A stretch of 64,000 nt of DNA, taken from NCBI RefSeq assembly GCF_026967925.1, contig NZ_JAPVBI010000001.1, forward strand, positions 1,511,894 through 1,575,893, read 5' to 3'. The notes beneath the pieces are model-generated. The model did no database searches and had not been told where the DNA came from. It worked only from the letters and a program-made list of their open reading frames with translations. Positions within the stretch are counted from its first letter, which is position 1; every line of letters begins with the position of its first letter. Positions 1-64,000 of the stretch are shown one piece after another. A program made the position numbers and the translations under genes. The stretch is from Modestobacter sp. VKM Ac-2985 (GTDB taxonomy: Bacteria > Actinomycetota > Actinomycetes > Mycobacteriales > Geodermatophilaceae).

Positions 1-500
1 TCGTCGGCGTCTCGGAGGTGGAGTTCCTCGACCACTCCGACGGCGTGCTCGTCGCCGACCTGCAGCTTCGCCGCGACCTCGCCGGGGCCCTGCGTCGGCA
101 CCGGCCCGACCTGGTCGTGGTCATGCACGGCGGGGACACCTGGACCCCGCCGGAGGTCACCCCCGGCGCGCTGAACTCCGCGGACCACCGCGCGCTCACC
201 CGGTCGCTGCTGGACGCCGTCGCCGACGCGGGCAACGAGTGGATCTTCCCGGACCTGGCCGAGACGCCGTGGTCGGGCGTGCAGTACGTCGCCGTGCACG
301 CGGTCGGGTACCCGCCGCCGCACGTGGTCGACGTCAGCGCCGGTGTCAAGACCGCCGTCGCCTCCCTCGTCGAGCACCGTCGCTACCTCGAGGCGCTGTC
401 CGACGACCCGGTCGAGGAGCAGGCCCGCCGGCAGGTCGACATGGCGACCCTGACCGAGGACGGCGGCCGGCAGGTCGGCTTCCGGCTCTACTGGGGCTGA
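1..500 (+). CDS. PIG-L family deacetylase, 3' part only
   Basis: Carboxy-terminal part of a PIG-L/LmbE-type zinc-dependent N-acetylglucosaminyl deacetylase. The frame is open from the first bases, so the amino end carrying the AHPDD metal site lies outside the window. The visible part contains NSADHR, whose histidine fits a metal ligand of this family, and later PPPHVVDVS before a helical tail. Relatives deacetylate GlcNAc-type sugars, for example in mycothiol or bacillithiol synthesis. With half the protein missing the substrate cannot be assigned. It ends about 40 bases before the RNase P RNA gene. Confidence 0.8.
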   Translation, partial: VGVSEVEFLDHSDGVLVADLQLRRDLAGALRRHRPDLVVVMHGGDTWTPPEVTPGALNSADHRALTRSLLDAVADAGNEWIFPDLAETPWSGVQYVAVHAVGYPPPHVVDVSAGVKTAVASLVEHRRYLEALSDDPVEEQARRQVDMATLTEDGGRQVGFRLYWG

Positions 501-523
501 GCCCCGCCCGAGGGCGGCCGGGG

Positions 524-529
524 TAGGCT
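524..529 (+). promoter_or_regulatory. minus-10 box of rnpB
   Basis: TAGGCT about 10 bases before the RNase P RNA 5' end; no convincing minus-35 box is visible. Confidence 0.5.
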
Positions 530-539
530 GCCGGCACGA

Positions 540-944
540 CGGACGAGTCGGCTGGGCGGTCGCGTCGGTGGGGGAGACCCTGCCGCCGAGGAACGTCCGG
601 GCTCCACAGGGCAGGGTGGTCGCCAACAGCGACCCGGGGTGACCCGCGGGACAGTGCCACAGAGAACAGACCGCCAGTGCTCGCACTGGTAAGGGTGAAA
701 CGGCGGTGTAAGAGACCACCGCACACCGGGTGACCGGTGTGGCTCGGTAAACCCCACCCGGAGCAAGGTCGAAAAGGGACGGCGGTCCGCCGCCGTCCTG
801 CGCAGGCATTCGAGGGCTGCCCGCCCGAGCCTGCGGGTGGACCGCTCGAGCCTGTCGGCAACGGCAGGCCTAGATGGATGGCCGCTCATCGGGACGCCGC
901 GAGGCGCCCGGGGACAGAACCCGGCGTACAGGCCGACTCGTCCG
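540..944 (+). ncRNA. rnpB: RNase P RNA, bacterial class A
   Basis: Catalytic RNA of ribonuclease P, which trims the 5' leader of precursor tRNAs. The ends are complementary (CGGACGAGTCGG at the 5' end, CCGACTCGTCCG at the 3' end, helix P1). The conserved core is present: GAGGAACGTCCGGGCTCC near the 5' side, GGTAAACCCC in the middle, and ACAGAACCCGGCGTACAG near the 3' end. Length, about 405 nt, is normal for actinobacteria. A TAGGCT minus-10 box lies at 524-529. Open frames on either strand here are not genes. Confidence 0.97.
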
Positions 945-952
945 TCGCCCCC

Positions 953-2083
953 TCAGCCGCCGCCTCCCTCCCGGGAGGCGTCGGCGGCATCGTCCGTCCG
1001 CTGGGCCCGCGGCTGCCCACCGGGGTGGCTCACGTGGCCGGTCTGGTGTTCCGGGTGCTCCTCCCCGCGCCTGTCGTCCCGGGTCGCGTAGAGGCTGGTC
1101 GCGGTCACCAGCGCCAGGATCCCCACGATGACCCCGAGGGACGCCAGGGTCGGGATCTCCGGCGTCTCCGGCCAGACCCCGTGCGCCCAGTGCAGGACCA
1201 GCTTGACGCCGATGAAGCCGAGGATGGCGGCCAGGCCGTACCCCAGGTGCACCAGCTTGCTGAGCGCGCCCTGCAGGACGAAGTAGAGCGCCCGCAGCCC
1301 GAGCAGGGCGAAGGCGTTGGTGGCGAACACCAGGAACGGGTCGCCGGTGATGCCGTAGACGGCCGGCACCGAGTCGACGGCGAAGACGACGTCGGTGGCC
1401 AGGACGGCGACGACCACCAGCGCGAAGGGGGTCGCCGTCCGCTTGCCCGCTTCCCGGATGAACAGCTGGGGCCCGTGGTAGGTCTCGGTCACCGGCATCA
1501 GCCGCCGGAGCAGCCTGACCGACCGCATCGAGGAGATGTCGAGCTCGTTGCCGTGCCCGGACCGCTGGTCGCGCAGCACCTTGACCGCGGTCAGCAGCAG
1601 GATCGCCCCGAACAGCAGGAAGGCCCAGCTGAGGTTCTGCAGGGCCGCCGCCCCCAGCGCGATGAAGATCCCGCGCAGCACCAGGGCACCCACGATGCCG
1701 TAGAGCAGGACCCGCTGCTGGAGCTCGACCGGCACGGCGAACGCCGACAGCAGCAGCATGAAGACGAACAGGTTGTCCACCGAGAGCGACTTCTCGACCA
1801 GGTAGCCGGTCAGGTACTCCAACCCGGTCTGGGAGCCGTACTGGAGCCAGATGAAGACGGCGAAGGCCAGCGGCAGCGCGACGTAGAAGACCGACCAGCC
1901 CACCGCCTCGCGCATGGACACCGCGTGCGGCCGGCGGGTGACCACGAAGTCGAGCACCAGCAGGGCCAGGACGGCGCCGATGGTCGCCGCCCACAGGACG
2001 GGCGTGCCGATCGTCTCCAACGTCGACGCGGGGGCCTCCGGGAGAGCGGCGAGCACGGCATCGCCGGGTGCGGTCGTCGTCAT
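953..2083 (-). CDS. TerC family integral membrane protein
   Basis: Membrane protein of the TerC/Alx family, linked in other bacteria to tellurite resistance and more recently to manganese export and metallation of exported proteins. About nine transmembrane helices are visible. The two acidic signature stretches, SLSVDNLFVFMLLL and TDVVFAVDSVPAV, are intact. I chose the ATG giving MTTTAPGDAV because GAGGAGG lies just upstream, although the spacing is short. Twenty further in-frame residues upstream are low-complexity and probably untranslated. The carboxy tail is hydrophilic and His/Gly-rich. Which metal it handles is not evident from sequence. Confidence 0.88.
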   Translation of the reverse strand: MTTTAPGDAVLAALPEAPASTLETIGTPVLWAATIGAVLALLVLDFVVTRRPHAVSMREAVGWSVFYVALPLAFAVFIWLQYGSQTGLEYLTGYLVEKSLSVDNLFVFMLLLSAFAVPVELQQRVLLYGIVGALVLRGIFIALGAAALQNLSWAFLLFGAILLLTAVKVLRDQRSGHGNELDISSMRSVRLLRRLMPVTETYHGPQLFIREAGKRTATPFALVVVAVLATDVVFAVDSVPAVYGITGDPFLVFATNAFALLGLRALYFVLQGALSKLVHLGYGLAAILGFIGVKLVLHWAHGVWPETPEIPTLASLGVIVGILALVTATSLYATRDDRRGEEHPEHQTGHVSHPGGQPRAQRTDDAADASREGGGG

Positions 2084-2176
2084 GGTCCTCCTCGCGCCAC
2101 AGCCGTGGGCGCACCCACGCGCAGCGGACCCCTGCCTGGGCACCGGTTACTGGATGCGGCGGGGACCCCACTACGA

Positions 2177-2228
2177 GAGCCGGGATCGTCCGGCTCCTGC
2201 CCGTCGTCTCAGGCCTGTAAACCGGCTC
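2177..2228 (-). promoter_or_regulatory. terC leader with competing hairpin arms
   Basis: In the 190-base leader of the TerC gene, reading on the minus strand, GAGCCGG occurs twice (2228-2222 and 2196-2190), followed by CCGGCTC at 2183-2177. The second copy forms an exact 7-bp hairpin with a 6-base loop; the first could compete for the same partner. TerC genes often carry manganese-sensing yybP-ykoY leaders, but I do not see that consensus here, so this is only a candidate. Confidence 0.3.
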
Positions 2229-2271
2229 GTGGCCCCAGGCGGCACCTGGCCGCCCGGCGTCCGCCCGATGG

Positions 2272-2478
2272 TCAGCGCAGCGCGTCGCCGCCGACCTCGG
2301 CGACGATCGCCCGGAACGTGGTGGTGTCGACCTCGTCGTCCACCGTGACCCGCACGATGTCGGTGATCTGCTGGCTGGACGCCGTCCGGCAGGCGCTCAC
2401 CCGGGCGGCGGCGATGAGCGTCAGCTGCTGCAGCCGGGCGGTGGGCTGGGGGACCGGGGGGAGTCGCTTCTCGCGCAT
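2272..2478 (-). CDS. small hypothetical protein
   Basis: A 68-residue protein beginning MREKRLPPVP, with no recognised domain, signal peptide or membrane segment. It is predicted to be a short helix followed by a mixed alpha/beta end (DIVRVTVDDEV, TFRAIVAEVGGDAL). Support for the gene is a TACCGT minus-10 box exactly 6 bases before the ATG, the leaderless arrangement seen at many genes in this window. It lies between the GGDEF-EAL and TerC genes on the same strand. Function unknown. Confidence 0.55.
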   Translation of the reverse strand: MREKRLPPVPQPTARLQQLTLIAAARVSACRTASSQQITDIVRVTVDDEVDTTTFRAIVAEVGGDALR

Positions 2479-2484
2479 GGACGG

Positions 2485-2490
2485 ACGGTA
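2485..2490 (-). promoter_or_regulatory. leaderless minus-10 box
   Basis: TACCGT on the minus strand, 6 bases before the ATG at 2478, with no ribosome binding site between; it supports that start. Confidence 0.5.
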
Positions 2491-2602
2491 GGCAGACCGT
2501 CCAGCGGTTCTCCGCACGTTGCGGCACCGTGTCGTCTCACCGCCGTCCCGAGGGGCACACGAGGCGTCTCCGGTCCCGCAGGCACCACGTCATCGGCGGG
2601 AC

Positions 2603-4888
2603 TCAGGCCCGGACGTCGGCCCGCTGCCGCTCGTGGACGGTCAGCCACTCCTCCAGCTCGGCAGCCGGCAGCGGCGGGGAGTGCAGGAAGCCCTGGCTCT
2701 CGTCGCAGTCCAGTGCGCGCAGGTGCAGCAGCGTCGCAGGGTCCTCGACGCCCTCGGCGACCACCCGCAGCCCGAGGTCGTGGGCCAGGGCGATGGTGCT
2801 GGAGACGATGGCGGCGGCCCGGGCGTCGGTGAGCAGGTCGGCGGTGAACGAGCGGTCGAGCTTCAGCTCGGCGACCGGCAGCTGGTGCAGGTAGGTCAGC
2901 GAGGCGTAGCCGGTGCCGAAGTCGTCGATGCTCACCGTCGTGCCCAGGTCGGCGAGCGCGCCGACGACGGCCAGGCTGCGGTCGGGATCGCTGAGCAGCA
3001 CCGTCTCGGTCACCTCGAGGACCAGTGCCGAGGGGGGCAGGTCGTGGCGGCGGAGCAGGTCCGCGACCCGTTGCGGCAGCCGGGTGTCGAGCAGGTTGCT
3101 CGCCGACAGGTTCACCGAGACCCGCAGGTCGCGGCCCTGCTGCCGCCAGCGGGCGGCCTGGGCGACCGCCTGGGTGAGCACCTCGTCGGTGATCGCGCCC
3201 ATCAACCCGTGCACCTCCGCCAGCGGGAGGAACTCCGCCGGTCCCAGCAGGCCGCGCACCGGGTGGGCCCAGCGCAGCAGCGCCTCCACACCGACGACCC
3301 GCCGGGTGGCGATGTCGACCTGCGGCTGGTGGTGCAGCACCAGCTCCCCGGTGACCAGCGCCCGGCGCAGCTCCTCGACCAGGGCCAGCCGCCCGCTGCT
3401 GTCGATGTGCCGGGTCCGGTCGTAGACGACCACGCTGACGTCGGAGCGCTTGGCGTCGTACATGGCGGCGTCGGCCTGTCGCAGCAGCGATGCCCGGGTG
3501 ACGTTCCCGGCGTCCCCGGCGGAGGAGCCGGCGTCACGGTGGGTGACCCCGATGCTCACCGCCACGTGCAGGGTCAGCCCGCCCACCTCGAAGGGCTCGG
3601 CGAACCGGGCGTCCAGCTGGGTGCCGAGCAGCAGGGCCCGGTCGGCGGGGGACCGGGGACCGTCGGCCCGGGCGACGACGGCGAACTCGTCGCCACCCAG
3701 GCGGCCGAGCAGCTCGCCGATGCCCAGGGCCGACCGCAGCCGGTCGGCCACCAGCCGGAGCAGGTCGTCACCGGCCGCGTGGCCGAGACCGTCGTTGACC
3801 TCCTTGAACTTGTCCAGGTCCAGCAGGGCCAGCGCCACCGGCTCACCGTCTCCGCACAGCTCCTCGACCCGGCGGAGCACCGCCCGGCGGTTCGCCAGCC
3901 CGGTGAGGTCGTCGGTCAGTGCCTCGCGGCGGCTCACCTCCAGCTGGGACAGCTCCCGGACGTTGACCAGCAGCCGGATGCTGGAACCGGTGGCGGCCGC
4001 CGCAGCGCACCAGGTGGCGAGGGCGGTGGAGTGGCTGACGGCACCGGTCACCAGGATCGCGGTGGAGGCGGCGATCACGACGAACGCCCCGACGGTGGAG
4101 GCGGTCGGGTCGGTCGGCTGCGGCTCCGAGGGGGCCGGGTGCCGGAGCGCCGCCAGGACCAGACACAGCAGACCGCCCACGGGCGCCAGGGCAGGCCACC
4201 CGGTGGCCGAGCTGCCGGCGGTCGTCATGGCCACGCCGGACAGCGGCACGATGAACGCCGCGAGCACCAGCCAGGTCCGTGGGTCCCGGCCCATCGCCCC
4301 CAGGAAGACCATGGACAGCGCGGTCCCGGCGAGCACGAACAGCGCGGCGTGCTGGGCCAGCAGCGGCTGCAGCTGCCACCACGGCAGCGCGCTCACCGGG
4401 CTGTCGGCGCGGTCCAGGACGACGTCCAGCAGTGCGACCACCGCGAGCACGGCGGCCAGGCCGTTGAGCACGTCGTTCGGGTCGGCGAGGTTGGTCCGGT
4501 ACCGGTTCCAGCGGACCAGACCGGCGTAGGCGAGAGGGAAGGACAGCACGGGAGCCCAGCCGGCGGGCAGGGCGGCAACCGCTGCAGGGACGTCGAACAG
4601 CTCGAGCACCCGGGACGCTGCGAACCCGAGGGCGGTGACCATGGCCGCCAGCCCCAGCCGGGTCCACAGCTCCCGTTCGGGCCCGATCCGGTGGGCGCGC
4701 CAGTTCAGTGCCGCACCGACACCGACGCACAGGGCGACCGAACCGCCCAGGGAGATGACTGCGCTCGCCAGGGAGGGCGCGCCGGGGTCGGCCAGACCGA
4801 CCGCCACCGAAGCTGCCGCGGCCATCACGACGACCAGGGCCCAGCGCGGGGCTCCCGGGAGGAGTCGCGGGCGGGGGACGGCGGACAT
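2603..4888 (-). CDS. membrane GGDEF-EAL cyclic di-GMP protein
   Basis: A 761-residue bifunctional-type c-di-GMP enzyme. Residues 1 to about 320 hold roughly ten hydrophobic helices, a putative membrane sensor. A GGDEF domain follows (starting DLTGLANRR, active loop LGGDEF intact, no RxxD inhibitory site five residues ahead of it), then an EAL domain. The EAL domain keeps EALLRW, NLSASNL, ETE-like EVTETV, DDFGTGYASL, KLDRS and EGVE, so the phosphodiesterase side looks competent. Which activity dominates cannot be read from sequence. The start MSAVPRPR places the first membrane helix right after a short basic stretch. Confidence 0.92.
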   Translation of the reverse strand: MSAVPRPRLLPGAPRWALVVVMAAAASVAVGLADPGAPSLASAVISLGGSVALCVGVGAALNWRAHRIGPERELWTRLGLAAMVTALGFAASRVLELFDVPAAVAALPAGWAPVLSFPLAYAGLVRWNRYRTNLADPNDVLNGLAAVLAVVALLDVVLDRADSPVSALPWWQLQPLLAQHAALFVLAGTALSMVFLGAMGRDPRTWLVLAAFIVPLSGVAMTTAGSSATGWPALAPVGGLLCLVLAALRHPAPSEPQPTDPTASTVGAFVVIAASTAILVTGAVSHSTALATWCAAAAATGSSIRLLVNVRELSQLEVSRREALTDDLTGLANRRAVLRRVEELCGDGEPVALALLDLDKFKEVNDGLGHAAGDDLLRLVADRLRSALGIGELLGRLGGDEFAVVARADGPRSPADRALLLGTQLDARFAEPFEVGGLTLHVAVSIGVTHRDAGSSAGDAGNVTRASLLRQADAAMYDAKRSDVSVVVYDRTRHIDSSGRLALVEELRRALVTGELVLHHQPQVDIATRRVVGVEALLRWAHPVRGLLGPAEFLPLAEVHGLMGAITDEVLTQAVAQAARWRQQGRDLRVSVNLSASNLLDTRLPQRVADLLRRHDLPPSALVLEVTETVLLSDPDRSLAVVGALADLGTTVSIDDFGTGYASLTYLHQLPVAELKLDRSFTADLLTDARAAAIVSSTIALAHDLGLRVVAEGVEDPATLLHLRALDCDESQGFLHSPPLPAAELEEWLTVHERQRADVRA

Positions 4889-4998
4889 GCGGGGGTGATC
4901 GGCTCCGCGGGGCGTGGGGTGGAGGCCGACGCCGCGAGTTCACCCGTCGGGAGCAGGCCCGCCGGACCGTCGGTGACGGGTGGGGCCAGGATGACGGC

Positions 4999-5406
4999 GT
5001 GGACGGTTGGGCACGCGGACTCGGGGTGGCCGTGGCCGGGCTGCTGCTCAGTTGGGCCCTGCTGATCGTGCTGGCCCGGACGCTGCCGCCGGGCGCCGCC
5101 CGTGAGCTCGCCCGGTTCATCCCTGCGTGTGCCACCGCCGTCCGCCGGCTGCGCGGGCACCCCGCAGTCCCGCGGCGGGCCAAGGTGGTGCTCCTGCTCG
5201 CCGGGCTGTGGGTGCTCTCACCGATCGACCTGATCCCGGAGTTCCTGCCGGTGATCGGGCCCTTGGACGACGTCGTGGTCGTCGCGCTGGCCCTGCGCTA
5301 CGCCGCCCGCCGCGTCCCCCGAGAGGTGCTGCTGGACGCCTGGCCGGGGGATCGCCGCATCATCGAGCGGCTGCTCGGCCCGGCCGTCCCGGTCCACCGG
5401 GACTGA
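4999..5406 (+). CDS. YkvA-like DUF1232 membrane protein
   Basis: A 135-residue protein with a hydrophobic amino-terminal helix and the DUF1232 core LSPIDLIPEFLPVIG followed by LDD, the hallmark of the YkvA family of small membrane-associated proteins of unknown role. The chosen start is the GTG giving MDGWARGLGVAV. An ATG eight bases earlier is in another frame. The gene is divergent from the GGDEF-EAL gene and is followed by a strong hairpin shared with the convergent DUF8129 gene. Confidence 0.85.
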   Translation: MDGWARGLGVAVAGLLLSWALLIVLARTLPPGAARELARFIPACATAVRRLRGHPAVPRRAKVVLLLAGLWVLSPIDLIPEFLPVIGPLDDVVVVALALRYAARRVPREVLLDAWPGDRRIIERLLGPAVPVHRD

Positions 5407-5408
5407 CG

Positions 5409-5439
5409 GTCCCGAGGCCGGTCCAGCCGGCCCCGGGAC
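5409..5439. terminator. bidirectional hairpin between convergent genes
   Basis: GTCCCGAGGCCGG pairs with CCGGCCCCGGGAC (one mismatch, 5-base loop) between the ends of the DUF1232 and DUF8129 genes. Confidence 0.55.
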
Positions 5440-5447
5440 GGCACGGC

Positions 5448-5792
5448 TCAGCCGGTGGGGCGGGGCTGGGCCGGGTTCGTCGGGACGCCCTGCGAGGGCG
5501 GGTTGATCGTCGGGCCGGTGGTCGCCTCGGAGACCGGCGAGCCACCGGACGGTGCCGGGGCCGCCTCCGGCTGCGTGCCGTCCGGTGCGCCGCCGGAGGG
5601 CTGGGCGCCGGACTGCAGCTCGCTGAGCCGGTGGTTCATCGCGGAGACGACCTGCACGCGGTTGGCGTGCGACTTCTCGTAGGCCAGCACGGTCTGCAGG
5701 CCGTCGACGTCCAGGGTGCGGATGCGTGAGGTCAGGCTCCCCACGGGGAGGTGGTCGTAGTCGGGCAACGGGAGGCTGTCGCGCTCGGACAT
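5448..5792 (-). CDS. DUF8129-type small protein
   Basis: A 114-residue protein starting MSERDSLPLPDYDHLPVGSL. The amino half matches the actinobacterial motif in which a PDYDHLP segment is followed by a helical region (LTSRIRTLDVDGLQTVLAYE). This is the DUF8129 region also found at the ends of some lipid-droplet-associated proteins. The carboxy half is Pro/Gly/Ala-rich and probably disordered. Start choice: AAGGAG five bases before the ATG. It is transcribed away from the Balon-like gene from a shared symmetric promoter region, suggesting co-expression under stress. No enzymatic role is suggested. Confidence 0.75.
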   Translation of the reverse strand: MSERDSLPLPDYDHLPVGSLTSRIRTLDVDGLQTVLAYEKSHANRVQVVSAMNHRLSELQSGAQPSGGAPDGTQPEAAPAPSGGSPVSEATTGPTINPPSQGVPTNPAQPRPTG

Positions 5793-5878
5793 CCCGGCTC
5801 CTTCCTGTTGTGCTCCTCGGCCCTCCTGCAGGGTCCCGCCGCGAGCCGGCGAGTGGTGGGGGCAGGAGGGTCCTTCTG

Positions 5879-5905
5879 CTACCCAGGCGGCGCGGGCTGA
5901 CACAC
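5879..5905 (-). promoter_or_regulatory. sigma-B/sigma-F-like promoter, left-facing
   Basis: On the minus strand GTGTG (5905-5901), 16 bases, then GGGTAG (5884-5879). This resembles the GTTT/GGGTAT promoters of the alternative stress sigma factors SigF and SigB of actinobacteria. It drives the DUF8129 gene with about 80 bases of leader. Confidence 0.5.
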
Positions 5906-5908
5906 CGG

Positions 5909-5935
5909 GTGTGAGACGGCCGGACCGGTGGGTAG
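5909..5935 (+). promoter_or_regulatory. sigma-B/sigma-F-like promoter, right-facing
   Basis: GTGTG (5909-5913), 16 bases, GGGTAG (5930-5935): the exact mirror image of the left-facing promoter, centred on the palindrome CACACCGGGTGTG. It drives the Balon-like gene at 6014. Confidence 0.5.
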
Positions 5936-6013
5936 GCCGCGACGACGCACGGATCGGGGCCCAGACCCGGCCCCGTCCGTACACGCCGACCACATCGAAG
6001 GAGCCCCCGTCCC

Positions 6014-7141
6014 ATGGACGTGACCTTCCTGGAACAGGTGTTCAGCGCACCCGGCCCGTACGCCACGGTCTGCGCTGACGTCACCCACACCACCGAGAAC
6101 GCCGACGCCGAGGTGGAGCTGCGGGTCCGCGCGATCTGCGAGGAGCTGGCGGCCGGCGGCGCACCCGAGGGGGTGGTCGAGTCGGTGCGCAGCCAGCTGC
6201 TGCAGGCCAACGAGGGTGGTGACATCGCCACCCTGCGCGGCCGCGCCCTGGTCGTCGCCGCCGACGGCTCGGTCGTCCTCGACGAGGCGCTGGCCGACGT
6301 ACCGCGCGACCCGGTCGCCCGCTGGTCGCCCTACCCGGACCTGCTGCCGGTGCTGCGCCAGCTCGCCGGGCGGGTGCCGCACGTGGTGGTCGTCGCCGAC
6401 CGCGTGGGCGCCGACGTCTCCGTGGCCACCGTCCCCGGCCGCCCCACGGACGAGGAGACCATCGAGGGCGACACCTTCCACATGCGCAAGGTCAAGGTCG
6501 GCGGCTGGGCCCACAACACCTACATGCACACCGCGGAGAACCAGTGGGAGGAGAACGTCGGCCAGGTGGCCGACCACCTCCACCAGCTGGTCCTGCAGAG
6601 CGGCGCCCGGTTCGTGCTCGTCGCCGGTGACGTCCGGGCCCGTCAGCTGCTCGCCGACAAGGCCAGCAAGGAGGTCGGCGACGTCCTGGTCTCGATGGAG
6701 GAGGGCGGCCGGGCCGCCGGGGCCGACCGGGGGCCGGTCGAGCTCCGGGCGCTGGAGCTCGTCGCCGAGCACGAGGCGCACGGGCAGGCGCAGGCGGTCG
6801 AGCAGGTCCAGGCGGCCTCCGCACACGGACTGGCCGTCACCGGCACCGCGCTGGTCGTCGAGGCGCTGCGCAAGGCCCAGGTCGAGACCCTGGTCCTCGC
6901 CGACCAGGTCGACGACGAGCAGCTCCTCGTCGGTGCCGACCCGTTGCAGATCGGGGTGGACGAGTCGGACATGACCGCACTCGGGGTCTCCGACGCCGAG
7001 CGCGTCCCGGCCGACCAGGCCCTGCTGCGCGCCGCCGTGGGCAGCGACGCGGCGGTCGTCGTGGTCCCGCGGACGGCGATGCCCGGTGACATCCCGGTGG
7101 CCGCCGTCCTGCGCTACACCGACGCATCCACCGCCAGCTGA
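6014..7141 (+). CDS. Rv2629/Balon-like eRF1-family ribosome factor
   Basis: A 375-residue protein of the bacterial eRF1 (baeRF)/Vms1-Ankzf1 family, closest in pattern to M. tuberculosis Rv2629 and its M. smegmatis relative. Features shared with my memory of Rv2629 are the amino-terminal ATVCADVTHTTENA segment, PYPDLLPVLRQLAGR, a GWAHNTYMHTAENQWEEN stretch before the central domain, FVLVAGDVRARQLL, and the carboxy domain ending AVLRYTDA. Proteins of this family (Balon, Msmeg1130) bind the vacant A site of ribosomes during cold or stationary phase and protect them. The classical GGQ release motif is absent. Start: GAAGGAG ten bases before the ATG. The stress-type promoter fits a hibernation role. 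Confidence 0.82.
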   Translation: MDVTFLEQVFSAPGPYATVCADVTHTTENADAEVELRVRAICEELAAGGAPEGVVESVRSQLLQANEGGDIATLRGRALVVAADGSVVLDEALADVPRDPVARWSPYPDLLPVLRQLAGRVPHVVVVADRVGADVSVATVPGRPTDEETIEGDTFHMRKVKVGGWAHNTYMHTAENQWEENVGQVADHLHQLVLQSGARFVLVAGDVRARQLLADKASKEVGDVLVSMEEGGRAAGADRGPVELRALELVAEHEAHGQAQAVEQVQAASAHGLAVTGTALVVEALRKAQVETLVLADQVDDEQLLVGADPLQIGVDESDMTALGVSDAERVPADQALLRAAVGSDAAVVVVPRTAMPGDIPVAAVLRYTDASTAS

Positions 7142-7202
7142 TCCCCGGAGCCCAGACCGCACCGCAGCGCTTCCGATCGTGAGGCATCGCCTCGGGGGAC
7201 GT

Positions 7203-7208
7203 GGGTAG
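7203..7208 (+). promoter_or_regulatory. GGGTAG stress-type minus-10 candidate
   Basis: GGGTAG 9 bases before the ATG at 7218, preceded by GCAT 15 bases earlier, fitting the loose GnnT-N15-GGGTAn pattern. It would give an almost leaderless transcript. Confidence 0.35.
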
Positions 7209-7217
7209 GGCAGCCCC

Positions 7218-7463
7218 ATGCCCTCCATGAAGGACCCGTCCCCCGAGGCGATCGCCAACGTCACCGAGAAGAACGTCGAGACCCGGGCGCACCTGCTGCC
7301 CGAGGAGCAGTCGGTCGAGGGCGACACCGACCCCACCAACGAGGGCCTGGACCCCAAGGTCCAGGCCGCCGTCATCCTCGCCGAGTCCGAGGAGCGCACG
7401 GTGCACGCCGACCCCGACGACGCCCAGGGCGGGCACCGCCGGTCCGCCGACACCGCGGACTGA
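7218..7463 (+). CDS. small acidic hypothetical protein
   Basis: An 81-residue, strongly acidic, hydrophilic protein (many Asp/Glu, no aromatic core), probably disordered or a small soluble stress protein. No family is recognised. Internal ATG at codon 4 is a possible alternative start. It follows the Balon-like gene by 76 bases and has its own GGGTAG box just upstream, so it may belong to the same stress regulon. Its stop lies 9 bases from the end of the convergent LacI gene. Confidence 0.6.
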   Translation: MPSMKDPSPEAIANVTEKNVETRAHLLPEEQSVEGDTDPTNEGLDPKVQAAVILAESEERTVHADPDDAQGGHRRSADTAD

Positions 7464-7472
7464 CCCGGCGGC

Positions 7473-8489
7473 TCAGCGGCTGCGCGGCGGGGCCGTGCTC
7501 TCCCGGACGACGAGCCGGGTCGACAGCTCCAGCCGCGGGGTCTCCAAGTGCTCGCCCCGCACCAGCCGCAGCACGGTGCGGGCCGCGAGCGACCCCATCT
7601 CCGACAGCGGCTGGTGCACGGTGGTCAGCGGCGGTGAGGACCACTGGGCGCCCGGCAGGTCGTCGAAGCCGACCACGCTGACGTCCTCGGGCACCCGCAG
7701 CTCGGCGCGGCGGACGGCCTCGAAGACCCCGAAGGCCATCTGGTCGTTGGCGGCCACGATGGCGGTCGGCGGCTCGGGCAGCCGCAGCAGCGCCGTGGCC
7801 GCGCGGAAGCCGGCCTCGTGGCTGAAGTCGCCGACGACCAGCAGGTCGGGGTCGAGCCGCAGGCCGGCGGCCTCCAGTGCGGCCCGGTGCCCGTCCTGGC
7901 GGGCGCGGCTGCACAGCAGGGTGGGCGTGCCGGTCACGACGCCGATCCGCCGGTGGCCCAGCCCGATCAGGTGCTCGGTGGCGGTCAGCCCGCCGGCCCA
8001 GTTGGTGGCGCCGATGGTGGGCACGTCCAGTTCGGGGACCCCGGCCGGGTCGATCACCACGGCCGGGACGTGCAGCCGGCGCAGCTCCGCGTGCAGCGCC
8101 GGGTCGACGTCGCTGGTCACCAGGATCGCGCCGTCGCTGTTGCGGCCGGCGAGGTTGTCCAGCCACGAGCGGGTGTCGCTGGCCCGCCGGTGGATCGCGG
8201 TGACGACGGTGCCCACGCCCTCGGCGTGGGCGGCGTCCTCGACGCCGCGGATGATCTCCACCGCCCAGGGGCTGTCGAGGTCGTTGAAGACGAGGTCGAT
8301 CAGCCGGGCAGCGCTGGTGGGCCGGCCCCCGCGACGCCGGTAGCCGTGGTCGCGCAGCAGCCGCTCGACCCGCTCCCGGGTGTGGGGCGCGACGTCGGAC
8401 CGGCCGTTGAGCACGCGTGAGACCGTCGGCACCGACACCCCCGCCTCGGCCGCGATGGCCGCGATGGTGACCGTGCGGGTCTCGGACAC
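7473..8489 (-). CDS. LacI family transcriptional regulator
   Basis: A 338-residue repressor: amino-terminal helix-turn-helix with the LacI signature (TIAAIAAEAGVSVPTVSRVLNG), hinge helix, then a periplasmic-binding-protein-like sugar sensor. That sensor contains VIDPAGVP, GHRRIGVVTG, NDQMAFGV and the closing VVGFDDLPGAQWSSPPLTTV typical of the family. Divergently transcribed from the GH10 xylanase 170 bases away, it is the obvious candidate to control xylan use. The effector is probably a xylo-oligosaccharide, an inference from position only. It likely also represses itself. Confidence 0.93.
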   Translation of the reverse strand: MSETRTVTIAAIAAEAGVSVPTVSRVLNGRSDVAPHTRERVERLLRDHGYRRRGGRPTSAARLIDLVFNDLDSPWAVEIIRGVEDAAHAEGVGTVVTAIHRRASDTRSWLDNLAGRNSDGAILVTSDVDPALHAELRRLHVPAVVIDPAGVPELDVPTIGATNWAGGLTATEHLIGLGHRRIGVVTGTPTLLCSRARQDGHRAALEAAGLRLDPDLLVVGDFSHEAGFRAATALLRLPEPPTAIVAANDQMAFGVFEAVRRAELRVPEDVSVVGFDDLPGAQWSSPPLTTVHQPLSEMGSLAARTVLRLVRGEHLETPRLELSTRLVVRESTAPPRSR

Positions 8490-8572
8490 GTGCCCCTCCT
8501 CGTCGTCGGAGGACTCACCCTACGGCGCTGCGGCGCGCCCACCGGAGCCGACCGGGACACGCCGAGGAGCGG

Positions 8573-8601
8573 TTGTCACGGCACCTGTTCGTTCGTAACG
8601 T
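8573..8601 (+). promoter_or_regulatory. xylanase promoter
   Basis: TTGTCA at 8573-8578, 17 bases, TAACGT at 8596-8601: a good vegetative promoter, giving a start near 8608 and about 50 bases of leader before the xylanase ATG. Confidence 0.55.
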
Positions 8602-8610
8602 GCGCGCAGC

Positions 8611-8622
8611 AGTTCCGGAAGT
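8611..8622. promoter_or_regulatory. candidate LacI-type operator
   Basis: AGTTCCGGAAGT, a palindrome with one mismatch centred on CG as in LacI-family operators, lying at the predicted xylanase transcription start. A second small palindrome, CGTTCGTAACG (8590-8600), overlaps the minus-10 box. Confidence 0.35.
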
Positions 8623-8659
8623 TCCCGGTATGGCAATGACGCCGACGAGAGGTTGCGCC

Positions 8660-9868
8660 ATGCGGTCCCAGCAGTCCCTGTCCCGAACGTTCGTCCGGTA
8701 CGCGGTGGGGGTGGGCATGCTGCCCGTCCTCCTCGGCGCCACCCTCGCCCCGGCGGCCGCCGGGGAACGTGGTCGAGCTCCTGACCAGGCCGCGGAGCAG
8801 CGCGTCCACAAGGCAGTCGAGCAGCGCGTCCACAAGGCCCTCGACCGGTACGGCCTGCGCGACGTGGCGCCGGCCGACCTGGAGATCGGCACCGCCGTCG
8901 CCGGGGGCGGGCACCACCTCGAGCAGGACTACCCCGACCCGTTCACCTACGACGAGGAGTACCGCGAGGCGCTGGCCCGCGAGTTCAGCTCCCTGTCGCC
9001 GGAGAACCAGATGAAGTGGGAGTTCATCCACCCGGAGCAGGGGGAGTACGACTTCGCGCCCATGGACGCGATCGTCGAGTTCGCCCAGGAGCACGGGCAG
9101 GAGGTGCGCGGCCACACCCTGCTGTGGCACAGCCAGAACCCGGCGTGGCTGCAGGAGGGCGAGTTCACCCCCGAGGAACTGCGCGCGATCCTCAAGGACC
9201 ACATCCAGACCGTGGTCGGCCGCTACGCGGGCAAGATCCAGCAGTGGGACGTCGCCAACGAGATCTTCACCGACGGGGCGAACCCGACCCTCCGGCCGGA
9301 GAACATCTGGATCAGCGAGCTGGGGCCCGGCATCATCGCCGACGCCTTCCGCTGGGCGCACGAGGCCGACCCGACGGCGGAGCTGTTCCTCAACGACTAC
9401 GCGGTCGACGACATCGGGCCGAAGAGCGACGCCTACTACGCCCTGTCCCAGGAGCTCCTCGCCCAGGGCGTGCCGCTGCACGGGTTCGCCACCCAGGCGC
9501 ACCTGAGCTTCGAGTACCCGTTCCCGTCGACCCTGGAGCAGAACCTGCAGCGCTTCGACGACCTCGGGCTGGAGACCGCGATCACCGAGCTCGACGTCCG
9601 CATGCCGATCGGGGAGAGCGGTCGGCCCACGAGTGAGCAGCTGGCCCAGCAGGCCGACTGGTACCGCTGGGCGCTGGAGGCCTGCCTCGGCGTCGAGGAC
9701 TGCAACTCCTTCACCATCTGGGGCTTCAACGACAAGTACTCCTGGGTGCCGGTCTTCTTCGAGGGCACCGGGGCGGCCAACGTGATGTTCGAGGACTACA
9801 CCCGCAAGCCCGCCTACTGGGCGCTCGCCGTGACCCTCGCCAAGGCCCGCTGGCTGGGCATCCGGTGA
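8660..9868 (+). CDS. secreted GH10 endo-1,4-beta-xylanase
   Basis: A 402-residue extracellular xylanase. The amino end is a signal peptide (basic MRSQQSLSRTFVRY, hydrophobic core, Ala-rich cleavage zone around residue 35). One GH10 catalytic barrel follows: GHTLLWHSQNPAWL, acid/base glutamate in WDVANEIF (about residue 200), nucleophile glutamate in ITELDVRMP (about residue 310). No carbohydrate-binding module is present. The start was chosen for GAGAGG seven bases upstream; an ATG 30 bases earlier lacks one. Just after the signal peptide an 8-residue unit (EQRVHKAV/L) is tandemly duplicated. The neighbouring LacI gene is its likely regulator. Confidence 0.95.
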   Translation: MRSQQSLSRTFVRYAVGVGMLPVLLGATLAPAAAGERGRAPDQAAEQRVHKAVEQRVHKALDRYGLRDVAPADLEIGTAVAGGGHHLEQDYPDPFTYDEEYREALAREFSSLSPENQMKWEFIHPEQGEYDFAPMDAIVEFAQEHGQEVRGHTLLWHSQNPAWLQEGEFTPEELRAILKDHIQTVVGRYAGKIQQWDVANEIFTDGANPTLRPENIWISELGPGIIADAFRWAHEADPTAELFLNDYAVDDIGPKSDAYYALSQELLAQGVPLHGFATQAHLSFEYPFPSTLEQNLQRFDDLGLETAITELDVRMPIGESGRPTSEQLAQQADWYRWALEACLGVEDCNSFTIWGFNDKYSWVPVFFEGTGAANVMFEDYTRKPAYWALAVTLAKARWLGIR

Positions 9869-9892
9869 CGGCCGGGACCGTCTGAACCCGGT

Positions 9893-9921
9893 GGGGAGCC
9901 CGGTGACTGGCCGGGCTCCCC
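9893..9921 (+). terminator. terminator hairpin after the xylanase
   Basis: GGGGAGCCCGG pairs exactly with CCGGGCTCCCC around a 7-base loop, 25 bases after the xylanase stop; no T-run follows. Confidence 0.6.
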
Positions 9922-9930
9922 GCCGGGTAG
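9905..9930 (+). promoter_or_regulatory. stress-type promoter of the ChaB-like gene
   Basis: GACT (9905-9908), 16 bases, GGGTAG (9925-9930), 41 bases before the GTG start; a weaker example of the GnnT-N16-GGGTAG pattern. Confidence 0.35.
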
Positions 9931-9971
9931 CCGTTCGGCGTCAACCGTCCCGACGACCGAGGAGAACGGCC

Positions 9972-10394
9972 GTGCCGAAGACCACGAAGAGCGGCGACGC
10001 GAAGCAGAGCGAGATCCCCAGCACCCTGCAGCGCTCGGACGAGAAGGCGCAGCGGACCTTCGCCAAGGCGCACGACTCCGCCGCCGAGTCCTACGACGAC
10101 GAGCAGCGGGCCAACCAGGTGGCCTGGAGCGCGGTGAAGCACACGCACGAGAAGGTGGGCGACCACTGGGAGCCGAAGGACCACAAGGGGCCGAGTGACC
10201 CCCAGGCCGAGGGCGGCCGGGACACCGACCGGGAGACCAAGGGCGGCGTGGACGCGAACGCCTCCAAGTCCCACCTCTACGACGTCGCCAAGGAGCTGGA
10301 CGTGGAGGGCCGGTCGACGATGGACAAGGGTGAACTGGTCGACGCCATCCAGAAGGCCAACGACCAGAAGACCGCCGAGGCGCGCGAGAAGTGA
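9972..10394 (+). CDS. ChaB domain plus Rho-N/SAP-like protein
   Basis: A 140-residue hydrophilic protein. Residues about 12-70 match the ChaB family (STLQRSDEKAQRTFAKAHDSA, then WSAVKHTHEKVGDHW). Residues about 98-130 form a short helix-extended-helix motif (LYDVAKELDVEGRSTMDKGELVDAIQKA) like the Rho amino-terminal or SAP nucleic-acid-binding fold. ChaB was named as a cation transport regulator in E. coli, but the actinobacterial fusion is uncharacterised. Start GTG with GAGGAG eight bases upstream. A GGGTAG promoter lies ahead, and a K+ channel gene follows 19 bases later, probably co-transcribed. Confidence 0.82.
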   Translation: MPKTTKSGDAKQSEIPSTLQRSDEKAQRTFAKAHDSAAESYDDEQRANQVAWSAVKHTHEKVGDHWEPKDHKGPSDPQAEGGRDTDRETKGGVDANASKSHLYDVAKELDVEGRSTMDKGELVDAIQKANDQKTAEAREK

Positions 10395-10412
10395 CCCGGC
10401 GAGACTGACCGG

Positions 10413-11222
10413 GTGCAGAGGGAGGACATCAGGGCCCGCTACGAGCGGGCCAGCCAGTGGCCGCTGATCGTCATCGCGGTGCTGTTCGTCGTCGCCTACG
10501 CCTGGCGGGTGCTGCAACCGGACGTCCCCGGGTGGGCGCGGACGGCTCTGCTGGTGGTGACCGTCGCGGTCTGGCCGGTGTTCCTGGTCGACTACGTGGT
10601 GCGGCTGGTGCTGGCCGAACGCCGGTGGCACTTCGTCCGGCGAAACTGGGTCGACGGCCTGGCCGTGCTGCTGCCGCTGCTCCGCCCGCTGCGGATCATC
10701 AGCCTCGTCCGGGTCGCCCGGGTGCTCGACCGCAGGCTCACCGTCTCGCTGCACGGCCGGGTCGCCTACTACGTCACCTCGATCTCGGCCCTCGTCGTCT
10801 TCATGGCCTCGCTGGCCGTCTACGACGCGGAACGGGACGCCCCCGACGCGGTCATCACCAGCTACGGCGACGCGGTCTGGTGGGGGCTGACCACGATCAC
10901 CACCGTGGGCTACGGCGACGAGTACCCGGTCACCTCGGAGGGGCGGGTGGTGGCGGCCCTGCTGATGGTCGGTGGCATCGCCCTGCTCGGCGTCGTGACG
11001 GCGGCGGTCGCCTCCTGGTTCGTCGGCCGGGTCGCCGATGCCGCGCAGGCCAAGGACGACGCCGACGAGGCCGCACTGCGCGCGCAGCTGGCCGACCTGA
11101 CCGACGAGGTCCGCCGGCTGCGCGCGGACCTGGGCGGGCAGCCGGCCGGCGAGCTCAGGCCGACGGGATCAGGATCAGCGCCGTCTGGCGCTGGTCCAGG
11201 TACTCCACCCCGGCAGCAGTGA
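10413..11222 (+). CDS. voltage-gated-type potassium channel
   Basis: A 269-residue ion channel subunit. Early hydrophobic helices are followed by an arginine-rich S4-like helix (RPLRIISLVRVARVLDRRL), a pore loop with the K+ selectivity filter TTVGYGDEYP, and a final pore helix. The cytoplasmic tail is an Ala/Asp-rich coiled coil (about residues 205-245) likely to tetramerise, ending in a disordered Gly/Pro stretch. Start GTG gives MQREDIRARYERASQW. Its last 68 bases overlap, tail to tail, the M24 peptidase gene on the other strand. Confidence 0.88.
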   Translation: MQREDIRARYERASQWPLIVIAVLFVVAYAWRVLQPDVPGWARTALLVVTVAVWPVFLVDYVVRLVLAERRWHFVRRNWVDGLAVLLPLLRPLRIISLVRVARVLDRRLTVSLHGRVAYYVTSISALVVFMASLAVYDAERDAPDAVITSYGDAVWWGLTTITTVGYGDEYPVTSEGRVVAALLMVGGIALLGVVTAAVASWFVGRVADAAQAKDDADEAALRAQLADLTDEVRRLRADLGGQPAGELRPTGSGSAPSGAGPGTPPRQQ

Positions 11223-12477
11223 GCGCGATGCCCTGCTCCAGGGCCATCCGCACCAGCTGACCGCCCCACTCCGCGACCGGCACCCGCACGCAGAGCTCGA
11301 GGGCGTAGACGGTGTCCGGGTGCACCGGTGCCGAGCCGGCGCCGGGGACGCCGTCCTGCTGGTCCCACATCCCGATCGCCGGGCCGGCCCCGTGCCCGTG
11401 CACCCCGACCGGGTGGGAGTAGACGTCGCCGTCGATGCCCGCCGCGGCCGCCGCGGAGCGGGCAGCGGCGAGCACCTCGTCCCCGGTCCGGCCCGGCTGC
11501 AGCGCCGCGGTCGTGAGGTCCTGCATGCGGTTGCCGACGGCCAGTGCGGCGACCAGCCCGGCCGGGGCGGTGTCCTCCCCGGGGCGGAGCACGTAGCCGT
11601 TGCGCTGGGTGTCGGTCATCAGGCCCAGGCTGGAGAGGCCGACGTCGCAGTGCACCAGGTCGCCGGGCTCGATGACCGCGTCGTAGGCGACGCCGGGCAG
11701 CACCGTGCCGCGCTCGTCGGTGAGCGGGCTGCCGGCCCGCTGCAGCCCCACCGTCGGCTGGAACCAGGCGTCCACCCCCAGGTCGGCGAAGCGCTGCCGG
11801 ATCCACCAGGCGACGTCGAGCGCCGTCGTCTCGCCCACGGTGATCACGGCCGGCGAGAACGCCTCGGCGATGACCTCGTGGGCCAGTCGGTTCAGCGCGT
11901 GCAGTGCGGCGATCTCCTCCGGCAGCCGGGTCTCCAGCCAGCCGACGGCGAGCTCCTCGGCCGACACCAGCTTCTCCGCGTGCGGGCCGAGCGCCCGCAC
12001 CAGCAGGTCGTGCTCGGTGTGCGCCAGGCCGTCGGCGTGGGCGAAGGTGGCCGAGACGTCGACCCCGATGGTGCGCGGCGCGGCCTGGTCGACGAAGCGG
12101 CGGACGGCGGCCCACTGCGACTCCTCCGCCGTCAGCCCCGGCTGCTCGTCGGCGTCCCAGGAGCCGAGGAACTGACCGACCGGGTACCGGGAGACCGCCG
12201 CGGCCGTGACGCCGTCGTCGCTGCGGTGGAACAGCAGGATCGTCCGCCGGCGGGCCGACAGCCAGGTCGCCGGCAGCAGGGTCGGCAGCACCGGGTCCTC
12301 GTTGTACTCGCGGCCGATGACCACCCACAGGTCGATCCCCGCCCGGTCCATCAGCCCGGGCAGCACGTCGAGCAGGCGCTGGGTCAGCCAGCGGTCCTGG
12401 ACGTCGGCCTGCTCGCGCAGGGGCAGCGGCACGGTGCGGGTGGGGTCGGGGGCCACCCGTTCGGCGGTCGCGGTCAT
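11155..12477 (-). CDS. M24 family metallopeptidase (Xaa-Pro type)
   Basis: A 440-residue M24 pita-bread-fold protein. The amino domain resembles creatinase/prolidase (LLDVLPGLMDRAGIDLWVVIGREYNEDP). In the catalytic half the expected metal ligands are visible: VHCDVGLSSLGLMTDTQ (two aspartates), HPVGVHGHGAG (histidine), YALELCV (glutamate), and a late glutamate in MALEQGIAL. Likely cytosolic dipeptidase or aminopeptidase; substrate unknown. Start ATG (MTATAERVAP) follows a non-coding-looking stretch, so the longer open frame upstream is discounted. It overlaps the K+ channel gene by 68 bases in convergent orientation. Confidence 0.88.
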   Translation of the reverse strand: MTATAERVAPDPTRTVPLPLREQADVQDRWLTQRLLDVLPGLMDRAGIDLWVVIGREYNEDPVLPTLLPATWLSARRRTILLFHRSDDGVTAAAVSRYPVGQFLGSWDADEQPGLTAEESQWAAVRRFVDQAAPRTIGVDVSATFAHADGLAHTEHDLLVRALGPHAEKLVSAEELAVGWLETRLPEEIAALHALNRLAHEVIAEAFSPAVITVGETTALDVAWWIRQRFADLGVDAWFQPTVGLQRAGSPLTDERGTVLPGVAYDAVIEPGDLVHCDVGLSSLGLMTDTQRNGYVLRPGEDTAPAGLVAALAVGNRMQDLTTAALQPGRTGDEVLAAARSAAAAAGIDGDVYSHPVGVHGHGAGPAIGMWDQQDGVPGAGSAPVHPDTVYALELCVRVPVAEWGGQLVRMALEQGIALTAAGVEYLDQRQTALILIPSA

Positions 12478-12539
12478 GCAGGCAGGAAAGCAGACCGCCG
12501 TCCGCACCGCCCGGGGACGTCGCCGGTGCCGCGTCCGGG

Positions 12540-13709
12540 TCAGGCCGTCGTGCCGCCGGCCGGACTCCGCCGCGAGCCGCCGGTCACCTGGGGCACGAGC
12601 GTGCCGCCGGCCACGACCACCCGGTCCCGTCCGGCCTGCTTGGCCTCGTACATGGCCGCGTCGGCCCGGTCGACCAGCCGCCACAGCGCGTCGGTGGGGT
12701 CCTCGCCGTCGACCGGCCCGGCCAGCGCGACCCCGATCGAGGCGGTCACCTCCCGCTGCTGCGCGCGTCCGCTGTCCACGACGGCCAGCCGGAGCCGCTG
12801 GGCCAGCCGCCAGGCCTCGTCGGGGTCGGACACCAGCCCGAGGACGACGAGCTCCTCACCGCCGGTGCGCGCCAGCACGTCGGCGGGGCGCACGCTGGCG
12901 GCCAGTGCACGGGACACCGAGCGGAGCACGGCGTCCCCGACCGCGTGGCCGTAGGTGTCGTTGAGCCGCTTGAAGTGGTCCAGGTCCAGCACCAGGGCCG
13001 CCACCCGCTGGCCGTCGCGCCGGGCCTGCCGCCAGATCCGCGGTGCCTGCTCGACCAGGGACCGCCGGTTCGCCAGGCCGGTCAGCGGGTCGGTCGAGGA
13101 GAGCGCCTGGGTCGCCGCCAGCAGCCGCTCCACCCGTCGGCGCAGCACGAAGACCCCGACCGTGGCGGCGTTGAGCAACCCGGCGCTGGCGGCCACGGCG
13201 ACGACGAGCGCCGCGGTGCCCGGATAGCTGTCGGCCAGGGCCGTCCAGCAGGCCACGACGACGGCGACCATGTGCACCGCCAGCGCCCGGGCGCGCAGGA
13301 ACCAGGCGGCGACGAGACAGGTGAACAGCAGCATCAGGGGAGGGGCGTAGCGCAGCGGGTCGCCGGTCGCCCAGGCGAGCACCACGTAGACCAGGTCCCC
13401 GAACAGCACGAGGGCGACGGTCACCGCCGCGCTGGCCCGTCGACGCACCCCGAGCGCGGCGGCGATCAGCAGGCAGGCGGCCAGCGTGACGGCGTAGACG
13501 GGACGGCCGGCGCCGTCCCGCACGGCGCCGTCGACGAACAGGTTGATCGAGCCCAGGACCGTGAGCACCCCGAGCAACGCCGCCAGGGCCCAGGCGACCA
13601 GGCCGTTCTCCGGGCCCCGTCCCGCGCGCAGGGGATCGCGCGCCGGGTGGGTGGACTCCCCGCCGCAGCGCGTACCGGGCGTGTGGGCCCCCGCCATGGG
13701 CAGCAGCAT
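12540..13709 (-). CDS. membrane diguanylate cyclase (GGEEL)
   Basis: A 389-residue diguanylate cyclase: about six hydrophobic helices (residues 35-200), then a GGDEF domain beginning STDPLTGLANRR. The active loop reads TGGEEL, an accepted variant of GGDEF/GGEEF with leucine as last residue. Five residues ahead is RPAD, an intact RxxD product-inhibition site, so feedback control by c-di-GMP is expected. There is no EAL domain. A second in-frame ATG four codons in is an equally good start; no strong ribosome binding site separates them. It is transcribed in the same direction as the M24 gene. Confidence 0.9.
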   Translation of the reverse strand: MLLPMAGAHTPGTRCGGESTHPARDPLRAGRGPENGLVAWALAALLGVLTVLGSINLFVDGAVRDGAGRPVYAVTLAACLLIAAALGVRRRASAAVTVALVLFGDLVYVVLAWATGDPLRYAPPLMLLFTCLVAAWFLRARALAVHMVAVVVACWTALADSYPGTAALVVAVAASAGLLNAATVGVFVLRRRVERLLAATQALSSTDPLTGLANRRSLVEQAPRIWRQARRDGQRVAALVLDLDHFKRLNDTYGHAVGDAVLRSVSRALAASVRPADVLARTGGEELVVLGLVSDPDEAWRLAQRLRLAVVDSGRAQQREVTASIGVALAGPVDGEDPTDALWRLVDRADAAMYEAKQAGRDRVVVAGGTLVPQVTGGSRRSPAGGTTA

Positions 13710-13872
13710 GCCGCAGGAGCGCGCTCAGCAGAACCGGCTGGAGCGTGCCATTTCCGGAACCCGTTCTGTTGTCGGAGGCAACCGTCGGTCGGCGGCGGGG
13801 ACGACCGTCGGGTGCGAGGCTGGGCACCCCAGTCGGACACCACCGGCCGGATGACCACGAGAGGAGCTGGCG

Positions 13873-14061
13873 ATGGCGGAGGGACCGTGGTTCTACTGCT
13901 TGAAGCACCACGCCGTCGAGACGCGGGACGGCTGTGCCGAGCGGCACCGCCTGGGTCCGTACGACACCCGCGCGGAGGCCCAGGACGCCCTGGAGAAGGT
14001 CGCCGAGCGGAACGAGGCAGCCGACGCCGCCGACCGCGCCTGGGAGGAGGGGCGGGAGTAG
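13873..14061 (+). CDS. small conserved actinobacterial protein
   Basis: A 62-residue protein, MAEGPWFYCLKHHAVE followed by a second Cys/His pair (CAERH) and LGPYDTRAEAQDALEKVAERNEA. The pattern WxxCLKHxxVE...C...RLGPY..RAEA..AL recurs in many actinobacteria. The two Cys and nearby His residues could bind a metal, and the LGPY/aromatic repeats resemble a minimal SPOR-like fold; both are inferences. GAGGAG six bases before the ATG supports the start. The F420 reductase gene follows on the same strand. Confidence 0.8.
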   Translation: MAEGPWFYCLKHHAVETRDGCAERHRLGPYDTRAEAQDALEKVAERNEAADAADRAWEEGRE

Positions 14062-14146
14062 CCGACCCGCTCGGCCGTCCACGGCCGCTCGGGGCATGAT
14101 CGTCGGCAGGTGCGTCCGTGAGGGCGCCCGGACGACAGGAGGAGCC

Positions 14147-14842
14147 GTGACGGACGGACGCGCGATGGAGGACCTCGTGGTCGGCGTGCTCGGAGGCACC
14201 GGGCCGCAGGGCCGGGGTCTGGCGGTGCGGTTGGCCGCAGCCGGGCAGCGCGTGCTGCTGGGTTCCCGGGACGCCGAACGCGCCGAGGAGGTCGCCGGTG
14301 AGGTGGCCACCCGGGCCGATGCGGCCGCCGGCGGCGTCGGGGTGTCGGTCCGCGGTGGGTCCAACGCCGACGTCGCGGGGGCGGCGGACCTGGTGATCGT
14401 CGCGGTCCCGTACGCCGGTCACGCCGACACCCTCGCCGAGCTGGCGACCCCGCTGGCCGGCAAGGTCGTCGTCGACTGCGTCGTCCCGATGGGCTGGGAC
14501 GAGCTCGGGGCCTACGTGCTGGACGTGGCCGAGGGCAGCGTGTGCCAGCAGGCCGCCGCGCTGCTGCCGGACAGCTCCGTCGTCGGCGCCTTCCACCACC
14601 TCTCGGCGGTCACGCTGGAGGACCTCTCCCAGCCGACGCTGGAGGGCGACGTCATGGTGGTCGGCGACGTCCGGGAGGCCACCGACCTGGTGCAGGCCCT
14701 CGCCGGGCGGCTGCCCGGCATGCGCGGGGTCTACGCCGGCCGGCTGCGCAACGCCCGCCAGGTCGAGGCGCTCACGATCAACCTGGTCTCGGTCAACCGC
14801 CGCTACAAGGCCCACGCCGGCGTCCGCATCACCGACGTCTGA
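14147..14842 (+). CDS. npdG: NADPH-dependent F420 reductase
   Basis: A 231-residue Fno/NpdG enzyme that transfers hydride between NADPH and coenzyme F420, supplying reduced F420. The amino-terminal Rossmann motif is GVLGGTGPQGRGLAVRLAAAG with LLGSRDAERA, where Ser-Arg would contact the NADP phosphate. Downstream are VPYAGHADTL, VVDCVVPMGWDE and GAFHHLSAVTLED, all typical. Start GTG sits four bases after AGGAGG; an ATG six codons later is possible. Two F420-class enzymes (LLM family at 37948, PPOX family at 44542) lie elsewhere in the window, so the reduced cofactor has users nearby. Confidence 0.93.
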   Translation: MTDGRAMEDLVVGVLGGTGPQGRGLAVRLAAAGQRVLLGSRDAERAEEVAGEVATRADAAAGGVGVSVRGGSNADVAGAADLVIVAVPYAGHADTLAELATPLAGKVVVDCVVPMGWDELGAYVLDVAEGSVCQQAAALLPDSSVVGAFHHLSAVTLEDLSQPTLEGDVMVVGDVREATDLVQALAGRLPGMRGVYAGRLRNARQVEALTINLVSVNRRYKAHAGVRITDV

Positions 14843-14864
14843 GGCAGGTCCCCGCACGGCCGAG

Positions 14865-14922
14865 GGTGATGTGCAGCGAGGGTGCGTTCCCGGCTGGGAA
14901 CGCACCCTCGCTGCACATCACC
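14865..14922. repeat. perfect 27-bp inverted repeat
   Basis: Left arm 14865-14891 and right arm 14896-14922 are exact reverse complements, separated by GGCT. The arms begin GGTGATGTGCAGCGAGGG. It lies 22 bases after npdG and could end its transcript, but no T-run follows. The length and perfection are far beyond the other terminators in the window, so a dispersed palindromic element is an alternative. Confidence 0.9.
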
Positions 14923-15047
14923 GACGCTCCTGTGGCGGAGGAGCTCGGCCAGCAGCGGGTCCCGGTAGCCGCCATCGACCACCAGGCGGCGTGGAACCCT
15001 GGCCGAGGCTGGGAGCCGGTTCCCAGCGCGGCTGGTGAGGAGGCCCG

Positions 15048-15377
15048 ATGAGATCGGTTCGACGCGTCGTGGGCGCGCTGGCATCGGTCGCCCTGCTGAC
15101 CGCGTGCTCATCGGACGAGGGGCGCGGGCCGCGGCCGATCGTCGGGTGGTCTGCCGCCGACGACGTGCTGCACCTGTGGCTGGACACCTGCAACGGCGAC
15201 CCGGAGTTCGAGGTGGTCCACGCCGAGGACGCCGTGACCGTCACCGTCATCTCGACGAAGCGCGACCCGGGCGACGCGTGCCAGGACACGGTGACCGTGA
15301 CCCTCGATGAGGCGCTGGGTGACCGCACGGTCGTCGACGGGGCCACCGGGCGCGAGGCGCCTCCGATGGAGGGCTGA
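15048..15377 (+). CDS. small secreted lipoprotein, unknown function
   Basis: A 109-residue lipoprotein: basic start (MRSVRRVVG), hydrophobic core and lipobox ALLTAC with the cysteine at residue 20. The mature part has two further cysteines (DTCNGD and DACQD) likely to form a disulfide, and several beta-strand-like stretches (AVTVTVISTKRD, TVTVTLDEALGD). GAGGAGG four bases before the ATG supports the start. No family recognised; it probably sits on the outer face of the cytoplasmic membrane. Confidence 0.8.
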   Translation: MRSVRRVVGALASVALLTACSSDEGRGPRPIVGWSAADDVLHLWLDTCNGDPEFEVVHAEDAVTVTVISTKRDPGDACQDTVTVTLDEALGDRTVVDGATGREAPPMEG

Positions 15378-15381
15378 CCCC

Positions 15382-15409
15382 TCGTCGGCCCCGGCGAGCG
15401 GGCCGACGA
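15382..15409. terminator. hairpin between convergent genes
   Basis: A 10-bp stem built on GTCGGCCC/GGGCCGAC with an 8-base loop, between the lipoprotein stop and the panB stop. Confidence 0.45.
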
Positions 15410-15454
15410 CGACCTCGGGCCGCCGACCACCTCTCCTGCCAGTCAGGAGTGCAG

Positions 15455-16285
15455 TCAGTCGAACGAGTGCTCCGGTCCGGGGAACGCGCCCTGGCGGACC
15501 TCGGTGGCGTACTCCTGGGCGGCGCGGAGGAGCTCGCCGCGCAGGTCGGCGTACTTCTTCACGAACTTCGGTACCCGCCCCGACGTCATCCCGGCCATGT
15601 CCGGCCAGACGAGCACCTGGGCGTCGCAGTCCGGCCCGGCGCCGATCCCGATCGTCGGGATGGTCAGCTCCTTGGTGACCTGGCCGGCGATCTCGGCGGG
15701 CACCATCTCCATCACCACGGCGAACGCGCCGGCGTCCTGCACGGCGTGCGCGTCGGCCAGCAGCTGCTCGGCACCGGCGCCGCGGCCCTGCACCCGGTAG
15801 CCACCCAGGGCGTGCTCGCTCTGCGGGGTGAAGCCGATGTGCGCCATCACCGGGATGCCGGCCTCGGTCAGCAGCCGGATCTGCGGTGCCACCCGGACGC
15901 CGCCCTCCAGCTTCACTGCCTGGGCGCCGCCCTCCTTCATCATCCGCACCGCGGTGTCGAAGGCCTGCTGCGGACCGGACTCGTAGCTGCCGAACGGCAG
16001 GTCGGCGACGATCAGCGAGCGCTTCGTGGAGCGGGTGACCGCCCGGGTCATCAGCAGCAGGTCCTCGACCGTCACCGGCACGGTGGAGCTGTGCCCGAGG
16101 ACGACGTTGCCCGCGGAGTCACCGACCAGCAGCACCGGGATGCCGGCCTCCTCGAACACCGCTGCGGCGTAGGTGTCGTAGGCGGTGAGCATCGCCCACT
16201 TCTCGCCACGGTCCTTGGCCTGCTGCAGGTGGTGCACGCGCACCCGGGCGGTGGAGGTGCCGCCGTAGAGAGGGGACTCGGTCAC
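15455..16285 (-). CDS. panB: 3-methyl-2-oxobutanoate hydroxymethyltransferase
   Basis: A 276-residue ketopantoate hydroxymethyltransferase, first step of pantothenate (coenzyme A) synthesis, adding a one-carbon unit from methylene-tetrahydrofolate to ketoisovalerate. Signature segments: [37 protein letters not shown] (metal-binding aspartate), [16 protein letters not shown] and [14 protein letters not shown]. Length is normal. The start GTG overlaps the nadE stop in a GTGA, so the two are translationally coupled. This links coenzyme A and NAD synthesis in one operon. panB also lies close to glnA2 in M. tuberculosis. Confidence 0.97.
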
Positions 16286-18135
16286 TGGGCCGCTCCTTCG
16301 CGGACGCTGGGCAGGCTCTCCCGCCAGCGGTTGGTGATCGGCAGCCGGCGGTCCCGACCGAAGGCCTTCAGCGAGATCTTGGTGCCCGGCGCGGACTGGC
16401 GGCGCTTGAACTCGGCCAGGTCGACCAGCCGCAGCACCCGCGCCACCACCTCCGGGTCGTGGCCGCGCTCGAGCAGCTGGGCCAGGCCCAGGTCACGGTC
16501 GACGTAGTCGGCGATGACGGCGTCCAGCTCCTCGTAAGAGGGGAGTGAGTCGCTGTCCTGCTGCCCGGGGGCGAGCTCGGCCGACGGCGGCTTGTCGATC
16601 GAGTTCTGCGGGATCGGCTCCACCTCACCGCGGTCCCGGGCGTGTGCGTTGCGCCAGCGGGCGAGGTCCCAGACGAGGGTCTTGGGCACGTCCTTGATCG
16701 GGGCGAACCCGCCGGCTGCGTCGCCGTAGAGCGTCGAGTAGCCGACGGCGACCTCGCTCTTGTTGCTGGTGGCCAGCAGCAGGTGGCCGTGCTGGTTGGA
16801 CAGCCCCATCAGCAGCGTGCCGCGCACCCGCGCCTGCAGGTTCTCCGCGGCCACCCCGGACAGCTCCACCGCCGCCTCGAGCGCCGTCACCACCGGGGCG
16901 ATCGGGACGACGGAGTAGTGCATGCCCAGCCGCTGCGCCGAGTCCGCGGCGTCGGCCAGGGAGTGCTCGCTGGACCACTTCGACGGCAACCCGACCCCGA
17001 CCACCCGGTCGGCACCGAGCGCGTCGACGGCCAGCGCGGCCACCAGGGCCGAGTCGATGCCGCCGGACATGCCGAGCACCACCGAGGGCATGCCGTTCTT
17101 GTCGATGAAGTCGCGCAGCCCCAGCACCAGCGCCCGCCAGACCTCCTCGCAGTCGCTCAGCGGCTCGGCCACCGACGCGGGCTGTGCCGGGTAGGCCGGC
17201 ACCGGCTCCTCGGAGACCAGGTGCCGGGTGACGGTCATCGGGCCGATCCGGCCCGCCCGCCGCTCGGGCACGGCTGCCGGGTCCACCGTCAGGTCGACGG
17301 TGAGCAGGTGCTCGACGAACTGCGGGGCGCGGGCCAGCAGCTCACCGGCGGCGGAGACGGCGAGCGAGTCGCCGTCGAAGACCAGCTCGTCCTGGCCGCC
17401 CACCTGGTTGCAGTAGACGATCGGGGCGTTCGCCTCTGCGGCGCGGCGCTGCACCAGCGGCAGCCGCAGGTCGTCCTTGGCGCGCTCGTAGGGCGAGGCG
17501 TTGGGGGAGACGACGAGGTCGACCCCGGCCTGCCCGGCCACCCCGCACGGGCCGCCCTCGACCCAGAGGTCCTCGCAGATCGTGAGCGCGACGTCGACCC
17601 CGTGCAGCCGGACGACCGGGAGCTCGGTGCCGGGCACGAAGTAGCGGGCCTCGTCGAAGACGCCGTAGTTGGGCAGGTGGCGCTTGTGGTAGCGGGCCAC
17701 GACCTCCCCGCCGTGCAGCAGGGCCGCGGCGTTGCGCGGGGCCCCTCGGCGGGGGTTGGCGTCGCCGGGGGCGTCGTCCGCATCGGTGGGGATCTCGTCC
17801 ACCGGGGCGGGGCCGGCCCCCTCCGTGTGCGCCAGGTAGCCGACGACGACGGCGGTGCCGCCCAGGCCCTGCTCGGCCAGCGTCCCCGCCAGCTCGACCA
17901 GCGTCTGCTCGCTGGCCCGGGCGAAGGACTCCCGGAGCACCAGGTCCTCGGCCGGGTAGCCGGTCAGCGTCATCTCCGGGAACACGACCAGGTGGGCGTC
18001 CCGGCCGGCGGCCCGCCGGGTCCAGTCGACGACCAGCTCGGCGTTGCCCGCGAGGTCGCCGACCCGGGTGTCCACCTGGGCGAGGGCCACCCGCAGCTGT
18101 CGCACCGACTCCGCCGTCCGCTGCTGATCGCTCAC
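16282..18135 (-). CDS. nadE: glutamine-dependent NAD+ synthetase
   Basis: A 617-residue two-domain enzyme making NAD+ from deamido-NAD+, ATP and glutamine. The amino-terminal nitrilase-type glutaminase has the Glu-Lys-Cys triad ([30 protein letters not shown]). The carboxy-terminal synthetase has the ATP pyrophosphatase loop [15 protein letters not shown] and [19 protein letters not shown]. An insertion after residue 130 is acidic and low in complexity. Start GTG ([10 protein letters not shown]) fits the family's amino end; no strong ribosome binding site is visible. It heads the operon with panB and is divergent from glnA2. Confidence 0.95.
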
Positions 18136-18312
18136 ACCCGTGAGTGTGGTCGCCACCCCGCCCGGTCGCCCAGGTGGGGACTCCTCGGGTGGGTGTGGTC
18201 CCCGCCACATGCACGACGGAGTACGACCGGTCCGGGGCGCCTGTTCCGCCCGGCCACCCTCAGGGGGCAGGCTGGGGGCCACGTAACACCGATGTCACGA
18301 CTGGAGTGGAGC

Positions 18313-19662
18313 ATGCCGAGCATGGACCGCCAGCAGGAGTTCGTCCTGCGCACCCTGGAGGAGCGCGACATCCGCTTCGTGCGGCTGTGGTTCACCGACG
18401 TCTCCGGCTACCTGAAGGCCGTCGCGGTGGCGCCGGCCGAGATCGAGGCCGCGTTCGCGGAGGGCATCGGCTTCGACGGCTCGGCGATCGAGGGCTTCGC
18501 CCGGGTCTACGAGTCCGACATGCTGGCCAAGCCCGACCCGGGCACCTTCCAGGTCATGCCGGGCTCGCGTGGGCAGGCCAGCGAGACCGCGCGGATGTTC
18601 TGCGACATCACGCTGCCCGACGGCTCACCCGCCTGGGCCGACCCGCGGCACGTGCTGCGGCGGGCGCTGAGCAAGGCGGCCGACATGGGCTTCACCTTCT
18701 ACACCCACCCCGAGATCGAGTTCTTCCTCCTCAAGGACCTGCCCAGCGACGGCAGCGCACCGGAACCCGCCGACGTCGGCGGCTACTTCGACCTCTCCAC
18801 GCACAACGTGGCGCACGACTTCCGCCGGGAGGCGGTCTTCGCGCTGGAGGCGATGGGCATCTCGGTGGAGTTCAGCCACCACGAGGTCGCCCCCGGTCAG
18901 CAGGAGATCGACCTGCGGTACGCCGACGCGCTGTCGATGGCCGACAACATCATGACGCTGCGGCACGTCGTCCGGGAGGTGGCGCTGGCCCAGGGCGTGC
19001 ACGCCACGTTCATGCCCAAGCCCTTCACCGAGCTGGCCGGCTCGGCGATGCACACCCACCTGTCGCTGTTCGAGGGCGACCGCAACGCCTTCCACGACCC
19101 GGCCGACCCGATGCGGCTGTCGACCACCGGCAAGCAGTTCATCGCCGGGCTGCTCACCCACGCCCGGGAGATGACCGCGGTCACCAACCAGACGGTGAAC
19201 TCCTACCGGCGGCTGCTGGCCGGCACCGAGGCGCCCACGGCGGCGACCTGGGGCCGGGCCAACCGGTCGGCGCTGGTGCGACTGCCCTCCTACAAGCCGA
19301 ACAAGGGCAACTCCGCCCGGGTCGAAGTGCGTTCGCCCGACTCCGCGTGCAACCCCTACCTCACCTTCGCGGTGCTGCTGGCCGCCGGGCTGCGCGGCAT
19401 CGAGAAGGGCTACGAGCTGCCGCCCGAGGCCGAGGACGACGTCTGGTCGCTGACCGACACCGAGCGGCGGGCGGCCGGGTACGAGGACCTGCCGGTCTCC
19501 TTGGGCGAGGCGCTCACCGCCATGCAGGGCAGCGAACTGGTCGCGGAGACCCTCGGGGAGCACGTCTTCGACTTCTTCCTGCGCAACAAGTGGGAGGAGT
19601 TCAACTCCTACCGGCAGAACGTCACCCCCTTCGAGCTGAAGCGCTACCTCCCCGGCCTGTAA
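18313..19662 (+). CDS. glnA2: type I glutamine synthetase-like protein GlnA2
   Basis: A 449-residue glutamine synthetase homologue. Catalytic landmarks are present: GIGFDGSAIEGF, TFYTHPEIEFFLL, HHEVAPGQQEID, GSAMHTHLSLFEG (ammonia/ATP loop) and NRSALVRLPSY. It lacks the tyrosine adenylylation loop (the YxLPPEE segment reads YELPPEAEDD without the preceding KDL), so GlnE probably does not control it. The Streptomyces GlnA2/GlnA3 group includes gamma-glutamylpolyamine synthetases, which is a real alternative function. Start ATG 18313 follows GGAGTGGAG; ATG 18292, seven codons earlier, is possible. A terminator hairpin follows. Confidence 0.92.
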   Translation: MPSMDRQQEFVLRTLEERDIRFVRLWFTDVSGYLKAVAVAPAEIEAAFAEGIGFDGSAIEGFARVYESDMLAKPDPGTFQVMPGSRGQASETARMFCDITLPDGSPAWADPRHVLRRALSKAADMGFTFYTHPEIEFFLLKDLPSDGSAPEPADVGGYFDLSTHNVAHDFRREAVFALEAMGISVEFSHHEVAPGQQEIDLRYADALSMADNIMTLRHVVREVALAQGVHATFMPKPFTELAGSAMHTHLSLFEGDRNAFHDPADPMRLSTTGKQFIAGLLTHAREMTAVTNQTVNSYRRLLAGTEAPTAATWGRANRSALVRLPSYKPNKGNSARVEVRSPDSACNPYLTFAVLLAAGLRGIEKGYELPPEAEDDVWSLTDTERRAAGYEDLPVSLGEALTAMQGSELVAETLGEHVFDFFLRNKWEEFNSYRQNVTPFELKRYLPGL

Positions 19663-19667
19663 CGCGC

Positions 19668-19703
19668 CCGGCGCCACCGAAATGGCCATTTCGGTGGTGC
19701 CGG
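19668..19703 (+). terminator. terminator after glnA2
   Basis: A 16-bp stem (one G-U pair) around GGCC, built on CCACCGAAAT/ATTTCGGTGG, starting 6 bases after the glnA2 stop. Confidence 0.6.
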
Positions 19704-19713
19704 CACGGGGAAC

Positions 19714-19719
19714 TAGCCT
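19714..19719 (+). promoter_or_regulatory. leaderless minus-10 box
   Basis: TAGCCT 7 bases before the ATG at 19727, inside the gap after the glnA2 terminator; it sets the start of the amidotransferase-glnE operon. Confidence 0.55.
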
Positions 19720-19726
19720 TCCTCCC

Positions 19727-20458
19727 ATGGCCCGTCTGCTCGTCGTCGTCCCCTCCGACACCGACCCGCCGACCCGGCTGGGGGAGTGGTTGCGCGAGGC
19801 CGGGCTGGAGCTCGACGAGCGGCGGCTGTCCGCCGGTGAGCCGCTGCCGGCGGACCTGACCGGGTTCGACGGGCTGCTGGTGATGGGCGGCCCGCAGTCG
19901 TCGCTGGATGCCGATGAGGTCTCACCTGAGCTGGTCGGCGTGCGGCACCTGCTGGCCCAGGCGGTCGCGGCCGACGTGCCGACCCTGGCGATCTGCCTGG
20001 GCGCCCAGCTGCTGGCCCAGGTCGGTGGCGGCAGCACCCGGGTGGGTGCCGACGGACCGGAGGTGGGGGCGACGCTGGTGGCCAAGCGGGACCTCGCCGA
20101 CGCCGACCCGCTGTTCGGCCCGCTGCCGCTGTCGCCGGACGTGCTCCAGTGGCACCACGACGAGATCGACCGGCTGCCGGCCGGCGCGACCCTGCTGGCG
20201 AGCAACCCGCGGTACGCGAACCAGGCCTACCGGGTCGGCGACCACGTGTACGGCCTCCAGTTCCACATCGAGACCGACCCGGACCTGGTGCGGCGGTGGG
20301 CCGAGGGCGATGCGGTGGGCGTGGCCAGCAGTGGCCTGGACGTCGAGACGATCTGCGCCCGCGCGAGCGCCGTGCACCCGGACCTCGCCGAGGTCTGGGC
20401 GCCCTTCGCGGCCCGGTTCGCCGACCTGGTGCGCGCCCGCGCCACCACCAGGGGTTGA
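19727..20458 (+). CDS. class I glutamine amidotransferase-like protein
   Basis: A 243-residue GMP-synthase-like class I amidotransferase with no synthase domain attached. The catalytic triad is visible: nucleophile Cys in AICLGAQLLAQ, His and Glu in LQFHIETDPD. Other typical segments are LLVMGGPQSS and VLQWHHDEIDRLPAGATLLA. Such stand-alone proteins hydrolyse glutamine or gamma-glutamyl amides; the acceptor is unknown. The leaderless ATG is supported by TAGCCT. glnE starts 2 bases after its stop, so they are coupled. Sitting between glnA2 and glnE, it may act on gamma-glutamyl compounds (inference). Confidence 0.88.
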   Translation: MARLLVVVPSDTDPPTRLGEWLREAGLELDERRLSAGEPLPADLTGFDGLLVMGGPQSSLDADEVSPELVGVRHLLAQAVAADVPTLAICLGAQLLAQVGGGSTRVGADGPEVGATLVAKRDLADADPLFGPLPLSPDVLQWHHDEIDRLPAGATLLASNPRYANQAYRVGDHVYGLQFHIETDPDLVRRWAEGDAVGVASSGLDVETICARASAVHPDLAEVWAPFAARFADLVRARATTRG

Positions 20459-20460
20459 CG

Positions 20461-23400
20461 GTGGCCGCTCCGCAGCTCGACGACGAGGTGCCCCGCCGGG
20501 CCGTCGTCCGGCTGGTGCGCTTCGGCTTCGACGACGGCGCCCGGGTGGCCCGGCTGCTGGCCTCCCCGGCGCTGGGGCTGTGGGACCTGGAGCGGAACGA
20601 GCCGGCCGACCCCGAGGCCGCGCCGGTGGTCTCGGCGCTGGCCCGCGCCGGCGACCCGGACCTCGCCGTCCGCTCGCTGGCCCGGCTGGTCGAGGCGCTG
20701 GACGCCGCCGACGCCGACGGGGAGCTCGCAGCCGCGCTGCTGGCCCGGCTGCGCGGCTCGGCGACGGTGCGCTCCCGGCTGCTGGCGGTGCTGGGGGCCT
20801 CCGCCGGCCTCGCCGACCACCTGGCCGCCCACCCGACCGACTGGGTGGTGCTGGACACCGCGGACCGCACCGCCCGCCCCGGCCCGCACGAGCTCGAGCA
20901 GCAGCTGCTGTTCGCCGTCGGGGCCGACCCGCACGACCCGCCGTGGGGCGTCCGGCTGGGCACCGCGGCACCCGACGCCGACCCCGCCCGGGTCCGCGAC
21001 CTCCGGCACGCCTACCTGCGGGCCGTCCTCTCGCTGGCCGGCCGTGACCTCGGCGACGGGCTGCCCGCCGACGAGGTGGCCGCCGAGCTGTCCGACCTCG
21101 CCGGTGCCGTGCTCACCGCCGGTCTGGCCCTCGCCCTCGCGGAGCAGCCGGCCGACGCCACCCCGTGCCGGCTGGCCGTCATCGCGCTGGGCAAGTGCGG
21201 TGGCCGGGAGCTGAACTACGTCAGCGACGTCGACGTGGTCTTCGTCGCCGAGCCCGTCGAGGGGGAGGACGACGCCGCGGCCGTCGCCAGCGCCGCCCGG
21301 GTGGCCGGGGCACTGATGCGGATCTGCGGGCAGGCCGCCTGGGAGGTGGACGCGGCGCTGCGCCCGGAGGGCAAGGCCGGACCCCTGGTGCGCACCGTGG
21401 CCGGGCACCGCGCGTACTACGACCAGTGGGCCAGCACCTGGGAGTTCCAGGCGCTGCTGAAGATGCGGCCGGTGGCCGGTGACCCGGCGCTGGGCCGGGA
21501 GTACGTGGACGAGATCTGGCCGCTGGTCTGGAAGGCCGGCGACCGGCCCGGCTTCGTCGCGGAGATCCAGGCCATGCGCCGCCGGGTGGAGCAGAACATC
21601 CCGGCCGCCCAGGCCGAGCGGCAGCTCAAGCTCGGTCGCGGTGGCCTCCGGGACGTCGAGTTCAGCGTCCAGCTGCTGCAACTGGTGCACGGTCGGGCCG
21701 ACGTGTCCCTGCGCGCCGGCGGCACGATCCCGGCGCTGACCGTCCTGGGCGCCGGTGGGTACATCGGGCGCGAGGACGCCGCCACGCTCATCGCCTCCTA
21801 CCGCTTCCTGCGCACCGTCGAGCACCGGCTGCAGCTGCTGCGGCTGCGGCGCACCCACCTGCTGCCGGTGGCCGGCGACCAGCTGCGCTGGCTGGCCCGC
21901 TCGCTGGGCTACAAGCCCGACGACCGCGGCGACTCGGTCGCCGTCCTGCAGGCGGAGCTGGCACTGCACAACCGGGTGGTCCGCCGGCTGCACGAGAAGC
22001 TCTTCTACCGGCCGCTGCTGTCCTCGGTCGCCCGGGTGCCGGGCGAGCAGCTGCAGCTGGGGCCGAAGGCGGCGGGGGAGTGGCTGCGGGCCCTGGGCTT
22101 CGCCGACCCCGATGGTGCGCTCCGGCACCTGACCGTGCTCACCGGTGGGCTGAGCCGGTCGGCGTCCATGCAGCGCTACCTGCTCCCGGTGCTGCTGCAG
22201 ACCTTCGCCTCCTGCGCCGACCCCGACGCCGGGCTGCTGGCCTACCGCAAGGTCAGCGAGGCGCTGGGCAACGACCAGTGGTTCCTGCGGCTGCTGCGGG
22301 ACGAGGGCCAGGCCGCCGAGCGGCTGGCCGTGCTGCTGGGCTCGAGCCAGTACGTCGCCGGCCTGCTGACCCGCACGCCGGAGGCGATGCGCATCCTGGC
22401 CGACGACGCCCAGCTGGAGCCCCGCAGCGCCGAGACGCTCACCTCGGCATGGCGGCAGGCGGTGGCCCGAGCCGACAGCCCGAGCGCCGGCGTGCAGGTG
22501 CTCCGGTCACTGCGCCGCCAGGAGCTGCTGCGGATCGCCTGCGCCGACCTGCTCGGCCGGCTGGAGGTGCTCCGGGTCGGCCAGGCGCTGTACGACGTCG
22601 CGGTGGCCACGCTGCGCGCCGGGCTGGACGCCGCGGTGCGCAGCTGGGCCGTCGAGACCGGGCTGGCGGTCGAGGACGTCCCGGTCGACGTCGCCGTGAT
22701 CGGCATGGGCCGGCTGGGAGGTGCCGAACTGGGCTACGGCTCGGACGCCGACGTGCTGTTCGTGCACCGCCTGCGCCCGGGGGCGGACGAGGGCCGGGCC
22801 ACGTCGGCGGCCACCGCCATCGCGCACGCGCTGCGCCGGCTGCTGAGCGAACCCGCGCCCGACCCGGCCTTCGAGGTCGACGCCAACCTGCGTCCCGAGG
22901 GCCGTCAGGGGGCGATGTCGCGGAGCCTGAGCGCGTTCGCCGAGTACTACGAGCGCTGGGTCTCCACCTGGGAGGTGCAGGCGCTGCTGCGCGCCGAGCC
23001 GGTGGCCGGCGACGCGGCGCTCGGCCGGGAGTTCATCGCCCTGATCGACCCGCTGCGGTACCCGGCCGAGGGGCTGTCGCCCGAGCAGGTGGCCGAGATC
23101 CGCCGGATCAAGGCCCGGGTGGACAGCGAGCGGCTGCCCCGTGGCGCCGACCCGGCCACGCACACCAAGCTCGGCCGAGGCGGACTGGCCGACGTCGAGT
23201 GGACCGCGCAGCTGCTCCAGCTGCAGCACGCCGCGACGCACCCGGCGCTGCGGGTCACCGGCACGGTGCCGGCCCTGGAGGCGCTGGGGGAGGCCGGCCT
23301 GCTGGACGCCGAGCAGCGGGACGCGCTGCGGTCGGCGTGGGAGCTGGCCAGCCGGGCGCGCAACGCCGTCTTCCTGGTCCGCGGTCGGCCGGGTGACCAG

Positions 23401-23559
23401 CTGCCCCGGCAGGGGCTGGAGCTGAGCGGGGTGGCCCGGGCGTGCGGCTACGGGCCGGAGACCGACGCCGGGCAGTTCCTCGACGAGTACCGGCGGGTCA
23501 CCCGGCACGCGCGCACGGTCGTGGAGCGCGTCTTCTACGGCCACACCGACGAGGGCTGA
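20461..23559 (+). CDS. glnE: glutamine synthetase adenylyltransferase/deadenylase
   Basis: A 1032-residue bifunctional GlnE that adenylylates and deadenylylates glutamine synthetase according to nitrogen status. Both nucleotidyltransferase domains are complete. The amino-terminal removase domain has GKCGGRELNYVSDVDVVFV. The carboxy-terminal transferase domain has GMGRLGGAELGYGSDADVLFV, each with the Asp-x-Asp metal pair. VDAALRPEGKAGPL and VDANLRPEGRQGAM repeat the substrate loop in each half. Target: the adenylylatable GlnA at 32249-33682. Start GTG lies two bases after the preceding stop, with little room for its own ribosome binding site. Confidence 0.97.
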   Translation: MAAPQLDDEVPRRAVVRLVRFGFDDGARVARLLASPALGLWDLERNEPADPEAAPVVSALARAGDPDLAVRSLARLVEALDAADADGELAAALLARLRGSATVRSRLLAVLGASAGLADHLAAHPTDWVVLDTADRTARPGPHELEQQLLFAVGADPHDPPWGVRLGTAAPDADPARVRDLRHAYLRAVLSLAGRDLGDGLPADEVAAELSDLAGAVLTAGLALALAEQPADATPCRLAVIALGKCGGRELNYVSDVDVVFVAEPVEGEDDAAAVASAARVAGALMRICGQAAWEVDAALRPEGKAGPLVRTVAGHRAYYDQWASTWEFQALLKMRPVAGDPALGREYVDEIWPLVWKAGDRPGFVAEIQAMRRRVEQNIPAAQAERQLKLGRGGLRDVEFSVQLLQLVHGRADVSLRAGGTIPALTVLGAGGYIGREDAATLIASYRFLRTVEHRLQLLRLRRTHLLPVAGDQLRWLARSLGYKPDDRGDSVAVLQAELALHNRVVRRLHEKLFYRPLLSSVARVPGEQLQLGPKAAGEWLRALGFADPDGALRHLTVLTGGLSRSASMQRYLLPVLLQTFASCADPDAGLLAYRKVSEALGNDQWFLRLLRDEGQAAERLAVLLGSSQYVAGLLTRTPEAMRILADDAQLEPRSAETLTSAWRQAVARADSPSAGVQVLRSLRRQELLRIACADLLGRLEVLRVGQALYDVAVATLRAGLDAAVRSWAVETGLAVEDVPVDVAVIGMGRLGGAELGYGSDADVLFVHRLRPGADEGRATSAATAIAHALRRLLSEPAPDPAFEVDANLRPEGRQGAMSRSLSAFAEYYERWVSTWEVQALLRAEPVAGDAALGREFIALIDPLRYPAEGLSPEQVAEIRRIKARVDSERLPRGADPATHTKLGRGGLADVEWTAQLLQLQHAATHPALRVTGTVPALEALGEAGLLDAEQRDALRSAWELASRARNAVFLVRGRPGDQLPRQGLELSGVARACGYGPETDAGQFLDEYRRVTRHARTVVERVFYGHTDEG

Positions 23560-23626
23560 GGCGGCCTCGGCGAGGTGGCGGGCGGGCGGTCGGTTGGGCA
23601 CGGCCGGTCCCGGGCACCATCGAGCG

Positions 23627-23989
23627 GTGCCCACCGACCAGAGCCCGGCCGCCGTGCCCGACGACCCCGCCGACGTGACCGACGCCCGGGTGCGCGACGA
23701 GCCCCCGGCCGACGAGCCGACGGCGACCATAACCCCCTACCGGGACGGTCCGCTGATCGTGCGCGGGAACTTCCAGCTGGTCGACACCGACGGCCAGGAG
23801 ATCGACCCGGGCCGCAAGACGGTGGCGTTGTGTCGCTGCGGGAAGTCCGGGATCAAGCCGTTCTGCGACGGCACCCACAAGCGCGCCGGGTTCCACTCCG
23901 GCAGCGCCCCGTCCCGTCCCCGGCCGGCGGCCCGGCTGTTCCAGGAGCCCGGTCGCGAGTCCGACGACGGGCACCGGCCGCCGACCTGA
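23627..23989 (+). CDS. CDGSH-type iron-sulfur protein
   Basis: A 120-residue protein carrying one CDGSH [2Fe-2S] domain: CRCGKSGIKPFCDGTHKRAGF, giving three Cys and one His ligands with Thr in place of Ser (CDGTH). A beta-strand segment (GPLIVRGNFQLVDTDGQEI) precedes the site, as in small bacterial CDGSH proteins. Flanks are acidic/Pro-rich and probably disordered. Role: labile-cluster electron transfer or redox sensing, not further assigned. The GTG start (MPTDQSPAA) is a best guess; no ribosome binding site decides it. Confidence 0.85.
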   Translation: MPTDQSPAAVPDDPADVTDARVRDEPPADEPTATITPYRDGPLIVRGNFQLVDTDGQEIDPGRKTVALCRCGKSGIKPFCDGTHKRAGFHSGSAPSRPRPAARLFQEPGRESDDGHRPPT

Positions 23990-24096
23990 GCGGACGTCGG
24001 CCCCGGTCCACCGCGTGTTCGCCGGTGGGCCACCTGCTGGCCGTGCGGGCGGACCAGGGTCGGCGGCGACCCTGACCCGAACTCCTGAGGTGGCCC

Positions 24097-25371
24097 GTGC
24101 TCCGTCGTCCGCTCCGTCCCGTCACCGCTGTCCTCTCGCTCAGCGCGCTCGCCCTGCTGGCAGCCGCCGGCCCGGCCGCGGCCGCACCGGCACGCACCTT
24201 CACGCCGCTGTCGACCTTCCCCGTGGCAGGGGACGTCGCCGAGATCATCTCGGCCACCCCGGACGGGCGGACGGTCGTCTACACCGACTCCGAGCTCGGC
24301 CGGGTGGGGCTGGTCGACCTCACCGACCCGAGTGCGCCGCGGGACCGGGGGGCCATCGACGTGGGCGGCTCGCCGACCTCGGTCACCGTCACCTCCAGCG
24401 CCCGGTACGCCCTGGTCGCGGTCGACACCACCACCGACCTGGCCCGGCCCTCGGGCCACCTGGCGGTCATCGACCTGCCCCGGCGCGCGATCGTGCGGAC
24501 CATCGACCTGGGTGGTCAGCCCGACTCCATCGACATCGGCCCCAGCGGCGTCTTCGCCGCGATCGCGATCGAGAACCAGCGCGACGAGGACATCGAGGTG
24601 GGCGCCGTGGAGGGCGGCCTGCCGCAGCTGCCCGCCGGCTTCCTCTCGGTCGTGGACCTGCGCGGCCCGGTGAGCGCGTGGACGGTCGGCCGGGTGGAGC
24701 TGACCGGGCTGCCGGGCGCGGTCTTCGCCGACGACCCGGAGCCCGAGTTCGTCGACGTCGACGGCCGGGACATCGCCGCGGTCACCCTGCAGGAGAACAA
24801 CGCGATCGCACTGGTCGACCTGGCCCGCCGCACGGTGGTCAGCTCCTTCTCCGCCGGCACGGTGACCCGTACCGACGCCGACACGGTCGACGACGACGTC
24901 ATCGCCTTCGACGACCTGCTGGTCGCCCCGCGGGAGCCGGACACGGTGCAGTGGACGCTGCGCGGCAACCTGGTCACCGCCGACGAGGGCGACCTGGCCG
25001 AGGAGCCGGCCGGCGGCCGCGGCTGGACGGTGTTCGACCAGGCCGGCACGGTGCTGTACAGCAGCGGTGGCTCCGCCGAGCGGGCGCTCGCGGCCGCCGG
25101 CGCCTACCCGGACGGGCGCAGCGACGACAAGGGCGCGGAGTTCGAGGGCGCCGAGGTCGCCCGGATGCGCGGCGTCGACTACACCTTCATCGCCTCCGAG
25201 CGCGGGGACGCCGTCCTCGTCTACGACACCGACCGGGACGCCGAGCCGGAGCTGCTGCAGGTGCTGCCCGTCGGCGAGGCGCCCGAGGGGCTGCTGGCCA
25301 TCCCGTCCCGCGGGCTGTTCGTCACCAGCAACGAGGACGACGGCTCCCTGTCGGTCTTCGGCCTCCGCTGA
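24097..25371 (+). CDS. secreted beta-propeller protein
   Basis: A 424-residue exported protein: signal peptide MLRRPLRPVTAVLSLSALAL ending near AAAAPA, then a seven-bladed-propeller-like domain with repeating blades (TVVYTDSELGRVGLVDLTDP; YALVAVDTTTD; IDLGGQPDSIDIGPSG; VTLQENNAIALVDLA; LLAIPSRGLFVTSNEDDGSL). The same propeller forms the amino half of actinobacterial phytase-like esterase proteins. Here the protein stops where the esterase domain would begin, so it is a stand-alone propeller. No catalytic residues can be assigned. Start GTG after TGAGG. Confidence 0.8.
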   Translation: MLRRPLRPVTAVLSLSALALLAAAGPAAAAPARTFTPLSTFPVAGDVAEIISATPDGRTVVYTDSELGRVGLVDLTDPSAPRDRGAIDVGGSPTSVTVTSSARYALVAVDTTTDLARPSGHLAVIDLPRRAIVRTIDLGGQPDSIDIGPSGVFAAIAIENQRDEDIEVGAVEGGLPQLPAGFLSVVDLRGPVSAWTVGRVELTGLPGAVFADDPEPEFVDVDGRDIAAVTLQENNAIALVDLARRTVVSSFSAGTVTRTDADTVDDDVIAFDDLLVAPREPDTVQWTLRGNLVTADEGDLAEEPAGGRGWTVFDQAGTVLYSSGGSAERALAAAGAYPDGRSDDKGAEFEGAEVARMRGVDYTFIASERGDAVLVYDTDRDAEPELLQVLPVGEAPEGLLAIPSRGLFVTSNEDDGSLSVFGLR

Positions 25372-25388
25372 CCGGCGGGCAGCCGGTC
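25370..25388. terminator. short hairpin between convergent genes
   Basis: GACCGGC/GCCGGTC with a 5-base loop, overlapping the propeller stop codon and close to the stop of the haem-oxygenase-like gene. Confidence 0.35.
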
Positions 25389-25392
25389 GCCG

Positions 25393-26424
25393 TCAGACCT
25401 GGGCGGCGACCGGCTGCTCCCGGCGCAGGCCGGAGCGGCCGGCCTCCCAGGCGCCCAGCAGGTGCTCGGCGGTGAGACCGTCCAGCGCCAGCGAGCACTG
25501 CGCACCGAACAGGACGTCGGCGGCCAGCGACGGGTCCTCGGCCACCAGCGACCCGCACATGTCGACCGAGGCGATCTGCTCGTGCACCGCGTCGGCCTCC
25601 ACGTGCTCGTCGTAGAAGACGCTGGTCGCCTCGCCGTACCCCAGGCGCCGCAGCCCGGAGGAGTAGCGGCGGCTGGGCTCCGATGAGGTCATCTCCACTG
25701 CCGCCAGGTGTCCCAGGCACGCGCCCCGGAACCGGCGGTGCAGCCCGAACAGCGACATGGTGTTGACCGAGGTGAAGGCCACCGCGGGGGCGTCGTCCCA
25801 GAGTGCGCCGTAGCCGGTGTCCAGGCCCAGGTCGGCCATCATCCCGGCGAACAGCTGGCTGTGCATCCGCTCGGCCGACCCGCCGCCGTACTCGTCGGCC
25901 TGGATCTCGACCATCGCCGCCTTGGCCCGCCCGCTGATCCGCGGGATGGCCCAGGTGTGCGGGTCGCCCTCCTTCAGGTGGTACACCGAGCGCAGCGTGA
26001 GGTACTCCTGCCACTGCTCGCGGGTGCCGTGCTTGGCCAGGTACCTCGACAGCGAGGGCCCGTCGTCGGCCGCGATCACCGCGCTGAGCTGCTGGTCCAC
26101 CGGCGCGTCGGTGACCTCCACCGGCGTGACCAGGGCTCGCAACGCAGCCAGGTGCCGCTGCTCGAGCAGAGCGCGCAGGCGCAGCAGCTCCGGGTCCCAC
26201 TCCCAGGCGTCGTCCACGTCGTCGAAACCGCGGTAGTGCAGCTCGTAGCAGATGGCCAGGGTGAGCTGGAGGTCCTCGTCGGTCAGCGGGTCGGCCGCCG
26301 AGGCGGCCAGCCCCTCGGCGGCGGCCAGCGTGCGGGTGCTGAGAGTCGCCCCGGCGGCGAGGTCCGCGCACAGCGCGGCACTGACGGGGCCCCGTGGCTT
26401 GGGAAGGCGCATGGGTCCGGTCAT
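25393..26424 (-). CDS. iron-containing redox enzyme (haem-oxygenase-like fold)
   Basis: A 343-residue all-helical protein of the haem-oxygenase-like di-iron oxidase class (iron-containing redox enzyme family). Candidate metal ligands are spread over helices as expected: ICYELHYRGFDD, MVEIQADEYGGGSAERMHSQLF, LAAVEMTSSEPSRRYSSGLRRLG and SVFYDEHVEADAVHEQIA. Relatives carry out N-oxygenation, C-C cleavage or desaturation; the substrate here is unknown. Start ATG (MTGPMRLPKPRG) chosen because upstream codons look non-coding. It lies 100 bases downstream of the GAF chemoreceptor gene on the same strand, possibly one operon. Confidence 0.82.
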   Translation of the reverse strand: MTGPMRLPKPRGPVSAALCADLAAGATLSTRTLAAAEGLAASAADPLTDEDLQLTLAICYELHYRGFDDVDDAWEWDPELLRLRALLEQRHLAALRALVTPVEVTDAPVDQQLSAVIAADDGPSLSRYLAKHGTREQWQEYLTLRSVYHLKEGDPHTWAIPRISGRAKAAMVEIQADEYGGGSAERMHSQLFAGMMADLGLDTGYGALWDDAPAVAFTSVNTMSLFGLHRRFRGACLGHLAAVEMTSSEPSRRYSSGLRRLGYGEATSVFYDEHVEADAVHEQIASVDMCGSLVAEDPSLAADVLFGAQCSLALDGLTAEHLLGAWEAGRSGLRREQPVAAQV

Positions 26425-26524
26425 GCCCAGCCGGTCGCCGTCCGGAACCTGCACCGGCCGATCGGTGGTGCACCACCTGCTGCCGGGCCGCACGTCCGTG
26501 GGCGGGACCCGGCGTGCTGCGAGG

Positions 26525-28084
26525 TCAGATGTTCCGGTCGAAGGCGGAGGCCATCCGGGCCTGCTCCTCCAGCACCTCGCCGATCCGCGCCTGGACGGCG
26601 TCCAGCTGACCGATGATCTCCCCGGTGGTGTGGATGCCGTCGGCCACCGCCTTGCTGCTGGCCTGGATCCCGGCGATCTGGTCGGACACCTTCTGCGTCG
26701 CGTTGGCGGTCTCCCGGGCCAGGTCCTTGACCTCGCTGGCCACGACCGCGAAGCCCTTGCCCAGCTCGCCGGCGCGGGCCGCCTCGATGGTGGCGTTCAG
26801 CGCCAGCAGGTTGGTCTGGTCGGCGATGCCGGAGATGATCCGGATCACCTCGCCGACGGCAGCCGAGGCCTCGTCCAGCGCCTCGACCTCGGTGGTCATC
26901 GTGGACGCCTGGCTGACCGCGCTCTCCGCCACCCGGCCGGCGTCGTCGGCGGCCTCGCGGAGCCGGGAGACGGTGTCCAGCAGCTCGCGGGCGTTGTCCG
27001 CGGACTCCTCCGTGCGGCGCAGCACGTCCAGTCGCTGCGACACCAGCTGCTGCACGTTCCGCAACGCCGAGCGGCGGGACTCCGACAGCTCGATCGTCGA
27101 GGTGACGAAGAAGTCCATCGTGCCGACGACCCGGCCACCGACCAGCAGCGGGAAGCACACGCCGGACTTGACCCCGGCGCGCTGGGCCGCAGGCGCGCGG
27201 ACGCAGTCGGTCATCTCACCGATGTCGCGGACGAAGAAGAGGTCCCGGGACCGCCAGGTGCGTCCCGAGAGGCCGACCCCCTCGGCGAAGCTGGCGGTGA
27301 GGGTGACCTTGCGGAACTCCTCCCCGGCCGAACCGGACTCCTGCTGGAAGCGCAGCACGTTCGCGCTCTCGTCCAGTGCCCAGTAGGAGCCGTAGGCCCA
27401 GCCGAACGCCTCGCGCACGGTGTCCAGCGCGATCCGCAGGGCGGACTGCTGGTCGCGGGCGGCGCTCAGCTCGGTGACCACGGTGGTGACCGCGACCCGG
27501 TCGTCGAGCGTCTCCTGCAGCTCCGCCTTGCCCAGCGCGGCCCTGCGGGCGTGGCTGAGCAGCCGGCCCAGGGAGTCCCACTTGCCCTGGCGGGCACCGA
27601 AGAAGGGCAGTTCACCGGCGTTGTAGTACTCGTAGAGCGCGACGACCCGGCCGTTCTCGACCAACGGCAGGATGCACCCGGCCGTGGCGCCCGCGGCGAG
27701 CGCAGCCGCCCAGCGCAGACACCTCCGCGGGTCGCTGCTCCCATCCGTCACCAGCGCCCGCTTGGTACGGATCGCCTCCCCGCCGTAGCCGTCGGAGGCG
27801 GTCATCTGCAGCGCCTGGCCGCCGAAGCTCGCAGCGATGGTCGGCGCCAGCGGGCCGGACTCGTGCGTCAGGTGGAAGACGCCGCCGTCCGCGACCAGCC
27901 AGACCGCGCCGTAGGCGATGTCGAGCTCGTGGACGAGCGTCTCGACGATCACCCGGTGTGCCTGGGGTTCGTCGGTGACGCCCTGGTCGAGGCGGGCGAT
28001 CACGGCCTCCACGGCCTCGACGTCGCGGGGCATGTGCCCCACGTCGATCCCGTTCGTGACCGGGGTGCTGGTGCGCCGCCTCAT
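26525..28084 (-). CDS. soluble GAF-GAF methyl-accepting chemotaxis-like protein
   Basis: A 519-residue cytosolic signalling protein with no membrane segments. Two GAF domains come first (about residues 45-190, with [16 protein letters not shown] and [19 protein letters not shown]; about 215-360, with [18 protein letters not shown] and [17 protein letters not shown]). A chemoreceptor signalling hairpin follows ([41 protein letters not shown]). The hairpin is short, only the tip and partial arms. Ligand probably a small molecule or redox cofactor in GAF (inference). No che genes are near. Start [12 protein letters not shown]. Confidence 0.88.
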
Positions 28085-28344
28085 CCGTGTCCTCCATCGC
28101 AGCTCGGCGCCGGCCGCGAGCATCGCGGCGGCGTGCGGAGCTGCCCGGACCCCAGCAGCGGTCGGCCCAGCTCGTCATGGACATCGGCAGGTCACGGCGG
28201 CAGTTGAGCCGGGGGACAACTCGGTCGTGCGCGGCCCGTCCGGCCGCCCCGGAGAACGTCCCCGATCCACGTTTGCGGCCATGTGGAGTGGCAAGGGCCA
28301 CAGGACATGAACGACACAACCACGATCGAATCGGGGTCTGTCTC

Positions 28345-29904
28345 ATGAACACCTTCCTCGCTCTCTCCTCGGCTGCACTGCTGGCGGCCAGCGGGCTGGT
28401 GGGCGGTGCCACCACCGCACCGCCGCCCGCACCACCCACCCCGGTGCCGTCCGCCGGGGACCAGGCACCGCCGACCGGGCTCCAACCCGTGGGCACGCCG
28501 GGCACCGACCCGGTGCAGGCGGGCGGCTTCCCTGACGTGACCGGGCCGACGGCGTACCTGACCGGCGTGCGGACCGCTGGGCACGACGGCTTCGACCGCG
28601 TCGTCCTCGAGTTCGCCGGCGACGCGATACCCGGGTACCGGGTGTCCTACGTCGAGCCCCCGATCACCGAGGACGGCTCCGGCGCCGAGGTCGCGGTGCC
28701 CGGTCAGGCGTTCCTCGAGGTGCGGGTCGCGCCCGCCAGCGGCGTGGACCTGTCCGGCTCCGAGCCGCGGGAGACCTACACCGGTCCGGACCGGGTCGCC
28801 CCGTCCGACGGCGCCGTCGTCACCGAGGTGGTCGAGACCGGCGACTTCGAGGGCCAGCTGGCCTGGACGATCGGGCTGGAGCAGCGCGTGCCCTTCGGCG
28901 TCGCGGTGCTGGAGGACCCGACCCGGCTGGTCGTGGACCTGTACCAGGACCCGGCGGAGTCGATCGAGCCGATCGGGGCCGGGGACGTCGCGGACTCCGT
29001 GGTCTCCGGGGCCGGGGAACCGGTGGCGGTCACCGACGTCCGGCTGGGGGCCCACCCCGGCTTCGACCGGATGGTCTTCGAGGTCGCCGGTGAGGGGGCG
29101 GCCGGCTGGCGGATCGGGTACACCGACGACCCGCGGGCACAGGGCTCCGGTGCGCCCATCGACGTGCCGGGGGACGCCACCCTGGGCATCACCCTGACCA
29201 ACATCGCACTCCCCGCCGACGCCCCGGAGGGCGTGCAGCCCTGGGACGGCCCCGATCAGCAGCAGGTGCCCGGGGCATCGGTCCTGCAGGCACTGGTGGA
29301 GGACACCCTCTTCGAGGGCCAGTACACGTTCTTCGCCGGGCTCGACGCGGAGCGGCCGTTCGCGGTGTCCCGGCTCTCCTCGCCGCAGCGCATCGTCGTC
29401 GACGTGCTGGCCCAGGACGGGCTGTCGCCGGTCGACCTCGGCAACCGGTGCGAGCACCCGGACGGCTTCGCGATCAGCTACCCCGGGTCCTGGTCGACCA
29501 ACGCCGGTGACGTGCTGCCGCCCTGCTCCCGGTTCGCTCCCGAACCGTTCACCCTGACCGAGGGGACCGACGTCCGGACGGCGCCGATCTCCGCCTCGGT
29601 GGAGCCGGTCCCGTACGCCCGGGTCAGCGCGCCGCAGGAGGGCGCGGAGGAGAGCCGCAGCGGCACCATCGTCGACGGGCGGCAGGGCGTCCGGGTCCAG
29701 CGCACCTCGACCGGTGAGGGCCTGTGGCCGGAGGGCACCCCGATCACCACCTACCTGATCGACCTGGGTGCCGGTGGTCCGGACGGCGCCGCCACGCTGG
29801 TGGTGAACACCGTGGGGCTGTCGGGATTCGACTACGACCGGAACGTCCGGGTCCTGGACCACATGGTGCACACCCTGGACATCTCGGCCGGCAACCAGGG
29901 CTGA
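28345..29904 (+). CDS. secreted protein with two AMIN-like domains
   Basis: A 519-residue exported protein. A signal peptide (MNTFLALSSAALLAASG) is followed by a Pro/Thr-rich linker. Two homologous AMIN-like beta domains come next: the first includes TAYLTGVRTAGHDGFDRVVLEFAG and DPTRLVVDLY, the second VTDVRLGAHPGFDRMVFEVAG and SSPQRIVVDV. The carboxy part (RCEHPDGFAISYPGSW onward) is a separate beta domain with two cysteines. AMIN domains bind cell-wall or exported partners. A family start ATG is chosen; weak GGGG precedes it. A terminator hairpin follows. Confidence 0.85.
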   Translation: MNTFLALSSAALLAASGLVGGATTAPPPAPPTPVPSAGDQAPPTGLQPVGTPGTDPVQAGGFPDVTGPTAYLTGVRTAGHDGFDRVVLEFAGDAIPGYRVSYVEPPITEDGSGAEVAVPGQAFLEVRVAPASGVDLSGSEPRETYTGPDRVAPSDGAVVTEVVETGDFEGQLAWTIGLEQRVPFGVAVLEDPTRLVVDLYQDPAESIEPIGAGDVADSVVSGAGEPVAVTDVRLGAHPGFDRMVFEVAGEGAAGWRIGYTDDPRAQGSGAPIDVPGDATLGITLTNIALPADAPEGVQPWDGPDQQQVPGASVLQALVEDTLFEGQYTFFAGLDAERPFAVSRLSSPQRIVVDVLAQDGLSPVDLGNRCEHPDGFAISYPGSWSTNAGDVLPPCSRFAPEPFTLTEGTDVRTAPISASVEPVPYARVSAPQEGAEESRSGTIVDGRQGVRVQRTSTGEGLWPEGTPITTYLIDLGAGGPDGAATLVVNTVGLSGFDYDRNVRVLDHMVHTLDISAGNQG

Positions 29905-29935
29905 TCTGCAGAGCGGGCTGACCGGCGTGCGGGTG

Positions 29936-29965
29936 ACGGCCCGTCTCCGCGAGGAGGCGGGCCGT
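29936..29965. terminator. bidirectional terminator hairpin
   Basis: ACGGCCCGTCTCC pairs with GGAGGCGGGCCGT (one G-U) around a 4-base loop, followed by TCT; it separates the convergent AMIN-like and hydrolase genes. Confidence 0.6.
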
Positions 29966-29978
29966 TCTCCGTGCCGGG

Positions 29979-30812
29979 TCAGGCGCGGTCGACCAGCCGC
30001 AGCACCGCCTCCGCCACCACGTCGGGGCGATCCCCCGGGACGAAGTGGCTGGCGTCGTCGACCCAGGTGAGCCGGGCACCGGGCAGATCGTCCGCCAGCC
30101 GCTGGCCGTGTTCCGGCTTCATCTGGTGGTCCTGCCGGCCCCAGACGACCTCGGCCGGGACGGTGAGGCGCGGCAGGAACGGGGCGACCGTCTGGGTGTA
30201 GACGGAGTCCAGGGAGCGGAGGTGCCGGCTCAGCAGCCGGGGTCCGTCCGGCCGCTCCCAGGGCTCGACGAACCGGTCCAGGAAGGGCGTCGCGCGCTCC
30301 TGGTGGGCGAACAGCGTGCGCAGCGCCGGCCGCAGCGCCGTCCCCAGGGCTGCGGGGGGCAGCTGCCGGACCAGTGGCCAGCCGGCCTTCATCGCCCGCA
30401 CCAGCGGCACCGGCCACGCGTCGTAGCAGACGCCGTCGACGACGCCCAGGCCGGCGATGCGTGTGCTCGCCGTCGTGGCGAGGATCTGCGCGACACCGCC
30501 ACCGAGGTCGTGTCCCACCACGATCACCCGGTCCAGGTCGAGGGCGTCGAGCAGGCCGAGCAACCGGGCGGCCTGGGCGGCGAGGTCCACCGGCTGCCCG
30601 TCGGGAGCGGGGGAGTCGCCGTAGCCGGCCATGTCCACGGCCAGCACCCGGGCGCGCTGCGCCACGACCGGGACGACGTCCCACCAGAGCCGGTGGTTGG
30701 TCGGGATGCCGTGGACGAGCAGGACGGTGGGACCGTCGTCACCGGCCGTCCAGACGTTCACCGGGCTGTCGCCGACCGGGATGAGCCGGGTCTCTCCGAT
30801 CGGGAGGTCCAT
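29979..30812 (-). CDS. alpha/beta hydrolase with aspartate nucleophile
   Basis: A 277-residue alpha/beta-fold hydrolase. The nucleophile elbow is VVGHDLGGGVAQ, with aspartate where esterases have serine; this is typical of epoxide hydrolases and haloalkane dehalogenases. The oxyanion motif is HGIPTNHRLWWDV, the catalytic histidine lies in DDASHFVPGD, and a late Asp in VWGRQDHQM fits the acid. The cap domain follows the elbow. A C-O or C-halogen hydrolase is therefore more likely than an esterase, but the substrate is open. Start ATG with GGAG six bases upstream. Confidence 0.88.
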   Translation of the reverse strand: MDLPIGETRLIPVGDSPVNVWTAGDDGPTVLLVHGIPTNHRLWWDVVPVVAQRARVLAVDMAGYGDSPAPDGQPVDLAAQAARLLGLLDALDLDRVIVVGHDLGGGVAQILATTASTRIAGLGVVDGVCYDAWPVPLVRAMKAGWPLVRQLPPAALGTALRPALRTLFAHQERATPFLDRFVEPWERPDGPRLLSRHLRSLDSVYTQTVAPFLPRLTVPAEVVWGRQDHQMKPEHGQRLADDLPGARLTWVDDASHFVPGDRPDVVAEAVLRLVDRA

Positions 30813-30918
30813 GCGGGCTCCAGTGCCCGTCGATGCCCGATCTGACCCCTTCGGGTGAGGTGCTTGAGCTCGGGGCGACCGCGGCCGATGAGACGGGCAC
30901 AGGCCACGAGGAGTGCAC

Positions 30919-31296
30919 GTGAAGAAGAGACGGTCGGAAGCCGACCAGAAGGTCGCCGAGCTGCTCCGGACCGCGAAGGAGTCGCTGCAGCTCTCCGTGG
31001 CCTTCCTCAGCCGGCTGGACGGGACGACCCAGCACCTGGAGGTCGTCGAGTCCTCGGTGCCCTTCCTGTTCCAGGAGGGCAACCAGCAGCGCCAGGAGAC
31101 GACCTTCTGCCAGGCGATCCTGGACGGCGAGCTGCCGGCGGTGATCCCCGACGTCCGGCAGCACCCGGTGGCGATGGCGTTGCCGGCCGCCCGGCTGCCG
31201 AGGATCCGCAGCTTCGTCTCCGTGCCCGTCGTGCTCAGCGACGGCGAGCTCTACGGCACCTTCTGCGCCGCCGGTCTCACCACGGACAAGGGCTGA
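30919..31296 (+). pseudogene. GAF part of a frameshifted GAF-EAL gene
   Basis: A 125-residue GAF sensor domain (AELLRTAKESLQLSVAFLSRLDGTTQ; TFCQAILDGELPAVIPDVRQHP; IRSFVSVPVVLSDGELYGTFCAAG) starting at GTG after GAGGAG. The frame ends at a TGA just after DKG. In the next frame, without a break in homology, the sequence continues LTRRDQSLMTVLASAAAVLIEP into an EAL domain. GGCTGACC looks like GGCCTGACC with one C missing at about 31293. The piece could still fold as a free GAF domain. Intact relatives are single GAF-EAL phosphodiesterases. Confidence 0.75.
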
Positions 31297-31316
31297 CCAG
31301 GCGGGACCAGTCGTTG

Positions 31317-32153
31317 ATGACCGTGCTCGCCTCGGCAGCCGCCGTGCTCATCGAGCCCTCGGTGCGCGAGCGGGAGTGGCGGACCGAGTTGCTGGGCCGA
31401 CTGGAGCCGGTGCTCTCCAGCGGGGGGCCGGTCGTCCTCCTGCAGCCCATCGTCGACCTGGCCACCGGGCTGCGGGTCGGGTCCGAGGCGCTCAGCCGGT
31501 TCCCCGCATCGTGGGGCAAGCCGCCGGACGTGTGCTTCGAGGAGGCGCACAGCGTGGGGCTGGGGCACGAGCTGGAACTGCTGGCGCTGCGCCGGGCGGC
31601 GGACCACCTGGGCGTCGTCCAGGGGTACGTCGCCATGAACATCTCCCCGGCGACGCTGCTGGAGCCGGGGTTCGCAGCACTGATGGAGACCCTGCCGCTG
31701 GACCGGGTGCTGCTCGAGCTCTCCGAGCACGACCAGGTGGCCGACTACGCCGCCCTGGCCGCCGTGCTGAGCCCGTTCCGGGCTCGTGGGATGCGCCTGG
31801 CCATCGACGACGTCGGTGCTGGGTTCTCCTCGCTGCGGCACATCGTCATCACCGCACCGGACGTGATCAAGCTGGACCGCAGCATCGTCTCCGGCATCGA
31901 CGCCGACCCGGTGCTCACCCGGCTGGTCGGCTCCCTGGTCGAGTTCGGGCACGGCTGCGGGGCGAGCGTCGTGGCCGAGGGCATCGAGACCGCTGCCGAG
32001 GCGGCGGCGCTCCGCGGCCTCGCGGTGGACCTCGGGCAGGGCTGGCACTTCGGGCGTCCCGAGCACCCCGGTGCCGCGGTCGCCGCACCGTCGGTACAGG
32101 TCCCGCGCGCCCGGACCGCGGAGGACCCGGCGGTGCCCGCGCCGGCCGGGTGA
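31317..32153 (+). pseudogene. EAL part of a frameshifted GAF-EAL gene
   Basis: A 278-residue EAL phosphodiesterase segment in the minus-one frame relative to the GAF part. Homology begins at 31293, and the first in-frame ATG, at 31317, has no ribosome binding site. Catalytic residues survive: GSEALSRF, MNISPATL, LELSEHDQ, AIDDVGAGFSSLRHI, IKLDRS, VVAEGIET and GQGWHFGRP. If the frameshift is real, translation would need reinitiation after the TGA 20 bases upstream; if it is a sequencing error, the gene is whole. Substrate would be c-di-GMP. Confidence 0.7.
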
Positions 32154-32175
32154 GCGTCTCGAGCAGCCCACGAAC

Positions 32176-32213
32176 AGCGCAGCCCCCGCCGGGAGACCGG
32201 CGGGGGCTGCGCT
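32176..32213. terminator. strong bidirectional terminator
   Basis: A perfect 17-bp stem (AGCGCAGCCCCCGCCGG and its complement) with GAGA loop between the EAL stop and the glnA stop. Confidence 0.75.
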
Positions 32214-32248
32214 GTCGTGCATGTCAGGGCCGGTGACGGCCCCGTCGA

Positions 32249-33682
32249 TCAGATGTCGTAGTACATCGCGAACTCGTGCGGGTGCGGGCGGAGCCGGATC
32301 GGGTCGATCTCGTTCTCCCGCTTGTACTCGATCCAGGTCTCGATCAGGTCGGAGGTGAACACGCCACCGTCGAGCAGGTAGTCGTGGTCGACCTCGAGCC
32401 GGTCGAGCACCGCGTCCAGCGACGCCGGCACCTTCTCGATGCCGAGGGCCTCCTCGGGCGGCAGCTCGTAGAGGTCCTTGTCGATCGGTGCCGGGGGCTC
32501 GATCTTGTTCTTGACGCCGTCGAGGCCGGCCATCAGCATCGCCGAGAAGGCGAGGTAGGGGTTGGCCGACGGGTCGGGCACCCGGAACTCGATGCGCTTG
32601 GCCTTCGGGCTGTCCCCGGAGATCGGGATGCGCGTGCACGCCGACCGGTTGCGCGCGGAGTAGACCAGGTTGATCGGCGCCTCGTAGCCGGGCACCAACC
32701 GGTGGTAGCTGTTGACCGTCGGGTTGGTGAAGGCCAGCAGCGACGGGGCGTGGGCCAGCAGGCCACCGATGTAGTGCCGGGCCATGTCGGACAGCCCCGC
32801 GTAACCGGTCTCGGCGTGGAAGAGCGGCTCGCCGTCCTTCCAGAGGCTCTGGTGGCAGTGCATGCCCGAGCCGTTGTCGCCGAACAGCGGCTTCGGCATG
32901 AAGGTGGCCGACTTGCCGGCTGCCCAGGCGGTGTTCTTCACGATGTACTTGAAGAGCATCAGGCTGTCGGCCGAGCGCAGCAGCGTGTCGAACTTGTAGT
33001 TGATCTCCGCCTGGCCGCCGGTGCCGACCTCGTGGTGACCACGCTCGAGCTCGAGCCCGGCGTTGGCGAGGTTGACCATCATCGTGGAGCGCAGGTCGCT
33101 CTGGTGGTCGTAGGGCTCGACCGGGAAGTACCCGCCCTTGGGCCGGGTCTTGTAGCCCAGGTTCGGGCCGCCGTTCTCGCCGGTGAGCGACCCGGTGTTC
33201 CAGGAGCCCTCGACCGCGTCGACGTGGTAGAAGCCCTCGTTGATCGAGGTGCCGTGGCGTACCGAGTCGAAGACGTAGAACTCGGCCTCGGGGCCGAAGT
33301 ACGCGGTGTCGGCGATGCCGCTGGCCGCCAGGTAGGCCTCGGCCTTCTTCGCCACGTTGCGCGGGTCGCGACTGTAGGCCTCGCGCGTGATCGGGTCGTG
33401 GATGAAGAAGTTGATGTTCAGCGTCTTGTGGATGCGGAACGGGTCGACGAAGGCGCTGCTCGCGTCGGGCAGCAGCAGCATGTCGGACTCGTTGATCGCC
33501 TGGAACCCGCGGATGGACGAGCCGTCGAAGCCCAGGCCGTCGGCGAAGGTGTCAGGCCCGAAGGTCTCCGCGGGGATGGTGAAGTGCTGCATGACGCCAG
33601 GGAGGTCGCAGAACCGGACGTCGACGAACTTCACGTCGTTGTCGCGGATGTAAGCGGTGACCTCTTCGGGACTGTTGAACAT
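32249..33682 (-). CDS. glnA: glutamine synthetase type I, adenylylatable
   Basis: A 477-residue dodecameric glutamine synthetase, the main ammonium-assimilating enzyme. Intact motifs: [53 protein letters not shown] and NRSACTRIP. The adenylylation tyrosine is present in [10 protein letters not shown] (about residue 405), so it is the expected target of the GlnE encoded 9 kb away. Start ATG with GGAGG four bases upstream. A GlnR-type operator and minus-10 box lie just upstream. A strong terminator follows, isolating it as a single-gene unit. Confidence 0.97.
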
Positions 33683-33715
33683 CGATCCTCCGGGAGTGGA
33701 CGGAAAGCCACCCGC

Positions 33716-33721
33716 AAGTTA
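33716..33721 (-). promoter_or_regulatory. minus-10 box of glnA
   Basis: TAACTT on the minus strand, about 34 bases before the glnA ATG. The minus-35 position overlaps the GlnR sites and is poor, as expected for an activated promoter. Confidence 0.5.
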
Positions 33722-33731
33722 CGAGCGCGGG

Positions 33732-33769
33732 GTTGCTCCGGGGTGTCTCTTGTGTTTCGTCGCGGTAAC
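33732..33769 (-). promoter_or_regulatory. GlnR operator, four half-sites
   Basis: On the minus strand GTTAC-n6-GAAAC-n6-GACAC-n6-GCAAC, matching the actinobacterial GlnR consensus gTnAC-n6-GaAAC repeated twice with exact 6-base spacing. Position relative to the minus-10 box (roughly -23 to -60) fits nitrogen-starvation activation. Confidence 0.75.
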
Positions 33770-33851
33770 ACCACTCCTGGCGTGTCGCGTCGGACTCCTG
33801 CCGTGACCCGCTGCGAGCGTGCGAGTGACGAGAGGCAGGAGGTCCTTTCAC

Positions 33852-33857
33852 TACGCT
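33852..33857 (+). promoter_or_regulatory. leaderless minus-10 box
   Basis: TACGCT 6 bases before the GTG at 33864; supports that start for the RDD gene. Confidence 0.5.
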
Positions 33858-33863
33858 GGTGGA

Positions 33864-34286
33864 GTGGCCGGCGACGACGCTCAACCCTCTCAGGAGCGCC
33901 CCCGGGGCGCCGCACTGGGGCTGCCCGGCACCGGCCTCGGCTCGCTGGCGTCCTTCGGGCAGCGGGTGGTCGCCTTCGTCGTCGACGCGCTGGCCGCGGC
34001 GCTGGTCGCCGGCCTGTTCACCGCACCGCAGCTGCCGCGCAACTGGAGCCTGCTGGCCTTCGCGCTGATCACCGTGGTCTTCCTGGTGCTGGCCGGCCAG
34101 ACCCCGGGCATGCGGCTGCTCGGCCTGCGGCTGGCCCACCGGGAGCCGGAGCGGCGACTCCCGCTCTGGCGGGCGGTGGTGCGCACCGGGCTGCTCATCT
34201 TGCTGGTCCCGGCGCTGGTCGTCGACGTCGACGGCCGGGGCCTGCACGACCGGTGGACCGGTACCGCCGTCATCCGCGATCGCTGA
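33864..34286 (+). CDS. RDD family membrane protein
   Basis: A 140-residue small membrane protein with three hydrophobic helices. The RDD signature is partly visible: ASFGQRVVAFVVDALAAALVAG (Arg and Asp of the motif), GQTPGMRLLGLRL, and the closing GRGLHDRWTGTAV. RDD proteins have been proposed as small transporters or antiporters; function here is unknown. The homologue sits beside glnA in M. tuberculosis (Rv2219A), as here. Leaderless start at GTG. Downstream is a strong hairpin shared with the convergent DUF4191 gene. Confidence 0.88.
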   Translation: MAGDDAQPSQERPRGAALGLPGTGLGSLASFGQRVVAFVVDALAAALVAGLFTAPQLPRNWSLLAFALITVVFLVLAGQTPGMRLLGLRLAHREPERRLPLWRAVVRTGLLILLVPALVVDVDGRGLHDRWTGTAVIRDR

Positions 34287-34338
34287 CCGCGCTCGCTGCA
34301 CCGCCGGCTGCGCGGCCCGGCACCCACCCGAGACGTGA

Positions 34339-34372
34339 GAACGCCCCCGAGCCGACCGGCTCGGGGGCGTTC
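34339..34372. terminator. bidirectional terminator hairpin
   Basis: A perfect 16-bp stem built on GAACGCCCCCGAGCCG and its complement, between the convergent RDD and DUF4191 genes. Confidence 0.7.
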
Positions 34373-34392
34373 TGCGGTACGTGGTGTGCTGC

Positions 34393-35256
34393 TCAGCGGC
34401 GGCGGACCTGCCGCTGGCTGACCGACATCTGGCGGCCGCCGGGGAGCGGCCCGCCCGGCACCGGCGGGCGCGGGCCACCGAGCGCCGACATCCGCTTGCC
34501 GAGGGCGTTGACCTCGCCGCCGTCCAGGTTGCGCGGCAGCTTCATCACGTGGGCGCTGAGCTTCTTCAGCGGCACCTGACCCTCCCCGTCGCCGACGGTC
34601 ACGTCGTAGATCGGGGTGTCGCCGACGACCTTGGCGATCCGGCGCTTCTCGGCGGCGATCAGGCTGCGGACCCGCTGCGGGTCGCCCTCACCGACCAGCA
34701 CGATGCCCGGCCGGCCGAGCACCCGGTGGACGGAGTCCAGCTCACGGTTGCCGGCGACGCCGGAGCTCACCCGCCAGTCCCCGCGCATGCCCTCGAGCAC
34801 CCAGGACGCGGCACCCGGCCGGCCCTCGACCTGCCGGTAGGCCGACCCCTGCGCCCGGCGGCCGAAGACGATCATCGCCCCGAGCAGGCCGAGCAGGATC
34901 GCGAACGGGAGGAAGAGGAACGGCGAGCTGAGCAGGATGCCGACCAGCTCCACCACGCCGGCCACCGCCACGAAGACGATGAGCATGATCCAGGGCAGCT
35001 TCGGGTCGTTCTTGTACGTCATCGAATAGGCCTGCCGGATCATCCCGGCCTGCCGCTTCAGCTTGGCCAGCCGCGAGACCTTCGGCTGCCCGTCCTTGCC
35101 CAGCTTGGGCTTCCTGCCCCGACGGCCCTTGCCCGTCGCGGCAGGAGCGCCGACCGCGGTCGAGCCCTTGGTGCCGCGCCCGGGCGGTGCGCCGGCCGGC
35201 CCGCGGCCTGCGGCGCCGGCGGGGGCGGAGGTGTCGGTGGACCTGCTGCGTGCCAT
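34393..35256 (-). CDS. DUF4191 membrane protein
   Basis: A 287-residue protein of the DUF4191 family (M. tuberculosis Rv2219 type). A basic, disordered amino tail (GRRGRKPKLG, KLKRQAGMIRQAY) precedes two membrane helices (about residues 90-135). A cytoplasmic region follows, with LEGMRGDWRVSS, GRPGIVLVGEGDPQRVRSLIAAEKRRIAKVVGDTPIYDV and VMKLPRNLDGGEVNALGKRMSAL. Function unknown; conservation beside lipA and lipB suggests an envelope or lipoylation-linked housekeeping role, which is only an inference. Leaderless ATG supported by TATCCT. Confidence 0.9.
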   Translation of the reverse strand: MARSRSTDTSAPAGAAGRGPAGAPPGRGTKGSTAVGAPAATGKGRRGRKPKLGKDGQPKVSRLAKLKRQAGMIRQAYSMTYKNDPKLPWIMLIVFVAVAGVVELVGILLSSPFLFLPFAILLGLLGAMIVFGRRAQGSAYRQVEGRPGAASWVLEGMRGDWRVSSGVAGNRELDSVHRVLGRPGIVLVGEGDPQRVRSLIAAEKRRIAKVVGDTPIYDVTVGDGEGQVPLKKLSAHVMKLPRNLDGGEVNALGKRMSALGGPRPPVPGGPLPGGRQMSVSQRQVRRR

Positions 35257-35263
35257 GCGGCCC

Positions 35264-35269
35264 AGGATA
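35264..35269 (-). promoter_or_regulatory. leaderless minus-10 box
   Basis: TATCCT on the minus strand, 7 bases before the DUF4191 ATG at 35256. Confidence 0.55.
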
Positions 35270-35341
35270 GTCCGAGGACCGGTCACCTCCCGCCACGCGC
35301 GGGCTCGCGGCGGGGCCCCTGTCGTGAGCCGGACGACGAAC

Positions 35342-36340
35342 TCAGCGGGTGACGGTGAGCCCGCGGGCCTCGGCGGCCTGCTGGTACAGCCGGCCGGCGC
35401 GGTAGGAGCTGCGCACCAGCGGTCCGGCCAGGACGCCGGGGAAGCCGATCCGCTCCGCCTCGGCGGCGAAGCCGACGAACTCGTCGGGCTTGACCCACCG
35501 GACGACGGGGTGGTGCCGGACGCTGGGCCGCAGGTACTGGGTGATCGTGAGCAGGTCACAGCCGGCGTCGTGCAGCGCCTGCATGGTCTCCACGACCTCG
35601 TGCGGCTCCTCGCCCATGCCCAGGATCAGGTTGGACTTGGTGACCAGGCCGGCGTCGCGGGCTGCGGTGATCACCGACAGCGAGCGCTCGAAACGGAAGC
35701 CCGGGCGGATCCGCTTGAAGATGCGGGGCACCGTCTCCACGTTGTGCGCCAGCACCTCCGGCCGGGAGGAGAACACCTCGGCCAGCTGGTCGGGCTCGGC
35801 GTTGAAGTCGGGGATGAGCAGCTCGACACCGCAGCCGGGGATCTGCTGGTGGATCTGGCGCACCGTCTCGGCGTACAGCCACGCTCCGCCGTCGGGGAGG
35901 TCGTCGCGGGCGACGCCGGTGATCGTGGCGTAGCGCAGGCCCATGGTGGCCACGCTCTCGGCGACCCGGCGGGGCTCGTCGGCGTCGAAGTCCGCGGGCT
36001 TGCCGGTGTCGATCTGGCAGAAGTCGCAGCGCCGGGTGCACTGGTCACCGCCGATGAGGAAGGTGGCCTCGCGGTCCTCCCAGCACTCGTAGATGTTGGG
36101 GCAGCCGGCCTCCTCGCACACCGTGTGCAGGCCCTCGCGCTTGACCAGCGACTTCAGCTCGGTGTACTCCGGGCCGGTCTTGAGCTTGGTCTTGATCCAC
36201 TCGGGCTTGCGCTCGATCGGCGTCTGGCTGTTGCGGACCTCCAGGCGCAGCAGCTTGCGGCCGGCCGGTTCGATCGGCGAGGACGTCGCCGGGGCCTCCG
36301 GCCCTGCAGTCGTGGCTGCCTCCTCCATGCCCAGGCTCAT
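35342..36340 (-). CDS. lipA: lipoyl synthase
   Basis: A 332-residue radical-SAM enzyme inserting two sulfurs into protein-bound octanoyl groups to make lipoyl cofactor. Both iron-sulfur sites are visible: auxiliary cluster [12 protein letters not shown] and radical-SAM cluster [11 protein letters not shown]. Also present are [35 protein letters not shown] and the carboxy-terminal [11 protein letters not shown] (serine ligand). The product serves SucB and, through GcvH elsewhere, the glycine cleavage system. lipB lies 8.6 kb away, separated by leuS and others. The leaderless ATG is supported by TACCGT. Confidence 0.97.
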
Positions 36341-36347
36341 GTCCAGC

Positions 36348-36353
36348 ACGGTA
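36348..36353 (-). promoter_or_regulatory. leaderless minus-10 box
   Basis: TACCGT on the minus strand, 7 bases before the lipA ATG at 36340; supports the start. Confidence 0.55.
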
Positions 36354-36443
36354 CTCCGGTGCCGGCCACGGCTCCCGGGCCCGGAGACGGCTCGAGGGCC
36401 CAGCCGGATCGGCTGGGCCCTCGAGACGGGGTGGTGCGGGAGA

Positions 36444-37784
36444 TCAGTCCTCGCTGGGCATCTTGCCCAGGCTGGACGGGGTGTCGGCCGGGCCCGCCGT
36501 CTTCGACGGGGCGTCGCCGGCGTCCTTCGTGCCGGTGGCGGTGTCCGGCCGCTCCTGGTTGCTGGACTCGCCAGGACCGGACGCGGGCTGCGCGGTCTGC
36601 GCGCCGAGGTCGCTGTCGGGCGGGGTCGCGTCCCCGACGGCGTTCTCGGCCGTGGAGACGGTCTTGCCCTGGGCCTCGGGGCTCTCGGTTCCGCCTGCGG
36701 GGGTGCTCGGGGAGGTGGGCACGGGGTCCTCTCGGTAGCTGGGCACGGGACCATCGCCGGTCGGCGCCGGGGTCCAGGGGTCGGTCGACTTCATCGTCTT
36801 GCGCAGCACCACGGCGACCGCAGCCAGGACGGCGAGGACGCCGACCACCCACGGCCAGCGCCGGGGGGTGGGCTCGACACCGACGCGCCGCTTGACCGAC
36901 GTGACGGTCTTCGCGGTCCGCTTGCTGGCCTCCTTGCTGGCCCGGCCGGCGGCCTTCTCCAGCTCGGCGCGCCGCTTGGCCGCCTTCTTGGACAGCTTGT
37001 CGGCCTTCTTGCCCAGCTTGTCGGCCTTCTTGCCGGCGGCCTTGCGGTTGCTCTCGGTCGCGGCGCGCACCGCCGCGACCCGCAGCGCGGCCTGGGCGCG
37101 GGCGGCCTCGGCGGCAGCCGTGGCGTCCTGGCGCACCTTGTCGCCCTGCTTCGCGGTGGCCGCACCGAGGGTCGCGGCACCGGCGGCGAGGTCGGCCCCA
37201 CGGGCGTCCAGCTGGGCCCGTGCCGCCTCGACGCCGCTGGCCAGGCCGGCCCGGGCGTTGTCCAGCGCGGGGCCGGCTGCGCCGCGAGCCGCCTCGATCC
37301 GCGGTGCCGCGGCGGCGATCGCCGACTCCAGGTTGGCCCGCGCCGACTTGGCGGCGGCCTCGAAGGCCGGGCCGCTGGCCTCGCGGGCGGCCTCGAGCCG
37401 GGGGACCGCGCTGGCCACCGCGACCTCGAGGTTCGCCCGAGCGGCCCGGGTCGCCGCGTCGAGACGGGGCACCAGGTCCTTCTCATAGGCCTTCTGTGCC
37501 GCGTCGATGTGCGGCGCGAGGCTCTTCTGCGCCGCCTCCAGCCGCGGGACGAGCACCTCCCGGGCCGCGTCCAGCTGGGGCGCGAGGGCGGCCACGGCTG
37601 CCCCGACCCGCGGGGCCACGTCCGCGGCGTAGGCGCTCTGCGCGGCCTTGGTCGCGGCTGCCACCTGCGGGGCGAGCTGCTCCGCCGTCGCCCGACGGGC
37701 CTCGGTGACCGCCGCGCCGATGTGGGCGAACCCCTCTTGCAACTCGGTCCCGATGACCTCTGTCGAGCTCTTCTTGCGGAACAC
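36444..37784 (-). CDS. apolipoprotein-like helical repeat membrane protein
   Basis: A 446-residue, Ala-rich protein unlike any named family I can place. Residues 30-220 are proline-punctuated amphipathic repeats of about 22 or 33 residues, units starting [29 protein letters not shown] Lys/Ala-rich segment follows ([16 protein letters not shown]), then one membrane helix ([18 protein letters not shown]) and a disordered Pro/Ser/Thr tail of about 100 residues. The repeats resemble exchangeable apolipoprotein helices, suggesting lipid-surface binding (inference). Start GTG after GGAGG. A TTCG-loop hairpin and a GTGTG-N15-GGGCAG element lie upstream. Confidence 0.8.
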
Positions 37785-37800
37785 TCCAGCACCTCCGAGT

Positions 37801-37818
37801 TGATCGCTTCGGCGATCA
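37801..37818 (-). other. TTCG-loop hairpin in the leader
   Basis: TGATCGC pairs exactly with GCGATCA around TTCG (read on the plus strand), within the leader of the helical repeat protein gene; its role is unknown. Confidence 0.4.
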
Positions 37819-37820
37819 TC

Positions 37821-37846
37821 CTGCCCGTTGCCGCCGCCGGGCACAC
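37821..37846 (-). promoter_or_regulatory. candidate stress-type promoter
   Basis: On the minus strand GTGTG (37846-37842), 15 bases, GGGCAG (37826-37821), upstream of the helical repeat protein; a weaker relative of the GTGTG-N16-GGGTAG elements at 5.9 kb. Confidence 0.3.
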
Positions 37847-37934
37847 CCTGAACCCTCACCCGGTCCGGTGGCGGACCCGAATCCGCCCGGCAGGCGGGGG
37901 TGCTGGGTGGCCAGCAGCGGACAGCTGCGCTGAC

Positions 37935-37940
37935 TACCTT
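37935..37940 (+). promoter_or_regulatory. leaderless minus-10 box
   Basis: TACCTT 7 bases before the GTG at 37948; sets the start of the LLM-family gene. Confidence 0.55.
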
Positions 37941-37947
37941 CCATCTG

Positions 37948-38877
37948 GTGCAGCTACGGATCTTCACCGAACCCCAGATGGGCGCCACCTACGACGACCT
38001 GCTCGCGGTGGCCCGGCGCACCGAGGAGACCGGCTTCGACGCCTTCTTCCGGTCCGACCACTACCTGACCATGGGCGGGGACGGGCTGCCGGGCCCGACC
38101 GACGCCTGGGTCACCCTGGCCGGTCTCGCCCGGGAGACCTCCCGGATCCGGCTCGGCACCCTGATGACGGCGGCGACGTTCCGGCTGCCCGGGCCGCTGG
38201 CCATCTCGGTGGCCCAGGTCGACCAGATGAGCGGCGGGCGGGTGGAGCTGGGCATCGGCTCGGGCTGGTTCGCCGCCGAACACAGCGCCTACGGCATCCC
38301 TTTCCCCGAGGTGGGGGAGCGGTTCGACCGCTACGAGGAGCAGCTCGCCGTCATCAGCGGCCTCTGGGGCACCCCGGTGGGGGAGACCTTCGACTTCACC
38401 GGCGAGCACTACCAGCTGTCCGGCTCCCCGGCGCTGCCCAAGCCGGTGCAGCCCGGCGGCGTCCCGATCCTGGTCGGTGGCAGCGGCAAGAAGCGCACCC
38501 CGCGGCTGGCGGCGAGGTACGCGGCCGAGTTCAACGTGCCCTTCGCCTCCGTCGAGGACAACGTCCGGCTGTTCGCCGGCGTCCGGGACGCCTGCGCGGA
38601 GGTCGGCCGTGACCCCGGCGAGCTGGTCCACAGCTCCGCCCTGGTGCTCTGCGTCGGCCGGGACGAGTCGGAGCTGGCCCGCCGCGCCGCCGCCATCGGC
38701 CGGGACGTGGCGGAACTCCGGGCCCACGGGGTCGCCGGCACGCCGGCCGAGGCCGTGGACACCCTCGGCCGGTACGCCGAGGCCGGGGCGAGCCGGGTGT
38801 ACCTGCAGGTCCTGGACCTGACCGACCTCGACCACCTGGACCTGGTGGCGGCCGAGGTCGCCCCTCAGCTGGCGTGA
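37948..38877 (+). CDS. LLM class F420-dependent oxidoreductase
   Basis: A 309-residue luciferase-like TIM-barrel flavin/F420 enzyme. It starts MQLRIFTEPQMGATYDDLLAVARRTEETG, with FFRSDHYL (the SDH segment near the cofactor phosphate), LGTLMTAATFRLPGPLAISVAQVDQMSGGRVELGIGSGW, PILVGGSGKKRTPRLAARYAAEFN and the closing GASRVYLQVLDL. Actinobacterial members of this subgroup use F420; the substrate is unknown. The reduced cofactor could come from NpdG encoded at 14 kb. The leaderless GTG is supported by TACCTT. Confidence 0.9.
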   Translation: MQLRIFTEPQMGATYDDLLAVARRTEETGFDAFFRSDHYLTMGGDGLPGPTDAWVTLAGLARETSRIRLGTLMTAATFRLPGPLAISVAQVDQMSGGRVELGIGSGWFAAEHSAYGIPFPEVGERFDRYEEQLAVISGLWGTPVGETFDFTGEHYQLSGSPALPKPVQPGGVPILVGGSGKKRTPRLAARYAAEFNVPFASVEDNVRLFAGVRDACAEVGRDPGELVHSSALVLCVGRDESELARRAAAIGRDVAELRAHGVAGTPAEAVDTLGRYAEAGASRVYLQVLDLTDLDHLDLVAAEVAPQLA

Positions 38878-38928
38878 GCACAGCGGCAGCTGAGCAGCAC
38901 AGCGGCAGCTGAGGAGCACAGCGGCGCC
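38875..38928 (+). repeat. three short imperfect tandem repeats
   Basis: Units of 16 to 19 bases, each beginning TGAG and containing CACAGCGGCAGC (last unit diverged), starting at the stop codon of the LLM-family gene. Confidence 0.7.
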
Positions 38929-38952
38929 CGCCCGTCCACGAGGACGGGCGGG
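38927..38952. terminator. terminator hairpin between convergent genes
   Basis: CCCGCCCGTCC pairs exactly with GGACGGGCGGG around ACGA. Confidence 0.6.
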
Positions 38953-38963
38953 ACGCCGGGGCC

Positions 38964-39785
38964 TCAGCCCAGCTCGGAGGCGAACGGCTCCAGCGCCGCC
39001 CGGGAGCCCAGCCAGGTGTTCGCCCGCTGCAGGTCGTCGTCGAAGTCGATCTCCACGGCGGAGAACCGGGAGATGTCCAGCGGCTGGAAGCGCACGCCCG
39101 ACCGCTGGATCGCCAGCTCCATGCCGCGCTCGAAGTAGTCGGAGGCCTCGCAGGCCGCCAGCTGCTCGATCAGCGCCGGCTTGTCCGCACCGGACACGTA
39201 GTTGATCCCGACCGCCTCACCGAGACCACCGACCACGGTCTTGGACAGCTCGCGGATGAACCCGTCGCCGTCGAGGGCGTACTTGACCTCCTCGTCGGCC
39301 ACCGTGGAGGTGTCCACGCAGACGAAGCTCTGGTCCGCCTGCACCAGGGGCGCGGCGTGGTCGAGCACGGCCGGGTCGAACACCACGTCACCGTTCAGCC
39401 AGAGCACGCCGCCGGCCTGCGAGCTGCGCAGGGCGCGCAGCAGGCTCTGCGACGTGTTGGTCACGGCGAAGTCGGGGTTGAACGCGAACAGCAGGTCCGG
39501 CTGCGCGCGCATGACGGCCTTGGCCCGGTAGCCCACCACCGCGGTGATCGGGGCGGCGTCGCCGAAGACGGCGCGGATGCCGTCCAGCTGCTGCTGCATG
39601 ATGCTGCGGCCGTCCATCAACGGCGTCAGCGGCTTGGGCAGCTTGCGGCCCAGCCGGGTGCCCATGCCAGCGGCGAGCACGACCACCTGGGGGGCGGTGA
39701 TGACCGGGTCGGCGGCGGGGACGGAGACCAGGGAACGCGACCGCTGATCGCGGCCCCCGGTCAGGATCGGGTCAGCAGTGCGCAT
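38964..39785 (-). CDS. sugar-phosphate-type nucleotidyltransferase
   Basis: A 273-residue nucleotidyltransferase with the GT-A-like fold. The nucleotide loop is VVLAAGMGTRLGRKLPKPLTPLMDGRSIM, followed by VVGYRAKAV, LLRALRSSQAGGVLWLNGDVVFDP (metal-binding Asp of NGDV) and a late EIDFDDDLQRAN acidic site. It is closest in style to CTP:phosphocholine or CTP:glycerol-3-phosphate-type cytidylyltransferases. With the upstream CDP-glycerol transferase gene it would make and use a CDP-activated alcohol for a wall polymer (inference). Start ATG six bases after GAGGAG; it begins two bases after the previous stop. Confidence 0.85.
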   Translation of the reverse strand: MRTADPILTGGRDQRSRSLVSVPAADPVITAPQVVVLAAGMGTRLGRKLPKPLTPLMDGRSIMQQQLDGIRAVFGDAAPITAVVGYRAKAVMRAQPDLLFAFNPDFAVTNTSQSLLRALRSSQAGGVLWLNGDVVFDPAVLDHAAPLVQADQSFVCVDTSTVADEEVKYALDGDGFIRELSKTVVGGLGEAVGINYVSGADKPALIEQLAACEASDYFERGMELAIQRSGVRFQPLDISRFSAVEIDFDDDLQRANTWLGSRAALEPFASELG

Positions 39786-39787
39786 GC

Positions 39788-41005
39788 TCATCTCCTCGGT
39801 TCGTCGTTCGTGGGCACGGGGGTGGCGCCCGGCCGGCCGGGGTGGCCGTCCGGGGGGAAGAACAGCTGGAGCACCCGCTCGGTGGCCGAACCGTCCTCCA
39901 GGGAGCAGAAGCGCTCCCGGAACCGGTTGTACCGCGCCGAGGGCTCCCATGGGCGGTCGCCGAGCCGGGCGATGGCCGCCAGCACCTCGTCGCTGGTGGT
40001 CAGCAGCGGGCCCGGGGCGATCTCGGCGAGGTCGAAGTAGAAGCCCCGCAGGTCGTCGCGGTAGTGCTCCAGGTCGTAGGTGAAGTGCACGATCGGCTTC
40101 CCGGTGACGGCGAAGTCGAACATCGTCGAGGAGTAGTCGGTGACCAGGACGTCGGCGGCCAGGTAGAGCTCGCTGATGTCGGGGTACCGGGACACGTCCA
40201 CGAGCGGCGCCGGGCCCTGGACCACGAGCTGGTCGGACACCATCGCGTGCAGTCGGACCAGCAGCACGTGATCCGGGCCGAGGCCACGCGCCAGGTCGCC
40301 CAGGTCGACCGGGAACGAGTGCGCCGGACCGTCGTCGCTGAGCACCAGGTCGTCCCGCCAGGTCGGCGCGTAGAGCACCGCCGTCACGTGCTCGGCGATC
40401 CCGAGGGACTCCCGCACCCGGGCGCGGCGGCGGTCCCGGTCCGGTGCGCTGAGCACGTCGTTGCGCGGGTAGCCGGTCTCGTGCACCGGCCCGTCGAAAC
40501 CGAACGCGCTGCGCAGGTGCGGCGTGCTCGCCGCGTTGGGGGAGAGCAGGTGGTCCCAGCGGGCGATGTCCCGCATCACCATCTCCAGGCGGCCTTCCGG
40601 CGCCCAGACCGCGTCCCGGTGCAGCCGCTTGAGCGGCGTGCCGTGCCAGGTCTGCAGGTAGGTCGTCGTCGGCTGCTTGTCCCACTCCCGGGACAGGCCG
40701 TCGTTGGAGACGATGACGTCGGCGGACTCCAGGGCCGCTCGGGCGCCGGGGCCCCAGTGCTCCTCGGTGTGCACCCCGGCCGGGAAGTCGCCGCGCAGCT
40801 CGGGGCGGGCCAGCCAGACGGCGTCCATCTCGGTGCCGCGCGCCAGGAGGGCCTCGTAGATCGCCCGCGGGTTGTCGTTGTACCGGCCGCCGAAGCTGTT
40901 GAAGACGACCTTCACCGTCGTCGGCTCCGGACGGAGGAGGGTGCGGTCACCCGGCATCGGGTGCACCTCGTGGCCCGCTGCGGGCCTGGGCGTTCTGTCA
41001 TGCAC
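39788..41005 (-). CDS. CDP-glycerol glycerophosphotransferase family protein
   Basis: A 405-residue TagF/TagB-type GT-B transferase that moves polyol-phosphate units from a CDP donor to a wall polymer or lipid-linked primer on the inner membrane face. Signatures: FNSFGGRYNDNPRAIYEAL, TYLQTWHGTPLKRLHRD, LYAPTWRDD, and DYSSTMFDFAVTGKPIVHFTYDLEHYRDDLRGFYFD, the donor site. No membrane helix. Start GTG has AGGAG only three bases upstream; an in-frame ATG 48 bases later (MPGDRTLLRP) is the alternative. It forms an operon with the nucleotidyltransferase gene downstream. Confidence 0.88.
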   Translation of the reverse strand: MHDRTPRPAAGHEVHPMPGDRTLLRPEPTTVKVVFNSFGGRYNDNPRAIYEALLARGTEMDAVWLARPELRGDFPAGVHTEEHWGPGARAALESADVIVSNDGLSREWDKQPTTTYLQTWHGTPLKRLHRDAVWAPEGRLEMVMRDIARWDHLLSPNAASTPHLRSAFGFDGPVHETGYPRNDVLSAPDRDRRRARVRESLGIAEHVTAVLYAPTWRDDLVLSDDGPAHSFPVDLGDLARGLGPDHVLLVRLHAMVSDQLVVQGPAPLVDVSRYPDISELYLAADVLVTDYSSTMFDFAVTGKPIVHFTYDLEHYRDDLRGFYFDLAEIAPGPLLTTSDEVLAAIARLGDRPWEPSARYNRFRERFCSLEDGSATERVLQLFFPPDGHPGRPGATPVPTNDEPRR

Positions 41006-41382
41006 TCACTCCTCTTCCGTCGGTCCGGCTCGACCGGTGCGTGTGCGCGGTGACCGACCGGCCACGGGTGCGGCCTCTGCTGGCGCCAGCGGGGCAGTGC
41101 GGTGCGTCCTGTTGCGGTGCTGTGGTGCGTCCGGGTGCGCCACTGCACCGATTCGGGGCGGCGGTGCACCCGGCCGGCACCGGGGCTGGTCCTCCGGTCG
41201 CGCTGCCGCGTGCCGAGCGGCGCTGCTGAGTCCCGGTGGACCTCGACGTCCCGGTGCGTGCGGGCAGCGGTCGTCCCGCCGGGGCCGTCCCCGCTGGATC
41301 TCCTCGCCCGTCCGCAGTCGAGCCACTGCAGGCTACGGCGTGGAGGACCCCGCCGTCGAGGTGGGGGGCCGTGGCGGCGCGC
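41006..41382. other. 377-base gene-free leader region
   Basis: No convincing gene. Possible leader of the CDP-glycerol operon: a TAGCCT box reads leftward at 41336-41331 but would give a leader of over 300 bases. The plus strand is unusually rich in GTGCG/TGCGG runs between 41090 and 41150. The right end carries the leuS promoter region. Confidence 0.4.
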
Positions 41383-41388
41383 TAGGAT
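41383..41388 (+). promoter_or_regulatory. minus-10 box of the leuS leader
   Basis: TAGGAT 7 bases before the GTG of the leader peptide; predicts a leaderless transcript starting at the leader peptide itself. Confidence 0.6.
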
Positions 41389-41395
41389 CGGCTGC

Positions 41396-41431
41396 GTGAC
41401 CGGCGGACTCCTGCTTCCCCAGCCGTGCTGA
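41396..41431 (+). CDS. leuL: leucine-rich attenuation leader peptide of leuS
   Basis: An 11-codon frame, GTG through TGA, encoding MTGGLLLPQPC with three consecutive leucine codons CTC CTG CTT, the last uncommon in this genome. It is preceded by a TAGGAT box at leaderless spacing. It is followed by a hairpin that reuses its 3' end (CCGTGCTG 41423-41430 with CAGCACGG 41449-41456) and by an intrinsic terminator. The arrangement is that of classical ribosome-mediated attenuation: stalling on uncharged leucine tRNA should favour readthrough into leuS. The symbol follows the usual naming of leucine leader peptides. Confidence 0.72.
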   Translation: MTGGLLLPQPC

Positions 41432-41457
41432 TCTGACCTGATCCAGACCAGCACGGC

Positions 41458-41484
41458 GACCCCTCCTGTGTGAGGGGTCTTTTT
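41458..41484 (+). terminator. leuS attenuator (intrinsic terminator)
   Basis: GACCCCTC pairs with GAGGGGTC around CTGTGT and is followed by TTTTT, one of the few true T-tailed terminators in the window, 38 bases before leuS. AGACC at 41445-41449 could compete for GGTCT at its 3' side. Confidence 0.75.
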
Positions 41485-41522
41485 CTGTCCGCCGCCAGAT
41501 CCTTCCCGTGGGAGCACCGACG

Positions 41523-44420
41523 ATGAGCCAGACGGCCAGCCAGCACACCGAGCCCACCGCCGACGGAGTGCCGCCGCACCGATACACCCCGGCGCTGGCG
41601 AACGAGATCGAGCTCGCCTGGCAGGACCGGTGGGAGGCTGAGGGCACGTTCCACACGCCCAACCCGGTCGGCCGGCTGAGCGAGGGCTTCGACCGGGTGG
41701 CCGACCGGCCCAAGGCCTTCCTGATGGACATGTTCCCGTACCCCTCGGGTGCCGGGCTGCACGTCGGGCACCCGCTGGGCTACCTGGGCACCGACGTCAC
41801 CAGCCGCTTCCTGCGGATGGACGGCCACAACGTGCTGCACCCGATGGGCTACGACGCCTTCGGCCTGCCGGCCGAGCAGTTCGCCGTGCAGACCGGGCAG
41901 CACCCCCGCGTCACGACCGAGGCGAACATCGCCGCGATCAGCGCCCAGCTGCGCCGGCTGGGCGTCGACCACGATCCCCGCCGCACCTTCGCCACGATCG
42001 ACCCGGGCTACTACAAGTGGACCCAGTGGATCTTCCGGCAGATCTTCGAGGCGTGGTTCGACCCGGAGACGGACCGGGCCCGTCCGATCAGCGAGCTGGT
42101 CACCGAGCTGGACGCCGGCACCCGCGAGCCCGCCGAGGGCACCCTGCCGGAGGGCCGCACCTGGGTGCAGCTGTCCGACGTCGAGCGCCGCCGGGTCGTG
42201 GACGCCCACCGGCTGGCGTACCTGCACCAGGCGCCGGTGAACTGGTGCCCCGGGCTGGGCACGGTGCTGTCCAACGAGGAGGTCACCCCGGACGGGCGGT
42301 CCGAGCGGGGCAACTTCCCGGTGTTCCGTCGTCCGCTGACCCAGTGGATGATGCGGATCACCTCCTACGCCGAGCGGCTGCTGACCGACCTGGACCGGCT
42401 GGACTGGTCGGACTCGTTGAAGCAGATGCAGCGCAACTGGATCGGCCGCTCGACCGGTGCCCGGGTGCGGTTCCCCGTGTCGGGCGAGACCGTCGAGGTC
42501 TTCACCACCCGGCCGGACACCCTGTTCGGCGCCACCTACCTGGTGCTGGCCCCCGAGCACCCGCTGGTCGGCGAACTGACCGCCGACCGGTGGCCCGAGG
42601 GCACTGACCCGCGCTGGGCCGCGGGTGCGGACACCCCGGCCGAAGCGGTCGCCGCCTACCAGCGGCAGGCGTCCCGCCGCTCGGAGCTGGACCGGCAGGC
42701 CGAGGGCCGGGAGAAGACCGGGGTCTGGCTGGGCGTCACCGCGCGCAACCCGCTGACCGGAGCCGACCTGCCGGTCTTCATCGCCGACTACGTGCTGACC
42801 GGCTACGGCACCGGAGCGATCATGGCGGTGCCGGGTGAGGACGCCCGCGACTGGGACTTCGCGAGTGAGTTCGGGCTGCCCGTCGTCCGCACCGTGCAGC
42901 CGCCGGCCGACTTCGACGGCGGCGCGTACACCGGCACCGGGCCGATGATCAACAGCTCGAACGAGCAGCTGTCCCTGGACGGGCTGGACAAGGCCGCCGC
43001 GATCGCCAAGGTCACCGAGTGGCTGGTCGCCACCGGCGCCGGCGAGGCCACGACCACCTACAAGCTGCGGGACTGGCTGTTCAGCCGGCAGCGCTACTGG
43101 GGCGAGCCGTTCCCGGTCGTCTATGCGACCGACGGCGAGGACGCCGACCTGCCGATCGCCGTCCCGGAGTCGATGCTGCCGGTGCTGCTGCCCGACGTCG
43201 ACGACTACTCGCCCACCACGTTCGCCGACGACGACGCCGACTCCCAGCCCGAGCCGCCGCTGTCCCGGGCCACCGAGTGGACGACGGTGGAGCTGGACCT
43301 GGGCGACGGGCCGCGGCGCTACCGGCGCGAGACGAACACGATGCCCAACTGGGCCGGTTCGTGCTGGTACCACCTGCGGTACCTGGACCCGGGTGACGAC
43401 GAGCGGTTCGTCGACCCGGAGCTGGAGGCCTACTGGATGGGCCCGCGGGAGCCCGGTGACGTCGGCGGCGTCGACCTGTACGTCGGTGGTGTCGAGCACG
43501 CGGTGCTGCACCTGCTGTACGCCCGGTTCTGGCACAAGGTGCTCTTCGACCTGGGCCACGTGTCCAGCGAGGAGCCGTTCCGCCGGCTGGTCAACCAGGG
43601 CTACATCTCCGCCTTCGCCTACACCGATGCCCGCGGCTTCCACGTGCCCGCAGCCGAGGTGGTCGAGGAGGGCGGCCAGTTCCGGTACCACGGCGAGCTG
43701 GTGACCCGGGAGTACGGGAAGATGGGCAAGAGCCTGAAGAACGTGGTCACGCCGGACGAGATGATCGCCATGTTCGGTGCGGACACCTTCCGGGTCTACG
43801 AGATGTCGACCGGGCCGCTGGACCAGTCCCGGCCCTGGGAGACCAAGGCCGCGGTCGGGTCGCAGCGGCTGCTGCAGCGGGTATGGCGGGTCGTCGTCGA
43901 CGAGGAGTCCGGGGCGGCGCGCGCCGCCGACGTCGAGCCGGACGACGACACCTCGCGCGCCCTGCACCGGGCGATCGAGGCCGTGCGCGACGGCATGACG
44001 ACGCTGCGGTTCAACATCGCCATCGCCCGGATCACCGAGCTGACCAACCACCTGACCTCGGCCTGCCCGCCCGGGACGCCGGTGCCCCGCTCGGTCGCCG
44101 AGGCCCTCGTGTTGCTGGTCGCGCCACTGGCCCCGCACCTGGCCGAGGAGCTGTGGTCCCGGCTGGGGCACACCGGCTCCGTGGCCTGGGCGTCGTTCCC
44201 GGTGGCGGATCCGCAGTGGCTGGTCGACGACACGGTGGAGGTCGCCGTGCAGGTCAACGGCAAGGTGCGGGCACAGGTGGCCGTCCCGGCCGACGCGGAC
44301 GCCGCGGCGCTGGAGGCGGCGGCCCGGGCGGACGAGCGGATCGCCGGCTACCTCGAGGGCGCGACCGTGCGCCGGGTGGTCGCGGTGCCGGGCCGGCTGG
44401 TCAACTTCGTCCTGGGCTGA
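41523..44420 (+). CDS. leuS: leucyl-tRNA synthetase
   Basis: A 965-residue class I aminoacyl-tRNA synthetase charging leucine tRNA. The HIGH motif is HVGHPLGY (about residue 80) and the KMSKS motif KMGKSLKN (about residue 733). The CP1 editing domain between them has [22 protein letters not shown] and [21 protein letters not shown]. The leucine-specific zinc/insert region and carboxy-terminal tRNA-binding domain ([16 protein letters not shown]) are present. Start ATG follows GGGAG at 8 bases. Expression is probably set by the leader peptide and terminator upstream. Confidence 0.98.
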
Positions 44421-44465
44421 TCACCGCCGCCTCCCGCTCAGCAGTGATCAGGTGACCTGATCGAA

Positions 44466-44508
44466 CACTGTCCTCCCGCATCAACGCTGGTGCGGGAGGA
44501 CAGCCAGT
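44466..44508. terminator. bidirectional terminator hairpin
   Basis: CTGTCCTCCCGCA pairs exactly with TGCGGGAGGACAG around a 10-base loop, between the convergent leuS and PPOX genes. A small palindrome, GATCAGG-TGA-CCTGATC, lies just before it. Confidence 0.65.
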
Positions 44509-44541
44509 GGTGCAGGGGGACCGGCACGGGGCCGAGGGGCC

Positions 44542-44928
44542 TCAGGTGGCGGGGGTGATGCGGATCATCGTCTGACGTTCCCGTCCGCGGTGCGTGACCC
44601 GCGCCGCGATGCGGGAGGTGCCGTAGGTGATCCGCCACTGCCAGCCGTAGCGCCGGGCGAGGGCACCCCGCGCACGGGACCACTCGGCTCGGTCGAGGAA
44701 CTCGGCGACAGCGTCGACGGCCGGGCCCTCGAGCCGACCGCGCATGTCACACGGGGCGACGGTGACCCGACTCGTGTGTCGGAGCCGCTTCACCTTGCCC
44801 GAGTCCGCCCGCGTCCAGACCACGAGCGCATCGCCGTCGGGTGCTGCCCAGACCGGGGTCGCCACCGGCTCGCCGGTGCGCCGGAAGGTGGTGAGGCTGA
44901 CGTAGCGGCTGGTGGGGAGTCGGCTCAC
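44542..44928 (-). CDS. PPOX-class F420-dependent oxidoreductase
   Basis: A 128-residue split-barrel protein of the pyridoxamine-phosphate-oxidase-like class, in actinobacteria often F420- or flavin-binding. Visible core: [48 protein letters not shown] and the closing [13 protein letters not shown]. The substrate is unknown. Its GTG start overlaps the lipB stop by four bases (GTGA), so it is translationally coupled to lipoate biosynthesis, which is unexpected for the family. Confidence 0.85.
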
Positions 44929-45566
44929 GCGACGGGGGTGCGGGTGAGCGCGCGGCGCATCGCGGTCTCGACCGTGTCGATGACCTGGGCGACGGTGACG
45001 TCGCGGCCGAGCTCGACGCTCAGCGAGGTCGCCCCGGCGTCGGGGATCCCGCACGGCACCATGTTGGTGAAGGCGGCCATGTCCGGGTCGCAGTTCAGCG
45101 CGAAACCGTGCATCGTCACGCCCCGGGCGACGCGGACGCCGATGGCGGCGATCTTCCGGTCCGGGCCGCGCTCGTCGGCCCGGACCCACACGCCGCTGCG
45201 ACCCTCGACCTGCTCGGTGGCCAGACCGAAGGTGCCGCAGACCTCCATCAGGGCGCGCTCCAGCCGGCGTACGTGGGCGACCACGTCGACCGGGTCGGGC
45301 AGCGCGACGATCGGGTACCCGACCAGCTGGCCGGGGCCGTGCCAGGTGATCTTGCCGCCGCGGTCCACGTCGATCACCGGGGTGCCGTCGAAGGGCCGCT
45401 CATGCGGCTCCGTCCGCTTGCCCGCGGTGTAGACGGGCGGGTGCTCCAGCAGCAGCAGGGTGTCCGGGCCGGTGCCGGCGACGCGCTGCTCGTGCAGCTC
45501 GCGCTGCTGCGCCCAGGCCTGCTCGTAGGGCACCAGACCTGCTCGTACGACCACCAGCTCGCTCAT
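44925..45566 (-). CDS. lipB: octanoyltransferase
   Basis: A 213-residue LipB enzyme transferring octanoate from acyl carrier protein to lipoyl domains, the step before LipA. The catalytic lysine is in DRKIAAIGV and the catalytic cysteine in [25 protein letters not shown] and [17 protein letters not shown] are the other signatures. The leaderless ATG is supported by TACGCT 7 bases ahead. It lies near sucB and lpdA, whose complex needs the cofactor; a PPOX gene is coupled to its 3' end. Confidence 0.97.
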
Positions 45567-45573
45567 GCCGCCG

Positions 45574-45579
45574 AGCGTA
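45574..45579 (-). promoter_or_regulatory. leaderless minus-10 box
   Basis: TACGCT on the minus strand, 7 bases before the lipB ATG at 45566. Confidence 0.55.
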
Positions 45580-45621
45580 TGCCGTGCACCGTCACGCGTG
45601 TGCCCCACCGCCGATCCGTGC

Positions 45622-46899
45622 TCAACCGGCCGCGGGGTCGGTGGTGGTCGGGTCGGTCGTGGTCACCGGGGCCGGAGCACGGAGGTGCTGGAGCACGGCC
45701 CGTGCGGTTCGGGCGCCGCTGGCCATCGCGCCCTGGATGGACGGGGTGTCGCGGTGGTCTCCGCAGACGAACAGCCCACCGCCCAGGTCGACCGGGCGGC
45801 GGTGCTGCAGCGGAGGAGTCGCCGCCGGCTGCGCCCCGGTCACCGTGACGGTGGTGAGGTGCTCCAGGTCGGTGGTGGCGACACCGTGCAGGCGCGCCAC
45901 CTCCTCGCGGACGTCGGGCTCCCGGGTCACCGCCAGGGTCGAGCTGGCGACCAACGCCCGGCCGTCAGGGCTGTACGCCGGCTGCGCGTCCGAGACCACC
46001 GCGCTGTTCACCAGCTGACCACGGGGTCGGCCGAGCACGATCAGCGGCGCCGACCAGGGCGACTCCGGCAGCACGTGCAGGTGCGTGATCACCTGCCGGG
46101 GCGCCGACGCCTCGACCCCGGGGAGCAGGACTGCGGCGGTGTCGGGGTCGGTCGCCACCACGACGACGTCGGCGCTCGTGGCGCCGACGTCCGTGTGGAC
46201 CGCACCTTCCTCCACGCGCGTCACGCGGACGCCGAGGTGCACCCGGTCGGCGGGGAGCCGGGCGGCGAGCTGCTCGCCGATCGACTGCATCCCACCGGCG
46301 GGGAGGCCGACCAGGCCCCGGACGAAGCTGCGCCAGACCAGGTCCAGGTAGCGGCTGGAGGTCTCCAGGCGGTCCTCCAGCAGGACGCCGGCCAGGAAGG
46401 GGCGCAAGAACACCTCGAGGGCCTGCTCGCCGACCCCAGCGGCACGGAGGGCCTCCTCGGCCGTGCGTTCCCGGGCCGCGAGCAACCGGGACACCGGTGC
46501 GTAGCCGGCCCGGGCGGAGAAGGCGGCGAGCGCGGCCGCCCGGACCGGCCCGCCCAGGGGCGCCCGGAGGGTGTCCACGACGGTGCCTGGGTGCTGGCGG
46601 GGGTCGACCACCCGGTGGGCGCGCCCGTCGACCCGGACCACCGCGCCCGTCCAGAACCAGCCCAGGTCGAGCGCCGGCAGGTCGAGGTCGGCGGCCCGTG
46701 GGTAGCCGGTGTTGAGCACCTGGAACCCGCGATCGACCAGGAACCCGTCGACCCGGGAGGTCGACAGCCGGCCGCCCGGGTGCCGGGCGGCGTCGACCAG
46801 GTGGACGTCGCGGCCGGCCGCGGCCAGCCGGGTGGCCGCACTCAGCCCGGCCAGGCCAGCACCGACCACGACGACCTCGGCACGGGCTGGCAGCGACAT
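45622..46899 (-). CDS. FAD-dependent amine-oxidase-like oxidoreductase
   Basis: A 425-residue flavoprotein of the NAD(P)/FAD-dependent class related to phytoene desaturase and protoporphyrinogen oxidase. The dinucleotide motif is [21 protein letters not shown], followed by [21 protein letters not shown]. The carboxy-terminal FAD motif is [25 protein letters not shown]. No membrane helix. Substrate unknown; it is not next to carotenoid genes, so a desaturase label would be guesswork. The leaderless ATG is supported by TAGGTT 6 bases ahead. Divergent from the kinase gene. Confidence 0.88.
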
Positions 46900-46905
46900 G
46901 GCCCG

Positions 46906-46911
46906 AACCTA
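46906..46911 (-). promoter_or_regulatory. leaderless minus-10 box
   Basis: TAGGTT on the minus strand, 6 bases before the ATG at 46899. Confidence 0.5.
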
Positions 46912-47005
46912 GGCGGTCCCGGGCCGGCCCGCCCCGCCCGGCGGCGGATCTGTGGACTGCATCGCGGCCTGTGGACGGACCCAGCGGGAGCTCACCCGTC
47001 GGCCC

Positions 47006-47011
47006 TACGGT
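47006..47011 (+). promoter_or_regulatory. leaderless minus-10 box
   Basis: TACGGT 6 bases before the ATG at 47018; supports the kinase start. Confidence 0.5.
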
Positions 47012-47017
47012 CCCGGC

Positions 47018-48688
47018 ATGCCTGCGCAGCCCGCCCCGTCCGCGGCTCCCGTCGTGCCCGGCTTCGTGCTCGAAGAGCTCCTGGGCCGGGGCGGTTCCGG
47101 GCAGGTGTGGCGAGCCCGGCCGCGGTCGGGAGGCCCGCCGGTGGCGATCAAGGTGCTGGTGCGGGGCGACCCGGAACGGCAGGAGCGCGAGGCGGGGCTG
47201 CTCGGCGAGCTCGACCACCCGCACCTGGTGCGGCTGCACCACGTCGTCCGCCGGGAGGTGCGTGACGGCCCGGCCCAGGTGGCGTTGGTGCTCGACCTGC
47301 TCGCCGGCGGCAGCCTCGCAGCCCTGCTCGCCCGGCGGGGACGGTTGCGGCCGGGCGAGGTGGTCACGACGGTGGCCCCGGTGGCGGCCGCGCTGGCCCA
47401 CGCCCACGAGCGGGGGGTCGTGCACGGCGACCTGTCGCCGGGCAACGTCGTCTTCACGGCCGAGGGACGCCCGGTGCTCACCGACCTGGGCACCGCCCGG
47501 CTGGTGGGGGACACCGCACGGGCCGAGGTCACCCCGGCGTACGTCGACCCGGTGGTGGCCCGCGGCGGTGCGCCCGGTCCGGCGTCGGACGTCTTCGGCG
47601 TCGCCGCGGCGGCCTTCCACGCACTCACCGGGGTCGCCCCCTGGAATGCCGCAGACCCGGCGGGCACGCTCGCCGTCGCGGCCGGCGGCGACCTGCCCGA
47701 CCTCACGCTCCTGGCCCCCGAGGCACCCGAGGAGCTGGTCCGCGTGGTCCTCCGCGGGCTGTCGGCCGAGCCGCATCTGCGGGGGTCCGCCGCGGCGTTC
47801 GCCCTCGACCTCCGCCACTCCTGCCGGCCGGAGCCGGTCCGCCTCCCGGTGCCCGACGTGCCCGATGGCGAACTCGGGCTCACCGGGCGGGGCCCACGGA
47901 CCGAGCTGACGCACCAGGTGCCGGGCCGCCGCCCCCGGGCCGCGCATGCCGTGCCGGTTCCCGACGGTCGGTGGGCGCAGCTGCGAGGGCGGTTCGGTGA
48001 CCGGGTCACCGCCTCTCGAGGGGACAGCGACCGGGGGGTGGGGCCGCTGGTCACGGGAGTGGTGCGGCGCGCGGCGACAGCCGGTCTGGTGCTCGTCGCC
48101 ATCGCGGCCGCGCTGGCCGGTGTGACCTGGCTGGGGGCGAGCTGGGGTGGGTCGAGCGCCGACCCGGTGCCGGCCGCAGACCGAGCCGGAGCGGTCACCG
48201 TCCTCCCCGCGTCCCCGACACCGACCTCCCCGGACGAGCGCGCGGGTGACGGCGCGGCATCGCCGGCCGACCGGTCAGCAGCTCCGATCGAGGACGGCGA
48301 GTGGGCCGCCGTGCTCACCGAGCTCTACGACCGGCGCAGCACCGCGTTCAGCGAGGCCGATCCGACGGTGCTGGCGGAGGTGCACGCGTCCGGCAGCGCG
48401 CTGCTGGCTCGTGACACCGACCAGGTGGTGCAACTGGTCGGGGCCGGTCAGCGGCTGGACGGCTTCGCGCCCCGGCTGGTCCGCCTGGTCGAGGTGACGG
48501 CCCAGGGGCCCACCCGGGTGGAGGTGCGGCTGGTCGACGCGCTGCCGGCCTACCGGGTCGTGCGAGCCGGCGCGGCCGAGCCCGTGGTTGTGGCCGAGGT
48601 CCCTGCCCGGGGTGAGGCGCCGGTCCGGCTCGTCCTGGAGCGCACGGCGGACGGCTGGCGGATCGCCGACGCCCTGCTGGGCGGGTGA
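47018..48688 (+). CDS. atypical membrane serine/threonine protein kinase
   Basis: A 556-residue Hanks-type kinase: glycine loop GRGGSGQVWRA, ATP lysine VAIKVL, catalytic loop HGDLSPGNVVF, metal loop TDLGTARLV. Deviations are marked: HRD is HGD, the following Lys is Ser, DFG is DLG, and the APE region reads TPAYVDPVV. The catalytic Asp, Asn and metal Asp remain, so weak activity is possible. A basic linker leads to one membrane helix (GLVLVAIAAALAGVTWLGA, about residue 355). An extracellular domain of about 150 residues with a helical start and beta end follows. The kinase faces the cytoplasm. Confidence 0.88.
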   Translation: MPAQPAPSAAPVVPGFVLEELLGRGGSGQVWRARPRSGGPPVAIKVLVRGDPERQEREAGLLGELDHPHLVRLHHVVRREVRDGPAQVALVLDLLAGGSLAALLARRGRLRPGEVVTTVAPVAAALAHAHERGVVHGDLSPGNVVFTAEGRPVLTDLGTARLVGDTARAEVTPAYVDPVVARGGAPGPASDVFGVAAAAFHALTGVAPWNAADPAGTLAVAAGGDLPDLTLLAPEAPEELVRVVLRGLSAEPHLRGSAAAFALDLRHSCRPEPVRLPVPDVPDGELGLTGRGPRTELTHQVPGRRPRAAHAVPVPDGRWAQLRGRFGDRVTASRGDSDRGVGPLVTGVVRRAATAGLVLVAIAAALAGVTWLGASWGGSSADPVPAADRAGAVTVLPASPTPTSPDERAGDGAASPADRSAAPIEDGEWAAVLTELYDRRSTAFSEADPTVLAEVHASGSALLARDTDQVVQLVGAGQRLDGFAPRLVRLVEVTAQGPTRVEVRLVDALPAYRVVRAGAAEPVVVAEVPARGEAPVRLVLERTADGWRIADALLGG

Positions 48689-48690
48689 CC

Positions 48691-49596
48691 TCAGCGCGCG
48701 GCGACGGCGGCGCGCAGTGCCGCCTGGAGGTCCTCGTGGGTGAACTGGAAGCCAGCGGACCGCAGGACCTCCGGCACGGCGCGCTGGCCGGCCAGGACCC
48801 CCACGTCGGCGAACTCACCGAGGGCCAACCGCAGGGCGAAGCCCGGGACGGTGAAGACCGCAGGCCGGTGCACGACCTCGGCGAGCGCGGCGGTGAACTC
48901 CGCGTTGGTGGCCGGGCTGGGGGCGGTGAGGTTCACCGGACCGGACACCGGGGCGGTGAGCAGGAACCGGATCGCGTCGACCTCGTCCTGCAGGCTGATC
49001 CAGGGCATGTACTGCTGGCCCGAGGCCAGCTTGCCGCCCAGCCCCAGGCGGAACAGCGGGAGCAGCCGGCCGAGCAACCCGCCGGGGCCGAGGACGAGCC
49101 CGGTGCGCAGGGTCGCCACCCGCACCCCGGCGGCGGCCGCCGGGGCGGTCGTCCCCTCCCAGGTGACGCAGACCTGGGCCAGGAAGTCGTCGCCGGCCGG
49201 CGCGGTCTCGTCGACCACCCGCTCGCCGGTGTCGCCGTACCAGCCGACAGCGGAGGCCGACAACAGCACCCGCTCCCGGTCGGGGTCAGCGGCGACCGCA
49301 TCGACGAGGGCCTGGCTCACCGTGGCTGTGCTGTGGACCCGGCTGGCCAGCACCTGCTTCTTGTGCTTCTCCGTCCAGCGCCGGTCACCGACCCCGACAC
49401 CGGCCAGGTTGACCACGGCGTCCACGTCGGTCAGCAGCCCGTCGGGCATGCCGTGGTGCGCTGGTTCCCAGCGGTGTTCGTCGGCGGTGCGCGGGGTGCG
49501 CCGCACGAGGCGCAGCACCTCGTGCCCGTCGGCCACCAGCGCGGGCACGAGCGCTGATCCGATCAGCCCGGAGGACCCGGTGACCGCCACCTTCAT
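48691..49596 (-). CDS. TIGR01777 family NAD(P)-binding epimerase-like protein
   Basis: A 301-residue short-chain dehydrogenase-like protein: Rossmann start MKVAVTGSSGLIGSALVPALVADGH, VVNLAGVGVGDRRWTEKHK, SASAVGWYGDTGERVVDE (Tyr of the active site), LRTGLVLGPGGLLGRLLPLFRLGLGGKL and a DUF1731-type carboxy end (VPGFALRLALGEFADVGVLAGQRAVPEVLRSAGFQFTHEDL). Substrate unknown. The M. tuberculosis homologue Rv2216 likewise sits between the E2 gene and lipB. Only two bases separate its stop from the convergent kinase stop. Confidence 0.93.
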   Translation of the reverse strand: MKVAVTGSSGLIGSALVPALVADGHEVLRLVRRTPRTADEHRWEPAHHGMPDGLLTDVDAVVNLAGVGVGDRRWTEKHKKQVLASRVHSTATVSQALVDAVAADPDRERVLLSASAVGWYGDTGERVVDETAPAGDDFLAQVCVTWEGTTAPAAAAGVRVATLRTGLVLGPGGLLGRLLPLFRLGLGGKLASGQQYMPWISLQDEVDAIRFLLTAPVSGPVNLTAPSPATNAEFTAALAEVVHRPAVFTVPGFALRLALGEFADVGVLAGQRAVPEVLRSAGFQFTHEDLQAALRAAVAAR

Positions 49597-49643
49597 GGAG
49601 TGCTCCTTCGGACCAGTGCACGGGCCTGCGTCAGGCGGACGAC

Positions 49644-49673
49644 GAAGGGCCCCGGCCGAAGCCGGGGCCCTTC
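49644..49673 (-). terminator. terminator hairpin after sucB
   Basis: A perfect 13-bp stem (GAAGGGCCCCGGC and its complement) with CGAA loop, 10 bases beyond the sucB stop. Confidence 0.6.
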
Positions 49674-49682
49674 ATCGGTGGA

Positions 49683-51539
49683 TCAGGAGATGCCCAGGTC
49701 GCCCTGGAACTGCCCACCCTCGAGCCGCTCCTTCACGGTGGTGAGGAAGCGGGCGGCGTCGGCGCCGTCGACGATCCGGTGGTCGTAGCTCAACGCCAGG
49801 TAGACCATCGAACGGACCGCGATCACCTCGCCGAGCTCCGGGTCCTGGACGACCACGGGGCGCTTCACCACGGAACCGACGCCCAGGATGGCGACCTGGG
49901 GCTGGTTGATGATCGGGGTGTCGAACAGCGCGCCCCGGCTGCCGGTGTTGGTCAGCGTGAACGTGCCGCCACCGAGCTCGTCCGGGGTGATCTTGTTGGT
50001 GCGGGTCCGCTCGGCCAGGTCGGCGATCTTCCGGGCGATGCCGGGCACGTTGAGGTCGCCCGCACCGCGGATGACCGGCACCAGCAGGCCACGCTCGGTG
50101 TCCACGGCGACGCCCAGGTTCTCGGCGTCGTGGTAGGTGACCGTCCCCGCCTCGAGGTCGACCGAGGAGTTGACCACGGGGTGCGCCTTGAGGGCCTCGA
50201 CCGCTGCCTTGGCGAAGAAGGGGAGGAACGACAGCTTCACACCCTCGCGGGCGGCGAAGTCGTTCTTCACCTGGTTGCGCAGGTTCGCGATCCGGGTGAC
50301 GTCCGCCTCGACGACGGTGGTGAGCTGCGCGCTGATCTGCAGCGACTCGACCATCCGCTTGGCGATGACGGTGCGCAGCCGGGAGAGCTTCTCCGTGTTC
50401 CCGCGCAGCGAGGAGTCCGGGGTCGCGGCCGGCGAGGGGGTGCGCGCCCCACCGGAGGAGGCGGCAGCCGGCGCGGCGGCCGGCTCCTCCTTGGACTGCT
50501 CGGCGGCGGCGACCACGTCCTGCTTGCGGATCCGGCCACCGACACCGGTGCCGGTCACCGACCCGAGGTCGACGCCGTGCTCCGCGGCCAGCCGACGCAC
50601 CAGCGGGGTGACGTAGGCGCCGCCACCGTCGGGCGCGGGTGCCGCGGCGGGCCGGGAGGTCGGGGCGACGGCCTCGGCGGGCGACGGCTGGTCGGTGGGC
50701 GACTCGGTCGGCATGCTGCCGCTGGAGCCGTAGTCGGCGCCGGGCTGGCCGGTGTCGGTGTTGGCCTCGACGGGCGTCGGCTGGCTCGCCTTCGGCGCCG
50801 CCTCCTCCTTCGGCTCTTCCTTCGGAGCCGGCTTCTCCTCGGCGGCGGGCTCCGCCTTCGGTGCGGACTCGGCCTTCGCGGAGCCGCCACCGGAGCCACC
50901 GATGACGGCCAGCTCGGCGCCGACCTCCACGGTCTCGTCCTCGGCCACGACGATCTTGGTGAGCACGCCCGCCACGGGGGAGGGGATCTCGGTGTCGACC
51001 TTGTCGGTGGAGACCTCGAGGAGGGGCTCGTCGACCTCGACCTGGTCACCCTCCTGCTTCAGCCAGCGGGTGACCGTGCCCTCGGTGACGCTCTCGCCCA
51101 GCGCCGGCATGGTCACCGAGGTGCCCTCGCCGTCGGAACCACCCGGGTCGCCGTCCTGCTCTGCGGCCGCGGGGGCCGGCTGCTCGGCCGGGGCCTCCTC
51201 GGCCGGCTCGTCCTGGGCCGGCTGTTCGGCAGCGGCCGTGTCCTCGGCCGGTGCCTCCTGGGCCGGGGCGTCCGCTGCCGGGGCGCCGGCGTCGCCGCCG
51301 TCCTCGCCGCCGATCACCGCCAGCTCGGCGCCGACCTCCACGGTCTCGTCCTCGGCCACGACGATCTTGGTGAGCACACCCGCCACGGGGGAGGGGATCT
51401 CGGTGTCGACCTTGTCGGTGGAGACCTCGAGGAGGGGCTCGTCGACCTCGACCTGCTCACCCTCCTGCTTCAGCCAGCGGGTGACCGTGCCCTCGGTGAC
51501 GCTCTCGCCCAGGGCGGGCATGGTGACGGACGTCGGCAT
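49683..51539 (-). CDS. sucB: 2-oxoacid dehydrogenase E2, succinyltransferase type
   Basis: A 618-residue dihydrolipoyl acyltransferase forming the core of 2-oxoglutarate and probably pyruvate dehydrogenase. Two lipoyl domains (about residues 2-76 and 142-216), each with lipoylated Lys in STDKVDTE, are joined by long Ala/Pro/Glu linkers. A peripheral-subunit-binding domain ([17 protein letters not shown] to GGRIRKQDV) and the catalytic domain follow; the active His and Asp are in [16 protein letters not shown]. In M. tuberculosis the homologue (DlaT) serves several complexes. It shares an operon with lpdA and uses LipA/LipB products. The two lipoyl domains are nearly identical in DNA. Confidence 0.96.
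50901..51120 (-). repeat. direct repeat copy 1, lipoyl domain 2
   Basis: About 220 bases nearly identical to 51312-51531, with roughly nine differences by eye; encodes the second lipoyl domain of the E2 protein. Confidence 0.85.
51312..51531 (-). repeat. direct repeat copy 2, lipoyl domain 1
   Basis: Partner of the repeat at 50901-51120; encodes the first lipoyl domain. Confidence 0.85.
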
Positions 51540-51561
51540 CGAAGGCGGGTCTCCTCAAGTC

Positions 51562-51615
51562 GTGGGGTCGTGCTGAGCGGGTGGTGCTGCGTGGGGTCGT
51601 GCTGAGCAGGTGGTG
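51562..51615. repeat. 25-base direct repeat between lpdA and sucB
   Basis: Two copies of a 25-base unit beginning GTGGGGTCGTGCTGAGC, at 51562-51586 and 51591-51615, period 29, one mismatch. Confidence 0.85.
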
Positions 51616-51617
51616 GG

Positions 51618-53000
51618 TCAGTTGTGCGCGTGCAGCGGCTTGCCGGCCAGGACCAGCGCCGCCTCGCCGAGGGCCTCGCTCAGCGTCGGGTGCGGGTGGA
51701 TCAGCTGGGCGACCTCTTCCGGCAGGGCCTCCCAGTTGTAGACCAACTGGGCCTCGGCGATCATGTCGCCGACCCGGCTGCCGACCATGTGCACGCCGAC
51801 CACCGGACCGTTGCCGGCGACGCGGATCAGCTTGACCGCACCGGCCGTCTTCAGGATCGCGGCCCGGCCGTTGCCGGCCAGGTCGTAGGTGGCGACCTCG
51901 ATCTCGCCGTGCTTCTCCTTGGCCTGGGCCTCGGTCAGACCGACGGAGGCGACCTCGGGCTCGGAGTAGGTGACCCGCGGGACGCCCGCGTAGTCGATCG
52001 GCACGACCGGCAGCCCGGCGAGGCGCTCGGCCACGAGGATCCCCTCCCCGAAGCCGACGTGCGCCAGCTGCAGGGTCGGGATCAGGTCGCCGACGGCGGA
52101 GATGGTCGGCACGTTGGTCTGGCAGTACTCGTCGACGAGGACGTAGCCGCGGTCCATGGCGACACCGGCCTCCTCGTAGCCCAGGCCCTGGCTGACCGGG
52201 CCGCGGCCGACGGCGACGAGCACCAGCTCGGCCTCGTACTCTTTGCCGTTCTCCAGGGCGACCTTCACGCCGTCGGCGGTGGTCTGCACGCTGGCGACCC
52301 GACTGCCCAGGGAGAAGTCGATCTTGCGCCGGCGGAACGCACGCTCCAGCAGCTTGGAGGACGACTCGTCCTCCAGCGGGACCAGGTGGGGCAGGCCCTC
52401 GACGATGGTCACGTCGACGCCGAAGGACTTCCACGCGCTGGCGAACTCGCAGCCGATGACCCCGCCACCGAGGACGATCGCCGAGGCCGGCACCCGGTCG
52501 AGCTTCAGCGCGTGGTCGCTGGTGATGACCTTGGTGCCGTCGATCTCGATGCCCGGCAGCGAGCGGGCGTAGGAGCCGGTGGCGAGCAGGACGTGCTTGC
52601 CCTCGAACGTCTGGTCGCCCACCTGGACGGCGGTGGGGGAGACGAGCTTGCCTTCGCCGGTGACGTAGTTGATCCCGCGGCTCTTGATCAGGCCCTGCAG
52701 GCCCTTGTGGTTCTTGGAGATGACGCCGTCCTTGTAGGCGTTCACCCCGTCCATGTCGATGCCCGACAGGGTCGACTTGACGCCGAACTGCTCGCCCTCG
52801 CGGGCGTTGTCGGCGACCTCGGCGGTGTGCAGCAGGGCCTTGGTCGGGATGCAGCCGCGGTGCAGGCAGGTGCCACCGACCTTGTCGCGCTCGATCAGGA
52901 CGACGGACATGCCCAGCTCCGCCGCGCGCAGTGCGGCGGCGTAGCCACCCGAGCCACCACCGAGGATGACCAGGTCAGCGGGGGTGGTCGGTGCGCTCAC
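51618..53000 (-). CDS. lpdA: dihydrolipoyl dehydrogenase (E3)
   Basis: A 460-residue flavoprotein that reoxidises dihydrolipoamide with NAD+. FAD motif LVILGGGSGGYAAALRAAELG, redox disulfide GGTCLHRGCIPTK, NAD motif IVLGGGVIGCEFASAWKSFG, FAD-contact TISAVGDLIPTLQLAHVGFGEG, and the active-site base HPHPTLSEALGEAA near the carboxy end are all intact. Length is normal. It is upstream of sucB in the same operon, separated by 78 bases containing a 25-base direct repeat. It also serves glycine cleavage, for which gcvT lies nearby. Confidence 0.97.
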   Translation of the reverse strand: MSAPTTPADLVILGGGSGGYAAALRAAELGMSVVLIERDKVGGTCLHRGCIPTKALLHTAEVADNAREGEQFGVKSTLSGIDMDGVNAYKDGVISKNHKGLQGLIKSRGINYVTGEGKLVSPTAVQVGDQTFEGKHVLLATGSYARSLPGIEIDGTKVITSDHALKLDRVPASAIVLGGGVIGCEFASAWKSFGVDVTIVEGLPHLVPLEDESSSKLLERAFRRRKIDFSLGSRVASVQTTADGVKVALENGKEYEAELVLVAVGRGPVSQGLGYEEAGVAMDRGYVLVDEYCQTNVPTISAVGDLIPTLQLAHVGFGEGILVAERLAGLPVVPIDYAGVPRVTYSEPEVASVGLTEAQAKEKHGEIEVATYDLAGNGRAAILKTAGAVKLIRVAGNGPVVGVHMVGSRVGDMIAEAQLVYNWEALPEEVAQLIHPHPTLSEALGEAALVLAGKPLHAHN

Positions 53001-53159
53001 GGCTGCTCCTCAGTGCTGGGTGGCCCGGAGTCCTCCGGGCACGGCGATCCTGCGCGTGCCCATCCTGCCACTCCCGGGAACGACGCGTTCGGATGCTCCG
53101 TTGCACTGCTCGAGTGCGTCGCGGAGCAGCCCGCGACCGGCGAGGACTGGAGCAGTGCG

Positions 53160-53522
53160 ATGGGGCTGATCGACCGGCTGCGTGGCCGCCGCGGGAGCAG
53201 CGGGGCCGCCGGGAAGGGCCGTGGCCGGCGCGGCACGCTCGACCGCGCCTCGGGGTCGGCGGACCTGAGCCACCTGGAGCAGTTCGTCGCCACCCGGCGG
53301 GGTGTCGAGGGGTACGTCGAGCCGCGCACGACGGTGACCGAGACGACGATCCTGCTGGTCGCCGCCGACGGGGAGTGGACACGTCGGCGGATCGACGGCC
53401 CGGAGACCGCTCGCAAGCTGTCCCGGGACCTCGCCGTCCCGGTCTACGACGCGCAGATCACCGGCTACCCGCAGCGGATGCGCGACTGGAGCGCCCGCCA
53501 GAAGGCGGCCGACAAGCTCTAG
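53160..53522 (+). CDS. conserved actinobacterial protein, unknown function
   Basis: A 120-residue soluble protein: basic, Gly/Arg-rich start (MGLIDRLRGRRGSSG), then a conserved body (HLEQFVATRRGVEGYVEP, TVTETTILLVAADGEWTRRRI, VPVYDAQITGYPQRMRDWSARQ). The same arrangement occurs beside lpd and pepA in Streptomyces, where it has loosely been called an oxidoreductase without support. No catalytic motif is visible. GGAG seven bases before the ATG supports the start. Divergent from lpdA and convergent with pepA. Confidence 0.82.
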   Translation: MGLIDRLRGRRGSSGAAGKGRGRRGTLDRASGSADLSHLEQFVATRRGVEGYVEPRTTVTETTILLVAADGEWTRRRIDGPETARKLSRDLAVPVYDAQITGYPQRMRDWSARQKAADKL

Positions 53523-53527
53523 CGGAC

Positions 53528-53558
53528 GGCCCCCCACCCCGTTGAGGGGCAGGGGGCC
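53528..53558. terminator. bidirectional terminator hairpin
   Basis: GGCCCCC and CCCC on the left pair with GGGG and GGGGGCC on the right, with a small internal mismatch, between the convergent 53160-53522 and pepA genes. Confidence 0.55.
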
Positions 53559-53564
53559 ATCGGC

Positions 53565-55079
53565 TCACTGGGCTGCGATCAGGCCCTCGATCGTGGCCAG
53601 CAGGGTGCGGACCGGGACACCGGTGCCGCCCTTGGGCGTGTAGCCCCAGGGCGCCCCGGTGTTGTAGGCCGGACCGGCCACGTCGATGTGCGCCCAGGGC
53701 AGGCCGGCCGGCACGAACTCGGACAGGAAGTGCCCGCCCACGAGCATCCCGCCCATCCGGTCGGCGTTCGCGTTGACCATGTCCGCGATCGGGGAGTCCA
53801 GCCCGCGGCGCAGCTCCGGCGGCAGCGGCATCGCCCACATCGGCTCCCCGCTGCGCCGGCTGGCCGCGACGACGGCGTCCCGCAGGTCGTCGCTGCCCAT
53901 CACGCCGGCGGTGCGGGTGCCCAGGGCGACCAGCTGCGCGCCGGTCAGCGTCGAGGTCTCCAACAGGTGGGCGGGGGAGTCCTCGACGGCCCGGCAGATG
54001 GCGTCGGCGAGCACGACCCGGCCCTCGGCGTCGGTGTTCGTGATCTCCGCCTTCTTGCCGTTGCGGAACGTCACCACGTCGGCCGGGCGGTAGGCCGTGC
54101 CGCTGGGCATGTTCTCGGCGATCGGCACGGTGGCGGTCACGTCGACCGGGAGACCGAGCTCGGCGACCAGGCAGATGGTGGCGATCACGGCCGCGGCACC
54201 GGCCATGTCGCTCTTCATGTCCTCCATCTTCGCGGCGGGCTTGATCGAGATGCCGCCGGAGTCGAAGGTGATGCCCTTGCCGACCAGGGCCACGCTCGTC
54301 CTGGCCTTCTTGCCCTTGTACTCCAGGCGCAGCAGCCGCGGCCCGCGGCTGGAGCCGCCGCCGACGGCGAGGATGCCGCCGTACCCGCCAGCGGCCAGGG
54401 CCTTCTCGTCGAGCACCTCGACCGACAGCCCGGCCTTCTTGCCCGCGGCGGCACCCCGGGCGGCGAGCTCCGCCGGGTACAGGTCGTTGGGCGGGCTGTT
54501 GACCAGGTCACGGACCAGGGCCACGGCGGTGGCGACCGCGCGCACGCGGGCCAGCGGTGCCTTGGCGGCGCCGGCGTCGGGGACGACGAGCTCCACCGAG
54601 GACGGCGGGGCGGGGCGGTCCGCCGGGAGGTCGGACTTGTAGGCGGTGAACTCGTACGCCCCCAGCAGCGACCCCTCGCCCACGGCGTGCAGCCGCTCGG
54701 CGTCCGGCGCCCCGCCCACGGCGGCGAGCAGGCTGACCAGTGAGCTGCGGCCGGTCAGCGCGCGACTGGCGGCACCGGCGGCCCGGCGGACCGCCTCGGC
54801 CGGGTACGAGCCGTCGGCCTGCGGGGCGCCCAGCCCGGCCACGGCCACGACCGGGAAGGGACCCTGGCCGAAGGTGGGCAGCTTGGTGACCTCGTCCTCG
54901 GCTCCCCGGGCGCCGAGATCGGCCAGCGCGGCGAGGAGCCGGCCACCGAGGAGCCGGTCGACCGCGTCGGCACCGGGCGTGGACACCAGGCCGGCGGGTC
55001 CCTTGCCGACCCCGACGACGACGGCGTCGGCGGTCAGCTTCTCGAGCGGGCGGTCGGTGGCGGAGATGGTAGGCGGCAC
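53565..55079 (-). CDS. pepA: leucyl aminopeptidase (M17)
   Basis: A 504-residue cytosolic M17 aminopeptidase releasing amino-terminal residues from peptides. The di-metal site is complete: VGKGITFDSGGISIKP (Lys, Asp), MEDMKSDMAGAAAV (Asp), NTDAEGRVVLADA (Asp, Glu and the catalytic Arg). The amino domain (residues 1-180) is the usual macro-like domain. The start is a leaderless GTG 6 bases after TACGAT; longer upstream frames lack coding character. Divergent from gcvT, with which it shares a 69-base promoter region. Confidence 0.96.
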   Translation of the reverse strand: MPPTISATDRPLEKLTADAVVVGVGKGPAGLVSTPGADAVDRLLGGRLLAALADLGARGAEDEVTKLPTFGQGPFPVVAVAGLGAPQADGSYPAEAVRRAAGAASRALTGRSSLVSLLAAVGGAPDAERLHAVGEGSLLGAYEFTAYKSDLPADRPAPPSSVELVVPDAGAAKAPLARVRAVATAVALVRDLVNSPPNDLYPAELAARGAAAGKKAGLSVEVLDEKALAAGGYGGILAVGGGSSRGPRLLRLEYKGKKARTSVALVGKGITFDSGGISIKPAAKMEDMKSDMAGAAAVIATICLVAELGLPVDVTATVPIAENMPSGTAYRPADVVTFRNGKKAEITNTDAEGRVVLADAICRAVEDSPAHLLETSTLTGAQLVALGTRTAGVMGSDDLRDAVVAASRRSGEPMWAMPLPPELRRGLDSPIADMVNANADRMGGMLVGGHFLSEFVPAGLPWAHIDVAGPAYNTGAPWGYTPKGGTGVPVRTLLATIEGLIAAQ

Positions 55080-55085
55080 CCGACG

Positions 55086-55091
55086 ATCGTA
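55086..55091 (-). promoter_or_regulatory. leaderless minus-10 box of pepA
   Basis: TACGAT on the minus strand, 6 bases before the GTG at 55079. Confidence 0.55.
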
Positions 55092-55135
55092 AGGAGGTGG
55101 TGAGGACGGCGTACGACCGGCAGGTCTCCGACCAC

Positions 55136-55141
55136 TAGCGT
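55136..55141 (+). promoter_or_regulatory. leaderless minus-10 box of gcvT
   Basis: TAGCGT 7 bases before the GTG at 55149. A leaderless message leaves no room for a glycine riboswitch. Confidence 0.55.
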
Positions 55142-55148
55142 GCTGACG

Positions 55149-56267
55149 GTGAGCCCCCTGACCTCCCCGCTGCACGATCGCCACGTCGCCGCCGGCGCGA
55201 AGTTCGCCGACTTCGGTGGCTGGTCCATGCCGATCGAGTACGCCGGTGGTGGCGTGCTGGCCGAGCACACCGCCGTCCGGGAGGGGGTCGGGCTCTTCGA
55301 CGTCTCGCACCTGGGCACCGGCACGGTGCGTGGCCCGGGGGCCGCCGAGTTCGTGAACGCCTGCCTGACCAACGACCTGGGGAAGATCGGGCCCGGGCAG
55401 GCCCAGTACACGCTGTGCTGCCTCCCCGACGGTGAGCCGCAGGCCGGCGGAGTGGTCGACGACCTGATCGCCTACCTGCACGGCGCGGACGACGTCCTGC
55501 TCGTGCCGAACGCCGCCAACGCCGCCGACGTGCTGGCCCGGCTCTCGGCCGAGGCGCCGGCGGGGGTCACCGTCACCGACCGGCACACCGACGTCGCTGT
55601 CCTGGCGCTGCAGGGTCCGCGTTCACCCGAGGTGCTGGCGGCGGTCGGCCTGCCCGGCGGGCTGTCCTACATGTCCTTCGCGGAGACGCCCGGCTCCGGC
55701 GGGGACGAGGTCACGGTCTGCCGCACCGGCTACACCGGCGAGCACGGCTACGAGCTGCTCGTCGCCGCCGGCCGGGCCGCCCAGCTCTGGGATGCGCTGC
55801 TGGCCGCCGGTGCGCCCGAGCAGATCCGGCCGTGCGGTCTCGGCGCCCGGGACACCTTGCGCACCGAGATGGGCTACCCGCTGCACGGCCACGAGCTGTC
55901 GCGGGACATCACCCCCAACCAGGCGCGGTCGGGCTGGGCCGTGGGCTGGGGCAAGAGCGCCTTCTGGGGGCGCGAGGCGCTGCTGGCGGAGAAGGCGGCC
56001 GGCCCGGCCCGTCAGCTGTGGGGTCTGCAGGCGCCCGGTCGGGGCATCCCGCGGCCCGGGATGCTCGTGCTCGGTGCCGACGGCTCGCGGATCGGGGAGG
56101 TCACCAGCGGCACGTTCTCCCCGACCCTGCGAACCGGGATCGCGTTGGCGCTGCTGGACCGGGCCGCCGGTGTCGCCGAGGGGGCAGAGGTCGCCGTCGA
56201 CGTGCGGGGGCGGCCTCAGGCGGTCGTCGTGCGCCGTCCGCCCTTCGTGCCCTCGCACGTCCGCTGA
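55149..56267 (+). CDS. gcvT: aminomethyltransferase, glycine cleavage T protein
   Basis: A 372-residue tetrahydrofolate-dependent aminomethyltransferase, moving the methylene group from lipoyl-GcvH to folate during glycine breakdown. Signatures: [81 protein letters not shown] and [22 protein letters not shown]. Length is normal. No gcvH or gcvP in the window. The partner E3 subunit is LpdA. The start is set by TAGCGT at leaderless spacing. Confidence 0.96.
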
Positions 56268-56283
56268 GGCGCCGCCCGGCCCG

Positions 56284-57441
56284 TCACGTGGCCGGCACGG
56301 GCGGGTCGGGCACCTCGTCGGCGACCACGGCGTCCCGCTTGCCCATCGGCTCCGGGTCGCCCTGGGTGGTGTCCCGCGCGGTCTGGTGCTCGGTCTCGGC
56401 GTTGATCTCCGCGCCCAGCAGCACCAGGTAGCAGGTCAGGTACAGCCACAGCATCAGCACGATGACGCCGGCGATGGCGCCGTAGGTCTCGTTGTAGGAG
56501 CCGAAGTTGTTGACGTAGAAGCTGAACGCGACGCTGACGACCGCCCAGATGACGGTCACCACCAGGGAGCCCAGGCTCACCCAGCGGATCTTCGGCGCAT
56601 CCCGGTCCGGGGCGGCCCGGTAGAGGACGGCCAGCGAACCGATCACCACCGCCAGCAGCAGCACCCAGCGCAGGACCTGGGCGAGCACCGTGCCGACACC
56701 GCCCAGCGGGAGGACGTCCAGCACGACCGGGACCACGGCGATGAGCGCGAAGGTGAACAGCACGAACACGATCGCGCCCAGGGTGAGGGCCAGGGACAGT
56801 GCGCGCAGCTTGAGGAAGTTGCGGGTCTCGACCTCGTCGTAGGCGATGTTCACCGCCTTCACCAGGTTGTTGACGCCGCCGGACGCCGTCCACAGTGCGC
56901 CGAGCACCGAGGCGATCAACCCGAAGGTGAGTGCCCCGCCGGCGTTGCTGGTGATGTCGGTCAGCTGCTCGGTGAGGATGTCCTGGGCGCTCTCCGGGAG
57001 CTGGTCGGACAGCGACTCGATCTGCGCGGCCACCTGCTCGGGGGAGGCGACGAGGCCGTAGATGGAGATGGTCGCGATCAGCGCCGGGAAGATCGAGAGG
57101 AAGGCGAAGAAGGCCACCCCACCGGCGATGATCGGCATGTTGTCGGCGTTGTTCTCCGCCCAGGACCGCTTGACGATCTGCAGCCAACCGCGCTTCGGGA
57201 TGTCGGTCGGGCGGTCGGCGTCGATGCCCGGCATCTCCTGGGAGTCGGGGACCTCCGGGGCCGGCCGGGTCGCTTCGCGCCGCTCCCCGCGGACGACGGC
57301 CGACGACGAGGCGCCGCTGCCCTCGCCGTTGCCGGCGACACGCGCCTCCGCGGCCCGCTGTGCGGCCCGCCGCTCGGCCTTCTCCTGGACCCGCGCGCGG
57401 ATGTTCTCCACGGCGCTGCCCTGCCGCCCGTCGTCGACCAT
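56284..57441 (-). CDS. YihY/virulence factor BrkB family membrane protein
   Basis: A 385-residue protein with a long charged amino tail (about 90 residues). The BrkB core of six membrane helices follows: RSWAENNADNMPIIAGGVAFFAFLSIFPALIA, the GGVNNLVKAVNIAYDE segment, VWAVVSVAFSFYVNNFGSYNETYGAIAGVIVLMLWLYLTCYLVLLGAEINAE. The last segment is the most conserved family signature. The transported substrate is unknown. Two ATGs three codons apart are possible; GAGGGG favours the one giving MVDDGRQG. It lies downstream of the holin-like/DUF3618 pair across a hairpin. Confidence 0.92.
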   Translation of the reverse strand: MVDDGRQGSAVENIRARVQEKAERRAAQRAAEARVAGNGEGSGASSSAVVRGERREATRPAPEVPDSQEMPGIDADRPTDIPKRGWLQIVKRSWAENNADNMPIIAGGVAFFAFLSIFPALIATISIYGLVASPEQVAAQIESLSDQLPESAQDILTEQLTDITSNAGGALTFGLIASVLGALWTASGGVNNLVKAVNIAYDEVETRNFLKLRALSLALTLGAIVFVLFTFALIAVVPVVLDVLPLGGVGTVLAQVLRWVLLLAVVIGSLAVLYRAAPDRDAPKIRWVSLGSLVVTVIWAVVSVAFSFYVNNFGSYNETYGAIAGVIVLMLWLYLTCYLVLLGAEINAETEHQTARDTTQGDPEPMGKRDAVVADEVPDPPVPAT

Positions 57442-57477
57442 CGGTCCCATCCCCTCGTCTCGGGTCTGCAGGTGGAA

Positions 57478-57506
57478 CGGTGGGGCCCGGCGTCCGGGCC
57501 CCACCG
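57478..57506 (-). terminator. hairpin between DUF3618 and BrkB genes
   Basis: CGGTGGGGCCCGG pairs exactly with CCGGGCCCCACCG around CGT; may terminate the upstream pair or attenuate BrkB expression. Confidence 0.55.
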
Positions 57507-57511
57507 GCGGC

Positions 57512-58186
57512 TCAGCGGGTCAGCTGTGCCAGCGTCCGCCGCCACCCGGAGCGACGGCGCGGCAGCCGCCGGCCGGCAGCCCGCTGGGTCGCCGAGACCC
57601 GCTTCACCGCGACGCGCTCACCGGCTCGCAGCCGGGCAGCAGCGGCCTGCTGCGTGGCGGACAGCTGCTTCGAGGCCGCCCGCTCCGCGGCGGAGAGCTG
57701 CTTGGTGGTGCTGCGGGTGCGGGCGCTGAGGCTCGCGACCGCAGCCTTCCGGCGGGCCTCGGCCCGCTTGGCCGCCTTCGTGCGGGCGGCAGCACGCTCC
57801 TTGCCGGCGCGCTTCGCGGCCTTCTGCGCGGCTGCCCGACGTCGGGCGGCCTCCTTGGCCGCCGCGCGCTCGGCTGCGGTCTGCCGACGCTTCCGTCGCC
57901 AGGCGAGCAGCCCGACGAGCGCGGTGAGGGCGGCCACGCCGCCACCGATGACGGCGGGCGGGTTCTCCCGGTAGGTCTCGACCGCGGTGTCCTTGGTCCG
58001 GTTGGCGCTCTCCAGCGCCGAGCTCTTGGCCTGGTCCACACGTTCCTGGGCCCGGGCCGGGACGTCGAGCCGGTGGCTGAGCTCGTCGACCGTGCGACCG
58101 AGCTGCTCCCGGGTCTGCTCGATGTCGGCGCGGATCGCATCGGGGTCGGGCTTGCCCCCCGAGGTCCTGTCGTCGGGTCCGGTCAT
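57512..58186 (-). CDS. DUF3618 protein with histone-H1-like tail
   Basis: A 224-residue protein. The first 50 residues are the DUF3618 motif (IRADIEQTREQLGRTVDELSHRLDVPARAQERV). A single membrane helix comes next (PPAVIGGGVAALTALVGLLAW). About 125 residues of Ala/Arg/Lys-rich sequence with repeats such as AAERAA, AKRA and QLSA follow; the tail resembles histone H1 or HupB tails and could bind nucleic acid or anionic surfaces (inference). Start ATG overlaps the stop of the holin-like gene (ATGA), so translation is coupled. Confidence 0.88.
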   Translation of the reverse strand: MTGPDDRTSGGKPDPDAIRADIEQTREQLGRTVDELSHRLDVPARAQERVDQAKSSALESANRTKDTAVETYRENPPAVIGGGVAALTALVGLLAWRRKRRQTAAERAAAKEAARRRAAAQKAAKRAGKERAAARTKAAKRAEARRKAAVASLSARTRSTTKQLSAAERAASKQLSATQQAAAARLRAGERVAVKRVSATQRAAGRRLPRRRSGWRRTLAQLTR

Positions 58187-58626
58187 CGGGACGCACTCTC
58201 CTTCACGGTGGCGACGTCGGTCTTGATGCTCGAGATGGCCTCGGTCGGCACCGGCGGCGCTGCCTGCTGGACGTCCTTCTTCCCGATCAGGGCCAGCACG
58301 CCGGCGACCGCGAACAGCACCACGGCGACGATGACGGCGGCCAACCAGCCCGGGAGGGCGAGGGCGAGGGCGAGGACGGCGGCGGCGACGAGCACCTGGA
58401 GTCCGAGGAAGCCGAGCAGCCCGGCGCCGCCGAAGAGACCGGCCCCCAGGCCGAACTTCTTCGCCTTGGCGCCGACCTCGACCTGGGCCAGGCGGATCTC
58501 GTCCCGGACCAGGGTGGTCAGCTGGTCGGACAGCTGACCGATCAGCTGGCCGGTGGATGCGTTCTCGGGTGCGGGCGGAGGTGTCTCCACCCGGCTGGCG
58601 CCGGCGCCCATGGTGAGCTGGCTCAT
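58183..58626 (-). CDS. phage-holin-superfamily membrane protein (host type)
   Basis: A 147-residue protein with an amphipathic amino helix (LIGQLSDQLTTLVRDEIRLAQVEV) and two closely spaced membrane helices (residues about 60-110), the pattern of actinobacterial holin superfamily III proteins. These host genes always accompany DUF3618 genes and are not prophage remnants; role probably in envelope stress (inference). Start ATG with GGAGG four bases upstream. It heads a coupled pair, with a GGTTT-N15-GGGCAT stress-type promoter 34 bases ahead. Confidence 0.85.
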   Translation of the reverse strand: MSQLTMGAGASRVETPPPAPENASTGQLIGQLSDQLTTLVRDEIRLAQVEVGAKAKKFGLGAGLFGGAGLLGFLGLQVLVAAAVLALALALPGWLAAVIVAVVLFAVAGVLALIGKKDVQQAAPPVPTEAISSIKTDVATVKESASR

Positions 58627-58666
58627 TCGTCCTCCGCGGTCTCGGGCGTGGGTGGTGTCCTGCACC

Positions 58667-58692
58667 ATGCCCGGGTGCTTACCGCGTAAACC
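58667..58692 (-). promoter_or_regulatory. sigma-B/sigma-F-like promoter of the holin-like operon
   Basis: On the minus strand GGTTT (58692-58688), 15 bases, GGGCAT (58672-58667), close to the GTTT/GGGTAT consensus. Confidence 0.5.
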
Positions 58693-58769
58693 AAGATCGC
58701 CAATGCGTGCACCGGAGCAGTTGGCCCGGAGCCGCTCTGTCCGGGGCTGCCCCGGGGCCGCGGGGTCGC

Positions 58770-58775
58770 TAGCCT
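58770..58775 (+). promoter_or_regulatory. leaderless minus-10 box
   Basis: TAGCCT 6 bases before the ATG at 58782. Confidence 0.5.
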
Positions 58776-58781
58776 GCCGCC

Positions 58782-58994
58782 ATGAGCTGGACCTGGCAGC
58801 TGGAAGACCCCTCGGGTGCACCGATCGACCCTGCCGCGCTCGGGGTGGAGGTGCCCGAGTGCGACAACCAGGGCGACGCCGAGTCCTGGCTGGGGGAGGC
58901 CTGGCGCGACCTGCTGGAGCGCGGGGTCGCCACGGTGACGCTGCAGGAGGACGGGGAGCGGGTGTACGGCCCGATGGGCCTGGCGGCCAGCTGA
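58782..58994 (+). CDS. small acidic conserved protein
   Basis: A 70-residue protein, MSWTWQLEDPSGAPID with an acidic centre (ECDNQGDAESWLGEAWRDLLERGVATVTLQEDGERVYGPMGL). The WL.E.WR.L...G...V.L..DG..VYGPM pattern recurs in small actinobacterial proteins of unknown function and is probably a compact alpha/beta fold. A leaderless start is supported by TAGCCT, and a terminator hairpin follows within 3 bases, so it is a complete single-gene unit. Confidence 0.8.
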   Translation: MSWTWQLEDPSGAPIDPAALGVEVPECDNQGDAESWLGEAWRDLLERGVATVTLQEDGERVYGPMGLAAS

Positions 58995-58996
58995 AC

Positions 58997-59027
58997 CGGG
59001 GCGGACGCCGCAACGACGTCCGCCCCG
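58997..59027 (+). terminator. terminator hairpin
   Basis: CGGGGCGGAC pairs exactly with GTCCGCCCCG around an 11-base loop right after the small acidic gene. Confidence 0.55.
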
Positions 59028-59071
59028 TGTCCTCGTCCCGATCCCCGTGCTGAGCTCGGGAGAGGGCTCCG

Positions 59072-60055
59072 TCAGCCCCGGGAGGTCTTGGCGGGGTCGC
59101 GCACCACCACGTCGCCCAGGGCCTCGTCGATGCGGGTCATGACCTCCGGCGGCAGCTGGACGCCGGCGGCCTTGACGTTGTCGTGCACCTGCTCGGGGCG
59201 GCTGGCGCCGATGATCGCCGCGGCCACGTTCGTGTTCTGCAGGACCCAGGCCACCGCCAGCTGTGCCATCGACAGGCCCAGCTCGTCGGCGATGGGCCGC
59301 AGCTGCTGGACGCGGGTGAGCACGTCGTCGGTCAGGTAGTCCTTCATCGACCCGCCCACGGTGGCGTGCCCGCCGCGGCTGTCTGCCGGTGGCTGCTGAC
59401 CGGGCAGGTACTTGCCGGTGAGCACGCCCTGGGCCAGCGGCGACCAGACGATCTGGGAGAGGCCCTCCTGCTCGCTGGTGGGCACCACCTCCGACTCGAT
59501 GACCCGCCACAGCATCGAGTACTGGGGCTGGTTGCTGATCAGCTGCACCTTGAGCTCCCGGGCGAGCTCGGCCGCGGCGGCGATCTCCTCGGCGCGCCAC
59601 TCCGACACGCCGAGGTAGAGGACCTTGCCCTGGCGCACCAGGTCGGCGAAGGCGGTCATCGTCTCCTCCAGCGGCACCGAGGAGTCGTACCGGTGGGCCT
59701 GGTACAGGTCGACGTAGTCGGTCTGCAGCCGCTTCAGCGAAGCGTTGCAGCTCTCGATGACGTGCTTGCGGGACAGTCCGCGGTCGTTGGCCCCCGGGCC
59801 GGTGGGCCAGTAGACCTTCGTGAAGATCTCCAGGCCCTCACGGCGCTGGCCGGCCAGCGCCCGGCCGAGGACCGACTCGGCCTTCGTGCCGGCGTAGACG
59901 TCGGCGGTGTCGAAGGTGGTGATCCCCGCGTCGAGGGCGGCCCGCACGCAGGCGTGGGCGGCGTCCTCCTCGACCTGGCTGCCGTGGGTGAGCCAGTTGC
60001 CGTAGGCGATCTCGGAGATGGTCAGGCCGGAACGGCCGAGGCGTCGTGTGTGCAC
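59072..60055 (-). CDS. aldo/keto reductase family oxidoreductase
   Basis: A 327-residue NADPH-dependent aldo/keto reductase close in pattern to the Kv-beta/YghZ group. TFDTADVYAGTKAESVLGRAL contains the catalytic Asp and Tyr; TKVYWP contains the Lys and DLYQAHRYD the His. SNQPQYSMLWRVIE and AAIIGASRPEQVHDN follow. Substrate not assignable. The start is a leaderless GTG (MHTRRLGRSGL), 7 bases after TAGTGT. Neighbours are unrelated single genes. Confidence 0.93.
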   Translation of the reverse strand: MHTRRLGRSGLTISEIAYGNWLTHGSQVEEDAAHACVRAALDAGITTFDTADVYAGTKAESVLGRALAGQRREGLEIFTKVYWPTGPGANDRGLSRKHVIESCNASLKRLQTDYVDLYQAHRYDSSVPLEETMTAFADLVRQGKVLYLGVSEWRAEEIAAAAELARELKVQLISNQPQYSMLWRVIESEVVPTSEQEGLSQIVWSPLAQGVLTGKYLPGQQPPADSRGGHATVGGSMKDYLTDDVLTRVQQLRPIADELGLSMAQLAVAWVLQNTNVAAAIIGASRPEQVHDNVKAAGVQLPPEVMTRIDEALGDVVVRDPAKTSRG

Positions 60056-60062
60056 GGCCGGG

Positions 60063-60068
60063 ACACTA
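60063..60068 (-). promoter_or_regulatory. leaderless minus-10 box
   Basis: TAGTGT on the minus strand, 7 bases before the GTG at 60055. Confidence 0.5.
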
Positions 60069-60106
60069 CTTAGCGCGGCTCAGCAACCGTGAGCAGCGGC
60101 CTTCGT

Positions 60107-60724
60107 TCAGACGTCGGCGCCCAGCGGGACCTGCGGCTTGGGGAAGCGCCAGCGGCGGATCATCGTCGCCCGACTGACGCCGTACCAGATCAGGCTGCGC
60201 ATCTTCTGGTCGGTGTTCGGGAAGCGCTCGGTGACCTTCGCCTTGATCTTGCGGCCGAGGAGGAAGGAGTCCCCGATGATCACCAGGAAGAAGGCGAACC
60301 AGACGAACACGGTGTAGCTCTGTACGGCCGGGACGGGGATGAAGTAGCCGATCAGCACCAGGGCTGCCACCGCCAGGAAGAAGCTGCCGGCGTTGCGGCG
60401 GGCGTCGACGACGTCGCGGACCAACCGGCGCACCGGGCCGCGGTCCCGGGCGGGCAGGGCGCTGTCGTCGCCACGGGCGGCAGCGGCACGGGTGGTGCCC
60501 CGCCCGGCGGCCTGCTGCTCGCGCATCCGCTTGTACGCCTCCTTGCGCGTGGTCGGCGGCGGCGGCACCGGGCCGGTGCGACGGCCCTGGGCCTGGTTGC
60601 GCCGGGGGGTCGGCCGGCCCTTGCCCGTCGTGCCGAGCGCCGTCGACCCGTGCGGGGTGATGGTGTCGGCGGCGTCCGGCGTCGTGTCGGAGGCGGGACG
60701 GCGGCCGGGCAGGCGGAGCTTCAC
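60107..60724 (-). CDS. DUF3043 membrane protein
   Basis: A 205-residue protein of the DUF3043 family (M. tuberculosis Rv2203 type). A long basic, Thr/Pro-rich cytoplasmic start contains the conserved TRKEAYKRMREQQAAG. RDRGPVRRLVRDVVDARRNAGSFFL then leads into two membrane helices and a basic carboxy end (ERFPNTDQKMRSLIWYGVSRATMIRRWRFPKP). Function unknown. The homologue is next to the IscA-type gene in M. tuberculosis, as here. The GTG start is supported by TAGACT 8 bases ahead. Confidence 0.92.
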   Translation of the reverse strand: MKLRLPGRRPASDTTPDAADTITPHGSTALGTTGKGRPTPRRNQAQGRRTGPVPPPPTTRKEAYKRMREQQAAGRGTTRAAAARGDDSALPARDRGPVRRLVRDVVDARRNAGSFFLAVAALVLIGYFIPVPAVQSYTVFVWFAFFLVIIGDSFLLGRKIKAKVTERFPNTDQKMRSLIWYGVSRATMIRRWRFPKPQVPLGADV

Positions 60725-60732
60725 GGCTGCGG

Positions 60733-60738
60733 AGTCTA
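60733..60738 (-). promoter_or_regulatory. leaderless minus-10 box
   Basis: TAGACT on the minus strand, 8 bases before the GTG at 60724. Confidence 0.45.
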
Positions 60739-60927
60739 CGTGCCCGTGACGCGTCGACGGGGGTCCCGGCGGGTGTTGTCCCTCCGGTGGGCAGTGCGCA
60801 GGCCGCCCGTGCCCCGATCGCGCCGTACAGTGGGAAGCAGCTCCGCCCCGGCGGTGTTGGCCGTTCTGAGAGCCCGTCCTCCGTGGCGGGCCGAGCAGGA
60901 CACCCTCGAGTGTGGGAGGACCACGAC

Positions 60928-61284
60928 ATGACCGTGCAGGACACGCAGGCCCCCGGCGCCACCGGCGTCATCCTCAGCGACCCCGCCGCCCTGAAGGTGA
61001 AGACGCTGCTGGAGCAGGAGGGTCGCGACGACCTGCGGCTGCGGATCGCGGTGCAGCCGGGAGGTTGCTCGGGTCTCCGGTACCAGCTGTTCTTCGACGA
61101 GCGCTTCCTCGACGGTGATCAGACCTTCGAGTTCGGTGGCGTCGAGGTCATCGTCGACCGGATGAGCATCCCGTACCTCAGTGGCGCGACGATCGACTTC
61201 GTCGACACCATCGAGAAGCAGGGCTTCACCATCGACAACCCGAACGCGGGCGGTTCCTGCGCCTGCGGCGACTCGTTCCACTGA
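60928..61284 (+). CDS. erpA: HesB/IscA/ErpA-type iron-sulfur insertion protein
   Basis: A 118-residue A-type carrier that hands iron-sulfur clusters to target enzymes. The three conserved cysteines are present: GGCSGLRYQL and, at the carboxy end, GGSCACGDSFH. The fold is otherwise typical (DPAALKVKTLLEQEG, FEFGGVEVIVDRMSIPYLSGATIDFVDTIEKQGFTIDNPNA). The M. tuberculosis counterpart is Rv2204c. LipA and other cluster enzymes in the window are plausible clients (inference). GGGAGG eight bases before the ATG decides the start. Confidence 0.94.
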   Translation: MTVQDTQAPGATGVILSDPAALKVKTLLEQEGRDDLRLRIAVQPGGCSGLRYQLFFDERFLDGDQTFEFGGVEVIVDRMSIPYLSGATIDFVDTIEKQGFTIDNPNAGGSCACGDSFH

Positions 61285-61306
61285 TCGCCGGCTAGCGGCG
61301 AACGCA

Positions 61307-61342
61307 CGAGGCCCGGCACCCCGCGAGGGGTGCCGGGCCTCG
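61307..61342. terminator. terminator hairpin
   Basis: A perfect 16-bp stem (CGAGGCCCGGCACCCC and its complement) with GCGA loop, downstream of the IscA-type gene and facing the asnB end. Confidence 0.7.
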
Positions 61343-61443
61343 TCGCGTCCGGGGGAGTGCTGCCTCGGGTCACCGGTCCGTGGCCGGGCAGCCGTGGTCG
61401 GCGGACAGCGAGCTGCCGGCCACGGCGACCACCCGGCGGCGGG

Positions 61444-63378
61444 TCAGAGCCGGACGGGGTAGACCGGCTCCGGGATCTCCGGGGTGATCCGTTCCTCGAC
61501 GAAGATCCCGTGCCAGATCATGAAGACCAGCACACCCCAGACCTGCCGGGCGATCCGCTTGCTGGGCACCTCGGCCTCGCGCAGCCGGTCCAGCAGGCCG
61601 AGCACGTGGTCGCGGTCCAGCCACTCGTCGGTCTGGCTGTCGGTCACGATGCTGCGGGCCCAGTCGTGCAACGGGCCGGCCAGGAAGTCCGCCGTCGGCA
61701 CCGGGAAGCCGAGCTTGCGCCGGTTCATGATCTTCGGCGGGACGATCTGCCGCATCGCCTGGCGCAGTGCGTACTTGGTGGCGTCACCCCGGCTCGGCAC
61801 CCGCATCTCCAGCGGCAGGCTGCTGGCCAGGGCGAAGACCTCCGGGTCCAGGAACGGCACCCGCAGCTCGAGGGAGTTGGCCATGGTCATCTTGTCCGCC
61901 TTGACCAGGATGTCGCCGCGGAGCCAGGTGAAGAGGTCGACGTACTGCATCGCCGTCACGTCGTCGTAGCCGGCCTCGCGGGTCTGCCGGTAGAGGGCCT
62001 CGGTGACCGTGACGTGCGAGAGGTCGGGGTCGCGGCCGGGCAGCAGCTGGGCGAGCTCGTCGGCGTTGAGGTTGCGGGCGTTGCCGTAGTACCGCTCCTC
62101 GAGCGGGATCGACGCCCGGCGCAGCAGGTCCTGCCCCCGGACGCCCTCGGGCACCAGCCGGGACAGCCCGCCCAGTGCCCGCCGGCCGGCGGCCGGGAGC
62201 TTCGACGCCCAGGCCAGGCTCAGGGGCTCGCGGTAGATCGTGTAGCCGCCGAACAGCTCGTCGGCGCCCTCACCGGACAGCACGACCTTCACGTGCTTGC
62301 GAGCCTCGCGGGCCACGAAGTACAGCGGCACGAGCGCCGGGTCGGCGACCGGGTCGTCCAGGTACCAGACGACCGTGGGGATCGCATCGGCGAACTCCTG
62401 CGCGGTGACCTCCACCGGGACGTGCTTCACGCCCAGGATCGCCGCCGACTCCGCGGCGATGTCGACCTCCGAGGTGGCCTCCCGCTGGAAGCCGACGGTG
62501 AAGGTGACCAGGTCGGGGTTGTACTTGTGCGCCAGGGCGGCGACGGCGGTGGAGTCGATCCCGCTGGAGAGGAACGACCCCACGGTGACGTCGGCACGCA
62601 TGTGCTTGGCCACCGAGTCCTCGAGCACCTCGGCGATCCGGTCGAAGAGGGCCTGCTCCGACCCGGGGGTGACCGGCTTCGGCGCGAACGTCGGGTGGAA
62701 CCAGCGCTTCGTCTGCAGCTCGCCGTCCGTGACGGTGAAGCTGGTGCCGCTCTCGATCCGCCGGATGCCCCGGTGGAGGGTGGCGGGCTCGGGCACGTAC
62801 TGCAGCGTCAGGTAGTGCTGCAGGGACGCCGGGTCGACACCGCCGGTGCCGGGGGTGCCGCCGAGCATCTCCAGCAGGGCCTTCTTCTCCGAGCTGAAGG
62901 CCAGGCCGCCGTCGGCCAGTCGGGCGGTGAACAGCGGCTTGATGCCGAAGGCGTCCCGGGCGCCGAACGCCGTCCCGGTCCGGGTGTCCCAGATGACGAA
63001 GGCGAACATGCCCCGCAGTCGAGGCAGGATGGCCTCGCCCCACAGGTGGTAACCGGCCACGATCGCCTCGGTGTCGCCCTCGGTGGCGAAGGTGGCGCCG
63101 GCGGCCTTCAGCTCCTCGCGCAGCTCCAGGTAGTTGTAGATCTCACCGTTGAAGACGATCCGGTAGCGGCCCTCGGCGTAGGGCATGGGCTGGGGGCTGC
63201 CCTCGATGTCGATGAACGCCAGCCGGTTGAAACCGAGCACCGCGTGCCGGTCCGACCAGACCTCCCGGTCGTCGGGGCCACGGTGTCGCAGGCACCGCAG
63301 GGCGTGCTGCACCCCGGAGACCGTCTGCTCGTCGACCCGTTCGGCGTCGGTGGACAGGTAGGCCAGCAGGCCGCACAT
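61444..63378 (-). CDS. asnB: asparagine synthase (glutamine-hydrolysing)
   Basis: A 644-residue class II amidotransferase. Cys2 immediately after the initiator Met is the glutaminase nucleophile (MCGLLAYLS), with RHRGPDDREVW and VFNGEIYNYLELREEL in the glutaminase domain. The synthetase domain has the ATP loop SFLSSGIDSTAVAALA and VLSGEGADELFGGYTIYRE. The actinobacterial AsnB/LtsA group is linked to cell-wall modification as well as asparagine supply. The start is unambiguous because Cys must be residue 2; GGAG precedes it. It is close to the IscA-type and DUF3043 genes as in M. tuberculosis (Rv2201). Confidence 0.97.
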   Translation of the reverse strand: MCGLLAYLSTDAERVDEQTVSGVQHALRCLRHRGPDDREVWSDRHAVLGFNRLAFIDIEGSPQPMPYAEGRYRIVFNGEIYNYLELREELKAAGATFATEGDTEAIVAGYHLWGEAILPRLRGMFAFVIWDTRTGTAFGARDAFGIKPLFTARLADGGLAFSSEKKALLEMLGGTPGTGGVDPASLQHYLTLQYVPEPATLHRGIRRIESGTSFTVTDGELQTKRWFHPTFAPKPVTPGSEQALFDRIAEVLEDSVAKHMRADVTVGSFLSSGIDSTAVAALAHKYNPDLVTFTVGFQREATSEVDIAAESAAILGVKHVPVEVTAQEFADAIPTVVWYLDDPVADPALVPLYFVAREARKHVKVVLSGEGADELFGGYTIYREPLSLAWASKLPAAGRRALGGLSRLVPEGVRGQDLLRRASIPLEERYYGNARNLNADELAQLLPGRDPDLSHVTVTEALYRQTREAGYDDVTAMQYVDLFTWLRGDILVKADKMTMANSLELRVPFLDPEVFALASSLPLEMRVPSRGDATKYALRQAMRQIVPPKIMNRRKLGFPVPTADFLAGPLHDWARSIVTDSQTDEWLDRDHVLGLLDRLREAEVPSKRIARQVWGVLVFMIWHGIFVEERITPEIPEPVYPVRL

Positions 63379-63408
63379 GCGGGAGGTCTCCAGGTGAGGG
63401 GGAGGGGG

Positions 63409-63425
63409 CGGGGCCGACGGCCCCG
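63409..63425 (-). terminator. short hairpin after the DUF3817 gene
   Basis: GGGGCC and GGCCCC flanking GAC, just beyond the DUF3817 stop and ahead of asnB. Confidence 0.35.
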
Positions 63426-63428
63426 GGA

Positions 63429-63803
63429 TCAGACGCGCTCGCCGGCGCGGGTCTTGCGGGTCGCGATCCGCTCGGCGAAGAACGACAGGACGGGGACCGT
63501 GCCGGCCAGCAGCATCAGCACCGAGCCCTTGAACGTCCACCGGGCGCGGAGCGCCAGGTCGCAGGCGGTCACGAAGAAGATCGCGTAGAGCCAGCCGTGT
63601 GCGGTGCCGATGACGGTCACGGGACCGTCGACACCGGCCAGGTACTTCAGCGGGACGGCGACCAGGAAGAGGGCCACCAGCAGGACGCCGACGACCCAGG
63701 CCATCACCCGGTAGCGGAGCAGCGCAGCCGGGACGTCGCGCCCGACCCGGCGGGCCAACGCGCGCGGCAGGCGCGAGGCGGTGGCCGTGTGGTCAGCGGT
63801 CAC
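63429..63803 (-). CDS. DUF3817 membrane protein
   Basis: A 124-residue membrane protein with three helices; the DUF3817 pattern is clear: YRVMAWVVGVLLVALFLVAVPLKYLAG, then VIGTAHGWLYAIFFVTACDLALRARW and a last helix before a basic tail. Function unknown; related to Bacillus YdzA. Start GTG with GGAG five bases upstream. Its first 11 bases overlap the end of the upstream gene, so they are probably co-translated, and asnB follows 50 bases downstream. Confidence 0.9.
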   Translation of the reverse strand: MTADHTATASRLPRALARRVGRDVPAALLRYRVMAWVVGVLLVALFLVAVPLKYLAGVDGPVTVIGTAHGWLYAIFFVTACDLALRARWTFKGSVLMLLAGTVPVLSFFAERIATRKTRAGERV

Positions 63804-64000
63804 TGCTGCTCCCGGGCCGGAGTGCCTTCTCGTTCAGCTCGGCGAGGTAGGCGTTGTAGGCAGCGAGCTCCGGATCGCCCGTGGTGTCGATCCGTGGCCG
63901 CTGGTAGAGCACCAGGGAGGAGCCGGGCTCGTCGTCCGCGGGGTCCCGGGCCAGCTCGTCCTTGCACATCTTGAGGTAGAAGCCCAGGCCCATGAACCCG
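63793..64000 (-). CDS. unidentified protein, 3' part only
   Basis: The last 66 or more residues of a protein whose frame is open to the right window edge. A hydrophobic, glycine-containing stretch (GFMGLGFYLKMC) looks like the end of a membrane helix, followed by an acidic soluble tail (KDELARDPADDEPGSSLVLYQRPR, then IDTTGDPELAAYNAYLAELNEKAL). An internal ATG could be the start, but continuation upstream with Phe-Gly suggests a longer protein. Not recognised. It overlaps the DUF3817 start. Confidence 0.65.
   Translation of the reverse strand, partial: GFMGLGFYLKMCKDELARDPADDEPGSSLVLYQRPRIDTTGDPELAAYNAYLAELNEKALRPGSSSDR

Follow-up and report, generated by a model that had tools for sequence, protein, structure and literature searches.

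The leuS gene of Modestobacter sp. VKM Ac-2985 is preceded by a compact leader that is probably a leaderless, leucine-sensing, ribosome-mediated transcription attenuator, as judged from sequence comparison and calculated folds; it most likely raises the output of the leuS enzyme when charged leucine tRNA is scarce. The parts of the leader, their conservation, the compensatory changes in its helices, the bias of its sensor codon and its constant spacings were all observed directly in the sequences compared here, and the same layout also precedes leuS in many other Actinomycetia. Within the window, i.e., the whole 64,000-nucleotide stretch of DNA that was analysed, the features are as follows:

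41383–41388, + strand: −10 promoter box TAGGAT, separated from the GTG start codon by a 7-nt spacer (leaderless spacing)
41396–41431, + strand: leader peptide ORF of 11 codons, VTGGLLLPQPC and stop, from GTG (41396–41398) to TGA (41429–41431)
41408–41416, + strand: leucine codons CTC CTG CTT
41414–41416, + strand: the rare CTT codon, 6 nt ahead of the CCG of arm A
41422–41430, + strand: hairpin 1, arm A (GCCGTGCTG), which shares bases with the final peptide codons and the stop
41449–41457, + strand: arm B of hairpin 1 (CAGCACGGC), whose 3' end adjoins the terminator helix
41445–41449, + strand: AGACC, the earlier tentative antiterminator strand (partner GGTCT at 41476–41480), its last C lying inside arm B
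41458–41479, + strand: intrinsic terminator hairpin, with arm D at 41458–41465, the loop at 41466–41471 and arm E at 41472–41479
41480–41484, + strand: terminator U-tract TTTTT
41510–41514, + strand: GGGAG, a plausible leuS ribosome-binding site
41523–44420, + strand: leuS, leucyl-tRNA synthetase, with ATG at 41523

The box, the spacer, the U-tract and GGGAG were read directly from the sequence. An earlier note on this DNA had described the TAGGAT box, an 11-residue leucine peptide, a hairpin reusing the end of that peptide and a T-tailed terminator before leuS, and all of these were confirmed; AGACC lies at the position that it gave. The leuS product matched the leucine--tRNA ligase family NCBIfam TIGR00396 with 860.6 bits against a cut-off of 548.4. 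The minimum free energy of the leader fold was −44.6 kcal/mol, compared with −26.5 ± 3.2 kcal/mol for shuffled sequences (z −5.6), and a terminator scan of positions 41000–42000 returned two nested sites where 0.1 were expected; the terminator helix D:E was calculated at −14.4 kcal/mol in the window. When the 4.7-Mb genome was searched for a −10 box followed by GTG and three leucine codons, there were three matches (the leuS leader, its leuA counterpart and the beginning of a leucine-rich hydrophobic ORF of 48 residues), and the reversed-pattern controls gave none. The genome also carries a gene for tRNA-Leu(GAG).

Comparison within the Geodermatophilaceae showed that this arrangement is retained throughout the family. 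LeuS matches were obtained in 111 family genomes, from which G071 and one place in G055, which has two, were left out; G082 had no LeuS match. All 110 loci examined had the box, a start codon, a short ORF and the terminator upstream of leuS, one of them with a shifted frame, and TANNNT stood 6–7 nt ahead of an ATG or GTG at every one; the start codon was GTG in 107 leaders and ATG in three. Loss of the leucine codons or of the terminator in close relatives, which the earlier note had counted as evidence against its reading, was not the pattern: the terminator was present in 110/110 leaders, at least two adjacent in-frame leucine codons in 108/110 and LLL in 97/110, and the two departing leaders carry a frameshift (L177) or a Glu within the leucine run (L135). 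When an ORF no longer than 16 codons, LL and an arm motif were all required, three of the 110 were missed: L004, L135 and L177. Both hairpins of the earlier note are borne out by compensatory changes in relatives, with helix A:B 99.4% paired and three of its pairs changed on both sides, and helix D:E 99.6% paired with one such pair; taken jointly, 99.5% of cells were paired with four two-sided changes, and none of 500 shuffles scored as high. The U-tract region was T-rich across 103 aligned leaders. Counted over 199 leaders, the terminator helix began at the base directly after arm B in 162, made up of 102/109 in the family (the one other family leader having no parsable stems) and 49/75 and 11/15 in the other sets. 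In six leaders (L049, L196, L217, L266, L336 and L343), the stop codon lies upstream of the CCG and arm A is nevertheless kept, indicating that arm A is conserved as RNA and not as peptide.

The codon located 6 nt ahead of arm A was strongly biased: among 109 family leaders it was CTT in 91, CTC in 17, CCT in one and CTG in none. Within 29 leuS genes of the family, CTT accounted for only 2 of 1,478 leucine codons. One extra leucine codon followed the position-fixed CTT in 29 of 110 family leaders. Outside the family, the final leucine codon of the run was CTT in 71 and CTC in four of 75 distinct leaders, and it lay 6 nt from arm A in 74 of the 75. The presence of CTT or CTC but never CTG at one fixed position, the constant spacing to arm A inside and outside the family and the retention of arm A behind an early stop codon all argue against a constitutive terminator, under which the leader ORF would be a by-product or would serve to keep the 5' end translated, and leuS would not be regulated by leucine. 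We consider this improbable, although a substitution of the regulatory codons in the Streptomyces coelicolor ilvB leader is described as having had no effect (cited in passages of PMC1262725). Control at the level of translation, in which read-through RNA would be regulated at the leuS ribosome-binding site as suggested for the LEU element of leuA, appears very improbable. In the computed full-leader fold of the window, the 5' GGCGGAC does pair with GTCCGCC just past the U-tract, and over the family the corresponding pairing of 5' GGYGG with CCRCC after the U-tract scored 18.06 against 16.88 ± 0.21 for permuted sequences (0 of 2,000). However, this excess is modest and many leaders use different registers; the pairing is left unexplained here because the registers vary between clades. 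The leuS leader, moreover, has a terminator with a U tail, which the same-genome leuA leader, judged by eye, lacks; it differs in this from the LEU element, in which leucine codons pair with the ribosome-binding site and there is no terminator.

A classical four-segment attenuator is a real, if minority, possibility: masking of arm A would free arm B for pairing (GCACGG:CCUGUGU) to the terminator loop plus the 3' end of D, with AGACC:GGUCU as an in-clade extension, and the resulting structure would form before arm E is made and would block the terminator. In the window, the combined antiterminator structure was calculated at −12.4 kcal/mol, and D was 42% paired with A masked versus 8% without a ribosome; with the upstream RNA omitted, masking A raised mean D pairing from 0.05–0.12 to 0.26–0.40. 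Passages of PMC1262725 also call the Streptomyces leuS attenuators classical and give them antiterminator hairpins, whereas none was supported here, Streptomyces included. The AGACC:GGTCT pairing that the earlier note had tentatively proposed did not hold up: its 5 bp of complementarity amount to −4.0 kcal/mol on their own, 67.4% of cells were paired with no compensatory change, and 52 of 500 shuffles scored as high. Loop GACC and terminator-end GGTC occurred together in 23 of 110 leaders, mostly in genus g1, the window's own (12, within its 23 loci), and g4 (9), an association (Fisher p 0.014, or 0.027 without duplicates) that is uncorrected for relatedness. Pairing of arm B with the terminator loop was 86.3% and 97.8% formable in two registers, the latter being the bulged GCR[C]GG:CCUGY; compensatory change was absent in these as in the AGACC register. 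Pairing with B was no stronger for native terminator loops than for permuted ones (median ranks 0.59 and 0.47 over 21 and 20 distinct segments) in a test that included the Streptomyces leaders and omitted 29 unparsed loci, six of them duplicate Geodermatophilaceae records.

Folding under a modelled ribosome likewise did not favour capture of arm D. Over 199 leaders, mean D pairing was 0.26, 0.26 and 0.40 in the stalled state and 0.34, 0.37 and 0.45 once the ribosome stood at the stop codon; in other words, there was no average rise on stalling, in contrast to the Escherichia coli leu, thr and trp leaders, in which D pairing was 0.62–0.90 when stalled and 0.01 at stop (his gave 0.69 and 0.68). 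In none of the 199 leaders, Streptomyces included, did D pairing in the stalled state exceed both the free and the at-stop values by more than 0.3, a test of imperfect sensitivity since, among the controls, leuL and trpL pass, thrL narrowly misses (rise of 0.28) and hisL fails the at-stop part. By calculation, D:E remained the preferred structure when half of arm A was masked. Because the same sign came out for the leu, thr and his leaders of E. coli, this equilibrium calculation does not discriminate and was dropped as evidence. Three further candidates were tried and rejected: capture of E by the loop of A:B (no gain in energy over shuffled loops, mean z 0.0, 94 distinct leaders), stability of the B-to-loop segment alone (an unremarkable −4.6 versus −3.9 kcal/mol for shuffles) and a pause site at the Y of TGYG, 12–13 nt past stem B, whose signal is not universal because it occurred in 104/109 family leaders and 60/75 others but just 3/15 in further families. 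Measured against the textbook scheme, the switch is therefore incomplete, its antiterminator being unsupported.

The leucine-sensing attenuator would operate as follows. We infer that transcription begins at the GTG, that ribosomes stall on the leader and that termination takes place in vivo. The leuS transcript would thus be leaderless, as suggested by the promoter spacing and the published S. lividans homologue, and a 70S ribosome would translate the 11-codon peptide. When leucyl-tRNA is scarce, notably tRNA-Leu(GAG), which reads CUU and CUC, the ribosome would stall with CUU in the A site and, judging from the size of its footprint, would mask roughly five of arm A's nine bases and prevent A:B from forming. 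When leucyl-tRNA is ample, the ribosome would reach the stop codon and depart, A:B could form, its base would join the D:E terminator helix and transcription would end ahead of leuS. For this last step, the reading we lean towards, at somewhat less than even confidence, is that A:B is a helper hairpin that acts on the terminator by stacking or pausing, without any capture of arm D; a weak kinetic antiterminator is plausible, if less so, and some other mechanism seems unlikely.

Beyond the family, the test combining the ORF and the arm identified the leader at 39 of 45 loci of a named set (five of which are Geodermatophilaceae records), at 25 of 29 and 18 of 60 loci of the class and at none of 35 loci from other phyla. 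The named loci without a leader were L036, L050, L053, L059, L067 and L074; L059, L067 and L074 belong to Nocardia and Mycolicibacterium. Nor was it seen at the 13, 13, 5 and 4 loci examined in families f2, f18, f15 and f25. Among the 42 of 60 class loci without a leader, L238 has a terminator and a covariance model match. The L199 record starts within leuS and so cannot display a leader. A looser scan picked up chance short ORFs at two Bacteroidota loci (L087 and L088). Of 196 genomes of the class, 88 matched the covariance model at E ≤ 0.01, and of 20 places checked among the 94 listed, 16 lay ahead of leuS, three ahead of acetolactate synthase genes and one ahead of neither. One of the 16, L338, has a match that begins within the leader and was omitted from the stem-based counts. 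This model, built only from Geodermatophilaceae, also reached family f19, where it found leaders in 18 genomes (E 1.6e−8 to 1.5e−11), close upstream of the leuS matches. The f19 leaders that were read match those of the named Streptomyces loci, which supports common descent of the leuS leader with the Streptomyces element. The three ilvB leaders likewise have a hairpin adjoining the terminator; they differ in their weak scores (27–33 bits) and biosynthetic gene, and the one clear short ORF contains ILVV and not LLL.

The leu, trp, his and thr attenuators of E. coli and Salmonella resemble the window leader in having a run of cognate codons, a leader-overlapping hairpin and a terminator. Those leaders begin with a ribosome-binding site and control biosynthesis, and in the calculation the four E. 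coli controls show more capture of the terminator 5' arm on stalling; the window leader has leaderless spacing and would control a tRNA synthetase. Rare leucine codons are noted for the enterobacterial leu leader as well (cited in part of PMC1183508). In the same genome, the leuA leader is likewise leaderless-spaced and has the same CTC CTG CTT (VRGSLLLISRGEALS, then stop), a different downstream gene and, by eye, no U-tailed terminator after it. An Rfam search of positions 41000–42000 with E up to 5 returned no T-box aptamer and only three unrelated weak matches on the other strand, below the gathering thresholds, and no Rfam family matched at the leader of the window leuS, the same-genome leuA or one Streptomyces leuS. 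No earlier report of a leuS leader in Geodermatophilaceae was found in a literature search that most subscription papers lay outside. An article by Lopatovskaya et al. in 2010 reportedly concerns attenuation of aminoacyl-tRNA operons.

The earlier note had regarded control of a tRNA synthetase by such a leader as unusual; this has to be revised, because passages of Seliverstov et al. (PMC1262725) predicted leuS and trpS attenuators in Streptomyces in 2005, and portions of a transcription-start study of S. lividans (PMC8079986) report a leaderless LLL leader ahead of leuS and list leaders for alaS, thrS and trpS too. The design had been reported from Streptomyces before, and the system is not new in kind. 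The S. coelicolor and S. avermitilis leuS attenuator, as given in passages of PMC1262725, likewise comprises a leucine-codon leader ORF, a hairpin and a poly-U terminator with leuS downstream, and the Streptomyces leaders examined here have the same layout as the window leader, with different arm sequences and peptide (MRAVRLLLSEPR versus VTGGLLLPQPC). LeuL2 of S. lividans TK24 is also leaderless, directly before leuS, with three leucines, a hairpin and a U stretch; it belongs to another family and, in the same portions of PMC8079986, is known from an annotation study. The main text of the S. clavuligerus Term-seq paper (PMC8269248) does not mention leuS. What the present comparison adds is the sensor-codon bias, the terminator placed directly after arm B in most leaders and the finding that no antiterminator gains support.

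It is conceivable, although rather doubtful when taken in full, that the actinobacterial leuS leader is a two-hairpin attenuator without a D-capturing antiterminator, in which the ribosome at the rare CUU would decide only the fate of A:B, and A:B, joined to the terminator helix, would raise termination by coaxial stacking or RNA polymerase pausing. If true, two-hairpin attenuation would operate across much of Actinomycetia and would perhaps be common to ilvB. The textbook antiterminator is without covariation or folding support, and termination control by leaderless leaders in high-GC bacteria is therefore directly testable. The comparison shows the leuS attenuator predicted in Streptomyces to be widespread in Actinomycetia, its sensor codon being strongly biased to CUU or CUC, with the common CUG absent from that position in the 109 family leaders.

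The leader upstream of leuS in the window consists of the following parts.

41383–41388, + strand: promoter-like box TAGGAT, read in the sequence, followed by a 7-nt spacer to GTG
41396–41431, + strand: leader ORF, GTG ACC GGC GGA CTC CTG CTT CCC CAG CCG TGC TGA
41422–41430, + strand: arm A, the end of the leader ORF and 5′ arm of the 9-bp hairpin A:B
41449–41457, + strand: arm B, the 3′ arm of A:B
41458–41479, + strand: 8-bp hairpin D:E, directly 3′ of arm B and followed by TTTTT
41523, + strand: start of leuS (leucine--tRNA ligase)

The fold of this leader was 5.6 standard deviations more stable than those of shuffled sequences. Within the leader ORF, GGCGGAC (41402–41408) is complementary to GTCCGCC (41487–41493) just 3′ of the U-tract, and GGYGG/CCRCC complementarity also occurs in the leaders of relatives, without one common register. 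The divergent upstream gene (39788–41005, − strand) resembles TarF, a teichoic acid glycerol-phosphate transferase, with a score of 237 bits, below the curated cut-off of 550.

LeuS was present in 111 of the 112 Geodermatophilaceae genomes, and the upstream stretches of 110 family loci were read. All 110 contained a TANNNT box followed 6–7 nt on by a start codon, a short ORF containing two or more Leu codons, and a terminator upstream of leuS, and an A:B stem of at least 5 bp adjoining the terminator was parsed in 109. The family alignment bore out the leucine leader peptide and hairpins proposed in the earlier note: at least two adjacent Leu codons were found in 108 of the 110 leaders, and among 103 distinct leaders, 99.5% of the cells in A:B and D:E were paired and four pairs had changes in both partners (15 cells), a result reached in 0 of 500 shuffles; these covariation counts are inflated by relatedness, and slid controls dropped to 35–61% pairing. 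The two exceptions were L135, which has a Glu inside the Leu run, and L177 (genome G004), in which an extra T, either a natural variant or a sequencing error, shifts the frame at the Leu codons so that the run is lost while both hairpins are intact.

In the 109 family leaders with an in-frame CCG, the codon that precedes the arm A CCG by 6 nt was CTT in 91, CTC in 17, CCT in 1, and CTG in none; an additional Leu codon followed this position in 29 of the 110 leaders. Outside the family, the final codon of the Leu run was CTT in 71 and CTC in 4 of 75 distinct leaders, and lay 6 nt from arm A in 74. CTT accounted for 2 of 1,478 Leu codons in the leuS coding sequences of 29 family loci, 0 of 1,700 in 30 Streptomyces loci, and 0 of 266 in five genes of the window. 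In the Salmonella leu leader, changing the rare CUA to CUG lowered sensitivity, as cited in a passage of PMC1183508. The CTT/CTC bias at the sensor position marks the codon as one read by tRNA-Leu(GAG); a gene for this tRNA was found, together with those for UAG, CAG, UAA, and CAA, among the 11 of 47 tRNA places examined.

Measured from the first base of the P-site codon, the leading edge of the ribosome lies at about 15 nt. By this footprint, stalling with CTT in the A site would leave the ribosome covering the RNA to about base 31 and masking about five of the nine arm A bases, whereas with the first Leu codon there it would leave arm A free. Arm A is retained in leaders whose stop codon precedes CCG. 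In 102 of 109 family leaders, 49 of 75 leaders outside the family, and 11 of 15 leaders of further families, the terminator helix begins at the base immediately 3′ of helix B, and despite this regular junction the A:B loop varies from 9 to 47 nt.

The antiterminator tentatively suggested earlier (AGACC, 41445–41449, with GGTCT, 41476–41480) proved not to be conserved. Pairing of arm B with the terminator loop, in two registers, was formable in most leaders but showed neither compensatory change nor optimization. We also calculated the pairing of arm D before arm E is made, with the leader free, with a stalled ribosome, or with a ribosome at the stop codon.

Calculated pairing of terminator arm D (free; stalled; at stop; shuffled upstream sequence where given)
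E. coli leu: 0.04; 0.67; 0.01
E. coli thr: 0.62; 0.90; 0.01
E. coli his: 0.18; 0.69; 0.68
E. coli trp: 0.30; 0.62; 0.01
leuS leaders, family (109): 0.23; 0.26; 0.34; 0.42
leuS leaders, outside family (75): 0.28; 0.26; 0.37; 0.57
leuS leaders, further families (15): 0.31; 0.40; 0.45; 0.45
Window leader: 0.08; 0.42; 0.43

Because no D-capturing antiterminator was supported and arm B adjoins arm D so regularly, we favor the reading in which A:B is a helper hairpin for the terminator. A hairpin upstream of the terminator is reportedly required for control in the E. coli S10 leader. A weak antiterminator capturing arm D may nevertheless operate, at what we judge to be somewhat less than an even chance, since masking arm A raised D pairing from 0.05–0.12 to 0.26–0.40 when the RNA 5′ of arm A was omitted.

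The closest named LeuS locus was that of Modestobacter caceresii (94% identical). By the test for the ORF plus arm, the leader occurred at 39 of the 45 loci in the named set, which counts five Geodermatophilaceae, one Planctomycetes, and one Acidimicrobiaceae MAG among its members. Among class loci it occurred at 25 of 29 in one set and 18 of 60 in another, and all 35 loci of other phyla lacked it. A covariance model derived solely from Geodermatophilaceae leaders had matches in 88 of the 196 class genomes with a cut-off of E ≤ 0.01, the weakest lying close to that value. It gave a single match in the genome of the window. Of the 94 places listed, 20 were checked: LeuS came next in 16, acetolactate synthase in 3, and neither in 1. 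The leader was not seen at the sampled loci of four class families (13 of f2, 13 of f18, 5 of f15, and 4 of f25); it was present in two other f25 genomes, both with the second, more distant LeuS type. Class genomes contain two LeuS types (E near 1e−60 and near 1e−25 against the N-terminal part of the window LeuS), and both can have the leader upstream.

At L345, L346, and L348, the matches of the covariance model lie before acetolactate synthase (ilvB-like) genes and the hairpin adjoins the terminator; the L345 leader reads VHRILVVSEHVV*. In the genome of the window, a separate leader with leaderless spacing, VRGSLLLISRGEALS*, belongs to leuA and lies about 170 bases 5′ of the leuA match (L221, G000:C1). 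This leader shares CTC CTG CTT with the leuS leader; no U-tailed terminator was seen by eye 3′ of it. Attenuation of Mtb ilvB1 was described in 2026 (PMC13236596).

Classical attenuators upstream of leuS were predicted in 2005 for S. coelicolor and S. avermitilis (PMC1262725), and the S. lividans leuS leader, MRAVRLLLSEPR, is reported in PMC8079986 to be leaderless, with a hairpin and a U stretch; as described there, it resembles the window leader in having a leader ORF, a hairpin, and a U stretch before leuS. Attenuation at leuS is thus of a known kind, predicted or reported earlier in Streptomyces, and its mechanism is testable. The CUU bias, the spacing of CUU, the terminator, and the use of the final leader codons to build A:B together point to control of leuS by ribosome-mediated attenuation that senses leucyl-tRNA.
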